Positions 1 to 44,714 of a stretch of DNA of 44,714 bases are shown piece after piece. Made by a program: the position numbers and the translations under genes. Numbering within the stretch: the first letter of the stretch is position 1; each line of letters starts with the position of its first letter. The notes below the pieces were generated by a model. The model worked only from the letters and a program-made list of their open reading frames with translations, was not told where the DNA came from and did no database searches. Origin of the DNA: a virus. The stretch is taken from positions 1 through 44,714 of the IMG/VR virus record IMGVR_UViG_3300023109_000041, one strand, 5' to 3'.

Positions 1-291
1 TTCTTCTTTATAAGCTTTTATTTCTGCACGAATAGCTTGTTTACGGTTGAACTCTTGATTTTCTATAGTTAGATAATGGCTAGATGTATTTATCCCACTA
101 AAAGATGGTGATTTAAACTTATGTACTATTTGATCAGCAGTAGCATTTTGAATAAAGATACCTAAAATTAAAAGAATACCTATGATAGATACTAATTTTA
201 TTATTTTATCCTTTTCAGCTTCTTCTTTTCTCCTAGCGAGTTCTGCATTACTAGGTCTACCTCTTTTTCTTTTAATCTTTTCTTTGGTCAT
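1..291 (-). CDS. N-terminal part of membrane-anchored CsgF-like / inner spanin protein (runs off base 1)
   Basis: The reading frame starts with ATG at 291 and is open for 97 codons to base 1. Seen: a basic N-terminus with an AT-hook-like core (KRGRP, residues 9-13), one membrane segment at about residues 31-48, an ATA-D site that could be a signal cleavage site, then a periplasmic part (residues 54-97) with FKSPSFSG and LTIENQEFNRK. That stretch resembles the N-terminal segment of CsgF-type curli assembly proteins found in marine phages and bacteria. The frame continues exactly in phase into the gene piece at 44496-44714 if the ends join, giving a 169-residue protein with an inner-spanin tail. 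It overlaps the upstream holin-like gene by 20 bases. The CsgF resemblance is by eye; the membrane anchor and frame continuity are direct. Confidence 0.65.
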   Translation of the reverse strand, partial: MTKEKIKRKRGRPSNAELARRKEEAEKDKIIKLVSIIGILLILGIFIQNATADQIVHKFKSPSFSGINTSSHYLTIENQEFNRKQAIRAEIKAYKEE

Positions 292-619
292 CTCTATCTG
301 CCTTAGCAATTTTACTGCTATCTATTAGTTGTGGTACGCCAAGAATAGTTTTAATAAGAGTATCTTGCCTTATGATCTCATTGTCTAAACTTCGCACCCT
401 ATCAATTAATGCTACCAAAATACCATGTTGGGAATCAAGTTTTGTGCCTAGCCTATCTTCTATAGCTGATATTTGCTCTGCTACTTTTTGATCTACCACA
501 TCAAGTTTAGTCTCCATGCCATCTACAATTCGCATGATAAGTTTATATATAAACCAACCAAGACCAAGTGAAGCGGCAATTGGAAACCCTACCTCTTGGA
601 TAACAGTTACAGCATCCAT
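272..619 (-). CDS. Holin-like small membrane protein
   Basis: A 115-residue protein with one hydrophobic segment near the N-terminus (about residues 10-30, GFPIAASLGLGWFIYKLI) followed by a charged, probably coiled-coil region to the end. This layout is common for small phage membrane proteins next to lysis genes and is compatible with a holin or holin regulator. Its neighbours support that: it is followed, with a 20-base overlap, by the spanin-like gene and, across the sequence ends, by the outer spanin, SNase and lysozyme genes. It lacks the two or three membrane segments of class I or II holins, so the call rests on context and topology. Two further candidates exist (21483-21683 and 43926-44090). 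Confidence 0.55.
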   Translation of the reverse strand: MDAVTVIQEVGFPIAASLGLGWFIYKLIMRIVDGMETKLDVVDQKVAEQISAIEDRLGTKLDSQHGILVALIDRVRSLDNEIIRQDTLIKTILGVPQLIDSSKIAKADRDDQRKD

Positions 620-823
620 TTACTTAGATTTCTTCTGCTTTACTTCTTTTAGTTGTATTGATAAAAGTCCATTCTTAGTAGTGTGTGATTCTACTGATCT
701 AAGTTTGCCATTAAGGTTGATCTTTTCACCAACCTCAATGACATTCTTCATCTGTATTTCGTTATCTTTAACCCAAGCCAAGAATTTATCTTTATCTACC
801 TTTACGGTTGCTTTGTTCCACAT
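620..823 (-). CDS. Small conserved protein, paralogue of the 18772-19005 product
   Basis: A 67-residue hydrophilic protein of unknown function, rich in lysine at the C-terminus. Residues 26-60 carry IQMKNVIEVGEKINLNGK followed by R-x-V and an L-x-I-x-L end. The product at 18772-19005 has the same pattern at the same spacing (NVIEVG, IN, GK, R-x-V, L-x-I-x-L), so the two genes look like diverged copies. A short beta-barrel or SH3-like fold would fit the alternating pattern, but that is inference. It lies directly downstream of the fibre genes in the late leftward operon, one base before the holin-like gene, which points to a virion or late function. Confidence 0.6.
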   Translation of the reverse strand: MWNKATVKVDKDKFLAWVKDNEIQMKNVIEVGEKINLNGKLRSVESHTTKNGLLSIQLKEVKQKKSK

Positions 824-824
824 A

Positions 825-1067
825 TTAAGCCCAAATTGCTGTACAGATAGTTTGTACTAAAGCATCTTCACCTGTCACATCATCAGTACAGTTAAAGTGA
901 CTAACTTTAGTAGCTGTAACTGGAAGCTGTGCGTCATCAGGGTCATCAAACTTCTCGTTATAAACTACCATAACAGTAGGCTTAGTATCAGATACAGTTT
1001 CTGATGTAGCGTCTACTAGAGGATATGTCTCCACTCTCTGCACTGTTCTTGTTAATGTTATCGCCAT
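825..1067 (-). CDS. Hypothetical late protein after the tail fibre
   Basis: An 80-residue protein that I do not recognise. It has alternating polar and hydrophobic residues, no membrane segment, and an acidic middle (FDDPDDAQ). It starts 9 bases after the fibre stop, with AGGAG upstream in that gap, so it is cotranslated with the fibre in the leftward late operon. Small genes in this position often encode fibre accessory or virion proteins, but nothing in this sequence proves a role. ATG start at 1067. Confidence 0.6.
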   Translation of the reverse strand: MAITLTRTVQRVETYPLVDATSETVSDTKPTVMVVYNEKFDDPDDAQLPVTATKVSHFNCTDDVTGEDALVQTICTAIWA

Positions 1068-1076
1068 TTTTTTCTC

Positions 1077-4000
1077 CTATATTGTTGTTATTATAAAGGC
1101 TAAGAGTTCATTATATCTTACTCCAAGCCTAGTTTGTTCTACACCATCATCATCTTCCCAAGTGCTAGAGATAAACATCCCATAATCACTTGCATCCAAT
1201 CCTTCTGCTGTAAATGCATCTTGTAAGTCTTGTGCTATGACTCCAAAATGATATCTAGCTGTTTCATCAGAATCAGAATTATCATCTTTTTCTGCTACTG
1301 AATCTTGCCATCTAAATCTTCTTATTAAACCTTTACACGCTGTAGCTACTCTCTGCTCTGCATCTGTTAAGGCTTGTATATCTTGTTTTAAATTTCTATC
1401 TGAAGTTTGAATAGTGCCATTGGTTGCATAGATATCATCAAAACGTACTGATGAACTTCCAAGATCAATAGCATTGTCACTATCTTCTCCATTTGTACCA
1501 CAAGGCAGGATAGCTTTATAAGTAATGTAGGATTCAAATTTAAGACCAGTGCTGAAAGTTGATATAAAGAAATTAGACTCTGTTTGATCTACATGACCAA
1601 TTTGCCCTATATTAGTTCCTATACTACTCAAGAATTGTAAATAACGCCCTTCGTTAGTAGTGCTTGTATTTTTTACAGATAAAACAGGATTAGTTGCACT
1701 GGATTTAGCGTGATTTATTGTAGTTGAGCCTACTGCGTTAATAGTGCCATCATTAAATTCCATTGATGTACTACCGCCAAAACCAACTATTTTAGTTATA
1801 AAATCGTCATCATTTACAGCACCTACCAATAATTTACCACTTGAAACTCCTAATACTTGTGTTTGTAGTCCTGAAAGTTTTACTGAATTAGCTGTTACAT
1901 CTCCTGAAAGGTAAAGGTCTTTGAATTTAGCATCAGACTTACCTATATCAATAGCACTATCATTAGCAGCATTGGTTGTAGTGTTCCAAGGCATAAGTTG
2001 CGAACCAGCTTCTCTAAATCTTAAACCTGCAACACCTGTGCCTATAAATAAATCAGTAGCAGAAGTACCAATAGAGCCAACTGTTGCTGAGTCCTTTCTA
2101 AATAAAGCAATGTCTCCATCGCTAGTTTTTCTATTAAGTAATAAAGGCAAATCACCATCTCTAACAATAGAAACAAAATCATTAGTGCCATCTATTCTTA
2201 TTCCGTTTGTTGTATTGTCTGCAACAGTTTTACCAAATAAAGAAATGCCTGTACTTGTAATTGCACCACTAGAGATAGTTCCTATGTTGGATAAATTACG
2301 AGCATCACTAAGAAATTCAGTTCCACCCATTTGTAATGGCTCTGTAAAATTAATATGATCATTTGCTACTTTTAGTCTAACCGCACTTTCAGCAAATTTT
2401 GCTACATTACCTGCATATATTTTTACAGTACCTGATGAACTGTTTGCACCTAACCCTAAGTCTTGACTAACACCATTACCACTATTTGTTTGTCCTAAAA
2501 ATGGTCTATTGGTTTCAGTTGCACCTATTCTCTCACCAAACTCAATAAATGAATTTGAATTAGCTGTACCATCTCCTATTGTAAGTTTGTCATCTATAGT
2601 TACATCACCTGCAAAGGTAGCCTTACCACCTTCTGACATATCAAGAGTTAGGGCTGTGATGGTATTGCCATTGTCTATACCTAAAAACTTAATATCTTTG
2701 TCACTGGTGTTAGACATAAGAACAAGATTGTTATTACCATCGTTTTGAATGCTACCTAGCGTTGTAGAGCCATCGTAAAACAACCAATCTCCACCATCTG
2801 CATTTAATTCAATATCTCCACTTGAATCTATTGTAAAGTTACCTGTAGTATTATTTATTTCTCCACCTGCACCATTATGGAAAATTTGCATGTCATTATC
2901 TGCACCAAACTGTAACTGACCTGAATCTGAGTTTATATCTATAGTTCCACTACTTGTAATAGCACCACTATTGATAGTTCCTGCAAAGGTAGCGTTGCCA
3001 TTAGTATCTAATTGAAGCCTAACTGCTGGAGCAGAACCATCAAATACACGAAAGGTTCCACCATAGTTATCAATGTTAATACCTTCATTAGTCCCTGCCC
3101 CTGTAAGAAAAATCTCTCCACCCTCAAGACCACTTGTAGCTCCATTAACTGTTATATTGCCTGATGAGATATTTCCTATGTTGTTAAGATTACGAGAGGA
3201 GTCTATTACTGTTGTGCCTTGTATTGCAATACCACCACCATTTGCTAAGAATGTAATATCAGGTGTTGTTGATGCCGCACTTTGTCCTATATGGAATTCT
3301 AATGCTTCACCTGCATTAGTTTTTATATGTGCGGCTTCATTAGCACCACTACCTGTAATACCTATTCTAAATGTAGCACCTTGTGTATTACTAATTACAA
3401 GTTGTGATGCATCCCCTGAAAGCTCTTCATTTATAGTTAATATTCCTGTTGATGTAATTGCACCACTATCTATAGTTCCTACATCTAAATTATAATTACC
3501 ATTTGACCTAACTGCCCAATCTTTCCAACCAGTACCTCCTGCATTTAAAACACGCAAATTATTTCTTGTATATAAAAAACTATATGCTTGTAAATAACCA
3601 TTTGCTGTAATATCGCCAGTAGAAACTATATTGCCTGAGCTTATATTTCCCGAATTTATAGTTCCTATGTTGGTTAGATTACGAGATGAGTCTATTACTG
3701 TTGTACTACCAATCTTTAAATGACCACTAGATGTAAGATTTACAACCCCTTGTATTGTCACATCATTGCCTCTAGGATTTATAAGAACACCTGCTGAAGA
3801 GATCACCAAATTACCATAACTTGATGTATCTCTGTTATATGCAAGTATATGTGGTTGTGTACCTGACACCCCTATCTCAAGAGCCATGCCTGTGTAATCA
3901 GTTGTAGCAGTAGCGTTATACCATCCCGTTGCTCTAATTTGTCCTGCTGACCTTATATCTCTTTGAAAGTTAGAAATATCTGAACTCGTAATAGCACCAC

Positions 4001-7000
4001 TAGAGATAGTTCCTATATTAGTAAGATTACGAGAGGAGTCTATTACAGTAGTGCCTCCTAAAGCATAAGAGCCAGAAACATTCCAAATACCTGATGCACT
4101 AAGTTTCCCATATACACTGCCACTAGCATTTGCAAGAAGTGCGATACTTCCATAAGATAAAAACTCCATAACACTACCAGTAGCAAAAATATAACCTTTA
4201 TTAGCGTTTCCATGTCTAAAACCTATTAAAGAACTAGAGACTCCATCAAGGTGAATAGTTGCTCTATTAGTCGTACTCCAAGGAGAACTTGTACCACTTA
4301 TACTTAAGTTGTGACTATTACTTCCTAAATCCGAAGCTCTAATAGCATCATTAGAGATAGTTCCTGCAAAGGTTGCTACACCACTTTCAAAAATTGTAAG
4401 TAGATCAGAAGCACTGTTATTTTTACTTACAATAAATGCTCTATCAGTTTGATTATTATCCGTATCAATATCAATACGAACACTTGTATTTGATTGAATC
4501 CAACCACCAACACTGGGGTCATTTAAAGTAAGTTTCCCTGTACTTGTAATAGCACCACTAGTGATAGTTCCTATGTTAATTAAATTACGAGAGGAGTTTA
4601 TTACACCTGTGCCACTAATACTTAATGAGCCTACATTAACATTGGCGAACGCACTATCCGTTTGATTATATACATCTAGACCACCACCTGTGTTGGCGTT
4701 CATTCTTACTACATCATGTGATGAAGAATATTGTGTTGCATACCATTTATTGTTTTGCAGATAAACACCATAACTTGAATTTGTAGATGTTCCGCCTACT
4801 CCAATCACACCTGAGAAGGTGGAGTTACCTGTACTTGTTATAGCACCACTAGAGATAGTTCCTGTAAAGGTAGCGTTGCCTGAAGAATTTAAAGTAAATA
4901 CCGGACCTGTACTTCCTTGTCCATTTTCTCTAACACCAAATTTTAAACCATACCCAAAATCTCCTGAATTTGCATTTTCTTTATATCCTTTAATATAAGA
5001 ACCGCCACTTACAGCACTTGTTCCTTGATAATAACTAGAAAAAACAATAGAACCGCCTGTGTCTGCGGCTAAACTTCTTGTATCAACTAAATACAGGTTA
5101 GAATTACCGCTTGTAGGAATATTTGCTCCACTTCTGCGACTATCTATTAAGCCACTAGAAATAGTTCCTATATTGGTTAAGTTTCTGCTTAAATCAAACC
5201 ACTTAGTAGAACCCATATATAAATCGCCATCTGACTTAACAGCGAAAGTATCAAATCCACTTGTTTGATTATAAATTCTAAACAGATCATCGCCATCTAA
5301 TATATACCTTGCATAAAGACCTGTATTTTTAATATCAATACTTGCCTGTCCATTAGAAACATTGTTGTTAATGGTAAGTTTTGCCACATCTTTATTAATG
5401 GCTATGTTGCCCGTAGTATCTAATTCTCCAGTAATTGAAGCACCACCGCTAGTTGTGGCTAGTTTGGTAGAGCCATTTGTTGCAAGTTCTATTTGATAAC
5501 TTGAACTACTTGTATCAAGTTTAAGGTTTTGACCTTGACCTACAACTTTTGCACTATTAAATATTCTAAATTCTTTAATACCTGATTCTTGTGCATATAA
5601 TTCATAAGTTGCTGTTCCTGTATTTGAAAGTATTTGGAGTGGATATTGACTTTGTATTCTTGCTTTCCAAGTTGTTGCAGGTGCTACACCAATACCAACC
5701 TCTCCATTTATTGTTGCATCAGATATATTGGTTAAATTACGAGAGGAGTCTATTACAGTTGTAGTGCCAATTTGATATCCTGAGTCTGCTTTTACAAAAC
5801 CTGCAAGGTAAATATCTTTCCACTTATTATTACTCCAACCTAAACTAATATCACTCGTATGAGCAGTTGCAGTCATACTTTTAGGATGAATACATCTATA
5901 AGCAGAATTTGGTTGAAATGTTAATCCTGCTTCTTGATTACCAATAGAAATATTATCCATTTCAACACTGCCGACAGTCGTTCCACTTCCCAACGAGGAA
6001 ACTCCTGTGCTTGTAATAGCACCACTAGAGATAGTTCCCAAAGAAACATCCATGCTTTTACCAGTTTCAACTAACTTATACCAACTACCCCAAGTTCCTC
6101 CTATATCAGCACGTCTATGCCATATGTTGCCATTATCAGTAAAACCTAATGCATGAGTATCGCCTCCTGTTGCATCCTGCCATTGTTGGAAAAGCATTTG
6201 ACCATGAAAAGTGCCACCATCTGATAAACCATCACCATTATTATTTGCTTTAAAGTCAAATCTTGCTATTCTATCTGAAAAATTTGTTGATGTTGCAGTG
6301 TTTCTTGTGTCTTGAACTCTATAACCAACAGCATTTACAATATTAGCACTTACAGTATCGCTACTTGTTATAGAACCACTAGAGATAGTTCCTATGTTGG
6401 TAAGGTTTCTTGAGGAGTCTATTACAGTGGTATTATTCATTTGAAAATTACCACCACTTGTCATTCTAAAGGTATTAGCATTGCCACCATTAGTTCTAAA
6501 AGTAATATCTTCACCTGTAGCAGAGCAAAGATATAATCCATCATTAGCATTATTAGCACCTAAAATTCTATTATGACCATTTGTAGTGCCACTAAAAGAT
6601 AACATTCCATAACCACCACCATAAGTTCCATCTTGTTGTAGTGTCATACCACCATTAAGATTCAAAATCTTTCTTGAGGAGTCTATTACCGTAGTGCCAT
6701 TTATTTGTAAATGTCCAGTTTTTAAGTTTAAGTTGCCATCATTACTAATTCTAACCGCTTCTTCTAAAACAGGACTTCTCCCTTGTTTAGCTGTATAAAA
6801 TCCCATCCCAACCTGAGCACCATTACTGTACTCAGTTATACTTTTAATGCTTCCGCCAATACCTCCTGTAGCAGAGGCATCATTTGAGCCAAAGTTTAAT
6901 TCAGAATTTACTTCGCCATTAGCTGAAACACTAGTATTACCGCCAGTTATTAATACAGAGCCTGTAACAGCATTTGGTGCGGCAAAAGTTCCAAGAACAC

Positions 7001-8096
7001 CTGATATATTGCCTGTACTTGTAATAGCACCACTAGAGATAGTTCCTGTAAAGGTAGCATTTCCATTTTCACCATCAATCGTGAATACTGAAGTACCTGC
7101 ACTTGAAGTGCCACCATGTTTTACAATTTTAAAGTTTGCTGTATCAGTTTGATTATTATTTGAATCAAGATTAAGTATGATTTCTCCATAAGAGTTAATT
7201 CTTATATCATCAGTACCCATACTTGAAATAGCATGTTTTAAATTTCCATCTCCATAAAAAGATATATATCCGCTTCTTGGTAAGATTATCTTTTCATCCC
7301 CAGTATCACTTGTTCCAGTTAAGTCTATATCACCTGAAGTTGTAATAGCACCACTAGAGATAGTTCCTATGTTAGACATATTCCTAGAAGAATTAATAAC
7401 CTGAACATTGCCTATTTTTAAATTACCACTTATATCTATATCAGAACCACTAATATAAATTCTTCCATAACCACCCTGCCCTAGAACTAATCTATTCGTA
7501 GAAGTTAAGATTACATCTGATGAAAGACTACCAACTACACCACCTGCACCTAATGAACCTGAGCTTCCTCCACCACTATCAAAAGCTAGTTGTACATCAT
7601 TCCAAGTAAGATCAGCTTCACCATTTATAGTTGTAGAACCACTTGCAGTTAATATTCTATTATCAGCAAAGTTAGTGATACCTGAAATTAAACCTGAATC
7701 AGCACCCCATTCTAGGGTAGTTCCTGTAGATGGTACTTTTAAAACTTGACCTGCTGAACCTATGCTGTTGGGTATAGTGAAGGAACTGTTGGAGATAGTT
7801 CCTGTAAAGGTAGCGTTGCCACTAGTATCAATAGAAACACTAGGTGTAGCACTTGTAGCTGATTGCCCTATATGAAATTCTAGGGTTGAGTCTGTTCTTA
7901 TGTGTGAATTTGCAGTACCACTACCAATGATACCAATACGCATGAATGAACTGCCTGATTGACCATTTGTAATGGTTAATTGACCTGTATCACCACTTAT
8001 TTGATCTGATATAGATACAGTTCCTTGATCAACTGTAGTGTTACCATTTTGGACAATTAGTCCATTTTTAATTCTAAAGTCTTTTTGTGTTGCCAT
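1077..8096 (-). CDS. Long repetitive tail fibre with C-terminal S74 self-cleaving chaperone
   Basis: A 2,339-residue protein, largest in the window, expected to be a trimeric receptor-binding fibre. Most of the chain is built from repeated beta-rich units joined by linkers of the form VIDSSRNLTNIGTISSGAIT (about ten copies) and by FTGTISSGAIT variants. The last 110 residues form an intramolecular chaperone / peptidase S74 domain: it starts with SDRNLKQDI, where Ser and Lys fit the catalytic pair, and contains the conserved YHFGVIAQDLQ segment. In this family the domain drives trimer folding and then cuts itself off. The fibre lies just after protein J, whose C-terminal half uses the same repeat style. 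The internal repeats make it prone to length change by recombination and to misassembly. Confidence 0.9.
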   Translation of the reverse strand: MATQKDFRIKNGLIVQNGNTTVDQGTVSISDQISGDTGQLTITNGQSGSSFMRIGIIGSGTANSHIRTDSTLEFHIGQSATSATPSVSIDTSGNATFTGTISNSSFTIPNSIGSAGQVLKVPSTGTTLEWGADSGLISGITNFADNRILTASGSTTINGEADLTWNDVQLAFDSGGGSSGSLGAGGVVGSLSSDVILTSTNRLVLGQGGYGRIYISGSDIDISGNLKIGNVQVINSSRNMSNIGTISSGAITTSGDIDLTGTSDTGDEKIILPRSGYISFYGDGNLKHAISSMGTDDIRINSYGEIILNLDSNNNQTDTANFKIVKHGGTSSAGTSVFTIDGENGNATFTGTISSGAITSTGNISGVLGTFAAPNAVTGSVLITGGNTSVSANGEVNSELNFGSNDASATGGIGGSIKSITEYSNGAQVGMGFYTAKQGRSPVLEEAVRISNDGNLNLKTGHLQINGTTVIDSSRKILNLNGGMTLQQDGTYGGGYGMLSFSGTTNGHNRILGANNANDGLYLCSATGEDITFRTNGGNANTFRMTSGGNFQMNNTTVIDSSRNLTNIGTISSGSITSSDTVSANIVNAVGYRVQDTRNTATSTNFSDRIARFDFKANNNGDGLSDGGTFHGQMLFQQWQDATGGDTHALGFTDNGNIWHRRADIGGTWGSWYKLVETGKSMDVSLGTISSGAITSTGVSSLGSGTTVGSVEMDNISIGNQEAGLTFQPNSAYRCIHPKSMTATAHTSDISLGWSNNKWKDIYLAGFVKADSGYQIGTTTVIDSSRNLTNISDATINGEVGIGVAPATTWKARIQSQYPLQILSNTGTATYELYAQESGIKEFRIFNSAKVVGQGQNLKLDTSSSSYQIELATNGSTKLATTSGGASITGELDTTGNIAINKDVAKLTINNNVSNGQASIDIKNTGLYARYILDGDDLFRIYNQTSGFDTFAVKSDGDLYMGSTKWFDLSRNLTNIGTISSGLIDSRRSGANIPTSGNSNLYLVDTRSLAADTGGSIVFSSYYQGTSAVSGGSYIKGYKENANSGDFGYGLKFGVRENGQGSTGPVFTLNSSGNATFTGTISSGAITSTGNSTFSGVIGVGGTSTNSSYGVYLQNNKWYATQYSSSHDVVRMNANTGGGLDVYNQTDSAFANVNVGSLSISGTGVINSSRNLINIGTITSGAITSTGKLTLNDPSVGGWIQSNTSVRIDIDTDNNQTDRAFIVSKNNSASDLLTIFESGVATFAGTISNDAIRASDLGSNSHNLSISGTSSPWSTTNRATIHLDGVSSSLIGFRHGNANKGYIFATGSVMEFLSYGSIALLANASGSVYGKLSASGIWNVSGSYALGGTTVIDSSRNLTNIGTISSGAITSSDISNFQRDIRSAGQIRATGWYNATATTDYTGMALEIGVSGTQPHILAYNRDTSSYGNLVISSAGVLINPRGNDVTIQGVVNLTSSGHLKIGSTTVIDSSRNLTNIGTINSGNISSGNIVSTGDITANGYLQAYSFLYTRNNLRVLNAGGTGWKDWAVRSNGNYNLDVGTIDSGAITSTGILTINEELSGDASQLVISNTQGATFRIGITGSGANEAAHIKTNAGEALEFHIGQSAASTTPDITFLANGGGIAIQGTTVIDSSRNLNNIGNISSGNITVNGATSGLEGGEIFLTGAGTNEGINIDNYGGTFRVFDGSAPAVRLQLDTNGNATFAGTINSGAITSSGTIDINSDSGQLQFGADNDMQIFHNGAGGEINNTTGNFTIDSSGDIELNADGGDWLFYDGSTTLGSIQNDGNNNLVLMSNTSDKDIKFLGIDNGNTITALTLDMSEGGKATFAGDVTIDDKLTIGDGTANSNSFIEFGERIGATETNRPFLGQTNSGNGVSQDLGLGANSSSGTVKIYAGNVAKFAESAVRLKVANDHINFTEPLQMGGTEFLSDARNLSNIGTISSGAITSTGISLFGKTVADNTTNGIRIDGTNDFVSIVRDGDLPLLLNRKTSDGDIALFRKDSATVGSIGTSATDLFIGTGVAGLRFREAGSQLMPWNTTTNAANDSAIDIGKSDAKFKDLYLSGDVTANSVKLSGLQTQVLGVSSGKLLVGAVNDDDFITKIVGFGGSTSMEFNDGTINAVGSTTINHAKSSATNPVLSVKNTSTTNEGRYLQFLSSIGTNIGQIGHVDQTESNFFISTFSTGLKFESYITYKAILPCGTNGEDSDNAIDLGSSSVRFDDIYATNGTIQTSDRNLKQDIQALTDAEQRVATACKGLIRRFRWQDSVAEKDDNSDSDETARYHFGVIAQDLQDAFTAEGLDASDYGMFISSTWEDDDGVEQTRLGVRYNELLAFIITTI
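2270..7410 (-). repeat. About ten dispersed copies of the fibre linker repeat
   Basis: DNA coding for SSRNL-x-NIGTISSGAIT recurs roughly every 300-900 bases on the minus strand. On the plus strand it reads as variations of 'gcaccactagagatagttcc' next to 'tacgagaggagtctattac'. Copies differ at several positions (SSRNM, SSRKI, LSRNL, DARNL), so they are old, diverged duplications and not a recent tandem array. The intervals between copies are unrelated, unlike a CRISPR array. They code for short linkers between globular fibre segments. Confidence 0.85.
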
Positions 8097-8131
8097 CTTC
8101 CCTATCCAATGTGCTTACTATTATTATGTCA

Positions 8132-11100
8132 TCAAGCTTCTATTCCTGATACATTAAATTTAAATTCTGTTGAAGCAGACTGATTGGGGTCAATCAATAA
8201 TCTTATATTTCCACCTGAAATATCGGCATCAAAAGTTGCTAACGAAGTATTTGAAAATATCGTTGCATATTCTGTCATATAGACTGTAGTTCCATTATGC
8301 GTCAAAAGTATCTCTGTTGCATGAAAATTAGTGCTTAATTTAATTTGTACTAATACTTTAATAGTTCTATAAGCTGTTGCAGAAGCAAGTATTCTATTAG
8401 TCTGTGAAGCACTTGTAGTCGTTAGAGATGCTGTAGCTTTGTTTACTAATGCATCACCACCTATTATTTCATCATTAAATTGTGTCTTAGGTGTAACAGT
8501 AAGCTTTTCTCCATTTAATGAACCATGACCGTACTGTATATATGCTTGATCTGCACCATCATTAAATACTATTCTTGGAACACCACTAGAGCTTGTTTTA
8601 AATCTTATTATAGGCTGTGCATCAGTTGCATTACCTATCTCTAGCACAGCACCTGCATTTGCTATTTTAAGTGTTGTATTGTCATAAGTTAGGTTTGTTT
8701 CAGCTTCAATAGAACTAGCACCATCAGAAGTAATAATTCTGCCACTGCCTGTAGCACCGTTTGTATAGTTTGTAACAGTATTAGAACTCCAACTTAAAAC
8801 ACCTAAATCTGTTGATGTAAGAACAGCACCACTGTTAGATGGTGTGTTTGTAGGCAAGGTATAAGTGCTACTAACACCCAAGCTAGATGGAGATTTTATA
8901 GCTACATACTCATCACCAGTATTCGCAGTTAATTCATAAAATCTTACTTCGCTATTATTCCCAAGGCTAATATTTCCTGCAAAGGTAGCGTTGCCTGACT
9001 GATTGATAGTTAATAGTTCGTTACCAGTGCCAACAGAATGTTTGTAAAGATGAAACTGGTTGTCTGTATCATCGTTGTTGTCATCAATGACCAAACGAAT
9101 ATCACGGGCTGATCTTATCTCTACTTCTTTTCCAACGTTCCCATCAATAATTAAGGAAGTTCCATCACTGAGTATTTGCCCTTCAGGTACAGTAATAGTT
9201 CCTGAAGAGGTGATTGCACCAGAGTTGATAGTTCCTGCAAAGGTAGCGTTTCCTGATGAGTTAATGACCAACCTATCATTAACACCTATAGTACCACCCG
9301 ATGCAATTCTGAAAGAACTATCAGAGTTATCACGACCCATTGTGTAAGCTGAAGTGCCATTACTAGCAAAAGTAAGTTTCGCATCACCTGACGTTGTAGT
9401 ATCAATTTTTACTTCTGAATTACCTGCTACAGACCTTTTAAATAAAGCCATTTCATTATTTAAGCCTACTACATGAATACTATGAGTAAGTGATGTTGCT
9501 CCAATACCCAAAGACTCAGCACTAGCATCCCAAAATAAAGCTTGGGTAGTTCCTGTATCTTCGTAGAAGGAGATGTCTCCGCCTGTAGCAAATTTAACTC
9601 TATTAACACCATCAGTTTTAAAAGTATGATTTTTACCTGCTGGTGCATGATAAACACCGCCATCATTATTAACACTATCTATACGAACTTGTGATAAACC
9701 ACCTCTTTGGAACTGTAAGCCTTGGCCGCTACTTCCATTTATAATTGCATCAGTACTTGCATCAACAGTCAAACCATCACTTGTAACTGTTCCTGTTACG
9801 TCTATAGCACCCGAATTGATAGTGCCAACAGTTATATTTGGCGTACCTGATAAACCTATTGCAGTTATACCTAGTGCATTTATTTCAGCTTGAGTTTGAT
9901 CTGTAGTTGCACCTGCTTCTATACCATCAAGCTTAGTTCCATCAGTTGCTATGTCTCTGCCATCAACTGTGCCTGTTACAGTTATATTTCCGTTAAAAGT
10001 AGAATTATGATTTACAACTAATGTGCCATCTGAATTGATCTTAATCTCATCACCACCACCTAAACCATTTTGTCTTATCCAAAAGTTTCCACCATCAAGT
10101 CCCATGTGGACTGTGCTAGAGCCTTCAGTAAAAACAATATAAGGTGCAATAGAATCAGTAATATTAACTCTATTACCTGTTAAAGCACTACTAGAAGTTA
10201 TAGCACCTGTAGCATCAATAGCACCTGAATTGATAGTTCCAATATTTACAAGATTTCTATCAGTTGTAAAGAACTGAGTTCCAGTCATGTATAGACCATT
10301 TACACTTCTAAATTGAACTGAATTCCAATCTTTAGAAGCATCAAAACCACCTATGTATAAATTATTAGTTCCATCAGTTGTTGGTCTTATATAACTAGTT
10401 GCCCTATTAAACTCTAAACCATAACCCCTTAAGTCTGTATAAGAACCATCACTAAAATAAGACCTTATAGCTCCTGAAGTTGAACTATCACCTGAAATTA
10501 TAGAACTTTGTGATATATGTTGATTACCTATATCTAATTGTTCAGCACTAGAATCCCAGAAAAAACCTTGATTTGTGCCTGTTGAGTCATAGAAAGATAT
10601 GTCTCCGTTGGATGCTATTTTTTGACGTATGGTTGTGCCACCTGTATCAAATCTTAAAATACCTGCTGTATCACTTGCTCTTATATAATTAGCACCAGCT
10701 CTTGAAAAAGTTTGAATATAACCATTATCTTGTATTTCCCAAGTTCCTGAAGTTCCTCCACTTGTCAAACCATCAGCAGTTACTCTTCCTGTTACGTTTA
10801 TTCCGCTTGATGTTGTGGCTAGTTTTGGTGAGTTGTCATAGTAAAGAGTAACTGCACCATTAAGTTGCATATCAGCAAGTATCTCTGTTGAATTATCATT
10901 TCTAAATTTAAAACCTGAACCATTAGAAGTGAAAACTAAATCACTAGAACCTCTATCTCTAATATAACTTGGTCCATCTTGATCATGGTATATTTCAAAA
11001 TCACTTCCTGTTCCAAATATAGCTTTGACGTTATCTGCAAAATTAAGATTGTGTGAAAAGTTAAAGCTATCGTTAGTTGTGTTCCAAGTTAAGGTAGCAT

Positions 11101-14068
11101 CTTGTGTAGCACTTACAGCATCTTGAATAGTAATACCTGCACCATTTGCATTAGCTGAAGTATCACCAGTGCCATAATTTAAAGTAATGTTTTTGTCTTT
11201 AACATCTAGGTTGGCTGTGTCTATAGTTGTGGTAGTACCTTGTACATCTAGGTTGCCCTCTATTACAACATTAGATTCAAAAGTAGCATCATCCTCAAAT
11301 GTTTTAGAACCTCTTACTGTAGTTCCTATATCTAGTGTAAATGTAGCATCACCTGAAGTAAAAGAAGCACCACCTGTTAAACTGCCACCTGATGTATTTA
11401 TAGTTACACCTGTAATATCTCCTGCACCTGTATCTACTACTGCACCGTTCCAATATAAAGAACCACCTACGTTATAAAGTTTGTTAGTAGTAGTAGAAGG
11501 TGCTGAACCTTGTGATACCTCTACTATTGGTGTTGTAGTTGAGCCTGTAATTGTTGTATTTGCTAAAGTTACAAAAGGATTAGCATAAACTCCATCACCA
11601 TTTTTAACTTCAAAGGTAGCCATTGTTTGTTCTATAGGTGTTCCTATGGAACTATCTGTTGCTCTACCCTTTAATACAAGTTTTGCTATACCTGTGCTGT
11701 TACCATCAGCACCACCTTTAGCTAAACCCCAATCAGCATCAATAGTCAAAAATTGATTTGTCCAATCTCCACCAATGTATTCACCAAAAAATAATTGATA
11801 CCTTTCTGTATCTGAATTTTGAAAACTTGTAACACCACCTATAGCACCATTACCACTTGTTAGAAAAGTGTAATTTTCGTTATCTTCACCACCACCTGTG
11901 CTTTTAAATTTATTAAGAACTAAATTTTTACCAAGTATATTTAAAGTATCAGAAGTACCTATATTACCACCACCTGTTGAATATGATATGGGTGCAGAGC
12001 CTGTAGTGACACTTACTTCTGATGTTAAGGCACTAAATACGTTGTTAGATGAAAAATGTCTAACTGCAACATAATAAGTTGTACTTGCTTTAACACCATT
12101 GATAGATTCTTTTGCTGTGCTTTTACCTACTATAAAAGAACCAATATAAGTACCTGATGTAGTTCCATAAAATACTTCTGTACCCTGAACAAGATCATCA
12201 GGATTATTAGTCCATGAAACATTAAGATCAAACCCTGTAATCTCTAATGTGGTTGCTACAGCTAAACTTGTAGGTGGAGATACTGCAAAACTACCTGTAG
12301 AAACGCTTGAGCCTTCGTCTAACGGATTTGTATAACTACTAGATGCAAAGTTATACACAGAAGAATCAATCTCTTTAAGGTCAAGCCTTGTAGCTAAAAC
12401 TGGAACACCATCTTGGTCTATAACTTCTAAATTTGTGCTTAAAACTTCAAATGTTTTGTTGGTATATCCTAATCTTTCATTTGTTAGGTAAACCCAATCA
12501 AAGGGTTGTAATTGCATAAAAGCAATATTGCAACTTACAGATAAACTTGTTTTTTTTCGTGTATGTAATAAGGCTGTTCTTTGTAGCCTTTGTGCCATCG
12601 TAGTGGTATCTGTGAAAGGTAATTGTATTTCTAATGACTTTTTATAGTTAGCTGATGATTCACCACTAGGAGTGTCGTTTGCTAAAAGGGTGCTATCTTC
12701 ATATAAAGGCGAATCTGTAGCTACATAGTTATTATTTGCATCAACATATACAGCTTTTACGCTGTTAAATGTTTCTCCACTTGATTGTGCTGTTTGTACG
12801 GTTATAGGTGCTAGAAGATTGTCATCTGTAATAGTCATATTAGGTGATACATTTGCACCTGCGAACATTACAAATTTACCATCTATATAAGATAATTTAC
12901 CTGCACAAGAACTTAATAAGCCTTCTATTACACCACCACCATCTGCTGACATATTAGTTATACCATTAGCTGTATATGCCCTTTCTGTAAAGGTTAGCGT
13001 TGTGCCATTAGCTAAACTTACATTTGCAGTAAGAGTTAATTGTAAGTTAGTTCTTTTCAAGACATATACATCATTTGATATACCTGTACCTGTCACTTTT
13101 TGACCAACATCAATTAAAGTTACTGTATCTGCTATAGCAAGATTAACTATTAGAGAACTACTTACAGCACCACTGACAGTTGCTGTTGTAATAGATTGAT
13201 CGCCTTCACAAGTATTAGCGGCTATTTGAAAACTACCTAAAGCAGTAGTGTCATTAACTTCACTAGATGTAGCTTTAAGACCGTAAGTTGTATTAGTTAT
13301 ATAATCCCTTACGCAAAGTGCAGGGTTTGAGCCTATTTCTTTTCCAGTGCTATCTATAAATGCTGTTTCATTACTTCTTGGGTCAAAAACCTTTTTACCT
13401 TTAACTACAAAAGACATAGGTGGTATACCACCACCAAAGGCTTCTGAATCAAAGACCATTTCAACAAATACATAAGATATGCCTATAAATTTATCTGTAT
13501 TACCTAAAGATGTATTAGAAATAACATTATTGTTTGCTGTTGTTTGTGAGCCATCTAAAAATACATATCTAAGCAAAGAATTTTGTACACTAAATTTATT
13601 ATCGTTGTCACTATTAGTAAATCTATTATTTGTAGCGTACTCAAAACCACCATTTGATGTTGTAGTTAGAACTTCATCATTTATTAAAACTTCTTCTAAA
13701 CTTTCTACTTCGTGACCTGCTAATACAACAATCATTGATAATTTATATTTATCCGTACCCGAAGTCTCTATATGAGTTATTGTTCCACCAACCCTAGCTT
13801 TACCATATATTATTTGTCTAGGAGCTGTAGCTGTTCTTGTAGATACTTTAGAGCCAAAGTTTTCACCAACAGCATCAATGCCTTTGGACATTAATCCTTG
13901 TGCTAATATAGAAGCACCTGACATAAGAGCAAGAGTTGAAGTTTTAACACCTAAGAAAAAAGCACCAGTAGCACCTGCTACACCACCAATTCCAAGCAAA
14001 GCTAAACCAGTTGTTACAGCAAATATAGTCAATCCTACTTTTACTGCTGTTTCAATAGCCTTAGACAT
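8132..14068 (-). CDS. Tail tip protein J-like with fused fibre-like C-terminal half
   Basis: A 1,978-residue protein. The N-terminus is hydrophobic and glycine-rich (about residues 10-60), then comes a region typical of host-specificity / tip attachment proteins (lambda gpJ): APRQIIYGKARVGG near residue 83, followed by a hub-like part with YITNTTYGL. A fibronectin type III-like domain lies around residues 590-690 (VSWTNNPDD ... TTYYVAVRHFSSN). The second half carries fibre repeats, including a DFEIYHDQDG segment and FAGTINSGAIT units shared with the next gene. It should form the tip below the tail tube and start the central fibre. The start overlaps the DUF6950-like gene by 8 bases. Confidence 0.85.
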   Translation of the reverse strand: MSKAIETAVKVGLTIFAVTTGLALLGIGGVAGATGAFFLGVKTSTLALMSGASILAQGLMSKGIDAVGENFGSKVSTRTATAPRQIIYGKARVGGTITHIETSGTDKYKLSMIVVLAGHEVESLEEVLINDEVLTTTSNGGFEYATNNRFTNSDNDNKFSVQNSLLRYVFLDGSQTTANNNVISNTSLGNTDKFIGISYVFVEMVFDSEAFGGGIPPMSFVVKGKKVFDPRSNETAFIDSTGKEIGSNPALCVRDYITNTTYGLKATSSEVNDTTALGSFQIAANTCEGDQSITTATVSGAVSSSLIVNLAIADTVTLIDVGQKVTGTGISNDVYVLKRTNLQLTLTANVSLANGTTLTFTERAYTANGITNMSADGGGVIEGLLSSCAGKLSYIDGKFVMFAGANVSPNMTITDDNLLAPITVQTAQSSGETFNSVKAVYVDANNNYVATDSPLYEDSTLLANDTPSGESSANYKKSLEIQLPFTDTTTMAQRLQRTALLHTRKKTSLSVSCNIAFMQLQPFDWVYLTNERLGYTNKTFEVLSTNLEVIDQDGVPVLATRLDLKEIDSSVYNFASSSYTNPLDEGSSVSTGSFAVSPPTSLAVATTLEITGFDLNVSWTNNPDDLVQGTEVFYGTTSGTYIGSFIVGKSTAKESINGVKASTTYYVAVRHFSSNNVFSALTSEVSVTTGSAPISYSTGGGNIGTSDTLNILGKNLVLNKFKSTGGGEDNENYTFLTSGNGAIGGVTSFQNSDTERYQLFFGEYIGGDWTNQFLTIDADWGLAKGGADGNSTGIAKLVLKGRATDSSIGTPIEQTMATFEVKNGDGVYANPFVTLANTTITGSTTTPIVEVSQGSAPSTTTNKLYNVGGSLYWNGAVVDTGAGDITGVTINTSGGSLTGGASFTSGDATFTLDIGTTVRGSKTFEDDATFESNVVIEGNLDVQGTTTTIDTANLDVKDKNITLNYGTGDTSANANGAGITIQDAVSATQDATLTWNTTNDSFNFSHNLNFADNVKAIFGTGSDFEIYHDQDGPSYIRDRGSSDLVFTSNGSGFKFRNDNSTEILADMQLNGAVTLYYDNSPKLATTSSGINVTGRVTADGLTSGGTSGTWEIQDNGYIQTFSRAGANYIRASDTAGILRFDTGGTTIRQKIASNGDISFYDSTGTNQGFFWDSSAEQLDIGNQHISQSSIISGDSSTSGAIRSYFSDGSYTDLRGYGLEFNRATSYIRPTTDGTNNLYIGGFDASKDWNSVQFRSVNGLYMTGTQFFTTDRNLVNIGTINSGAIDATGAITSSSALTGNRVNITDSIAPYIVFTEGSSTVHMGLDGGNFWIRQNGLGGGDEIKINSDGTLVVNHNSTFNGNITVTGTVDGRDIATDGTKLDGIEAGATTDQTQAEINALGITAIGLSGTPNITVGTINSGAIDVTGTVTSDGLTVDASTDAIINGSSGQGLQFQRGGLSQVRIDSVNNDGGVYHAPAGKNHTFKTDGVNRVKFATGGDISFYEDTGTTQALFWDASAESLGIGATSLTHSIHVVGLNNEMALFKRSVAGNSEVKIDTTTSGDAKLTFASNGTSAYTMGRDNSDSSFRIASGGTIGVNDRLVINSSGNATFAGTINSGAITSSGTITVPEGQILSDGTSLIIDGNVGKEVEIRSARDIRLVIDDNNDDTDNQFHLYKHSVGTGNELLTINQSGNATFAGNISLGNNSEVRFYELTANTGDEYVAIKSPSSLGVSSTYTLPTNTPSNSGAVLTSTDLGVLSWSSNTVTNYTNGATGSGRIITSDGASSIEAETNLTYDNTTLKIANAGAVLEIGNATDAQPIIRFKTSSSGVPRIVFNDGADQAYIQYGHGSLNGEKLTVTPKTQFNDEIIGGDALVNKATASLTTTSASQTNRILASATAYRTIKVLVQIKLSTNFHATEILLTHNGTTVYMTEYATIFSNTSLATFDADISGGNIRLLIDPNQSASTEFKFNVSGIEA

Positions 14069-14483
14069 TAGATATTCTCCATACAGAAACTATTTCTACA
14101 TTTTGCTTACAGGCTAACTTATCATCAGTAGGTGTTATAACTTTACAACCATCTGTAATACCTACTAACTCTGATTCTTCTTTATATACCACTAGATCAC
14201 CCTTTTGCATAAATGCTTTATCTATTTCTACAACTCCTTTAATCTTACATGCTTTGGCTATACTTTTAGAGAGTGTTCCACCATATTCTTTGATAGATTT
14301 TATGGCTTCTTCTTCATTAGTCCATGTAAGCTCTTTGGGTATTAAATCTTCTCCTGTAATAGCTTTTATACAAGCATTAGAAAACTTACAGCAGTCCCAT
14401 GTTCCCCATTCAAAACCTTTAAACATATTGGTTTCAATAAATTCGTCAAATAATATTTGCCAATCTGTTTTTTTTATTATCAT
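14061..14483 (-). CDS. DUF6950-like tail assembly protein (NlpC/P60-like position)
   Basis: A 140-residue protein placed exactly where siphophages carry the NlpC/P60-type tail assembly gene (lambda gpK position), between the hub protein and J. Residues 25-33 read FEWGTWDCC, matching the F-x-W-G-x-x-D-C-x-x-F signature of DUF6950 proteins; the Cys would be the nucleophile position. The sequence contains no histidine at all, so a classical Cys-His peptidase centre is not possible. It ends with the family-like VWRI. The likely role is in tip assembly, with catalysis doubtful. It overlaps both neighbours by a few bases, indicating translational coupling. Confidence 0.7.
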   Translation of the reverse strand: MIIKKTDWQILFDEFIETNMFKGFEWGTWDCCKFSNACIKAITGEDLIPKELTWTNEEEAIKSIKEYGGTLSKSIAKACKIKGVVEIDKAFMQKGDLVVYKEESELVGITDGCKVITPTDDKLACKQNVEIVSVWRISNV

Positions 14484-15118
14484 TATCTTATTTTTGTTGG
14501 TGGCTTATCACCGCCACTACCACTATTGCCACCCATTCCACCTGAGTTAGATGATGATCTTCCCCATATAATTTCTTTATCTTGTAAAGACTGCACTCTA
14601 TCAAAGCAAGTATCGCCATCACTTATATATTGTTGTGATTCTTTGGTATATCTAAGGTTAGATGGTCTTTGTAAGTCTATAAGCCTATTTTCTGCATCCA
14701 CGCTAATTGTAGAGCCATTAGGGTCATCATTAACCGTCATAGACTGCATACGCCCTTTAAATAGCGTCATAGTCCCTGCAACGGTGTCTGTACCCCCTGA
14801 AAGGTAGCCAAGATATACAGTTATAAATCTATTTTGATAGTTTTCGGTGAGTGCTAAATCTAAAACTGTAGCATCCATACCTGCTAGTGAAACAGATAAA
14901 CCACTTGATTTTAATTCTAGGGTATCTTCTATATTAGATACGCTAAGAAGAGTACCTGCACCAGTATAGGTATTGCCATCAATAGAAAGATCATAATCAC
15001 CACTCCACACATATAAGGTATCTGTGTCAAACTCAGCTTTGACTGCTAAAAATAGAACTTGGTGATCAGCTTGTAGATATTTGACGATATCACTATCTAT
15101 ACCACCTCTATTGGACAT
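14483..15118 (-). CDS. Tail hub / minor tail protein (DUF2163-like)
   Basis: A 211-residue beta-rich protein. The middle (residues 55-160: SVSNIEDTLELKSSGLSVSL ... FKGRMQSMTV) and the segment with RYTKESQQYISDGDTCFDRV then IIWGR match the minor tail / baseplate hub proteins that sit just upstream of the NlpC-like gene in gene-transfer-agent and lambda-like tails. The C-terminus is a glycine and serine-rich low-complexity tail. It is coupled to the next gene by a one-base overlap. It is expected to be part of the hub that joins the distal tail ring to protein J. Confidence 0.7.
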   Translation of the reverse strand: MSNRGGIDSDIVKYLQADHQVLFLAVKAEFDTDTLYVWSGDYDLSIDGNTYTGAGTLLSVSNIEDTLELKSSGLSVSLAGMDATVLDLALTENYQNRFITVYLGYLSGGTDTVAGTMTLFKGRMQSMTVNDDPNGSTISVDAENRLIDLQRPSNLRYTKESQQYISDGDTCFDRVQSLQDKEIIWGRSSSNSGGMGGNSGSGGDKPPTKIR

Positions 15119-16012
15119 TTAAACTACCTCAATACATGAAAAAGACATTCCATAGTTAGATATATTGTCTGCATCCCAATCTACATCTTTAGTTGTTAAT
15201 CTAAACATACCTTTTGGTGATGCAAACCTAACAAGATGATTCTCTGTAATAGCAGTTCTTAACTTAGGCTGTATTTTGACTCCATAAGTGTCTGCACCTG
15301 CAATAACATTAAGTGTTGCATCTTCTGTGACCATTACATATTGCACAGGATTAGCACCTGTTGTAGAACTAGCTGTAATCTGTAAGTAATCACCTTTTTT
15401 AATAGTACCTGTAGCACTATTACTACTTGACGCTAAATTTAGACCTGTAGACCCCTTTTGATTAGATTTTATAGTACATGCAGGTCTATTCAGATCTTCT
15501 GTTAAGGTAATTGTGTTTTCAGGCTGTAGTGTTAGTGTGTATGAGTTTGCTTTAGCAATTATCTTATGTGTCCCATTATTTTCAGGAAAACGTGAACCTG
15601 TTACAGAAATAAAATCACCAACTAAAGCATTAGCAAAAGGTGTTGTGTTGCTAGGTGCTACTATTGTGTTATTTACATTAAAATTTAATTCTATATTTGC
15701 TGTTTGATTGATTCTGTTTTTTGCTTTTAAATCATCTGCATTGTATGTGCCTTGATTTAGTAAGGCATCAGGGTCTGCAAATTTGAACTGATTCACCATC
15801 CCATTACACTCTAAAAGAAAAGATTGCCAATTTTTAGCTACATCTCTTCGCATAGGTGGAAGGCTTACAACTGCTTCCCAAAATACACCGTCATATTCTT
15901 GTGTTCTTATCTTACCTGTATATGGAGAAGCTACAGTTCCTATAGTTCTTACTAATTTAAAGTTACTTCTAACAAAGTTAGGAGTGTTTGGCATTGTTAC
16001 TAATTTACCCAC
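15119..16012 (-). CDS. Distal tail protein-like
   Basis: A 297-residue protein directly after the tape measure gene, the usual place for the distal tail ring protein. N-terminal residues 25-80 (VASPYTGKIRTQEYDGVFWEAVVSLPPM) resemble the start of Dit-like / minor tail proteins of GTA-like phages; the end (GMFRLTTKDVDWDADNISNYGMSFSCIEVV) matches the closing strands of that domain. The middle is probably an inserted beta domain. I chose the GTG start at 16012 because AAGGAG lies 8 bases upstream; the ATG at 15994 has no such site. The gene overlaps the tape measure stop by 8 bases. Confidence 0.65.
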   Translation of the reverse strand: MGKLVTMPNTPNFVRSNFKLVRTIGTVASPYTGKIRTQEYDGVFWEAVVSLPPMRRDVAKNWQSFLLECNGMVNQFKFADPDALLNQGTYNADDLKAKNRINQTANIELNFNVNNTIVAPSNTTPFANALVGDFISVTGSRFPENNGTHKIIAKANSYTLTLQPENTITLTEDLNRPACTIKSNQKGSTGLNLASSSNSATGTIKKGDYLQITASSTTGANPVQYVMVTEDATLNVIAGADTYGVKIQPKLRTAITENHLVRFASPKGMFRLTTKDVDWDADNISNYGMSFSCIEVV

Positions 16013-18242
16013 CTACTAGACTCCTTCTAAAGTTACCACCACGCATTGCTGATTCTTGTACTGCCGCTTTTGTTACATCTGCTATCTGTGGCATCATTTG
16101 CATTACTTCTGCTCTCACAGTTGGAACAATTCCTGTAGCAAAATTGATTGATTGGTTGATTACCGTAGTTCCACCACCACCCATAGCATTTTTACTATTC
16201 ATATTATTCATAATAGTGCCACCAGTGTTAGGTACAAATATTTCTGCACCACGTTCACCAACTAAAGTAGGCGTACCACCTTGTATAGTCCCACCTCCTG
16301 CTTTACCAATAGGAATTGTAGGCAAACCTACTGCAGTGAATAATGTATTCATTAAGGGTTTAATAACTTGCATTTTTAAAAATTCAGCTATAACTTGTTG
16401 AATCATGTTGCCCATGAGATTTTTAAAGGCTACCATTGCATTTTGTCCTTCCTGCAAAGCATTTACAAAATCATTAGCAAACTGATCTGTTGCTTTTTCT
16501 AATATTTCTTCTAAAGCACCATTCACTTCATCTTTTGTTTTTTCTGTTTCATCAACAAATCCTTGTAATGTTGCTCTTACCTCTTCTATACTTTTACCAA
16601 AGAATGCGGCTGAACCTCCTGCATTTTTAAAGAATGCATTTAAAGCGTTATCATCTGCTAATAATTCTTTAAATACATTTATACCATTAGGGTCTAATTC
16701 TTTTTGTAAAGTGCTTTGCACTTTCTTTAAAGCACCTTCTATATCACCAAAAGGCATTAATCCAATTCTTTGTAAAACTTCATCTTCAGTAGCACCATCA
16801 AATTGTGCGGCAAAGAAATCTTTTCTAAAATCTGCCATCAATTCTTTTGCTTTCTTAGGGTCTATTGGACCCATGAAATCACCCATAGCAATTTCAAATC
16901 TTTCGTCACTAAATGCCTTAATTGCTTTTTCAAGTTCTGCTAAAGCACCTGCAGTTCCTAGTTCTCTTACTTGTTGGTCTAATGTTTTTGTAACTACTCC
17001 AAAACTTTGTAAAAATTTTAATGATGCTTGTGTACTTTTAGAAAGCCTATCCATCATTGTTTTTGGTTTTGTTAATGCATCAGCAAGTTGTTGTTGTTCA
17101 AGTGCCGCTAATCTTGTAGCTTCAGCATTATCTTCTACTTCAGGTGTAGCATCTTGTATGGTTTTATCAAGTAATACATATGCACCAGTAGCGGCGGCAA
17201 GACCTGCTGTGATTTTTGCTATTCCTATTCCACCAGTTGTTACTGCTTGAAAGGCTATTGATGCAACTGTACCTGCTCTTATAGCTACTGCAAGTGCTTT
17301 AAATCCTGCAACTAATCCAGTAACTACTTTTTGTAGTAAGGCATAGTTGGCTATAACTGCGGCACCCAGTGCTACTGAAGCGAATACTTTAAAGTGTTTT
17401 GTAACAATGATTAATGTATTGCCAAGTATTGAAAAAGCTAAAGATAAAACTTTACCAAAAGCATCAGCAAGACCTTTTGAGTTATCTAATACAACACGCA
17501 TTTCCCTAGCTAAAGTAATCAATGTGTCTTTTAATCCACTTTCACCAATCTTAACTGCAAATTCAGCAATACCATCACTTACATTAGATATAGCACCTGA
17601 TAATGTATTTGCTCTTGCTTCTAATGCAGTACCAAACTTTTCTCTACCAATTTTTCTAAGATATTCTGCTATAGAACTACCATTTCTATCTATTTCTTCT
17701 GTTACACCATCAAAGGTAACTTTTATTTTTTCACCTTCTAATCTTGCTACAACATTAAACTGTTTAAGCATTTCCATTTCACCAGTAACAGCTCTAAAGG
17801 TTGCTTGTGCTACTTGTGATATATCTTTACCAAAGGCGGCGGCAAGATTACCAAAGTCTTTTAAAGCATCTTCTGTAGGTGCTACACCTGCTTGTAATAA
17901 ACTAATAAATGCTTGTGATACACCTTCTAGTTGGAATGTAGTCTGTGATGTGAACTTTCTTATTAAGTTAAAGGATTGTGCCGCTGTTTCTGCACTGCCA
18001 GTAATAGCTGTAAGTGTTGCTTCTAAATCTTCAAAGGTTCTAATGGTATCTATAGTGCTACCAACTAACCTTGTTAATCCTATGGTACTAACAATAGCAC
18101 CAAAGCCTTTAAGTGCATTTGATGCAGCACCTGAAGATTTTTTTGTTTTATCTAGTTGTTGATTTACTTTGTTAAGACCTTTTCTTAACTGTGCAGTCTC
18201 TGCCTTAATTTCAACTAATAATGTATCTACTGGATTACTCAC
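16005..18242 (-). CDS. Tail length tape measure protein
   Basis: A 745-residue protein. The N-terminal 60 residues are a coiled coil (LVEIKAETAQLRKGLNKVNQQ). A tape measure domain follows (about 70-240, with FEDLEATLTAITGSAETA and RAVTGEMEMLKQFN). A hydrophobic, alanine and glycine-rich stretch lies at about 270-355, and the C-terminus has the GGGTIQGGTPTLVGERGAEIF motif typical of this family. At about 1.5 angstrom per residue, a tail of roughly 110 nm is expected. The start is GTG at 18242 with GGAG ten bases upstream, overlapping the stop of the chaperone T frame. It follows the chaperone genes, as in other siphophages. Confidence 0.9.
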   Translation of the reverse strand: MSNPVDTLLVEIKAETAQLRKGLNKVNQQLDKTKKSSGAASNALKGFGAIVSTIGLTRLVGSTIDTIRTFEDLEATLTAITGSAETAAQSFNLIRKFTSQTTFQLEGVSQAFISLLQAGVAPTEDALKDFGNLAAAFGKDISQVAQATFRAVTGEMEMLKQFNVVARLEGEKIKVTFDGVTEEIDRNGSSIAEYLRKIGREKFGTALEARANTLSGAISNVSDGIAEFAVKIGESGLKDTLITLAREMRVVLDNSKGLADAFGKVLSLAFSILGNTLIIVTKHFKVFASVALGAAVIANYALLQKVVTGLVAGFKALAVAIRAGTVASIAFQAVTTGGIGIAKITAGLAAATGAYVLLDKTIQDATPEVEDNAEATRLAALEQQQLADALTKPKTMMDRLSKSTQASLKFLQSFGVVTKTLDQQVRELGTAGALAELEKAIKAFSDERFEIAMGDFMGPIDPKKAKELMADFRKDFFAAQFDGATEDEVLQRIGLMPFGDIEGALKKVQSTLQKELDPNGINVFKELLADDNALNAFFKNAGGSAAFFGKSIEEVRATLQGFVDETEKTKDEVNGALEEILEKATDQFANDFVNALQEGQNAMVAFKNLMGNMIQQVIAEFLKMQVIKPLMNTLFTAVGLPTIPIGKAGGGTIQGGTPTLVGERGAEIFVPNTGGTIMNNMNSKNAMGGGGTTVINQSINFATGIVPTVRAEVMQMMPQIADVTKAAVQESAMRGGNFRRSLVGG

Positions 18243-18432
18243 TTGGATACAACTCCATTAATTCATTAAGACGTTCTCTAGTCATTGGTTCTTCTTTTTT
18301 TTCTGAACCACTGTTGAATTCCATAAAACCATCTATAGCCATATAGACTTCTTTAGGGCTAGATTGCCAAAAATCTGTAGGTGTCATACCCATCATGCCA
18401 ACACAAATAGAAAAGTATCGTTTGATAGGCAA
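18235..18432 (-). CDS. Tail assembly chaperone, T frame (rcc01693-like), probably made by -1 frameshift
   Basis: This frame holds a 50-65-residue domain with MGMTPTDFWQSSPKEV, the signature of rcc01693-like tail chaperones (x-x-P-x-x-F-W-x-x-x-P-x-E). It has only a weak TTG start at 18432 and no good ribosome site. The frame is in the -1 phase relative to the preceding G gene and is open from a GGGAAAG heptamer at 18462-18468, with a stop (TGA) only eight codons upstream of that site. So it is most likely expressed as the C-terminal 75 residues of a 186-residue G-T fusion, like lambda gpGT. Internal starts (the ATGs before GMTPTDFW) remain possible. Confidence 0.75.
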   Translation of the reverse strand: MPIKRYFSICVGMMGMTPTDFWQSSPKEVYMAIDGFMEFNSGSEKKEEPMTRERLNELMELYPSE

Positions 18433-18443
18433 AGTTTCACTTG

Positions 18444-18794
18444 TTATTCCACCTGTTCTTGCTTTCCCTCGTCTGTTGTTTCCTCTGAATCATCAGTTAG
18501 AGATTTTGCAAGTAAGTTAGCAACTGCGGCTGTTGCTTTTACTATACCTGCATTTTGTACGATTTTTATTACATCAGGTTCTTGTAAATCGTTACCACCA
18601 CCTCTTAAGGCAGGTAATAATACAGCTATAATTTGTGATAGCCTTATATCACCCTCACTCATGTTTTGTGCAAGTTTGATTATTCCCATATTACAAGAAT
18701 CTTCTATCTGCATAATAGCGTTGATAGTTAATCTAGCCTTATAGTCCTTACCTGCTAAGTTAAGTGTGGTTTCACCCTTTAGTTTGTTTGTCAT
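18444..18794 (-). CDS. Tail assembly chaperone, G frame (GTA gp10-like)
   Basis: A 116-residue protein with the pattern of GTA-type tail tube chaperones: [21 protein letters not shown] (a short beta hairpin plus helix), then [22 protein letters not shown], and an acidic C-terminal tail ([16 protein letters not shown]). I chose ATG at 18794 because AAAGGAG lies 9 bases upstream; a longer reading frame to 18830 has no such support. The start lies inside the end of the previous small gene (23-base overlap). It lies between the major tail protein and tape measure genes, as chaperones do, and should bind the tape measure before tube assembly. Confidence 0.8.
18462..18468 (-). other. GGGAAAG slippery heptamer for -1 frameshift
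   Basis: Read on the minus strand in the G frame the codons are GAG GGA AAG CAA, so the heptamer is G-GGA-AAG. Slipping back one base gives GGG AAA, after which the ribosome reads GCA AGA ACA in the T frame with no stop until 18235. GGGAAAG is the same heptamer used by phage lambda for gpG-gpGT. The site is five codons before the G stop, which is the typical position. I did not see a clear stem-loop just downstream, and lambda needs none that is strong. Confidence 0.75.
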
Positions 18795-19005
18795 CTGACT
18801 TGATCTCCTTTGATTTACTTGCAACTGCAAGATTTATTATTAATGCATCACTTAATGGATGTTTATAAAATGTGTCAACCTTTCTGTCTTTGCCATCAAT
18901 ATTTATTGAATCGCCAACTTCTATAACATTACCAATAGTTAATTCGTTTTTATTTAACAAACCTTCTATTGATTCTTTGCCAACTTTTATTTTAACTACT
19001 TTCAT
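18772..19005 (-). CDS. Small conserved tail-module protein, paralogue of the 620-823 product
   Basis: A 77-residue hydrophilic protein of unknown function between the major tail protein and the chaperone genes. It begins with [16 protein letters not shown] and contains [19 protein letters not shown]-x-V and LIINL, matching the product at 620-823 in order and spacing. The lysine-rich C-terminus overlaps the next gene's start. The position suggests a tail assembly or tail tube accessory protein. It overlaps the stop of the major tail protein by one base, so it is tightly coupled to it. Confidence 0.65.
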
Positions 19006-19442
19006 TATGCAAAAGTAACGTAACCTGCTGACTCAAAAGACATTGAGTAAGTAGCTTCACCATTATATTCACCTGCATACTCTATAGATGTAATTTGAAA
19101 AGACCCTGTATAAGTACCTAAGGTTGGTACTGTAAACTTAAAGTCTTTATATGCAGGGGTTTGTGAAGAAGAACCATCAGATGTATTTTGTTGTGCTTGA
19201 AAAGAAGTTCTTACAAGTTGTTCTTGTGTATCATTTGTAAATACACCTGAACCACTAATAGAAATACTATTTACACCTGCTCCTGCAAGGAGTGTTCTAG
19301 TACCTTTACTATCTTTATTAGTAATATCTACTGATTCATCATTTAATGTTATTGAAGATGACCTCATTCCACCAACAGCAACAAATGTAGAACCTGTTGT
19401 GTTAATTTCAATTAAGACATCTAAACCTTTTTGTGCCGCCAT
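19005..19442 (-). CDS. Major tail (tube) protein, GTA gp9 / TP901-1 type
   Basis: A 145-residue beta-rich protein: MAAQKGLDVLIEINTTGSTFVAVGGMRSSS at the start and GVFTNDTQEQLVR in the middle, closing with SFQITSIEYAGEYNGEATYSMSFESAG. These are the hallmarks of the TP901-1 / GTA major tail protein family, which forms stacked hexamer rings around the tape measure. A good AGGAG lies upstream of the ATG at 19442. The order tail terminator, tube protein, chaperones, tape measure is the standard one. I expect it to be among the most abundant virion proteins. Confidence 0.85.
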   Translation of the reverse strand: MAAQKGLDVLIEINTTGSTFVAVGGMRSSSITLNDESVDITNKDSKGTRTLLAGAGVNSISISGSGVFTNDTQEQLVRTSFQAQQNTSDGSSSQTPAYKDFKFTVPTLGTYTGSFQITSIEYAGEYNGEATYSMSFESAGYVTFA

Positions 19443-19463
19443 ATTTATCTCCTATTTATAAAA

Positions 19464-19871
19464 TTAGTTTGTTCCTAATATTATTGCTCGGAATCGCATG
19501 ACTCCATGTCTAGTAACACCGTCTGGGTCTCTCATTATATCACTAAATTCATACCTGAGGTTTATCAGGTTAAATCCAGTAACACTTAGATTACTATCAT
19601 GCAATAAATCGTGAATTCTGTCCATTATTTGTTTTGTTTCTTTTGCACCTTTGTATTGTGACCATATATGAATATTTATAGTAGTTTCACCACCTGTTAA
19701 ATCTTTTGTGCTGTAGTCAATGCTTGTTTCTTCACCTAAAGCAACAAAAGGGTATGTAGCACCCTCTGTAACCTCATCAAACACACCTGCACCTAAAGTT
19801 GATGTAAGTGTATTATCACTGGATAAAGTGCTATAAATAGTTGTCTGTAGTGCAAATTGTCCAATGCTCAT
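19464..19871 (-). CDS. Tail terminator (DUF3168, GTA gp8-like)
   Basis: A 135-residue protein with the DUF3168 pattern: ALQTTIYSTLSSDNTLTSTLGAGVFDEVTEGATYPFVALGEE near the start, then INIHIWSQYKGAKETKQIMDRIHDLL and the closing MRFRAIIL. DUF3168 proteins form the ring that ends tail growth and joins the tail to the head. The start overlaps the stop of the HK97 gp10-like gene by 4 bases, and the gene precedes the tube protein, as in GTA and HK97-like phages. Confidence 0.85.
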   Translation of the reverse strand: MSIGQFALQTTIYSTLSSDNTLTSTLGAGVFDEVTEGATYPFVALGEETSIDYSTKDLTGGETTINIHIWSQYKGAKETKQIMDRIHDLLHDSNLSVTGFNLINLRYEFSDIMRDPDGVTRHGVMRFRAIILGTN

Positions 19872-20305
19872 TTTATAAGACCTTGACTTTTAAATATGGT
19901 TTTAATTTTTCTTTTATTTTTCTGTAATGCAGGTTGCAAAAATGGTCTAGCCATTATTTTTGTAGTACCAAATTCTAATGCTTTACTATATGGTGCTTCT
20001 GATCGCACTTGACCTATAACACTAGAACCAAAGGTTTTGACTTTTGTATTTATATTGCTTACTAAAAAACCTGTATCACTTGCAGGTGCTTCCCCTTGTG
20101 CAGATGATGTATGTGTTCTTCTTGGATTGTATAAAGTTCTTGTTACACCACTTTTGTTGCCACCAGTAATACTTTTAACAGCAGTTTCTTGAACTACAGA
20201 TGCACTTCTTGTTACTGCTTTTATAGAATTCTTTTTTACATTGGTTGTTAATCTTTGATTTAATCTTTTCTTAAAAGCATCATAATTAACCCATACAACA
20301 CTCAT
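19868..20305 (-). CDS. HK97 gp10-like head-tail joining / tail component
   Basis: A 145-residue basic protein. It has FKKRLNQRLTTNVKKNSIKAVTRSASVVQETAVKS at the N-terminus and ends with YSKALEFGTTKIMARPFLQPAL, the closing EFGT-x-x-x-x-RPF-x-x-P-A motif diagnostic for HK97 gp10-like proteins. The role in the family is at the head-tail interface or in tail completion. Its start overlaps the previous gene's stop by 4 bases and its stop overlaps the next start by 4 bases, so the three genes are translationally coupled. Confidence 0.85.
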   Translation of the reverse strand: MSVVWVNYDAFKKRLNQRLTTNVKKNSIKAVTRSASVVQETAVKSITGGNKSGVTRTLYNPRRTHTSSAQGEAPASDTGFLVSNINTKVKTFGSSVIGQVRSEAPYSKALEFGTTKIMARPFLQPALQKNKRKIKTIFKSQGLIK

Positions 20306-20628
20306 GTTGCTATTCCTTCTTCACAAAGCAGTTTAAGAAATCTATCCCTTTCATCAACATTGATAATAGCCCTAATATTAAATAACTTACTATCAAAACT
20401 AATCCTAGAAGCGTTAGTAATATCAGTCCTATAACGTACTGTAATCTCGTGTGACACGCTTCCAACCAGTTTACCTTGTGCATATACCTCTTTCCCACTT
20501 TTAGGCTTTATATCAGCATACACAGAAGCAATACTAGACCACCCCGAACTAATTCCCCCACCACTATCTCTAGTAGTGCCTTGTCCTTGAAGGGTAATTT
20601 TGTGTCGGAGTTGACCTACTTGGCTCAT
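20302..20628 (-). CDS. Head-tail adaptor (stopper) protein
   Basis: A 108-residue beta-barrel protein with the Phage head-tail joining signature: LRHKITLQ at the start, GWSSIASVYADIKPKSGKE in the middle, HEITVRYR and FNIRAIINVDERDRFLKLLCEE near the end. In HK97 and GTA-like phages this protein forms the stopper ring below the connector. It starts where the connector gene stops (one-base overlap) and is followed by the gp10-like gene, the canonical order. Confidence 0.85.
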   Translation of the reverse strand: MSQVGQLRHKITLQGQGTTRDSGGGISSGWSSIASVYADIKPKSGKEVYAQGKLVGSVSHEITVRYRTDITNASRISFDSKLFNIRAIINVDERDRFLKLLCEEGIAT

Positions 20629-21284
20629 TATCCTAATGACATGAGTTTTGAACTACCCATTCCACTGTAAACTACATACGGAGCAAGAAGCTTAGTTGCA
20701 GTAGCAGGTAGTGAAGTTTTACCTTCATACATATCACCTCTGTGTTCGTACAAATATGTAAGAACTTGATAGATCGCGAATTTGATAGGTTCAGGTACAG
20801 CACTAGCTGATAAATAACCTGTAACATATTTAACTTCTATGGCGTTTGCTACTCGTAATGCTGTTGGAAAGGTTTCACCTGTTCGTAAAACTACCCTTGC
20901 AGGTTGTCTAGCATTGTCTACATAATATTTAGAACTAGCAAAGGTTGTTGCATTGTCACTATCATCATAAGTCTTTATATGACTAATAGATACAACAGGT
21001 GGCATGGGTAAATCTATATAGTTTTTGTAATAGTTAATGTATGGACCAGTACGCATACCTTCCCATAGACTATCTTCTACATCTTCTAATGCATCTAGAA
21101 ACAGTTCATATGTTTGAGTCATGAAAGCACGTTGCGTGTGTTCTTCACATAGCTTTCTTGCTGTTGAGATCAATGATGTTATTAAAGCATCATCCCCTGA
21201 ACTATCTACTCTTAAATATGACTTTGCTTCTGCAAGGGTTATAGGTTCTGATGCAGGTGCTGTATGTAAAACTAGACCTGCCAT
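20628..21284 (-). CDS. Head-tail connector (gp6-like adaptor)
   Basis: A 218-residue, mostly helical protein. The N-terminus (EPITLAEAKSYLRVDSSGDDALITSLISTARKLCEEHTQRAF) is diagnostic of the phage gp6-like head-tail connector family, and the C-terminal helices (IKFAIYQVLTYLYEHRGDMY) fit as well. It forms the ring attached under the portal. It lies between the capsid gene cluster and the stopper gene. Good confidence from both motif and position. Confidence 0.9.
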   Translation of the reverse strand: MAGLVLHTAPASEPITLAEAKSYLRVDSSGDDALITSLISTARKLCEEHTQRAFMTQTYELFLDALEDVEDSLWEGMRTGPYINYYKNYIDLPMPPVVSISHIKTYDDSDNATTFASSKYYVDNARQPARVVLRTGETFPTALRVANAIEVKYVTGYLSASAVPEPIKFAIYQVLTYLYEHRGDMYEGKTSLPATATKLLAPYVVYSGMGSSKLMSLG

Positions 21285-21293
21285 TTACCACTC

Positions 21294-21473
21294 CTAATTA
21301 GCTTTTTTCTTATCAGCCTTTGCTTCTTCTACTATTGGTTGTTCGCCTACTACAGTTTCACCACCTTGTGCTTCTTGTAGCTTTTGTACTAATACCCTAA
21401 TAGTATGTTGTGCATTAGCTAGTTCTTGTTGTGCTGTGTTGTATAGTGATTCGTAGTTTAAGTCTTCTGACAT
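21294..21473 (-). CDS. Small coiled-coil hypothetical protein
   Basis: A 59-residue reading frame that fills the gap between the connector and the small membrane protein genes. It starts with ATG at 21473, with AGGAG 7 bases upstream, and encodes a helical, glutamine-rich stretch (SLYNTAQQELANAQHTIRVLVQKLQEAQ) ending in a lysine-rich tail. The heptad-like pattern suggests a coiled coil. I recognise no family. The clear ribosome site and tight packing argue that it is real. Confidence 0.6.
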   Translation of the reverse strand: MSEDLNYESLYNTAQQELANAQHTIRVLVQKLQEAQGGETVVGEQPIVEEAKADKKKAN

Positions 21474-21482
21474 ATTATTCTC

Positions 21483-21683
21483 CTAAAAAAATATTCTTTC
21501 TATTATTAGCCCAAACATTGAAGCGATAATTAAGCCATAGAGTCCATAAATAAGATTTTCAAGTCTATCAAATCTCTTTGAACCACTTTCTAACCTTCTA
21601 TCTATATTATCGTATCTAATAGCACATTCACGTTCATGTGCTTCTAGCTTACTTATAGTATCGCTTGGTATTTTGACTGCCAT
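21483..21683 (-). CDS. Small protein with C-terminal membrane anchor
   Basis: A 66-residue protein: the first 40 residues are charged and helical (KLEAHERECAIRYDNIDRRLESGSKRFDRLENL) and the last 24 form one membrane segment (IYGLYGLIIASMFGLIIERIFF). This N-terminal coiled coil plus C-terminal anchor layout is that of XhlA-like phage proteins, which work with holins. Here it lies among head genes, far from the lysis cassette, so a holin role is only one option; a membrane-associated assembly or exclusion role is another. ATG at 21683. Confidence 0.55.
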   Translation of the reverse strand: MAVKIPSDTISKLEAHERECAIRYDNIDRRLESGSKRFDRLENLIYGLYGLIIASMFGLIIERIFF

Positions 21684-21727
21684 TCAACTATTCTAAGCCA
21701 TTAATTCTTTACATACAATGATAAGTC

Positions 21728-22072
21728 TTAAGACTTTTTCTTAGTAGTTTTCTTTTTAGTTGTCTTTTTTGGTGCTTCTCCACCATCCCATGCTTCGTTT
21801 ACATCAGGTGTAGATGGGTCATCTGCTTTAAGTTGACCTTTTGTGTTTCTTGCTCTTTTTGGTGTAACTTTAGCTTCTACTTCAACAGTTTCTTCTACTG
21901 CATCAACTTTAACTTCTAAAGCCCATCCATTCTCTACAAAAGTATCCATAATTTCTTCTTGCCACTTGCCTTTAGAGATCACAATATCATCTGCTTTATG
22001 TAAAACCATATCCGCAGAATTTTCGTCTACTATTGCAGGTTTTGGAACTAATATTTTATATTTTCTTGCCAT
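21728..22072 (-). CDS. Hypothetical head-module protein with lysine-rich tail
   Basis: A 114-residue protein I do not assign. The N-terminal 55 residues look folded (KYKILVPKPAIVDENSADMVLHKADDIVISKGKWQEEIMDTFVENGWALEV). The rest is acidic and then ends in a repetitive basic tail (KKTTKKKTTKKKS). Such tails can bind DNA or RNA or act as linkers. It is the first gene after the hairpin that follows the decoration protein gene, so its expression may be lower than that of the capsid genes. A perfect 14-base palindrome (21723-21736) covers its stop codon. Confidence 0.55.
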   Translation of the reverse strand: MARKYKILVPKPAIVDENSADMVLHKADDIVISKGKWQEEIMDTFVENGWALEVKVDAVEETVEVEAKVTPKRARNTKGQLKADDPSTPDVNEAWDGGEAPKKTTKKKTTKKKS

Positions 22073-22094
22073 AATATTTACCTATTAAAATAGA

Positions 22095-22113
22095 GAGGGG
22101 AATTTCACCCCTC
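22095..22113 (-). terminator. Hairpin after the decoration gene, probable attenuator
   Basis: On the minus strand a 6-base stem (GAGGGG / CCCCTC) with a 7-base loop lies 14 bases after the decoration protein stop. It is followed by TCTATTTTAATA, a weak U-rich run. It would allow partial termination, setting a high level for capsid and decoration mRNA relative to downstream tail genes, or stabilise the 3' end of the capsid message. The stem is seen; the function is inferred. Confidence 0.55.
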
Positions 22114-22126
22114 AAATTCAAATCAC

Positions 22127-22585
22127 TTACGCTAAGTTATAAGTACTCGCACCACCTGCATGGCGTGGGAATCCTTTGATAACTGTAGCTGACATAGGTG
22201 TGCCAGACGAATGATTGCCTGTTCTGACAATATCCAATCTTATATACTGTTTACCACCTACATAGCCAATTCCACTAGCTTGTGGAGTTTCAGCATTATC
22301 ATCTAGTGTTAACCAAGTTCCATCTGAAGAGATAGAAGCATCAGTAACATCTAATTGACTGCTTACAGCAACTAGAGAACCACTTGTATCACCATGATAC
22401 AGTTTGAACTCATACTTTAAGTTACTTGCTAAAGTGTCACCTTCAGCACCTGAATTAACCATAACAAAAGCACCTTCAAAACCTGCTAGGTCTATCTCTG
22501 CTCCTGCTGTGGTGGTAGCATTTCCACTTGCAACTAGTGCCGCTGTTGAAACTACAGGTGTTAAATTATTTCCTAAATCTCTCAT
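22127..22585 (-). CDS. Probable capsid decoration protein
   Basis: A 152-residue protein right after the major capsid protein, with 14 bases between them. It is small-residue rich and beta-prone (VVSTAALVASGNATTTAGAEIDLAGFEGAFVMVNSGAEGD ... KQYIRLDIVRTG ... MSATVIKGFPRHAG). This composition, size and place fit phage head decoration or cement proteins of roseophage and pelagiphage type. No catalytic motif is seen. AGGAG lies upstream of ATG 22585. The role is inferred mainly from context. Confidence 0.6.
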   Translation of the reverse strand: MRDLGNNLTPVVSTAALVASGNATTTAGAEIDLAGFEGAFVMVNSGAEGDTLASNLKYEFKLYHGDTSGSLVAVSSQLDVTDASISSDGTWLTLDDNAETPQASGIGYVGGKQYIRLDIVRTGNHSSGTPMSATVIKGFPRHAGGASTYNLA

Positions 22586-22599
22586 AATTTACTCCTTGC

Positions 22600-23814
22600 T
22601 TACGCTGTTACTTTAAGTTTATTTATGGCTTCAGGAAGAATCACCTGACCACCAACTCTTCTTCTTGCAATGTATCTTACATTACCAGTAGTAGCTTGGG
22701 TGAAAGGGTCTCTTAAAACCGCTAACGATACTCTATCTACAATCATGTATGCTCTTCTAAAGTCACCAAAAGCAACTGGGAAAGCATTTTGTGCAATAGA
22801 TGGCATGTCTGTAGCTTCCACATAAGGTTGTCCAAGAATAGTGTTAGTAACACCACCTTGCAATGACATCCCTGCTTGGAATACATACTGACCTGCAGTA
22901 TCTTTAAGTTTTCTAATAGCAGCTAAAGTGCTTCTGTTAAATACAAAAGAACCATTTCTACCATAGTCAGACTTAATGTTATGTACTAATGATATTAAGT
23001 TATCACCAGTAATAGCTGTGTTAGAGCCTGAGTCTATAGAACCAACATCACTGTTAGTCATAAATCCTTCAGGTTTTCCTACAGCGTTACCACTTACAAA
23101 AGCAGCACCTTCAGCTTTAGCAAATTGTTCGCTAAATTCTGATTGCATTTCTGCTTCTAAGTTAAACACTGAATCTTCTAAGTCTTGCTCAGAAATATCT
23201 ACTAAAGCATATTGCTCATGTGCAGGTAATTCTTCAAGTCCTACTTGATATCCAGTAGTTTCACTTCTAGTTCCACTTTCAGCTACCCACTGTGCCGCAA
23301 AAGTTCCAGTTCTTTTTGGGATTTGGATACTTCTACTACCAGTGCTTCTAATTCTTGCAATACTTCTAATTGGTGATATTTCAGTAATATCTTTAATTAG
23401 CTCTTTTACATATTCAGGTGGTGCTAAATAACCACCAGTTGAATCATTGCTTACAGTAAGTGCTTTCTTTTCTGCTACATCAAGACCTTCTATGCCTTTT
23501 CTGCAGTATGAGTCAAATGCACCCATGTATTCATCTACTTGCTTTGATTCAAAACCTGAATTTGGTCGTGTTACGATTGTTTCAAGTTTATCAATTTGGC
23601 TTTTGATGTTATCAGCGTTAAGTTCAGCAGTTGTTAGTTTTTGATTAATGTCTTCATAAGAATCCATCTTAGCTTCCATTCTAGCTATTTTCTCATCTAC
23701 ATATGCTGTACTCTCGCCTTTTTCTATGCTGTCTAGTCTTTGGTCATTAACTTTTTTAAATTCTTCAAAAGTTTTGCCCATGTCCTGTATAGCATTTTTT
23801 ATATCTTCCGACAT
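22600..23814 (-). CDS. Major capsid protein, HK97 fold
   Basis: A 404-residue protein. Residues 1-85 are a charged coiled coil, the scaffolding delta domain that the prohead protease removes. The mature part then begins, with ALTVSNDSTGGYLAPPEYVKELI at 119-140, followed by ISPIRSIARIRSTGSRSIQIPKR, the conserved start of HK97-type capsid proteins. A typical end is VRYIARRRVGGQVILPEAI. The cleavage site should lie between residues 85 and 120. It follows the protease gene and precedes the decoration gene, the canonical order. Confidence 0.93.
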   Translation of the reverse strand: MSEDIKNAIQDMGKTFEEFKKVNDQRLDSIEKGESTAYVDEKIARMEAKMDSYEDINQKLTTAELNADNIKSQIDKLETIVTRPNSGFESKQVDEYMGAFDSYCRKGIEGLDVAEKKALTVSNDSTGGYLAPPEYVKELIKDITEISPIRSIARIRSTGSRSIQIPKRTGTFAAQWVAESGTRSETTGYQVGLEELPAHEQYALVDISEQDLEDSVFNLEAEMQSEFSEQFAKAEGAAFVSGNAVGKPEGFMTNSDVGSIDSGSNTAITGDNLISLVHNIKSDYGRNGSFVFNRSTLAAIRKLKDTAGQYVFQAGMSLQGGVTNTILGQPYVEATDMPSIAQNAFPVAFGDFRRAYMIVDRVSLAVLRDPFTQATTGNVRYIARRRVGGQVILPEAINKLKVTA

Positions 23815-23826
23815 AATAATCTCCTA

Positions 23827-24759
23827 TTAAGATTTTAAGGTTAAAGTTAAGTTTTTTATGGCATCTACCAATTCAACATTTGTATCAACATCACGTTGAC
23901 CGAATGCATCAGTGACTGCTTTTGCAGCCATCTTTGCTTCTGAACGAGAAAGACTGAAGGCATCACGCATTCCATTTTCCCACTCTCTAATAGAAATCTC
24001 TTCACCTTTTACTGAACGAACAGTTGCCTGAGGGTTCATAGGAAAGGTTACTAACGACACTTCCATCAAATCTACTTCTTTGATAATACGTTTATTACCA
24101 CGCTTATCATATGAAACTTCTTTAGGGTTTACTCTAAAGCCTATTGATAGACCATCTAAAGCACCCATTTTTAATAATTCGTAAGCTTCTGCACCTGCCT
24201 GTGTTTTAAGAGCAAGTCTACCCTTGACAACTAAACCATGCTCATCTTCTTTTATCTCATCAAACACGCCTATAGGCATATCAGACTTGTGTTGATATAA
24301 GAGTTTTACATTTTGTGGTTTTCTTTTTTTAAGGGATTTTGCAAAAGCACCTGATTCAATGACGTCATTACCTAAGTCTTTATTACCAAAGACTGAACCA
24401 TATCCTTCAAAAGTACCATAGTTCTTATTTTCATCTTCATCGTTGTAAGCTTTAATGCTTGATTTGATCTCAATAGATTCTTTTTCTACTTCTTTAGAAT
24501 CCATTTCATCAACAGTTTCTTCAGTATCAGGTTTGCTTTTACCAAACTCAATAATATAAGAATCATCTGTTTCTTCAACTGCTCTTATGTGTTTCTCATC
24601 ATTCTCAATAGAATCTTCTTTACTAGAATTGTACTGACTAGTACAGACAGCTAATCTTTGCTCGGAATCTGTATATTCACTCGCCATAGTGTCATCTCCC
24701 ATACATCTTGTTATAAAATTTTGCCTAGACTCTACTATTTTTGGTTTAGGAATAGGCAT
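23827..24759 (-). CDS. Prohead protease, HK97 type, with N-terminal cysteine-containing extension
   Basis: A 310-residue protein. The protease domain spans about residues 100-250: GYGSVFGNKDLGNDVIESGAFAKSL, then YQH with His157, GLSIGF with Ser205, and EVDLMEVSLVTFPMNP with Glu233, which fits the herpesvirus-like fold used by HK97 proteases (His and Ser catalytic). Residues 1-45 form an extra module (ESRQNFITRCMGD ... EYTDSEQRLAVC) that occurs in marine phage head proteins and has an unknown role; an acidic linker follows. It matures the major capsid protein encoded just downstream. Confidence 0.88.
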   Translation of the reverse strand: MPIPKPKIVESRQNFITRCMGDDTMASEYTDSEQRLAVCTSQYNSSKEDSIENDEKHIRAVEETDDSYIIEFGKSKPDTEETVDEMDSKEVEKESIEIKSSIKAYNDEDENKNYGTFEGYGSVFGNKDLGNDVIESGAFAKSLKKRKPQNVKLLYQHKSDMPIGVFDEIKEDEHGLVVKGRLALKTQAGAEAYELLKMGALDGLSIGFRVNPKEVSYDKRGNKRIIKEVDLMEVSLVTFPMNPQATVRSVKGEEISIREWENGMRDAFSLSRSEAKMAAKAVTDAFGQRDVDTNVELVDAIKNLTLTLKS

Positions 24760-24785
24760 ATTATCTATATATAGTACATCAGGTA

Positions 24786-25604
24786 CTAGTCTAGCACAAT
24801 ATCTTGTTCATCTGCATAAACTATTACACATCTGCAATTAATCACGTTCTTTGCACCACCTCTAGAATCACCTGCATATTTCATTGGAACACCATCAATC
24901 ATAAAATCTTCATCCATATCTACAGTTTGTCTATTAGCATTTGCGTGTGCAGGTCTTGTTCTTGCATCATTTGTTGAAACCCACTGTTTCTTCATTTTTA
25001 TTCCAAGTTGTTTTTGTGCATTTTCAAAATATGAATTTTGTGCATAACTTGCCGCATTATGTGTTTCTGTTCTTGCTATAAGTGATGATCTTCTAATGCT
25101 TATTGTTTGTATTTCCTTGCTTACAAGATTAGCTATATTTTCTAATGCAAGACCACCTAATCTTCCATCTTCAATTAATCTGCTTATTTGGTTTGCCATT
25201 CTTATGCTTATACCTGAAAGCTGTAATTGTCTAGTTGCAAAATAGGTGCTAATTAGATTTTCAAAATCTATTCTTGTGCCAAAGACATATAATTCAATAT
25301 CTTTTGTTGTAAAGTATTTATCTTCGTTGTATTTAAATATTGTTCTAAATACTTTTCTGTAGTGATTGGTTACTAGGGGTATAAAATCTTCATTCAAAGT
25401 CTGTGCGGCAGTCTCTGGTTGATATATGCCGTATTCTTTATAAAGAAACATTTGCACATTAACAAACTTTCTAAAAAGAGTTTTTAAGTTTCTGTTAAAT
25501 TGTTTTTCAAGATTGTTCCTGATTGATAGTTGATCTCTAAGTTCTTTTCTTACATCTATCTTGCCTTGTCTTAAAGTATTAAATCTTTTCTGATTAAGTT
25601 TCAT
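24786..25604 (-). CDS. Minor head protein (Mu gpF / SPP1 gp7 family)
   Basis: A 272-residue protein. The N-terminal half is helical and basic. The C-terminal part has RTETHNAASYAQN (about residue 177), KKQWVSTNDARTRPAHANANRQTV and NVINCRCVI, the conserved motifs of Phage_Mu_F head morphogenesis proteins. In SPP1 the homologue sits inside the capsid with the portal and helps DNA exit. The gene normally follows the portal gene directly; here a two-gene plus-strand island (25690-26066) is inserted between them. Confidence 0.88.
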   Translation of the reverse strand: MKLNQKRFNTLRQGKIDVRKELRDQLSIRNNLEKQFNRNLKTLFRKFVNVQMFLYKEYGIYQPETAAQTLNEDFIPLVTNHYRKVFRTIFKYNEDKYFTTKDIELYVFGTRIDFENLISTYFATRQLQLSGISIRMANQISRLIEDGRLGGLALENIANLVSKEIQTISIRRSSLIARTETHNAASYAQNSYFENAQKQLGIKMKKQWVSTNDARTRPAHANANRQTVDMDEDFMIDGVPMKYAGDSRGGAKNVINCRCVIVYADEQDIVLD

Positions 25605-25625
25605 AAAATTATTATGTCATATGAG

Positions 25626-25653
25626 TTGCAATAATCTATAGGGTTGTTATAAT
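25626..25653 (+). promoter_or_regulatory. Promoter of the plus-strand island
   Basis: A -35 TTGCAA (25626-25631), a 16-base spacer and a perfect -10 TATAAT (25648-25653) face rightward, ending 36 bases before the start at 25690. The -10 lies inside the palindrome GTTATAATAAC (25646-25656). The same box occurs in the promoters at 30.96 and 40.83 kb. Confidence 0.75.
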
Positions 25654-25689
25654 AACTACATGATAAACAATAACTTAAAAGGTAATAAA

Positions 25690-25866
25690 ATGACAAACGA
25701 ACTTAAAGAAACATATGACTCAATTTATAAAAAAATGGAAGGTGGTACAGCACACAAACAATTTAGATCTGAGAATGTATCTCTAATAGAAGCTGATGAT
25801 AACTTTGCAAGGTTTGTAATGGAAACAGCTAAGTCAGTAATTAAATTTAACAAGAGAGGTAAATAA
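25690..25866 (+). CDS. Hypothetical protein of the plus-strand island
   Basis: A 58-residue hydrophilic protein (MTNELKETYDSIYKKMEGG ... RFVMETAKSVIKFNKRGK). I chose ATG 25690, which has AAAAGG 8-9 bases upstream; an ATG at 25660 in frame lies too close to the promoter and has no ribosome site. No family is recognised. It is the first gene of a two-gene unit on the opposite strand to the head genes, with its own promoter and terminator, which is the structure of a moron. Its stop overlaps the next start region (TAATG). Confidence 0.6.
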   Translation: MTNELKETYDSIYKKMEGGTAHKQFRSENVSLIEADDNFARFVMETAKSVIKFNKRGK

Positions 25867-26066
25867 TGATTGATTGGAAAAACTGTAAAGATGCTACTAG
25901 TGATAACCAGTATTGCGACAAAGGTGTTACTGGTTGTAGTTACTGTGATGATATGGACTATGTTTTAACATACGAAAAAGAATATAGAAAATGTGCAGAC
26001 TTCAGTTCTATGAACAAAGACGCACAAGATCATATAGAAGATATCTATAGAAAAAGAGGGGTGTAG
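25866..26066 (+). CDS. Cysteine-rich hypothetical protein of the island
   Basis: A 66-residue acidic protein with six cysteines, five of them within the first 29 residues (NC, YC, GC, YC pairs) and one at about residue 43. The layout suggests a small metal-binding fold, but the spacing does not match a finger I know. It overlaps the preceding stop (TAATG) and is followed 15 bases later by a strong terminator. Moron genes of this size often act on the host or on competing phages; here that is only a possibility. Confidence 0.6.
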   Translation: MIDWKNCKDATSDNQYCDKGVTGCSYCDDMDYVLTYEKEYRKCADFSSMNKDAQDHIEDIYRKRGV

Positions 26067-26081
26067 TAATTTTTAAATATC

Positions 26082-26107
26082 AAAGGGGATTAAGTTCCCC
26101 TTTTTTT
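26082..26107 (+). terminator. Rho-independent terminator of the island
   Basis: An 8-base perfect stem (AAAGGGGA / TCCCCTTT), a 6-base loop, then a run of T through 26107. It closes the rightward island just before the end of the portal gene on the other strand. On the minus strand the stem is also present, but the following run is only TTTGATATTT, so leftward reading from portal into minor head gene is less affected. Confidence 0.85.
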
Positions 26108-26114
26108 ATTGTGA

Positions 26115-28139
26115 TTACTTGCTAGATAAAGGGTGTCCTTTAGGAAACAAATCATTGTCATGTTTGCCACCTTTAAATTTACCTGTAGATAATGCCCTTA
26201 AAAAACTATTAACCCTTGCATATGCCCACTGGTCAGGACTACTTACACTAGGTCTAACGCTAGATGGGTTAGTTCTATAAGCACCAACACCCCTTCTGAA
26301 TACAGCTTCTAGCATTCTAAGTGTTGCTCTTTTTGTTTTTGTGCCACCATGTTTTTCATTATGGTCATCTACTTTTTTTTGTAATGCTGTTTTAACTTTA
26401 CCTGATAAAGCTTTTACATCTTCTTTGCTTTCAATATGTTCTTGTAATGCAAACTCTTTATCTTCTTCTGTAATTATCTGTTGACGCTTTCTTTTTGACC
26501 ATGCAAAGCCTGAATCACCACCCCACAGTAACCATGCAATCTTACCTGCACTTGGATATCCATCTTCGCCTTGTCTAAAACCTTCTGCTCTTTTGTCTAC
26601 TTCATGCCTACTAAAGAAGCTATACATTCTTTTGACTGTTGATATAGATAGCTTGTCCTTTCGTATTAACTGGTTTGCTCTTGCTACACCAACGCTTGTA
26701 CCACCCCTGTTAAATTCTTTTCGCATTTCTAAACCCCTTTTAGCTTCTTTTGCCATTGAATCTGTAGGTGTAGTATCTATATCAGATAAAGCTTTTTCTT
26801 CTTGCAATAAAAACTGTATCTCTTTATCTATTTCATCATCATTATCATAATCTTCTAAATCTTCTTCATTGACTGGGTTCTCAGGCTTATCTACACCTTC
26901 ATCACTTATAGGAAATAAAGTAGCTGATATGTACAAGTCATCTGCACCATCTACTGGCTCTAAACCAATGATTCCTCTTGCTTCATTTCTAGTCATTATT
27001 CCTTCACGAACAGCACTAGTAACATTTTCATATGTCTTGCGTTTCCTTTCTGCTAATGCAGGTATTGAATCAACATCAAATTCAAGTGTTAAATTGTCGC
27101 CAAACATAGGAACTAACCATTCGTTGAGATCAGAAGATATTTTTCTTAAATGTGGGATAATTGTTTCTTCATATAGAGCAAGTCTTGCTTCTGCAACATT
27201 ACTATAAGTTTGGCTGTCAGGTACTCCTACAAGCTGTGAGGGTACACCAAAACATAAAGCTATATCTGTAGTTGCCATGTTCTTTAATGCATGAAAATCC
27301 ATGTCTTTAGGACTAAGACCCATTTCTTTCCAGTCAAAGTCCCCTTCAAGCAACATAGGTCTACCTGCATTACCTGCACCGCTAAATCTATTGTTTAGGT
27401 CTGTAAGCAATTGTTGTCTTTGTGATTCTGAAAGGTTTACAGCAAATCCTGAATCATCTTGTGGTTTAAATACAACAGCACCACTTGGTCTTGCACCATT
27501 CTGCAATAAATTAACATTGTGTTTACTAGCCATATTAAACTGATCAACTTCTACAGCCGCGGCACTCATAGGACTTAGACCATAGTAATCATCTAAAGGA
27601 TTCCATAATTTAACGTGCTTAACTTCACTGTATCCATTTTCTTGGTCAATCATGTAAGATTGTTGTACTCTGCCATTAATAACATATTCATATTTATCAG
27701 GAATAGCATTACCACTACCTTTTATATTGATTCTATCAGGTCTTAATTGATGTAGTTCTTTTGGCGCACCATTCACACCACCTACTTTAAGGATGTAAGC
27801 ATTACCACTAAGAAGCACATAACCAAAAAGGCTATTAAAAAACTCTGAGTAGGACTGTAAAGGGTTTGGTCTGTTAAGAAGGTCAATAAGTGGGTGTTGT
27901 TCAATTATTTGATCTCCTGACTTTAAAATAAAGGGTACAGCACTTGCACCTTTAGATATTTCGTTTACGCACCTATATACAATTGCGTTTTTTAAATATC
28001 CTTCTTTGGCTAGGTCTTGGTATTTGTAAGTCTTGGCTTCTTCAGTGCCTACACCAAAGTAACCCATCATGTTTGAATTTTTTTGTTCTTCTATAGGTTG
28101 TACATTAAATAACCTTTGTAAAAATGTTTTTTGTGTCAT
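26115..28139 (-). CDS. Portal protein with two extra C-terminal domains
   Basis: A 674-residue protein, much longer than the usual 400. Residues 30-410 are an HK97-type portal: NAIVYRCVNEISKGASAVPF, LLNRPNP at 88-94, LLSGNAYILK, NLLQNGARPSG at 210-220 and FGVPSQLVG at 297-305. After an acidic linker, residues 462-552 carry MAKEAKRGLEMRKEFNRGGT and YPSAGKIAWLLWGGDSG, a module seen fused to head proteins of marine phages. Residues 605-674 carry RRGVGAYRTNPSSVRPSV and GGKHDNDLFPKGHPL, matching DUF5824. The portal forms the packaging vertex; the added domains may sit inside the capsid. The ATG overlaps the terminase stop. Confidence 0.88.
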   Translation of the reverse strand: MTQKTFLQRLFNVQPIEEQKNSNMMGYFGVGTEEAKTYKYQDLAKEGYLKNAIVYRCVNEISKGASAVPFILKSGDQIIEQHPLIDLLNRPNPLQSYSEFFNSLFGYVLLSGNAYILKVGGVNGAPKELHQLRPDRINIKGSGNAIPDKYEYVINGRVQQSYMIDQENGYSEVKHVKLWNPLDDYYGLSPMSAAAVEVDQFNMASKHNVNLLQNGARPSGAVVFKPQDDSGFAVNLSESQRQQLLTDLNNRFSGAGNAGRPMLLEGDFDWKEMGLSPKDMDFHALKNMATTDIALCFGVPSQLVGVPDSQTYSNVAEARLALYEETIIPHLRKISSDLNEWLVPMFGDNLTLEFDVDSIPALAERKRKTYENVTSAVREGIMTRNEARGIIGLEPVDGADDLYISATLFPISDEGVDKPENPVNEEDLEDYDNDDEIDKEIQFLLQEEKALSDIDTTPTDSMAKEAKRGLEMRKEFNRGGTSVGVARANQLIRKDKLSISTVKRMYSFFSRHEVDKRAEGFRQGEDGYPSAGKIAWLLWGGDSGFAWSKRKRQQIITEEDKEFALQEHIESKEDVKALSGKVKTALQKKVDDHNEKHGGTKTKRATLRMLEAVFRRGVGAYRTNPSSVRPSVSSPDQWAYARVNSFLRALSTGKFKGGKHDNDLFPKGHPLSSK

Positions 28140-29446
28140 TAGCTTATTCTCCAGTTTACTTGTCCTTTAGATTTGCTTAATTCAGTCAAACCCCAAACCA
28201 ATGCATCTAATCTATCAGGACTTGGTTTAAGCTGACCTACATATGAACACATTTGCGATTCTAACTCTGCAAATATTCCCATATGATGTACACGCTTCTG
28301 CTCGTATAAAGCCGCAATAGGTTCTGCTCTTAACATCTTACCTCTTGTAGCTCTAACTGACCTGTAAGAAACATTATTATCTTTATCTCTAATAACCTTT
28401 TCTACTAAATCGCCACCATTATTAACTTCAGCTATAATTCTGTCTGCTTCCCATTCATAGTAAGCATTTAATACTATTCTACCCCAACTATCAGCAGTAT
28501 GTCTGCCTGATAAGTCTTCCAGTACATAATACTCGTTATTTCTGTCTTTGCCTACTACAACAATACCTGTTTCATCACTATTCTCTCCTGTCGTTACAGC
28601 AGGGTCTACGGCTACTATGATCTGTGATAATTCCCTTTCATCTTCAGCTTGTAATCTTGTAGATTCAATCATTTCGTTATTCCACAAAGCACCTTCAACA
28701 TCATCTAATATTTCTGCATAAAGTTCTTGCCTACCTAAAGCAGTACCTTCATACCTTTCACGCATCATTTCTAAGGCACTTTCTGCTAGATTTTCTTTGT
28801 TTTCAAAAGTATTACCTTTCGTAAGATGTACATCATTCCTTACTACTAAATCTTTTAGTATTTTTATTGGTTTTGGTGTGGTAGTTATAAGACATTGAGG
28901 ATTTTCTCCTAATCTTAGACCAAACATCAACTGGTCAAAAGCATCAGGGTACTGCCAAGAAGCTAACTCATCACACCATGCTCTATGAAACTGTGGTCCC
29001 CTTAACCTTTCAGGACTTACTGCCGCATATCCTACAATCTTTGAGCCATTTGCTAATCTGATCTCCATGTTTGAACTTGCAAAACCATTTGTACCAAACG
29101 TATTGTCTGTGCATTCATTTGGTATTATAGATAACAAACCTGATGGACCACCAAAACAAACCCTTCTTAAATCACCAAAAGTAGGAGCAACTACAGCACA
29201 TATAACATTTGGATTACGAATAGCGTATATAGCGATATCTTGTGCACCTGTTTTTGTTTTGCCCCAACCGCGACCTGCAAGAATCAACCATATAAAAAAG
29301 TTTTCTTGTGGTGGTATCTGTTTAGGTCTAGCTGTTTTTAACCATTCAGTGTATAGAGCTATCGCTTTCTTCTCGCTTTGCTCTTGCAACCGAGTCAAGC
29401 AGTTCCATAGCTTCTCTGAAGGCATCTGTGTCTGAGACTTCTGCAT
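28139..29446 (-). CDS. terL: Terminase large subunit
   Basis: A 435-residue packaging motor. Walker A is AGRGWGKT (57-64), Walker B ends in AWCDE (156-160), and the coupling motif is TTTPKP (188-193). The nuclease domain has AVDPA with Asp281, IIAEVN with Glu340 and DRLDALVWG with Asp414, the RNase H-like acidic triad. It matches the terminase family with typical length. The start is uncertain: ATG at 29446 and 29425 both lie inside the end of the small subunit gene and neither has a strong ribosome site, so coupling by overlap is likely. It drives DNA into the prohead through the portal. Confidence 0.93.
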   Translation of the reverse strand: MQKSQTQMPSEKLWNCLTRLQEQSEKKAIALYTEWLKTARPKQIPPQENFFIWLILAGRGWGKTKTGAQDIAIYAIRNPNVICAVVAPTFGDLRRVCFGGPSGLLSIIPNECTDNTFGTNGFASSNMEIRLANGSKIVGYAAVSPERLRGPQFHRAWCDELASWQYPDAFDQLMFGLRLGENPQCLITTTPKPIKILKDLVVRNDVHLTKGNTFENKENLAESALEMMRERYEGTALGRQELYAEILDDVEGALWNNEMIESTRLQAEDERELSQIIVAVDPAVTTGENSDETGIVVVGKDRNNEYYVLEDLSGRHTADSWGRIVLNAYYEWEADRIIAEVNNGGDLVEKVIRDKDNNVSYRSVRATRGKMLRAEPIAALYEQKRVHHMGIFAELESQMCSYVGQLKPSPDRLDALVWGLTELSKSKGQVNWRIS

Positions 29447-29906
29447 TTAGTTTCATGTTTTCTGTTGATTCACCTAGTGCTAGTTTTCCTAACTTTTGTG
29501 CTTGTAGACTTGCACCTGCTATTTGATTCAACATTTGGGTTGTCATTGTTGGCGAACCTTGTTGTCTTTTCATTGAATTATCTGTAAATATCATTCCTAT
29601 CTCATTAAACATAAACTTTGCCATAGTTAATGCGTTGTCATCTAAAGTCTTTGATTCTTTAACCATTTCTTTTTGTCGTTCTGCATCTAGCTTTTGCATA
29701 AACTCATTATGAAATCGTTCTTGTTGGGATTTCCAACTTTCTTTTTGTGACCATTTATATAGAGTGCTTCTTGCTACCTTATGTTTGATCGCTAGTGCAT
29801 CTATAGTTTGATACTTGCGTTCAGTACTGCCTAAATCTATACCTTGTACAAATTCAGTTCTTATCTTTTCTGCAAGTTCTTTTGTAAGTTTAATTGTTTT
29901 AGTCAC
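29346..29906 (-). CDS. terS: Terminase small subunit-like DNA-binding protein
   Basis: A protein of about 186 residues with a helix-turn-helix at 36-60 (IDALAIKHKVARSTLYKWSQKESW), followed by a long helical region suited to ring assembly. It directly precedes and overlaps the large terminase gene by about 100 bases, in a different frame. The start is not ATG: GTG at 29906 has GGA 9 bases upstream, TTG at 29909 is the alternative. It begins the leftward late operon. I could not see a convincing leftward promoter in the 70 bases upstream, so late expression may need an activator. Confidence 0.8.
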   Translation of the reverse strand: MTKTIKLTKELAEKIRTEFVQGIDLGSTERKYQTIDALAIKHKVARSTLYKWSQKESWKSQQERFHNEFMQKLDAERQKEMVKESKTLDDNALTMAKFMFNEIGMIFTDNSMKRQQGSPTMTTQMLNQIAGASLQAQKLGKLALGESTENMKLNAEVSDTDAFREAMELLDSVARAKREESDSSIH

Positions 29907-29978
29907 CAAAAATTATCCAATAAATCTCTATTTATCTCACAAGTCTAACACATATAAATTGAAATATACAAAATGGGT

Positions 29979-30007
29979 TTGCAAATACATTTAGTTATGT
30001 TTATAAT
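29979..30007 (+). promoter_or_regulatory. Promoter for the 30.0-30.9 kb genes
   Basis: TTGCAA (29979-29984), a 17-base spacer and TATAAT (30002-30007) face rightward and end 37 bases before the ATG at 30045. The flanking bases TTATAATTACA and TTGAAATTTGATA recur at the 38.3 kb promoter, so the two form a pair. Confidence 0.75.
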
Positions 30008-30044
30008 TACAACTATTGAAATTTGATATTTAAAAGGAGTAACA

Positions 30045-30263
30045 ATGAATATTACAAAAACTGAAAACAGAATTATTAATTCCCTTACCGTTTCTTGTAT
30101 AAAGCATAACTATCCTGAATTCGTTGCAGAGTTTGGATATGAAGATGCTGATAGAAAAATGGAAAATCTTTTTGGTGCTACATGGAATGATTGTAAAGAG
30201 TTGGTGTGGCAGTGGCATGATTTGAATACTGGTGCAGTAAGGAGTATGTCTAATGAAAGCTAA
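30045..30263 (+). CDS. Hypothetical early protein
   Basis: A 72-residue protein with several aromatic residues (FGATWNDCKELVWQWHDLN). No family is recognised. A strong ribosome site (AAAAGGAG) lies 6 bases before the ATG, after promoter 29979-30007. It overlaps the next start by 11 bases. The position at the head of a rightward unit diverging from the terminase genes suggests early expression. Confidence 0.6.
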   Translation: MNITKTENRIINSLTVSCIKHNYPEFVAEFGYEDADRKMENLFGATWNDCKELVWQWHDLNTGAVRSMSNES

Positions 30264-30447
30264 AACATTTGCCCAAGCTTCCCATCAATGGTCTTGTTAT
30301 ATACAAGATAATATGGGTTCTTATATGAATGAACACTCACACCCTTTTGAAGAACTTTCAGAAGAAAAGAAAACTGTATGGATTTTAAAAAATAATTACG
30401 GTGTCTTATGTGTTGTAGATAAACAGACTGGTGAGGTGATTACATGA
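30253..30447 (+). CDS. Hypothetical early protein
   Basis: A 64-residue protein, not recognised (MKAKTFAQASHQWSCYIQDN ... LCVVDKQTGEVIT). It overlaps the genes on both sides (11 bases and 4 bases, the latter ATGA), so the three early genes form one coupled unit. No membrane segment or metal motif is visible. Confidence 0.6.
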   Translation: MKAKTFAQASHQWSCYIQDNMGSYMNEHSHPFEELSEEKKTVWILKNNYGVLCVVDKQTGEVIT

Positions 30448-30929
30448 ATATATTTGCAGTAGAGACATGCCCTATTGAATCAGCTAGAGCATTACCTGAT
30501 AAGTTGATTGTTAAGATGCCATTGGAAACAGCACAGATGCTTTCAACTGCACATAGATATTTGTCACCTGATAAATACTGTGTTGAAAAAGGTTTGTATA
30601 AAAAAGCTTATTACAATCATCCATGTACTATATGGGCAAGAAAGTCACATGAAAATTACAGATGGTTGTTATTACACTTTATAACCTTATGTGAAGAATA
30701 CTATTTTAGATATGGTAGAAATCATGCTTCATGGACAAAGTTGTGGAGTGGCTTAAAAATATTCCCAATGAATATACAAGAAGGCGATCTCACAGAATTC
30801 GCACAAGCCATGCCAATAGAATACAAAAACCCTAATGACCATATAGATGCATATCGCAAATACATGATTGCAGAAAAACATTACGCTAAGTGGGAGAAGG
30901 GAAGAGATAAGCCAACTTGGTGGTCGTAA
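30444..30929 (+). CDS. Conserved phage protein, possibly DNA-repair glycosylase-like
   Basis: A 161-residue protein of a family common in marine phages. Conserved stretches are LIVKMPLETAQMLSTAHRYL, NHPCTIWARKSHENYRWL, LTEFAQAMPIEY and the closing YAKWEKGRDKPTWW. Relatives of this type have been labelled pyrimidine dimer glycosylase-like, a small helical repair fold that cuts UV damage; the PTW ending is reminiscent of T4 endonuclease V. I cannot confirm a catalytic N-terminal residue (Met-Asn here, where T4 has Thr after Met). It is the last gene of the unit started by promoter 29979-30007. Confidence 0.6.
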   Translation: MNIFAVETCPIESARALPDKLIVKMPLETAQMLSTAHRYLSPDKYCVEKGLYKKAYYNHPCTIWARKSHENYRWLLLHFITLCEEYYFRYGRNHASWTKLWSGLKIFPMNIQEGDLTEFAQAMPIEYKNPNDHIDAYRKYMIAEKHYAKWEKGRDKPTWWS

Positions 30930-30955
30930 AAAAACTTTAATTATTTTGTCCTAAA

Positions 30956-30989
30956 GGGTTGTATTTATAACTATAGTTGTTATTATAAC
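30956..30989 (+). promoter_or_regulatory. Promoter and operator-like repeat before the amidoligase module
   Basis: TTGTAT (30959-30964), a 16-base spacer and TATTAT (30981-30986) face rightward. Two imperfect direct repeats (GTTGTATTTATAACTA and GTTGTTATTATAACTA) span the whole region, and ATAAC-N7-GTTAT plus GTTAT-T-ATAAC give dyad symmetry. The first 18 bases (30956-30973) are identical to 40830-40847. This is the arrangement of a repressor or activator site on a promoter. Confidence 0.7.
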
Positions 30990-31021
30990 TACATCAAGAT
31001 GATATTTAAAAGGAGAAAAAA

Positions 31022-31861
31022 ATGACATTTGATAATAAAAGAACATTTGGAGTAGAGATTGAGTTCATTGGTCAAAACAATCAAAGAACAACTAACGAAG
31101 AAATTAATCAATACCTTGAGAGACAAGGTGCTGATTTTAGAATGCACACTGCATACTACAGTGATACTGATGCAACTATATGGAGGCTAAAAACTGATTC
31201 ATCTGTAAATGGTAGTGGGTTTGGTCTTGAGGTTGTATCTCCAGTATTGCAAGGTGATACAGGTTATAGTGATCTTATGTTGGTTTTAGATGCAGTAAAC
31301 AACACTGGTGCTTCTATAAACAGAACTTGTGGTCTTCATGTGCATGTAGGTGTAAGTGATTGGGGAATAAAGCAGTTTAGAAATCTTTACAAAAGATACG
31401 CTAAGTTTGAAACAGCTATTGATTCAGTTATGCCTTCAAGTAGAAGATTGAGTAACAATGACTACTGTAATTCTACAGTTAGAGCTTTTGGTCAAACACT
31501 TGGACAAGCTTTTGAAACAATCAACTCATGTAGTACTGCTAGACAATTAGCAAGTCAAATAGGTACAAGATACACAAAGCTAAACATACAGTCATTTTGG
31601 AAACATGGAACTGTTGAGTTTAGACATCATGCAGGTTCTACTGACAATGACAAAATATCTAACTGGTTAAAGGTTTGTTTATCAATGGTTCAAGCCGCTG
31701 ATTCAAACAGAGCAATCAAAGTAAATAGATTTGATAATGTTAGTGAGTACAAAGATAAAATAAGCCTAATGTTAAAAGGTTTAAGTAAATTAGAAGGTTC
31801 TTTAATAGAATCAAGCACAAAAAGATTTTTCACAAAAAGGAGAAAAGCATTATGCAACTAG
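31022..31861 (+). CDS. Amidoligase family enzyme (COOH-NH2 ligase)
   Basis: A 279-residue protein of the glutamine synthetase-like amidoligase family. Motifs in order: FGVEIEF (9-15), WRLKTDSSV (54-62), LEVVSPVL (69-76), CGLHVHVG (103-110) and FWKHGTVEFRHHAGS (192-206). The Glu and His residues in these would bind metal and ATP. Members are predicted to form amide bonds between a carboxylate and an amine on peptides or cell wall material. A strong AAAAGGAG precedes the ATG. It is followed by a small gene and a gamma-glutamylcyclotransferase-like gene, a neighbourhood described for this family. The substrate is unknown. Confidence 0.85.
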   Translation: MTFDNKRTFGVEIEFIGQNNQRTTNEEINQYLERQGADFRMHTAYYSDTDATIWRLKTDSSVNGSGFGLEVVSPVLQGDTGYSDLMLVLDAVNNTGASINRTCGLHVHVGVSDWGIKQFRNLYKRYAKFETAIDSVMPSSRRLSNNDYCNSTVRAFGQTLGQAFETINSCSTARQLASQIGTRYTKLNIQSFWKHGTVEFRHHAGSTDNDKISNWLKVCLSMVQAADSNRAIKVNRFDNVSEYKDKISLMLKGLSKLEGSLIESSTKRFFTKRRKALCN

Positions 31862-32085
31862 AATATACAGTAAAAGGTGGTGGAATCCTTAGAGGTTTCA
31901 CCAAAGAAGATATAGCTTACTCATTATATGAGTTATCACTAGCACCAAGTTCCAGTTTTGATAATTGGATGCAAGGTACTAGCACTAGAATTAATACACA
32001 ATTTGGGTACAACATTAGTTATAACAACCCAACTGATTTTGTTAATGACCTTGCAAGACATGGTCTTATTATAAGGAGTTCGTAA
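31852..32085 (+). CDS. Small protein of the amidoligase module
   Basis: A 77-residue protein of unknown family (MQLEYTVKGGGILRGFTKEDIAYSLYELSLAPSSSFDNW ... NDLARHGLIIRSS). It lies between the amidoligase and the cyclotransferase-like gene, overlapping the first by 10 bases and the second by one base, with its own AAAAAGGAG 10 bases upstream. It has no membrane segment or catalytic motif that I recognise. The tight packing makes it a candidate substrate, carrier or partner of the enzymes; that is inference. Confidence 0.6.
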   Translation: MQLEYTVKGGGILRGFTKEDIAYSLYELSLAPSSSFDNWMQGTSTRINTQFGYNISYNNPTDFVNDLARHGLIIRSS

Positions 32086-32555
32086 TGTTTTATTTTGCCT
32101 ATGGTGCCAATCTTAATTTAGAAAACATGAAGTATAGATGCCCAAATGCCAAGCCTATAGTTAAGTTCTCTATGCCTAATTACAAACTAGTATTTAAAGG
32201 TGTTGCTGATATTGAGTACTGTGCCAATGAATCAGTAGAGGGTATGCTTTGGGAAATCACTGATAAGTGTGAACAAGCATTAGATATCTTTGAGGGTTAT
32301 CCCCATTTATATCGCAAAGAGTATTTTACAATTAAGATGGGTGGAAAACTTGCACATGATTTTGGTGATAATGCAGATGTTATGTTCTATGCAATGAATA
32401 GAGCAGACTATGGCGAACCAAACCAAAGTTATTTTAATTGTATTCTTGATGGTTATATTGCTAACAAACTAGACACAGATTTTCTTTATGATGCACTTCT
32501 CCATGCACAAGAAAATAATTCTATTTATAGATACGAATCTAAGTCTTGGAAGTAA
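32085..32555 (+). CDS. Gamma-glutamylcyclotransferase-like (AIG2/GGCT) protein
   Basis: A 156-residue protein with the GGCT fold signature: FAYGANL at 4-10 (the YGSNL glycine loop), RCPNA at 18-22, VEGMLWEI at 51-58 and FEGYPHLYRKE at 69-79, where Glu70 fits the catalytic acid. These enzymes release 5-oxoproline from gamma-glutamyl amines, and so can undo amide links of the sort an amidoligase makes. AGGAG lies upstream of the ATG. The pairing with the amidoligase suggests a make-and-trim pair working on one substrate. Confidence 0.85.
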   Translation: MFYFAYGANLNLENMKYRCPNAKPIVKFSMPNYKLVFKGVADIEYCANESVEGMLWEITDKCEQALDIFEGYPHLYRKEYFTIKMGGKLAHDFGDNADVMFYAMNRADYGEPNQSYFNCILDGYIANKLDTDFLYDALLHAQENNSIYRYESKSWK

Positions 32556-32562
32556 TGTTTAA

Positions 32563-32590
32563 AGGGTGTGGTGTTCTCCTACCATGCCCT
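32563..32590 (+). terminator. Hairpin in the convergent gap at 32.57 kb
   Basis: A 10-base stem (AGGGTGTGGT / ACCATGCCCT, with two G-U pairs in the plus-strand RNA) and an 8-base loop lie between the stops of the cyclotransferase-like gene and the leftward IbrB-like gene. No T run follows, so it is an atypical terminator or an mRNA-end stabiliser. On the minus strand the two wobble positions become A-C mismatches, so it acts best on rightward RNA. Confidence 0.5.
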
Positions 32591-32591
32591 G

Positions 32592-33128
32592 CTAATCAAA
32601 CTCTCTACCTTTAACATCAGGAACCCAACCTTTCGTAAATTCTTCTTGTGAACCTTTCTCTGTCATTGGTTGATAATCGTAAAGCCTATCTATTTCCTCT
32701 TGCTCCATTCCTAACAATTCAATAAGCTGTTCATCTGTATAATTATGTTTCTCTTTCATCTTCCTAACAATACCAGTCATGGGTAATATTCCATGATTAC
32801 CTCTTGCTCTATTATGAACAATGGTTGCACACATTTGTTGTGCTTCATCAACCACATCATCTAAAAAGACAACAGGAACATAACCATTTGTAAGATCAGA
32901 AATATCTTGATCTCCTGAAACAGTCCATCTATGGAAACCATCAACAATTTCATATGACTTTCTAATTACAATGGGTTGTGTCCACCCACTTAATTTAATA
33001 CTTGTTTTAAGCAGTTCTAACTCCACTGGTGCAACTTTGTTAGGGTTGTACTGGTTAGCCTTAAGCTTAGACCTTTTTACCCACTGCATAGCATTGATTG
33101 GTTGATTATTTTTACCTTTTTTGACCAT
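32592..33128 (-). CDS. ParB/sulfiredoxin-fold protein, IbrB-like
   Basis: A 178-residue ParB-like protein. Motifs: LKANQYNPN (22-30), LLKTSIKLSGWTQPIVI (39-55), IVDGFHRW (61-68), YVPVVFLDD (83-91) and HNRARGNH (105-112). The DGFHR segment is the ParB core, and the HNRARG segment is typical of IbrB. IbrA-IbrB pairs act together as regulators in E. coli and are widespread in phages. The gene is the last of the leftward operon and overlaps the IbrA-like gene by 17 bases, confirming the pair. Confidence 0.8.
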   Translation of the reverse strand: MVKKGKNNQPINAMQWVKRSKLKANQYNPNKVAPVELELLKTSIKLSGWTQPIVIRKSYEIVDGFHRWTVSGDQDISDLTNGYVPVVFLDDVVDEAQQMCATIVHNRARGNHGILPMTGIVRKMKEKHNYTDEQLIELLGMEQEEIDRLYDYQPMTEKGSQEEFTKGWVPDVKGREFD

Positions 33129-34326
33129 GTCTTTCTACCTCATATGCTTTTTTTTGTGCTGCATATTGTTTTTTATTACTAGTAAACATTGGTTGTTTAC
33201 GACCTTTGAAATCACCACGCATAGCTATACGCAATAAAAACTTCCAACCTATTCCTGACTCAGGGTGATGTGTTCCCAACATTGGTTCAGATGTTTTTTT
33301 ATAATGAATTCCTACAAATCCGTTGATGACTTCTGCAATTTTAGACCTATATGGTTCAGGGTGTTTATTTAAAAAGTACTGTATAAATTCTTCCCATGAA
33401 GTATCTTTTGGTTTATCAGGAAGTCCACCAAAAGCATAAAGCTCAGTGTTAGCATATCTTGCCGCAGTTGCACTGCCTGGCACTCTGTTTTGCATTTTTT
33501 CCCATAGTTTTGGAAAAGCTATAGAGTACTGCCACAGACCACGCATAGGTTCTTCTCCATATGGTGGTGCGCACCTTTGTTGTAGATGTGTAAGACCAAC
33601 TTTTTCTAATATGTCATAAGTAGTGTTGTAATCCCAACCAAACTTTTTTGGACCACTCCATACATCAACTGTTTTCATGTCATATATGGGACAAACTTTT
33701 ACACAGTTTGCTAATGCAGTTTTAGATTTCAGATTTATCATATAATCTTCATATCTTTTTTCGCTTGTTTGTAAGATTGTTCTGTATCGCATAAGACTTT
33801 CTTCTGACCTAATGCCCATTATAATTCCTACCTCGCCCCATTCCTGTGGTGGAAAAAGCAACCCATTGCATTCAGGTACTGTTGGTCTTTCATCAATGTT
33901 TCGCGGAAAGTTAGGAATGTCATCTAAACCTATAACACTTTCATGTGTAGGATATGGTCTGCACCATTTATCTTTATCTTCAGGTGCCCATGGCCACCAA
34001 TGGGGATGATTGCGACTGCAACCATTTCTATGTTTCACTGGTAAGCATAACCAGTTCATTTTTATTTCAGGAAGATCAGCAACCCTTTCTACATAATCTA
34101 TTGTTTCATATGGTATAGCTTCTTCATCAAAAAAATATACATGCAGTGGTAATTTGTTTCTTTCCTTTGCGACTTGTAATGTCATATTTAAACAAACTGT
34201 AGAGTCTTTGCCACCACTGAACATAACAACAACATTGTCAAAAATATCATATGTTCTGTTAATGCGTTCTAAAGCTAATGTGTATACATCTTTTTCTATA
34301 TCACGTTTTTTTGATACTATTCCCAT
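33112..34326 (-). CDS. PAPS reductase-family protein, IbrA-like
   Basis: A 404-residue protein of the adenine nucleotide alpha hydrolase / PAPS reductase superfamily. The PP-loop is SGGKDS (37-42); GIRSEES (171-177), ANCVKVCPIYD with Cys208 and Cys212, and RCAPPYGEEPMRGLW with Cys252 follow. The C-terminal third (WEEFIQYFLNKHPEPYRSKI, HPESGIGWKFLLRIAMRGDFKGRKQPMF) fits DUF3440 as in IbrA. The DndC pattern of C-x2-C-x9-C is absent, so plain phosphorothioation is not shown. It probably activates a substrate by adenylation; the product is unknown. It is coupled to the IbrB-like gene. Confidence 0.82.
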   Translation of the reverse strand: MGIVSKKRDIEKDVYTLALERINRTYDIFDNVVVMFSGGKDSTVCLNMTLQVAKERNKLPLHVYFFDEEAIPYETIDYVERVADLPEIKMNWLCLPVKHRNGCSRNHPHWWPWAPEDKDKWCRPYPTHESVIGLDDIPNFPRNIDERPTVPECNGLLFPPQEWGEVGIIMGIRSEESLMRYRTILQTSEKRYEDYMINLKSKTALANCVKVCPIYDMKTVDVWSGPKKFGWDYNTTYDILEKVGLTHLQQRCAPPYGEEPMRGLWQYSIAFPKLWEKMQNRVPGSATAARYANTELYAFGGLPDKPKDTSWEEFIQYFLNKHPEPYRSKIAEVINGFVGIHYKKTSEPMLGTHHPESGIGWKFLLRIAMRGDFKGRKQPMFTSNKKQYAAQKKAYEVERHGQKR

Positions 34327-34386
34327 AATTTAACCTTCTCTAAGGCTCATGACTGGCTTCTGTGTACTAAGTTAATACCTTACAAC

Positions 34387-35079
34387 CTAGCTTTTTCCAT
34401 GATCTATGTACGTTCTATTTAACATTGGGTGATTTGTGTCTGTTGGTCCAAAGTCTGAATCAGGATGATATGCAATTATATCCATATATGATTCAGAAGT
34501 TCTAAAGCTATGAACCTCGCCTTCTTCTAAACAAAACATCATTCCTTTTGTTAAATCTTCTTCCCAACCTTCGCGTTTACCTTCAGGTTTTTGAAATGCT
34601 TCACCTTTGCCACCTATGACAATACCCATTCTAATACTTGGGTGTAAGTGTTGGGTTTGGTCTATCCCCATCGGAAAATGTAAATAGTTTAAACATGGGT
34701 CGCCTAATCTTGGTGGCATAACTAATAAAGAATCTGTACATCCATCAATATAAGACAATCTCCCATTTTTTTCAGAGTGACCGACCATATCTATGCCTCT
34801 AAAACCATATCTAATAATTACAAATAATTGACCTTCTTCTAACATTTCTATAGGTGTTTCACCATTTAAAGGTGTTTTTATTGTGAAAAAATCATCTGCA
34901 TTTATTGTCCAAGTTTGCTCACCATGTATTGCAAAAGAACCTTTAGTGCAAAACCCATACATATTTCCTACCGTATCATCTATAACAAAATCATCTGATA
35001 TAGAGATCATTTCAGTTGGATACATGGTATCTTTTTGGTCTATTATATCTGCATGTTGTGGATTGGGTATAAGTATCAT
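34387..35079 (-). CDS. Bicupin-like protein in the ParB/PAPS block
   Basis: A 230-residue beta-rich protein. The C-terminal cupin has motif 1 as HFPMGIDQTQHLHPSIRMGIV (134-154, with His144 and His146) and motif 2 as EEGEVHSF (185-192, His190), a plausible metal site. The N-terminal half (GSFAIHGEQTWTINADDFFTI) looks like a second, degenerate cupin. Cupins are often dioxygenases or epimerases, but small-molecule binding is possible. It overlaps the second ParB-like gene by 4 bases (ATGA) and is 60 bases from the IbrA-like gene. The function here is unknown. Confidence 0.7.
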   Translation of the reverse strand: MILIPNPQHADIIDQKDTMYPTEMISISDDFVIDDTVGNMYGFCTKGSFAIHGEQTWTINADDFFTIKTPLNGETPIEMLEEGQLFVIIRYGFRGIDMVGHSEKNGRLSYIDGCTDSLLVMPPRLGDPCLNYLHFPMGIDQTQHLHPSIRMGIVIGGKGEAFQKPEGKREGWEEDLTKGMMFCLEEGEVHSFRTSESYMDIIAYHPDSDFGPTDTNHPMLNRTYIDHGKS

Positions 35080-35657
35080 TTGTGTTTCCTCATTATGTAA
35101 AGCAGTGCGTTGTTTTTAGTTTGTAGGTCTTTTTCATCCCTTACTGTTTCTAAAATTTTCATTACCTCTGATCTATCTTCTTTTTCTAAATAAAATGTAA
35201 TTGGTTGCTGTGTGGTTAAATCAGAAGCACTATAACCAACCTCAGGTTCATCTATCTTAACATCACTAAAGCTTGTGTCAAAAGGCGTAAATTCAACTTC
35301 TTTTGGTTGGAAACCTGCAACATCAATACCTTGCAGTTTTTCTAACTCTAATTCAAGAATTTTATCTTCCCATTGTGTCAATTCACCAACTTTATTGTCA
35401 GCTAATCTGTAAGCATTAATATTTATTTCATTATCTTTGTAAACTGTACAAGGAACTTCATCAATACCAAGTTTCTTTGCTGCTAATAGTCTTGTATGAC
35501 CTACGACTATTACATTATTTTCATCTATTACAATTGACTGTTGAAAACCATGTTTATGTAATGATTTAGCAACTTCATCAATTGCACTTTGTGAAATAAC
35601 TCTTGGGTTTTGAAAGTAAGGAACAATATCTTCTGTTTTTTTATAAATGATATCCAT
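35076..35657 (-). CDS. ParB-like nuclease-fold protein
   Basis: A 193-residue protein. Motifs: VPYFQNPRV (12-20), AKSLHKHGFQQSIVI (30-44), VVGHTRLLAAKKLGIDEVPC (51-70) and AYRLADNKVGELTQWED (82-98). The second and third are the ParB core. This subfamily is usually fused to or next to a DNA methyltransferase; none is present here. The C-terminal 75 residues are a separate alpha-beta piece (TFYLEKEDRSEVMKILETV). It starts the ParB-cupin-IbrA-IbrB block, 39 bases after the primase-helicase stop. Confidence 0.8.
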   Translation of the reverse strand: MDIIYKKTEDIVPYFQNPRVISQSAIDEVAKSLHKHGFQQSIVIDENNVIVVGHTRLLAAKKLGIDEVPCTVYKDNEININAYRLADNKVGELTQWEDKILELELEKLQGIDVAGFQPKEVEFTPFDTSFSDVKIDEPEVGYSASDLTTQQPITFYLEKEDRSEVMKILETVRDEKDLQTKNNALLYIMRKHK

Positions 35658-35696
35658 ATTGGGTTATCTTATATGTAAAACAACCACATGACAAGC

Positions 35697-37427
35697 CTAG
35701 TCACCCCAGTGCGGTGGCATGTCCATATCTGAATAAAAATCATCAAAAGGTTCAAATATTCTTTTTTTAGAATTAAAACTAAATTTAGCACTACCAATAG
35801 AACCATATAAGTCTTGTTCTCTTATTTTTCTTGTTATGACTTCACTAGTATTATCATCAAAATCTCTATGTACTGTAAGAATTACATCTGATTGGTTGTT
35901 CCAGTGACTTGCTCCACTTATGTCATATGCAGTTGGTGGTGTATATCCACCATCACCCATTTTTTGTAACTTGGTAGGATGTGCAACTACCCAAAATACA
36001 ATATCGTGTACTCTAGCAAATCTTTTGCACTTGGATATAAAGTCCCTTATATGTTCATCTTCTCTTTTACCTCCACTACGACTAGCATTAACTTCATTGT
36101 ATGGGTCAACTATTACACCATTACAACCATGTTTTAATATTGCACCTTTGCTTATGTTTAATATGTGTTCAATTGTTGGGACTTCATCTGCAGTTTCAAT
36201 AAAAAAGAAATGGTCATCAAGAAATTTCATACCATCCCTTAATTCACTGGTTGACATTCTGTTATCTTCACCAATATCAAAAGGCTTCTCAGCGATCATT
36301 TGTACCATTCTTCTTAAATGCATTTGTGTACTGTGTTCAGGTGAAAACAATGCAAACTTCCAACCATAAGTCTTTGCTAACTTAATTAGTATCATATCTA
36401 AGAAGTAACTTTTACCATGATTGGGTATACCAGTAACAGTATGGAAAGTACCCTTCATTATTTTGTATATCTTGTCTAGGTTGCTGTAACCTATCTCTAC
36501 TGGTTTTGTGTAGTTGCCATTATATAAATCAATGACAGCACCAGTGTAATCACCACTTCTATACAAACCATCTACTGGATATGGAACTGCATTTGTTATT
36601 ACTTGTTTTAACCTATCAACACCATGTTTAATTAAAACATCATTCGCATCTTTACAATCATCGGGTCTTTCTACAAACCAACATATATCTTTGCCAAATC
36701 TATGTAATAACTCCTTATGTAAACTATTACCTGCTGAATCATTATCAACAAACAAAATTACTTTAGTTGCTACTAGATTGCAGTTTTTTAAAGGTAAAAA
36801 TCTTTTATCATCAACTTTAAGATTTGCACTCTTTGGCGCACCATCAGGTAAGGTAGTTACATTTGTATAACCTGCTTCATATAATGCAAGACAATCCATC
36901 TCACCCTCAACAATGATTATTGTTTCTTCACTATGCACTCTTTCATAGTTGTATAAAGACTTTTTACCATTTTTTGTTTGTTTAAATTTCTTATCAGCAC
37001 TTCTATATTTTATATTTACAACATCTTTATTTAGATTGTGATAGGGCATACCAATCCAATAATCGTTTTCCATATATATGCCAAAGGCATCCACTGTTTC
37101 TTTACTTATGTGTCTAGTTGCAAAAAAGGAATACATCTTAGATGGTTTAGATGGTTCTTTTGGTACTACAGGTGGTACATATATTTTTTCAGGTCTATTT
37201 ACTTTTGATTCTCCCTTCCATCCTGTATTTGGATTGCAACCCCCAGTGAATTCACAATGATGACAAAACCATACACACTGTCCTGTAGCTTCTATTGTTA
37301 ATGCTAATGGGTTATCACTTGGATTATGGTTATGTGGTTGACAGCTTGGACACTTTATTTTTTGTGTACCCACTTCTGTATTTTTAGGTGATATGCCTTG
37401 TTTTCTTAATTCGTTTTCAATGTTCAT
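35697..37427 (-). CDS. T7-type primase-helicase
   Basis: A 576-residue replicative protein. The zinc-binding domain has Cys26-x2-Cys29 and Cys55-x2-Cys58; TOPRIM has IIVEGEMD with Glu174 and ILFVDNDSAG with Asp228 and Asp230; the helicase domain has Walker A TGIPNHGKS (332-340), FSPEH (361-365) and GVIVDPYNE further on. The layout equals T7 gp4: primase and ring helicase in one chain, acting at the fork. A recA-like NNQSDVILTVHR arginine-finger region is near the end. It is 2 bases from the winged-helix replication gene. Confidence 0.92.
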   Translation of the reverse strand: MNIENELRKQGISPKNTEVGTQKIKCPSCQPHNHNPSDNPLALTIEATGQCVWFCHHCEFTGGCNPNTGWKGESKVNRPEKIYVPPVVPKEPSKPSKMYSFFATRHISKETVDAFGIYMENDYWIGMPYHNLNKDVVNIKYRSADKKFKQTKNGKKSLYNYERVHSEETIIIVEGEMDCLALYEAGYTNVTTLPDGAPKSANLKVDDKRFLPLKNCNLVATKVILFVDNDSAGNSLHKELLHRFGKDICWFVERPDDCKDANDVLIKHGVDRLKQVITNAVPYPVDGLYRSGDYTGAVIDLYNGNYTKPVEIGYSNLDKIYKIMKGTFHTVTGIPNHGKSYFLDMILIKLAKTYGWKFALFSPEHSTQMHLRRMVQMIAEKPFDIGEDNRMSTSELRDGMKFLDDHFFFIETADEVPTIEHILNISKGAILKHGCNGVIVDPYNEVNASRSGGKREDEHIRDFISKCKRFARVHDIVFWVVAHPTKLQKMGDGGYTPPTAYDISGASHWNNQSDVILTVHRDFDDNTSEVITRKIREQDLYGSIGSAKFSFNSKKRIFEPFDDFYSDMDMPPHWGD

Positions 37428-37429
37428 TT

Positions 37430-38047
37430 TTACCCCGCTAAGTTGTTCAATGATTGTTTTTTAATTTCAATGTTTTGGTTTTCGTAATCTAAGAATCTTT
37501 TTTGGTTTAACCATGTACTTGGATGTGGAATAAACTTTTCTTCAGTCCTTTGATTTTTGATCTCATTAGAAAATCTAATTGCACAAACAGTTAATTTTTT
37601 AGTTGGAAAATCCTTAGTAGCTATAATCCATTTTTGATGTGCAAGATGTTTATTTATTTTTCTAGGATATGAATCCCAAAAGTCCTTAAAGTCTTGGTCA
37701 TATTTGTCCACCCCCTTCTTTTTTATATTAACTTTAGTATCTTCTTTAGTGTTATAGGTCGTGGGTGTCCTAGGGGTTTGGACATCAGTGTCCACCCCTA
37801 TCAAAATAGTATATAAATTACTTGTACCTAATCTCTGTTCTATTTTAATTAGTCCTAACTCTGATAATTGTGAAGTGCATCTACGAATAGACCTGTCACT
37901 TACACCGACTAATTTTGCTAAATGTTTTTCACTAGGGTAACTTGCACTATGCTCGTTTGCATAATTACAAAGTATCATTAAAACTAGTTTTGCTGTTGGG
38001 TTTGGTATTTCTTTTTTAAGACACCATGATAACGCTTGAATTGACAT
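37430..38047 (-). CDS. Winged-helix replication protein
   Basis: A 205-residue protein. The N-terminal 80 residues form a winged helix of the helix_turn_helix_36 type (AKLVLMILCNYANEHSASYPSEKHLAKLVGVSDRSIRRCTSQLSELGLIKIEQR). A linker follows, then a C-terminal part with FKDFWDSYPRKINKHLAHQKW and FIPHPSTWLNQKRFLDY, the conserved ending of phage replication O-like / helicase-loading proteins. It likely binds the phage origin and loads the primase-helicase encoded 2 bases downstream. Confidence 0.8.
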   Translation of the reverse strand: MSIQALSWCLKKEIPNPTAKLVLMILCNYANEHSASYPSEKHLAKLVGVSDRSIRRCTSQLSELGLIKIEQRLGTSNLYTILIGVDTDVQTPRTPTTYNTKEDTKVNIKKKGVDKYDQDFKDFWDSYPRKINKHLAHQKWIIATKDFPTKKLTVCAIRFSNEIKNQRTEEKFIPHPSTWLNQKRFLDYENQNIEIKKQSLNNLAG

Positions 38048-38085
38048 TCAGACATTTTGGGCTAGTTAGGACAAAATTTCAAGTC

Positions 38086-38289
38086 CTAAATATCATAAAA
38101 ATCATTTGCTGAAACTTCTCCATTTGTAACTGTACAAATTTTACGCATGTCATCTTTTCTAGGTATTCTTTGACCATTACACCATTTATCTATTGCACCC
38201 TTGCTTACAATAGCATCATTGTTTTGTAAATAAACAAGAAAGTCATCGTGTGTTAAACCTTCTTTTTTTAACCATTCTGATAGTTTCAT
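38086..38289 (-). CDS. Cro/YdaS-like helix-turn-helix regulator
   Basis: A 67-residue DNA-binding protein: MKLSEWLKKEGLTHDDFLVYL, then VSKGAIDKWCNGQRIPRKDDMRKIC as the recognition helix region. This is the pattern of Cro-like repressors. I chose the ATG at 38289; a longer frame to 38349 would run across the facing promoter. It has no clear ribosome site and may be nearly leaderless. It is the first gene of the leftward replication operon and faces the rightward recombination genes, so it probably controls the 38.3 kb divergent region and perhaps the other boxes. Confidence 0.75.
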   Translation of the reverse strand: MKLSEWLKKEGLTHDDFLVYLQNNDAIVSKGAIDKWCNGQRIPRKDDMRKICTVTNGEVSANDFYDI

Positions 38290-38311
38290 AATGTCTAGTC
38301 TATCATAATAT

Positions 38312-38340
38312 TTGCAATTAACCCAGTTTGTCCTTATAAT
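38312..38340 (+). promoter_or_regulatory. Rightward promoter in the divergent control region
   Basis: TTGCAA (38312-38317), a 17-base spacer and TATAAT (38335-38340) face rightward, 28 bases before the ATG at 38369. It copies the 29979-30007 promoter in both hexamers, spacer length and the following TTGAAATTTGATA. On the opposite strand AGGACA and TATTAT (38305-38310) could serve the Cro-like gene, but this is weak. Confidence 0.75.
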
Positions 38341-38368
38341 TACAGTCAACTAATTGAAATTTGATAAT

Positions 38369-39169
38369 ATGAAAACAAACGACAAAGCATTTGAAAAGTA
38401 TGGGATTAAATACCTTAGTCCTTCAGCAATAAATAAATTTAGAAAAAACCCTGCTAAATGGTTGGTTAATATTGCAGGTTATAGAGACCCAATATTTTCA
38501 CCTGCTATGACCTATGGTATTGCAATTGAGCAAGGAATAACAATGGGTGTAATGACTTCTGCATCTATCAATGAGTGTATTGATTCTGCTATGAATGAGT
38601 ATGACCGAATATATAAAAAGATTGAAGATGAAAAAGCTAAATATGATTTTGCTAAATGTCTTGAAAAACAAATTACAGTAGGTGAAGTATTAGAAAAGAT
38701 AATACCAATGTACAGACAATTTGGTAAACCTATAGCATGTCAGGAATGGGTAGAAATATATTTAGACTTACCTATTCCATTTAAAGGAATAGTTGATTTG
38801 TTATATGAAGATTCTGTAAGAGATCTTAAAACAACAGGAATAATGCCTAAAGCAGTTAAAACCGACTATCAAAACCAATTAAGCATCTATTCATTAGCTA
38901 CTAGTAAAAAACCATATGTAGACTATGTTTATGTAACCAAATACAAAAGAGAATTAATAAGCTTTGATGTTCCTAATGTAGAAGAGAACATTAAAAACGC
39001 AAGAAGAATTGCAATGAAAATGTGGCAGTTGCTGTCATTTTCTAGTGATATTCATGAAGTCTGTGCTATGTCATGCCTAGAGCCTGATATCTCTAATGAA
39101 GATTTTATGAACCAATGGAGTGACACTGAAATAAAAGGTGCCACAGAATTATTTAACTTGAATACTTGA
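38369..39169 (+). CDS. PD-(D/E)XK (RecB/Cas4-like) nuclease
   Basis: A 266-residue protein. The N-terminal LSPSAINKFRKNPAKWL is the typical start of phage RecB-like nucleases. The catalytic core is FKGIVDLLYEDSVRDLKTTG (Asp before LLYED, then D-L-K-T-T), with QLSIYSLA further on as the QxxxY motif. The likely role is resection of DNA ends for annealing by the ERF protein encoded 10 bases downstream. I used ATG 38369; the longer frame starts with TTG inside the leader. No strong ribosome site is seen. Confidence 0.82.
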   Translation: MKTNDKAFEKYGIKYLSPSAINKFRKNPAKWLVNIAGYRDPIFSPAMTYGIAIEQGITMGVMTSASINECIDSAMNEYDRIYKKIEDEKAKYDFAKCLEKQITVGEVLEKIIPMYRQFGKPIACQEWVEIYLDLPIPFKGIVDLLYEDSVRDLKTTGIMPKAVKTDYQNQLSIYSLATSKKPYVDYVYVTKYKRELISFDVPNVEENIKNARRIAMKMWQLLSFSSDIHEVCAMSCLEPDISNEDFMNQWSDTEIKGATELFNLNT

Positions 39170-39179
39170 GGAAATTAGA

Positions 39180-39797
39180 ATGAATAACTTAATACAAGCT
39201 TTACTACAAGCACAAAAAGAAATTGCACACGCTACTAAAGATGCTAATAATCCATTTTTTAAAAGTGGATATGCAACATTAGAACAGGTGATTAATACAG
39301 TAAAAGAACCATTAAATAATAATGGGATATATTACCAACAAAATAGTAAACATAGCGAAACTGGTGCTGTGTGTGAAACCATGTTCTATGGACATGATGC
39401 TGAACTAAGTGCAGGTAGTGTTTTTGTACCTGCAGATAAACATGACCCACAGGCTTTTGGTAGTGCTTTAACGTATGCTAGAAGATATTCTTTATCTATG
39501 GCTTGTGGTATTGGTTCAGCAGATGATGATGGTGAGACAGCTATGCAGAGAGATAAGGGCAAATATAAAATGATTGGTCATAATGGAAAAGTTGTTTTGT
39601 CTCGTGATAGCGAAGAAGAATATCTTAAAGATTGCGGAAGAATGATGAAAGATGCTAATAATGTTTTAAGCAAAAAAATATACAAAGCTAACTCTGAAAC
39701 AATTAAAAAAGCTAAAGAATCCAGTACGGGTGAGATCAAAGATTCATATGAAAGACTAATTGCTTTATATGAGGCTAAAAATGAAACACAAAAATAA
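39180..39797 (+). CDS. erf: ERF-family single-strand annealing protein
   Basis: A 205-residue recombination protein. The N-terminal LIQALLQAQKEIAHATKDANNPFFKSGYATLEQVI and the DPQAFGSALTYARRYSL and DDDGE segments are the ERF signature. ERF proteins form rings that anneal complementary single strands, without ATP. The C-terminal half is helical and basic, usual for the variable tail. The upstream RecB-like nuclease and downstream SSB-like and HNH genes make a complete recombination set. Confidence 0.9.
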   Translation: MNNLIQALLQAQKEIAHATKDANNPFFKSGYATLEQVINTVKEPLNNNGIYYQQNSKHSETGAVCETMFYGHDAELSAGSVFVPADKHDPQAFGSALTYARRYSLSMACGIGSADDDGETAMQRDKGKYKMIGHNGKVVLSRDSEEEYLKDCGRMMKDANNVLSKKIYKANSETIKKAKESSTGEIKDSYERLIALYEAKNETQK

Positions 39798-40047
39798 ACC
39801 AACACTGCATGACTGTATATATATGGCAATGGCACAAGGTAATTGGTGGGCACCACATGAGCTTAAACAATTTATCTTACATAAGTTTAATAAAGCTTGT
39901 AGTGAAAGTGGTTTGACTGCATCTATGCGTGATTTTAGAAAACCTGAATACAGAGAAAAATATAAATTACCCATAGGGGAGGTGTTAGAAAAAAAAAGAA
40001 ACTATAACAATAGTAGTGGTTGGAAATATAAACTAATAATTAAATAA
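39781..40047 (+). CDS. Winged-helix-like hypothetical protein
   Basis: An 88-residue protein: LHDCIYMAMAQGNWWAPHELKQFILHKF, then SGLTASMRDFRKPEYREKY and the closing WKYKLIIK. It looks like a small winged helix of the kind found beside phage recombination genes. I chose ATG 39781, inside the ERF gene end, because GAGG lies 6-9 bases upstream; a frame to 39760 is not supported. DNA binding is probable, but the target is unknown. Confidence 0.6.
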   Translation: MKHKNKPTLHDCIYMAMAQGNWWAPHELKQFILHKFNKACSESGLTASMRDFRKPEYREKYKLPIGEVLEKKRNYNNSSGWKYKLIIK

Positions 40048-40056
40048 GGAAAAAAT

Positions 40057-40461
40057 ATGTCACAAGAAAAAAAATTTGAACAAAAAGAAAAGAGTGGTGC
40101 TTTGTGGGTAGACAACAATGCCCAAATTTTAAGGAAGGGTTCTATGCTGTGGAAATCTGCATCACCTGAAAACGATAACAAAGATGAGAAAAGATATTTT
40201 GCATTAGTTGAAAGCGAAAATAATTTTGGCAAAAAAAAGCTAGAGTTATTAATGTCTGTAGGTCTTGTTTTTGTAAATGAAAATAAATTTTCAGAAGATA
40301 GTCCTGATATAAGTGGTAATGTAACTATTGATGAAGCTGTCTATAAATTTTATGGTCGTAAAAAAGAAGCTAAAGATGGATTGCCTTTTACCTCATGTCA
40401 GTTGGTTGAAAAAGATGATGAAATATTTGTTAAGGAAACAGAAGAAAAACTACCCTTCTAG
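40057..40461 (+). CDS. SSB-like protein with a single-strand-binding-protein type C-terminal tip
   Basis: A 134-residue protein, mostly beta-prone (SGALWVDNNAQILRKGSMLW, YKFYGRKKEAKD). The last residues TEEKLPF resemble the acidic tip of SSB proteins (DDDIPF), which docks repair and replication partners. It may be the phage single-strand DNA-binding protein; the core is not a clear OB fold by eye. AAGGA lies upstream of the ATG. It lies between the winged-helix and HNH genes. Confidence 0.55.
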   Translation: MSQEKKFEQKEKSGALWVDNNAQILRKGSMLWKSASPENDNKDEKRYFALVESENNFGKKKLELLMSVGLVFVNENKFSEDSPDISGNVTIDEAVYKFYGRKKEAKDGLPFTSCQLVEKDDEIFVKETEEKLPF

Positions 40462-40464
40462 TTA

Positions 40465-40803
40465 ATGGCAAAAAGGATAGTAGATAAAAAACATCTAGCA
40501 TATGTAAGAACCCTGCCTTGTTTTATACAACGTGCAGGGTTTTTATCTTGTAATGGTCTTATACAAGCACATCATCTGCTTAAACCAGTAAGTGGCTACA
40601 GAGGTTGGGGTCTTAAAAGTCATGACACAGAATGTATACCTTTATGTCAATTTCATCATGCACAATTGCATACAAAGTATGGGAATGAGTTTAAGTTTTT
40701 TGAACATTACGGAATGCCAAAAGATGCAGGGCAAAAATATGCTGAAGCTATCTATAAGAGATCAATATACATTGATGAATGTGACAATGATTTGCCCTTC
40801 TAG
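40465..40803 (+). CDS. HNH nuclease of the Ref/DUF968 type with SSB-like tail
   Basis: A 112-residue nuclease: CFIQRAGFLSCNGLIQAHHLLKPVSGYRGWGLKSHDTECIPLCQFHHAQLH. The AHH, the D-x-x-x-x-P-L-C and the final HH-x-x-x-H give the HNH metal site; Cys-rich positions fit a zinc. Similar small proteins (Ref) cut DNA guided by RecA filaments. The C-terminus DECDNDLPF copies the SSB tip, like the product of the gene before. It starts 3 bases after the preceding stop. Confidence 0.8.
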   Translation: MAKRIVDKKHLAYVRTLPCFIQRAGFLSCNGLIQAHHLLKPVSGYRGWGLKSHDTECIPLCQFHHAQLHTKYGNEFKFFEHYGMPKDAGQKYAEAIYKRSIYIDECDNDLPF

Positions 40804-40829
40804 AAATAATTAATTTATTTAGTCATATG

Positions 40830-40860
40830 GGGTTGTATTTATAACTAATGTTGTTATAAT
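40830..40860 (+). promoter_or_regulatory. Promoter before the 40.9-42.9 kb small genes
   Basis: TTGTAT (40833-40838), a 16-base spacer and perfect TATAAT (40855-40860) face rightward. The 18 bases at 40830-40847 are identical to 30956-30973. ATAAC-N7-GTTAT (40841-40857) repeats the dyad seen there. Confidence 0.75.
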
Positions 40861-40905
40861 AATCATATGAACAACGAAACAATGACATTTAAAAAGGAGA
40901 AAACA

Positions 40906-41154
40906 ATGAACATTGAAATTGATACAACTAAAAGCACAGACCAAATGATTGAACAAGTACTTCCTACTTTATTAGACGCAATCAAAGAAAAAGCATATGT
41001 AAATGGTTACAAAGCAAGTGATACAGAAGCACTTGGTTTAGTAGTTAGCAAGTTCACTAAGTGGGACTTGGATGCAATCCTTAACGTAACATCAGAAGCA
41101 TTAGAGGATGCTAACTTTGATGATGTTGCTAAACAGATAGACAGAATAGCGTAA
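40906..41154 (+). CDS. Small acidic hypothetical protein
   Basis: An 82-residue acidic, helical protein (MNIEIDTTKSTDQMIEQVLPTLLDAIKEKAY ... EDANFDDVAKQIDRIA). I chose ATG 40906, which has AAAAAGGAG 6 bases upstream; an in-frame ATG at 40867 lies only 6 bases after the -10 box and is not usable. No family is recognised. It is the first gene after promoter 40830-40860. Confidence 0.6.
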   Translation: MNIEIDTTKSTDQMIEQVLPTLLDAIKEKAYVNGYKASDTEALGLVVSKFTKWDLDAILNVTSEALEDANFDDVAKQIDRIA

Positions 41155-41160
41155 TAAAAA

Positions 41161-41189
41161 AAATTATTTAAAAAGGAGTAAGTAATGAA
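41161..41189 (+). repeat. Leader repeat, copy 1 (ribosome site)
   Basis: A 29-base stretch covering the ribosome site and start codon of the 41185 gene; its core is ATTTAAAAAGGAGTAA. It differs at one base (G for C) from the copy at 41646-41674. Shorter versions with ATTTAAAAGGAG precede the starts at 30045, 31022 and 40906. Confidence 0.8.
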
Positions 41190-41670
41190 TGCAATAAATT
41201 ATGAAAAGTTATACAGGTTGGGTTTGTGTAAGGCTGAAAATTATAAACAAGAATTAACTATTAAGAAAAAGATAGCTTCTACAGAAATTTCTAAACTAGA
41301 CAAAACAATTAAAGTTAAAAGAAAAAAATTAAAAGAACTTGTAAAAAAATATCAAAATGACATAGACCAATATGTTACTTGTAAAAAAGAATATAAAGAA
41401 CTTACTGAACAAGTTAATTCTGAATATAGTTACAGAAAAAAAATAAGCTACCTACTTAAAAAGCATAATTATTTAGATGTTGAATTTTTAGGTGATGGAG
41501 ATGTTTATACAACTTGGGTTTATAACAGAAACTTTAGTGAATGGGAGAAAAGACCTATTGAAAATGATATTTATTATGACTCACATTTTTGTGATTCTTA
41601 TAGCGAAGCATACTCTAGGTGTTTAGATTATATACAAGAACAAGAAAATTATTTAAAAAGGAGTAACTAA
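41185..41670 (+). CDS. Coiled-coil hypothetical protein
   Basis: A 161-residue protein. Residues 20-85 are a highly charged lysine-rich coiled coil (KKKIASTEISKLDKTIKVKRK). The second half is aromatic and acidic (VEFLGDGDVYTTWVYNRNFSEWEKRPI, then a YIQEQENYLKRSN end). No family is recognised. The ribosome site is leader repeat copy 1. The end of the gene carries copy 2, which serves the next gene, so the repeat is both coding and regulatory there. Confidence 0.6.
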   Translation: MNAINYEKLYRLGLCKAENYKQELTIKKKIASTEISKLDKTIKVKRKKLKELVKKYQNDIDQYVTCKKEYKELTEQVNSEYSYRKKISYLLKKHNYLDVEFLGDGDVYTTWVYNRNFSEWEKRPIENDIYYDSHFCDSYSEAYSRCLDYIQEQENYLKRSN

Positions 41671-41674
41671 TGAA
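41646..41674 (+). repeat. Leader repeat, copy 2 (ribosome site)
   Basis: The partner of 41161-41189 with one mismatch in 29 bases. It lies inside the last codons of the coiled-coil gene and gives the ribosome site for the gene at 41670. The duplication suggests that gene-plus-leader units were copied or that recombination uses this site. Confidence 0.8.
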
Positions 41675-41825
41675 ATATGAACTATGGGTTTATTTAGAAG
41701 AAAATGATTTTTGGTGGAAACATTTGACCACTAAAGACAAAGAACTGGTAGAGATCAAAAAAAACAAACTTGTGTCACAAGGACATAAAGTAAAAGAAAG
41801 CATTAATTATTTAGGAGTAAATTAA
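41670..41825 (+). CDS. Tiny hypothetical protein
   Basis: A 51-residue protein (MKYELWVYLEENDFWWKHLT ... INYLGVN) with AAAAAGGAG 7 bases before the ATG. It overlaps the preceding stop by one base and its end supplies the GGAG for the regulator at 41827. It has a cluster of aromatic residues (FWWKH). The family is unknown. Confidence 0.6.
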   Translation: MKYELWVYLEENDFWWKHLTTKDKELVEIKKNKLVSQGHKVKESINYLGVN

Positions 41826-41826
41826 T

Positions 41827-42030
41827 ATGGCACTTATAGACGGAAAGCAATTAGCAAAACTACGTTCTGAGTATGGAACTACACAGGTTGAATTAGCAGA
41901 ATATCTTGGATACATGACCAAGGGAAAACCAAATAGAAGCATGATAGCTAGATTTGAGAATGGACATGCAGAAATAAATCCAAGAATAAGCAAACTTCTT
42001 GAAAACTATTTTATGAATCACAATGTTTAA
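41827..42030 (+). CDS. XRE-family helix-turn-helix regulator
   Basis: A 67-residue DNA-binding protein: LAKLRSEYGTTQVELAEYLGY, then NRSMIARFENGHAEINPRISKLLENYF. The order helix, turn, recognition helix and ARFENG matches the XRE/HTH_3 family. It is preceded by GGAG inside the previous gene. Together with the Cro-like gene at 38289 it is one of two regulators, either of which might bind the shared promoter boxes. Confidence 0.8.
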   Translation: MALIDGKQLAKLRSEYGTTQVELAEYLGYMTKGKPNRSMIARFENGHAEINPRISKLLENYFMNHNV

Positions 42031-42412
42031 GTTAATAGATGTAGTGGTCATTGACCCTAATAAAGAAGAGGTAAGATGGGAAAGTTTTAATGACAATGGA
42101 GACCCAAAAGAACTTACAGAAATTATGAACTGCGAAACTATTGATATGGTAAGACTTGGGGGCGATGTAATTATGTTTGTTGATGATGAGGGATTACTTG
42201 CACAAGAAAATAGATATTTTTATTTTAAAGATCTGCCTAGTTCCACTTTTGCAGGTACTTGTGTTATTGCAAGAACTGATAATAATGGAAACACTTTAAC
42301 TTTTAACAGAGATATTGATGAGGTTAGAGAAATAATAGAATGGAAACCAAAAGGATATAAAGAAGAGCCATTTATGGCTTTTATGCCTTTAGATGATGGA
42401 GTAATGCATTAA
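42023..42412 (+). CDS. DUF3846-like protein
   Basis: A 129-residue protein with KLIDVVVIDPNKEEVRWESF, the middle LTEIMNCETIDMVRLGGDVIMFVDDEGLL and YFYFKDLPSSTFAGTCVIA. This order matches DUF3846 proteins, common in phages and plasmids and of unknown role. The start overlaps the regulator's end by 8 bases and the stop overlaps the next start (one base), so it is coupled to both. Confidence 0.7.
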   Translation: MFKLIDVVVIDPNKEEVRWESFNDNGDPKELTEIMNCETIDMVRLGGDVIMFVDDEGLLAQENRYFYFKDLPSSTFAGTCVIARTDNNGNTLTFNRDIDEVREIIEWKPKGYKEEPFMAFMPLDDGVMH

Positions 42413-42570
42413 TGAAATTTTTAAAAACTTTAGATTTGTTTTTTGACAAACAGTGGCGAATTACACACGAAACTATATTGCATTTATTTAATATAAAACA
42501 AGAAGATGATATTGACTGGTTAAATATGCACAACAATATGATTGAGGAAAAAAAAGATGAAAGACTTTGA
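42412..42570 (+). CDS. Tiny hypothetical protein
   Basis: A 52-residue protein (MKFLKTLDLFFDKQWRITHETILHLF ... EEKKDERL) starting at the TAATG junction with the DUF3846-like gene. It has no strong ribosome site of its own and relies on coupling. It overlaps the next start by 14 bases. Function unknown. The packing of coupled starts is the main support. Confidence 0.5.
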   Translation: MKFLKTLDLFFDKQWRITHETILHLFNIKQEDDIDWLNMHNNMIEEKKDERL

Positions 42571-42697
42571 AAAATTATTAAAAGAAAAACTAGAAAAAGA
42601 TGGTATTAATAAAGAATGGATGGAAAAACATTTAATTATTGATACTATTACTAAAGAAGATATTGAAGAATTAACGAAGGGGGAAAAAAATGAATGA
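42557..42697 (+). CDS. Tiny charged hypothetical protein
   Basis: A 46-residue, lysine and glutamate-rich helical peptide (MKDFEKLLKEKLEKDG ... ELTKGEKNE). GAGG lies 10-14 bases upstream of the ATG at 42557. It overlaps the following gene by 8 bases. No family is recognised. Coding is probable from the packing, but the composition is low complexity. Confidence 0.5.
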   Translation: MKDFEKLLKEKLEKDGINKEWMEKHLIIDTITKEDIEELTKGEKNE

Positions 42698-42872
42698 ATT
42701 TTTATACGATGATCAAGCACCATACAGCGTTAATTTTAATAGATGGTATCATGCTGTAGGTGTTGAAAGAGAAATGTTTAAAGAACAGAAAATGGATTTT
42801 GATGATGCACAACTTACATTTAAGAAGATGTGGGGATATAAGCAACTAGAGTCAAAAGTTTTTATTAACTAG
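42690..42872 (+). CDS. Small hypothetical protein ending the rightward cluster
   Basis: A 60-residue acidic protein rich in aromatics (MNEFLYDDQAPYSVNFNRWYHAVGVE ... FKKMWGYKQLESKVFIN). AAGGGGG lies 8 bases upstream of the ATG. Its stop overlaps the stop of the leftward gene at 42865 by 8 bases, with no terminator between, so the convergent units end in each other. Function unknown. Confidence 0.55.
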   Translation: MNEFLYDDQAPYSVNFNRWYHAVGVEREMFKEQKMDFDDAQLTFKKMWGYKQLESKVFIN

Positions 42873-43089
42873 TTTTATTTTCTGAACTATATTTAATATT
42901 TAAACCACATAAAGTACAAAGACGATTTTTTTCATCTAATCCTTTATCTGTAAGAATATATTTTTGACCCTCTACTTTTATAAAACCATCTGCAATCAAA
43001 GCAGTTAGGTTTTCACTAGGTATATCATCACCAAACATTATTGCTAATATTCCGCCCAATCTTTTAGTCTGTGTTTTACTTAGTGCCAT
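42865..43089 (-). CDS. Small winged-helix-like protein after the lysozyme
   Basis: A 74-residue protein: LSKTQTKRLGGILAIMFGDDIPSENLTALIADGFIKVEGQKYILTDKGLDEK, then CTLCG. The first part looks like a helical, winged-helix-like fold, and the two cysteines could hold metal. I chose ATG 43089, which overlaps the end of the lysozyme gene by 14 bases; the longer frame to 43110 is not needed. It is the last gene of the late leftward operon. Function unknown. Confidence 0.6.
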   Translation of the reverse strand: MALSKTQTKRLGGILAIMFGDDIPSENLTALIADGFIKVEGQKYILTDKGLDEKNRLCTLCGLNIKYSSENKTS

Positions 43090-43525
43090 TTTCCCAATCT
43101 TTACCTTCAAATAATAGTGCTTCTGCTTCTCTACGTCTTATAAGACCTTGTAATACCTTGCCACCTGCTTTATTCCATCTCTTTATCTGTGCAGGAACAT
43201 CTTCATATTCAGCTTTGTTAATTACTTTAAGCATCGTTGAAGCATTTAGGTTTGCACCACCAAGATTAAAAGTCCATGAAACTAAAGCATCAAATTGATG
43301 CTGATGCAGTGGTACTTCTACAGCTTTAAGAACAGCTTCTTCATATATCTCTAGATCAGCTAGTAATATACTATCTGCTTCTTCCTGTGTTATCTCTTGC
43401 CCTTCTGCTACAGACTTAGTATGACCATAGCCTATTGTCCAAACATCTGCGGCACATTTATAAGATTCTAATTTGCAACCTTCAAATACTTTTATAAGTG
43501 CTATTCCTTCTTGTGATATTTTCAT
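43076..43525 (-). CDS. Endolysin, GH24 lysozyme
   Basis: A 149-residue muramidase. The active site reads FEGCKLESYKCAADVWTIGYGHT: Glu15, eight residues, Cys24, five residues, Thr30, the E-x8-(D/C)-x5-T pattern of T4/P22-type phage lysozymes with Cys instead of Asp. WTFNLGGANLNASTML and RRREAEALLF near the end are also family motifs. There is no signal or SAR segment, so it needs a holin to reach the wall. I chose ATG 43525, with GGGGAGAA upstream; the longer frame to 43681 runs inside the SNase gene. Confidence 0.9.
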   Translation of the reverse strand: MKISQEGIALIKVFEGCKLESYKCAADVWTIGYGHTKSVAEGQEITQEEADSILLADLEIYEEAVLKAVEVPLHQHQFDALVSWTFNLGGANLNASTMLKVINKAEYEDVPAQIKRWNKAGGKVLQGLIRRREAEALLFEGKDWENGTK

Positions 43526-43526
43526 A

Positions 43527-43922
43527 TTATTCTCCCCAAGTTCCGTCTTTTTTAACTTTTGCTTTTTTTGTTCCACCCCAGTATTCAACTGCGTGTCCTT
43601 CTTTAACAAGGGCTTGGCAAATATCTTTCCCATCTTTTGTAAAAGGTGTTGCAAGAATCCGTCCATATTTTCCCTTACCATGTGATTGTATTACTAATTT
43701 TTCAGCACATAATTCTTTTAGCCTTTCTTTTGCTTGAAGACCAAGTGCTTTTTCTTCTAAATTTCTAGTTCGTGACTCAGGGGTATCAATCCCATTAAGT
43801 CTACATCTTTGTTTGTGAAGCTTTACATCAAAGCCTAAATCTAAAGTCACATCTATGGTGTCTCCATCTATTACCCTTTCAAGTATAGCGTTGTATACAA
43901 ATGGTGTGACTGATTTAGACAT
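43527..43922 (-). CDS. Staphylococcal nuclease-like (SNase) protein
   Basis: A 131-residue nuclease with RVIDGDTIDV (16-25), RLNGIDTPE (41-49), GKGKYGRILA and ALVKEGHAVEYWGG. These carry the calcium-binding Asp residues and the catalytic Arg and Glu of thermonuclease. No signal peptide is visible, so it would act inside the cell, perhaps on host DNA for nucleotide recycling or at lysis. It is embedded in the lysis cassette, one base before the lysozyme start. Confidence 0.88.
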   Translation of the reverse strand: MSKSVTPFVYNAILERVIDGDTIDVTLDLGFDVKLHKQRCRLNGIDTPESRTRNLEEKALGLQAKERLKELCAEKLVIQSHGKGKYGRILATPFTKDGKDICQALVKEGHAVEYWGGTKKAKVKKDGTWGE

Positions 43923-43925
43923 AGC

Positions 43926-44090
43926 TTACTGCTTTGCCTTGCCGATGTTTAAAGCCATCAACTCTAAAATTTTATAGAGCTTTCCAATCATGGCATCATC
44001 TTTTGGGGTTGGGGTTAAAGCACATAGTATAGATGCTCCGCATACGACACCTGTAATAATACCCAACCATTCTCCTATCATTCCTAACAT
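43926..44090 (-). CDS. Small membrane protein, holin candidate
   Basis: A 54-residue protein. Residues 1-25 form one hydrophobic helix (MLGMIGEWLGIITGVVCGASILCALTP); the rest is short and ends LYKILELMALNIGKAKQ, a motif I associate with small phage membrane proteins near lysis genes. AGGAGA lies near the second ATG (MIGEW). It is between the outer spanin and the SNase and lysozyme genes, the best position for the holin of this cassette. Too short for the usual length cut, but the packing supports it. Confidence 0.6.
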   Translation of the reverse strand: MLGMIGEWLGIITGVVCGASILCALTPTPKDDAMIGKLYKILELMALNIGKAKQ

Positions 44091-44122
44091 ATTAGTCTCT
44101 CCTATAATGAATGAATCTAAAT

Positions 44123-44150
44123 GGTATCAGATTATCTTGTGTCTGACACC
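44123..44150 (-). terminator. Hairpin over the outer spanin stop codon
   Basis: In the minus-strand RNA GGTGTCAGA pairs with TCTGATACC over nine positions (one G-U), with a ten-base loop holding the stop codon TAA. No U run follows, so it is more likely to affect mRNA stability or coupling than to end transcription. Confidence 0.45.
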
Positions 44151-44521
44151 TTTTCTTCAGGTTGATCTTGCTTATCATAATCTCTATAAAACTTGATGAT
44201 GTGTAAAGTTTCTTTGATATAGCGTTTTATTTCTGCCATGTTCATTGATAGATTTTCATAATCTTTAGTGGTTAATGAATAATATGCTGTTTCAGGTGCA
44301 GAGCCTGTTTCTAAATCTGAAAGGTACTCTTCCATTATTTGGGGGGTTAAAATTTCCCAATCAATATCCGCCATAGATAACTCTATTGGGAGTGGCGGGT
44401 GATACATAGGGGATGGCTCTGCAACTGTTATAACTTCTACAGGCTTAGGTTGCGTTGGCAACATAGAACACGCTGTGAAGTAGAATAAGGTAAAACTAAC
44501 TATTATTAGATTTTTCATCAA
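44132..44521 (-). CDS. Outer-membrane spanin-like lipoprotein
   Basis: A 129-residue protein with a short signal and lipobox (LFYFTACSML, with the modified Cys at about residue 18), then a proline-rich stretch (QPKPVEVITVAEPSPMYHPPLPIEL), both typical of outer spanins. The rest has YYSLTTKDYENLSMNMAEIKRYIKETLHII, a helical region found in marine phage Rz1-like proteins. Its start lies 26 bases inside the end of the inner-spanin-like frame, the usual overlapping layout. It would join the inner and outer membranes for lysis. Confidence 0.75.
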   Translation of the reverse strand: MMKNLIIVSFTLFYFTACSMLPTQPKPVEVITVAEPSPMYHPPLPIELSMADIDWEILTPQIMEEYLSDLETGSAPETAYYSLTTKDYENLSMNMAEIKRYIKETLHIIKFYRDYDKQDQPEEKVSDTR

Positions 44522-44714
44522 ACTGATTAGGGTTGGTTAAAGCTATAAGGTCTTCTTTAACTTTCTTTGTTCCCTTATTAACTATATTTTCTATTAGCTT
44601 CGGTTTAGCTAAAGCAAGATTATCAAGATCATGTTTTGCAAAAGTGTTTTTAAGTTTATTAACTTCTCTTTGTGCTTCTTGGTTTTTTGCAGTTAGAACA
44701 TTAACTTGCTCTTG
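44496..44714 (-). CDS. C-terminal part of the inner spanin-like protein (enters at the window end)
   Basis: The frame runs from base 44714 to TAG at 44496-44498, 72 residues. It starts as a coiled coil (QEQVNVLTAKNQEAQREVNKL) and contains KNTFAKHDLDNLALAKP, typical of inner spanins of marine and T4-like phages. It is in exact phase with the frame that leaves at base 1, giving one 169-residue protein with a membrane anchor. It overlaps the outer spanin start by 26 bases, as in spanin pairs. Confidence 0.75.
   Translation of the reverse strand, partial: QEQVNVLTAKNQEAQREVNKLKNTFAKHDLDNLALAKPKLIENIVNKGTKKVKEDLIALTNPNQFDEKSNNS

Follow-up and report, generated by a model that had tools for sequence, protein, structure and literature searches.

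The window analysed here, meaning the whole stretch of 44,714 bp, is a linear IMG/VR virus record from an uncultured marine phage; it encodes tape measure, head, tail fibre, endolysin and terminase/portal-type genes, identifying the virus as a tailed phage. Comparison of its DNA with cultured phages returned one short 68% match and nothing else. On the minus strand, a gene for a replication-initiator-like protein is followed by that of a primase-helicase and then by four genes encoding, in this order, a ParB-fold protein (ParB1), a two-barrel cupin (bicupin), an IbrA-like PP-loop ATP pyrophosphatase and an IbrB-like second ParB-fold protein [Table 1]. ParB1 begins 39 nt after the end of the primase-helicase gene and overlaps the cupin gene by 4 nt; 60 nt separate the cupin gene from that of IbrA, which overlaps the IbrB gene by 17 nt. 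The initial annotation had described four co-directional, mostly overlapping genes behind the primase-helicase, with two ParB-fold genes flanking the cupin and IbrA. Both statements are borne out by the open reading frames, by overlaps at two of the three junctions, and by the presence of ParB_N domains in both ParBs and of PAPS_reduct and DUF3440 domains in IbrA. In high-GC contigs, where length was the criterion for calling open reading frames, errors are possible; a six-frame search recovered the key features. The dN/dS values of the four genes against their relatives range from 0.03 to 0.16, and all four are under purifying selection.

Table 1. Genes and conserved sites of the four-gene cassette
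Feature	Position	Strand	Evidence
ParB1, ParB/Srx fold, 193 aa, first cassette gene	35076..35657	-	PF02195 above cut-off
Bicupin, 230 aa	34387..35079	-	AlphaFold, Foldseek, homologue conservation
Cupin H144 and H146 codons (HxH), predicted metal ligands	34642..34650	-	H144 100%, H146 99% conserved
Cupin H190 codon, predicted third metal ligand	34510..34512	-	100% conserved
IbrA-like PP-loop ATP pyrophosphatase, 404 aa	33112..34326	-	PAPS-reductase-like domain PF01507 2.9e-10; DUF3440 PF11922 1.9e-10
IbrA PP-loop SGGKDS, residues 37-42	34201..34218	-	S37, G39, K40, D41 and S42 invariant, G38 >=90% in 60 aligned sequences
IbrB-like ParB-fold protein, 178 aa	32592..33128	-	PF02195 1.8e-7; phrog_2159 2.8e-59
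IbrB DGFHR motif, residues 63-67	32928..32942	-	D, G, H and R 100% conserved; no Cys at sulfiredoxin position

ParB1 resembles the ParB portion of phage-encoded DNA methyltransferases (phrog_498, E 1.4e-32; also phrog_620) and also matches the PADLOC MTase_II model (2.8e-20). Searches of the window for C5 and N6/N4 methylases gave no match. Both results agree with the earlier remark that a ParB of the methyltransferase-linked kind is present here with no methylase. IbrB carries the conserved motifs NPN, DGxHR and RHNRARGxH. Sulfiredoxins have their catalytic cysteine within a GCHR motif; IbrB reads DGFHR and ParB1 GHTR at this position, and a sulfiredoxin identity was rejected on the absence of this residue. 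A ParABS partition system was likewise set aside, there being no ParA partner (PF13614 was unmatched in the window in a search whose control matched in 14 genomes) and the full ParB architecture being missed by both proteins (TIGR00180, 31.0 and 24.1 bits vs a cut-off of 58.45). ParB folds bind CTP, ATP or GTP, and their fusion to phage methylases is common (PMC12704722).

The IbrA-like protein matches phrog_2302 (2.1e-80) and 215 cultured-phage records, among them a phage homologue annotated as IbrA (30% identity, E 1e-35). Adjacent IbrA-type (PF01507 plus PF11922) and ParB-type genes, the defining feature of the IbrA/IbrB pair, are found here. The AlphaFold model of the protein (pLDDT 91.7) has APS/PAPS reductase, FAD synthase, NcsA and LarE as its nearest solved folds in Foldseek. 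With its PF01507 match and conserved SGGKDS the protein has the SGGxDS-type PP-loop of CysH. PAPS reductases also bear a C-terminal catalytic cysteine motif, ECG(L/I)H, which is absent from IbrA, with no such conserved cysteine in 67 sequences; the NCBIfam cysH model scores 14.7 bits vs a cut-off of 165.1, and a canonical PAPS/APS reductase was rejected. Two cysteines only are widely conserved in these 67 sequences (Cys94, 91%; Cys103, 76%), and no cysteine set of the Fe-S type is conserved. Taken together, the retained PP-loop, the missing reductase motif, the two cysteines and the nearest folds fit adenylation rather than canonical sulfate reduction.

The same features bear on a sulfur-based DNA modification, in which IbrA would act as a DndC-like sulfurtransferase onto base or backbone, the ParBs would take the role of DndB, and the cupin would oxidise or handle a thiol. 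As in the Dnd, Ssp and type-4 BREX phosphorothioation systems, an enzyme of the PAPS-reductase superfamily is present together with ParB-fold proteins, DndB being of that fold (PMC12704722); the two conserved cysteines and the sulfur enzymes NcsA and LarE among the structural matches point the same way. The similarity of IbrA to DndC is however weak (PADLOC 1.2e-8; NCBIfam DndC 1.1e-5, far below cut-off), and its membership of the DndC/phosphorothioation family was rejected (TIGR03183, 24.5 bits vs 290.4; no desulfurase partner in the window). No DndD/DndE-type partners were seen in the window, which contains a bicupin instead and has no match to a cysteine desulfurase (PF00266) in a search whose control matched in 14 genomes, although a housekeeping enzyme could substitute. 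The initial annotation had named sulfur as one possible chemistry. Given that the window lacks a PF00266 match, IbrA a conserved Fe-S-type cysteine set and the ParBs a sulfiredoxin cysteine, we now consider such a chemistry unlikely.

The cupin is the least recognizable member by sequence, with a weak, sub-cut-off match to Pfam Cupin_2 and none in NCBIfam, PHROGs or PADLOC. Its single sequence found no match among PDB sequences, its profile retrieved generic cupins only, and three cupin queries against 50,697 phage records gave no match. AlphaFold predicts a confident two-barrel fold (pLDDT 95) whose Foldseek neighbours are the bicupins BacB, AerE and ureidoglycine aminohydrolase (TM about 0.6, 8-17% identity). 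With tblastn (E<=1e-3), 312 loci in IMG/VR and 106 in genome_contigs proved to hold relatives, and 80 from each collection were retrieved. The family shares the motifs GR(L)xYIDGCxD, QTxHxHPSxR and HPDSD, and H144, H146, H190, R150, C114, Y110, Q141 and H205 are 99-100% conserved in 119 diverse homologues. By analogy with other cupin folds, H144, H146 and H190 are predicted to hold a metal. Unlike BacB, AerE and ureidoglycine aminohydrolase, the protein has an arginine, the fully conserved Arg150, at the usual Glu/Gln ligand position and keeps the histidine set in one domain only.

A weak match of the cupin profile to RhaR-type sensor cupins raises the question of host or prophage gene control, with IbrA/IbrB as a regulatory pair and the cupin as its ligand-sensing domain, the more so as IbrAB activates prophage eib genes in E. 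coli ECOR-9 (Sandt 2002, as cited in PMC10434257). The cupin, however, showed no DNA-binding HTH, its invariant HxH/H pattern is enzyme-like, and an effect on transcription could itself stem from DNA modification. Reprogramming of the host, an option in the initial annotation, is accordingly retained here as a very unlikely explanation.

The initial annotation had regarded the cupin as an unusual fourth member of the block. A survey of viral cupin loci, drawn mostly from cupin searches and partly from IbrA searches and thinned to <80% identity, indicates that this is the usual arrangement among the uncultured-phage loci examined. IbrA lies within 4 kb of the cupin in 61 of 69 non-redundant loci, a fraction that is somewhat biased upward because the set mixes both kinds of search. 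The remaining loci have an asparagine-synthetase-like PP-loop gene (3/69), an AMP-ligase (1/69) or neither partner (4/69), and two of these four partnerless contigs end at or just past the cupin. Among the cupin-found loci alone (L092-L139), IbrA is missing only in L111, L113, L114, L116, L117, L120, L121, L135 and L138. From the side of IbrA, a cupin is present in 43/64 thinned viral loci, a set chosen by likeness to the IbrA of the window and hence no estimate for all IbrA genes. The cupin and the first ParB thus do co-occur with the IbrA/IbrB pair, contrary to the outcome that the annotation had named as speaking against its reading.

The exact order ParB-cupin-IbrA-IbrB on one strand recurs in 49 of the 69 loci, mostly in unrelated uncultured phages. 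Many cassette loci unrelated to the window phage have no matching primase-helicase and carry other terminases, and wherever such an unrelated locus was read in its entirety, terminase genes directly follow the cassette. Three genome hits are prophage-like (L240, L251 and L280), each of them a MAG, and the IMG number of L169 hints at an isolate genome. This identical order, the short or overlapping junctions and the purifying selection make it very improbable that the four genes are chance neighbours or moron genes gathered at an insertion hotspot with no joint function, even though the cargo between ParB and IbrA differs from phage to phage.

Sister phages, identified by searching with the primase-helicase of the window, provide a clue as to what this function might be. 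Sisters with 80-99% primase-helicase identity whose sequence reaches past this gene have the cassette, while those with 53-62% identity are mostly devoid of it, the exceptions being L302 and L303 at 62%. Beside the primase-helicase of cassette-less sisters lie a ParB 31-37% identical to ParB1 and genes for TAGT (PF20691, 2.7e-38), Tet_JBP (PF12851, 5.5e-27) or ADDT (PF18724, 8e-25), with a cytidylyltransferase and a kinase-like gene as further neighbours. In a record-level search, neither TAGT nor TET was found in any of 13 cassette records; TAGT or TET was present in nine of 11 sister records, none of which nine has IbrA, the number of independent sisters being smaller than that counted because several contigs are near-identical. 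One of the two sisters devoid of TAGT and TET (L325) has an IbrA gene elsewhere, behind two short genes, one of them with a weak DNA-methylase match. No examined record combines both kinds of system, and some sisters (L320-L323, L328) have sequence downstream of the primase-helicase yet neither system. The window itself has no match to PF20691 or PF12851, nor to PF18724 in a search where no control matched. The place of hypermodification genes in related phages is therefore occupied by the cassette here; we note that the replaced genes of the sisters are on the opposite strand, so that the slot is adjacent rather than an identical operon. Because this position is taken in the sisters by genes for enzymes known to modify DNA bases, decoration of phage DNA is the most likely role of the cassette. 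It resembles the TET/JBP-TAGT and ADDT loci in its related ParB, in its position beside the primase-helicase and in its row of several small enzymes, and differs from them in having a PP-loop ATPase and a bicupin and no dioxygenase, glycosyltransferase or amino-acid:DNA transferase.

The company kept by the cupin outside this arrangement is informative as to its activity. In bacteria, a same-strand asparagine-synthetase-type PP-loop gene lies within 4 kb of the cupin at 23 of 50 thinned loci, with IbrA at three more; the background rate of the PP motif elsewhere in these loci is 0.10 per 8 kb. AMP-ligase genes neighbour the bacterial cupin at seven loci, and in IbrA-less phages the cupin likewise adjoins PP-loop or AMP-ligase genes. 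A sugar-gene neighbourhood in Maricaulis was set aside, its genes being on the opposite strand and in one genus. That the cupin travels with adenylate-making enzymes suggests that its role is probably enzymatic, on a small group, and not that of a DNA-binding component. Its chemistry would not be specific to DNA, as the bacterial pairs, and a few phage ones, have no visible DNA-modification gene.

Loci that lack the cupin or have additional genes carry cargo in the interval from ParB to IbrA or immediately upstream of it. This cargo comprises sodium:solute symporters (L054-57, L143, L144, L148), TctC (L156, L157, L160) and NMT1 (L051) receptors, an aldehyde dehydrogenase with a small cupin (L152), SDR proteins (L062-065, L190), 2OG-Fe(II) oxygenases (L052, L143), a glutaminase-like gene (L198) and, at 14 loci, a second PP-loop protein. 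These look like genes for the supply or finishing of small molecules. The transporters in some IbrA loci would fit small-molecule metabolism equally well, and it is conceivable that the target is not DNA but a metabolite, which the cassette would import, activate and convert, for example through amidation of a sugar or amino acid; the ParBs would then be ATP-dependent enzymes akin to SerK-like kinases and not DNA proteins. The receptors, dehydrogenases, cytidylyltransferase and glutaminase-like gene of other IbrA loci, and the asparagine-synthetase-like and AMP-ligase neighbours of the bacterial cupin, are consistent with such a role. The exchange with TAGT, TET and ADDT and the methylase-type ParB point to DNA instead, and a location beside replication or terminase genes would be odd for metabolism, making this explanation rather unlikely in our opinion.

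We therefore favour the view that the four genes probably form a phage DNA-base hypermodification cassette, whose chemistry would most likely be one so far undescribed. Of the original proposal of a modification of phage DNA or nucleotides by sulfur or other chemistry, the DNA part has gained from the finding that unrelated phages inherit the four genes together and from the exchange with TAGT/TET/ADDT alongside a related ParB; the sulfur part has not. In the proposed scheme, ParB1 and IbrB would be nucleotide-binding ParB-fold proteins that bring the enzymes to phage DNA or gate them on it. IbrA would convert ATP to AMP and PPi, activating a base carbonyl or a small acid and joining a small group to the base, and the bicupin would prepare or reshape this group, probably via a metal held by H144, H146 and H190. 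The cassette would act post-replicatively on DNA already made, beside replication and before packaging, and the resulting modification would shield the phage genome from host nucleases. What we infer here about substrate, chemistry, target base, metal, order of steps and protective role builds on the genes themselves, their co-inheritance and purifying selection, the swap in sister phages and the partnership of the cupin with AMP-forming enzymes. With no base-anchoring enzyme (methylase, TET) found in the window, IbrA would need an unmodified base or help from the host. The cassette-type records are suggestive in this regard: a C5 methylase (PF00145) was matched in 0/20, the window included, and an N6/N4 methylase in 1/20, which is not the window. 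Tentatively, the cassette might exemplify a new hypermodification class that dispenses with a methylase or dioxygenase anchor: the PP-loop ATPase would activate a canonical base directly, the bicupin would make or finish the attached side chain, and differences in cargo (transporters, SDR, aldehyde dehydrogenase, oxygenase) would give rise to phage-specific side chains, some of them taken up from outside.

Among the closest parallels is the CmoA-CmoX-CmoY 5-carboxymethylcytosine system, in which the asparagine-synthetase-like AMP-forming ligase CmoY attaches glycine to carboxymethylcytosine of phage DNA, as demonstrated in 2025; ParB-domain genes often lie near CmoY genes (PMC12783734). Common to both are an AMP-forming enzyme of the PP-loop type and a ParB-domain neighbour in phages, and the bacterial relatives of the cupin partner asparagine-synthetase-like enzymes. 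The window differs in having no match to a C5 methyltransferase (CmoX), in an IbrA that is PAPS-reductase-like rather than asparagine-synthetase-like, and in its cupin, which has no counterpart in that paper. The IbrA/IbrB (YbdN/YbdM) pairs of phages and E. coli belong to the same families as the pair described here, which differs from the usual ones by two additions, a cupin and a methylase-type ParB. Among open-licence PMC papers, we found none on a PAPS reductase, ParB and cupin together in phage and no biochemical function for IbrA/IbrB; at least one phage paper lists an IbrA-type gene as an auxiliary gene of sulfur metabolism.

The cassette is small enough for expression in E. coli, which makes the question directly testable. 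If the proposed function is correct, many sulfur-metabolism annotations of IbrA-type genes would be mistaken and a class of DNA modification widespread among phages would so far have been overlooked; besides methylases, TET enzymes and transglycosylases, the editors of DNA bases would then include PP-loop enzymes.

Immediately past the cassette, on the opposite strand, lie Amidoligase_2 and gamma-glutamyl cyclotransferase (GGACT) genes, which nearly all cassette-bearing sister phages (relatives found through the primase-helicase) retain and which possibly form a second, peptide-type modification pair. The window also encodes a tandem pair of very large tail-fibre or spike-like proteins.

Locations of genes discussed
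Feature	Locus	Position	Size (aa)
Tail-fibre or spike-like pair	window	1077-14068	2339, 1978
Amidoligase_2 and GGACT	window	31022-32555	
Second PP-loop protein	L107	2296-3075	
AMP-ligase-methyltransferase fusion	L113	7639-9714	
Glutamine-amidotransferase-like	L198	700-1266	189

Other phage loci encoding IbrA, the PAPS-reductase-like PP-loop ATPase, carry in the ParB-IbrA interval or just upstream a gene for a sodium:solute symporter (L054-L057, L143, L144, L148), a TctC solute receptor (L156, L157, L160) or an NMT1 solute receptor (L051), seemingly unusual cargo for phages. At L107 and 13 further loci, IbrA is joined by a second PP-loop protein that is also PAPS-reductase-like but shorter. The glutamine-amidotransferase-like gene immediately ahead of IbrA in L198, whose product matches PF13522 weakly, below cut-off, hints that ammonia may serve as a nucleophile in some systems.

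Bacterial cupin-family members (L213-L292; Myxococcota, Bacteroidota, Methylococcales and others) adjoin asparagine-synthetase-like, stand-alone PP-loop or AMP-ligase genes, apparently an undescribed enzyme pairing. In phage locus L113, an AMP-ligase-methyltransferase domain fusion adjoins cupin and PP-loop genes.

Sister phages (L304-L306, L309, L313, L314, L326, L329, L332) carry TAGT, Tet_JBP or ADDT together with a related ParB, and provide a clean set in which to study the exchange of DNA-hypermodification cassettes.
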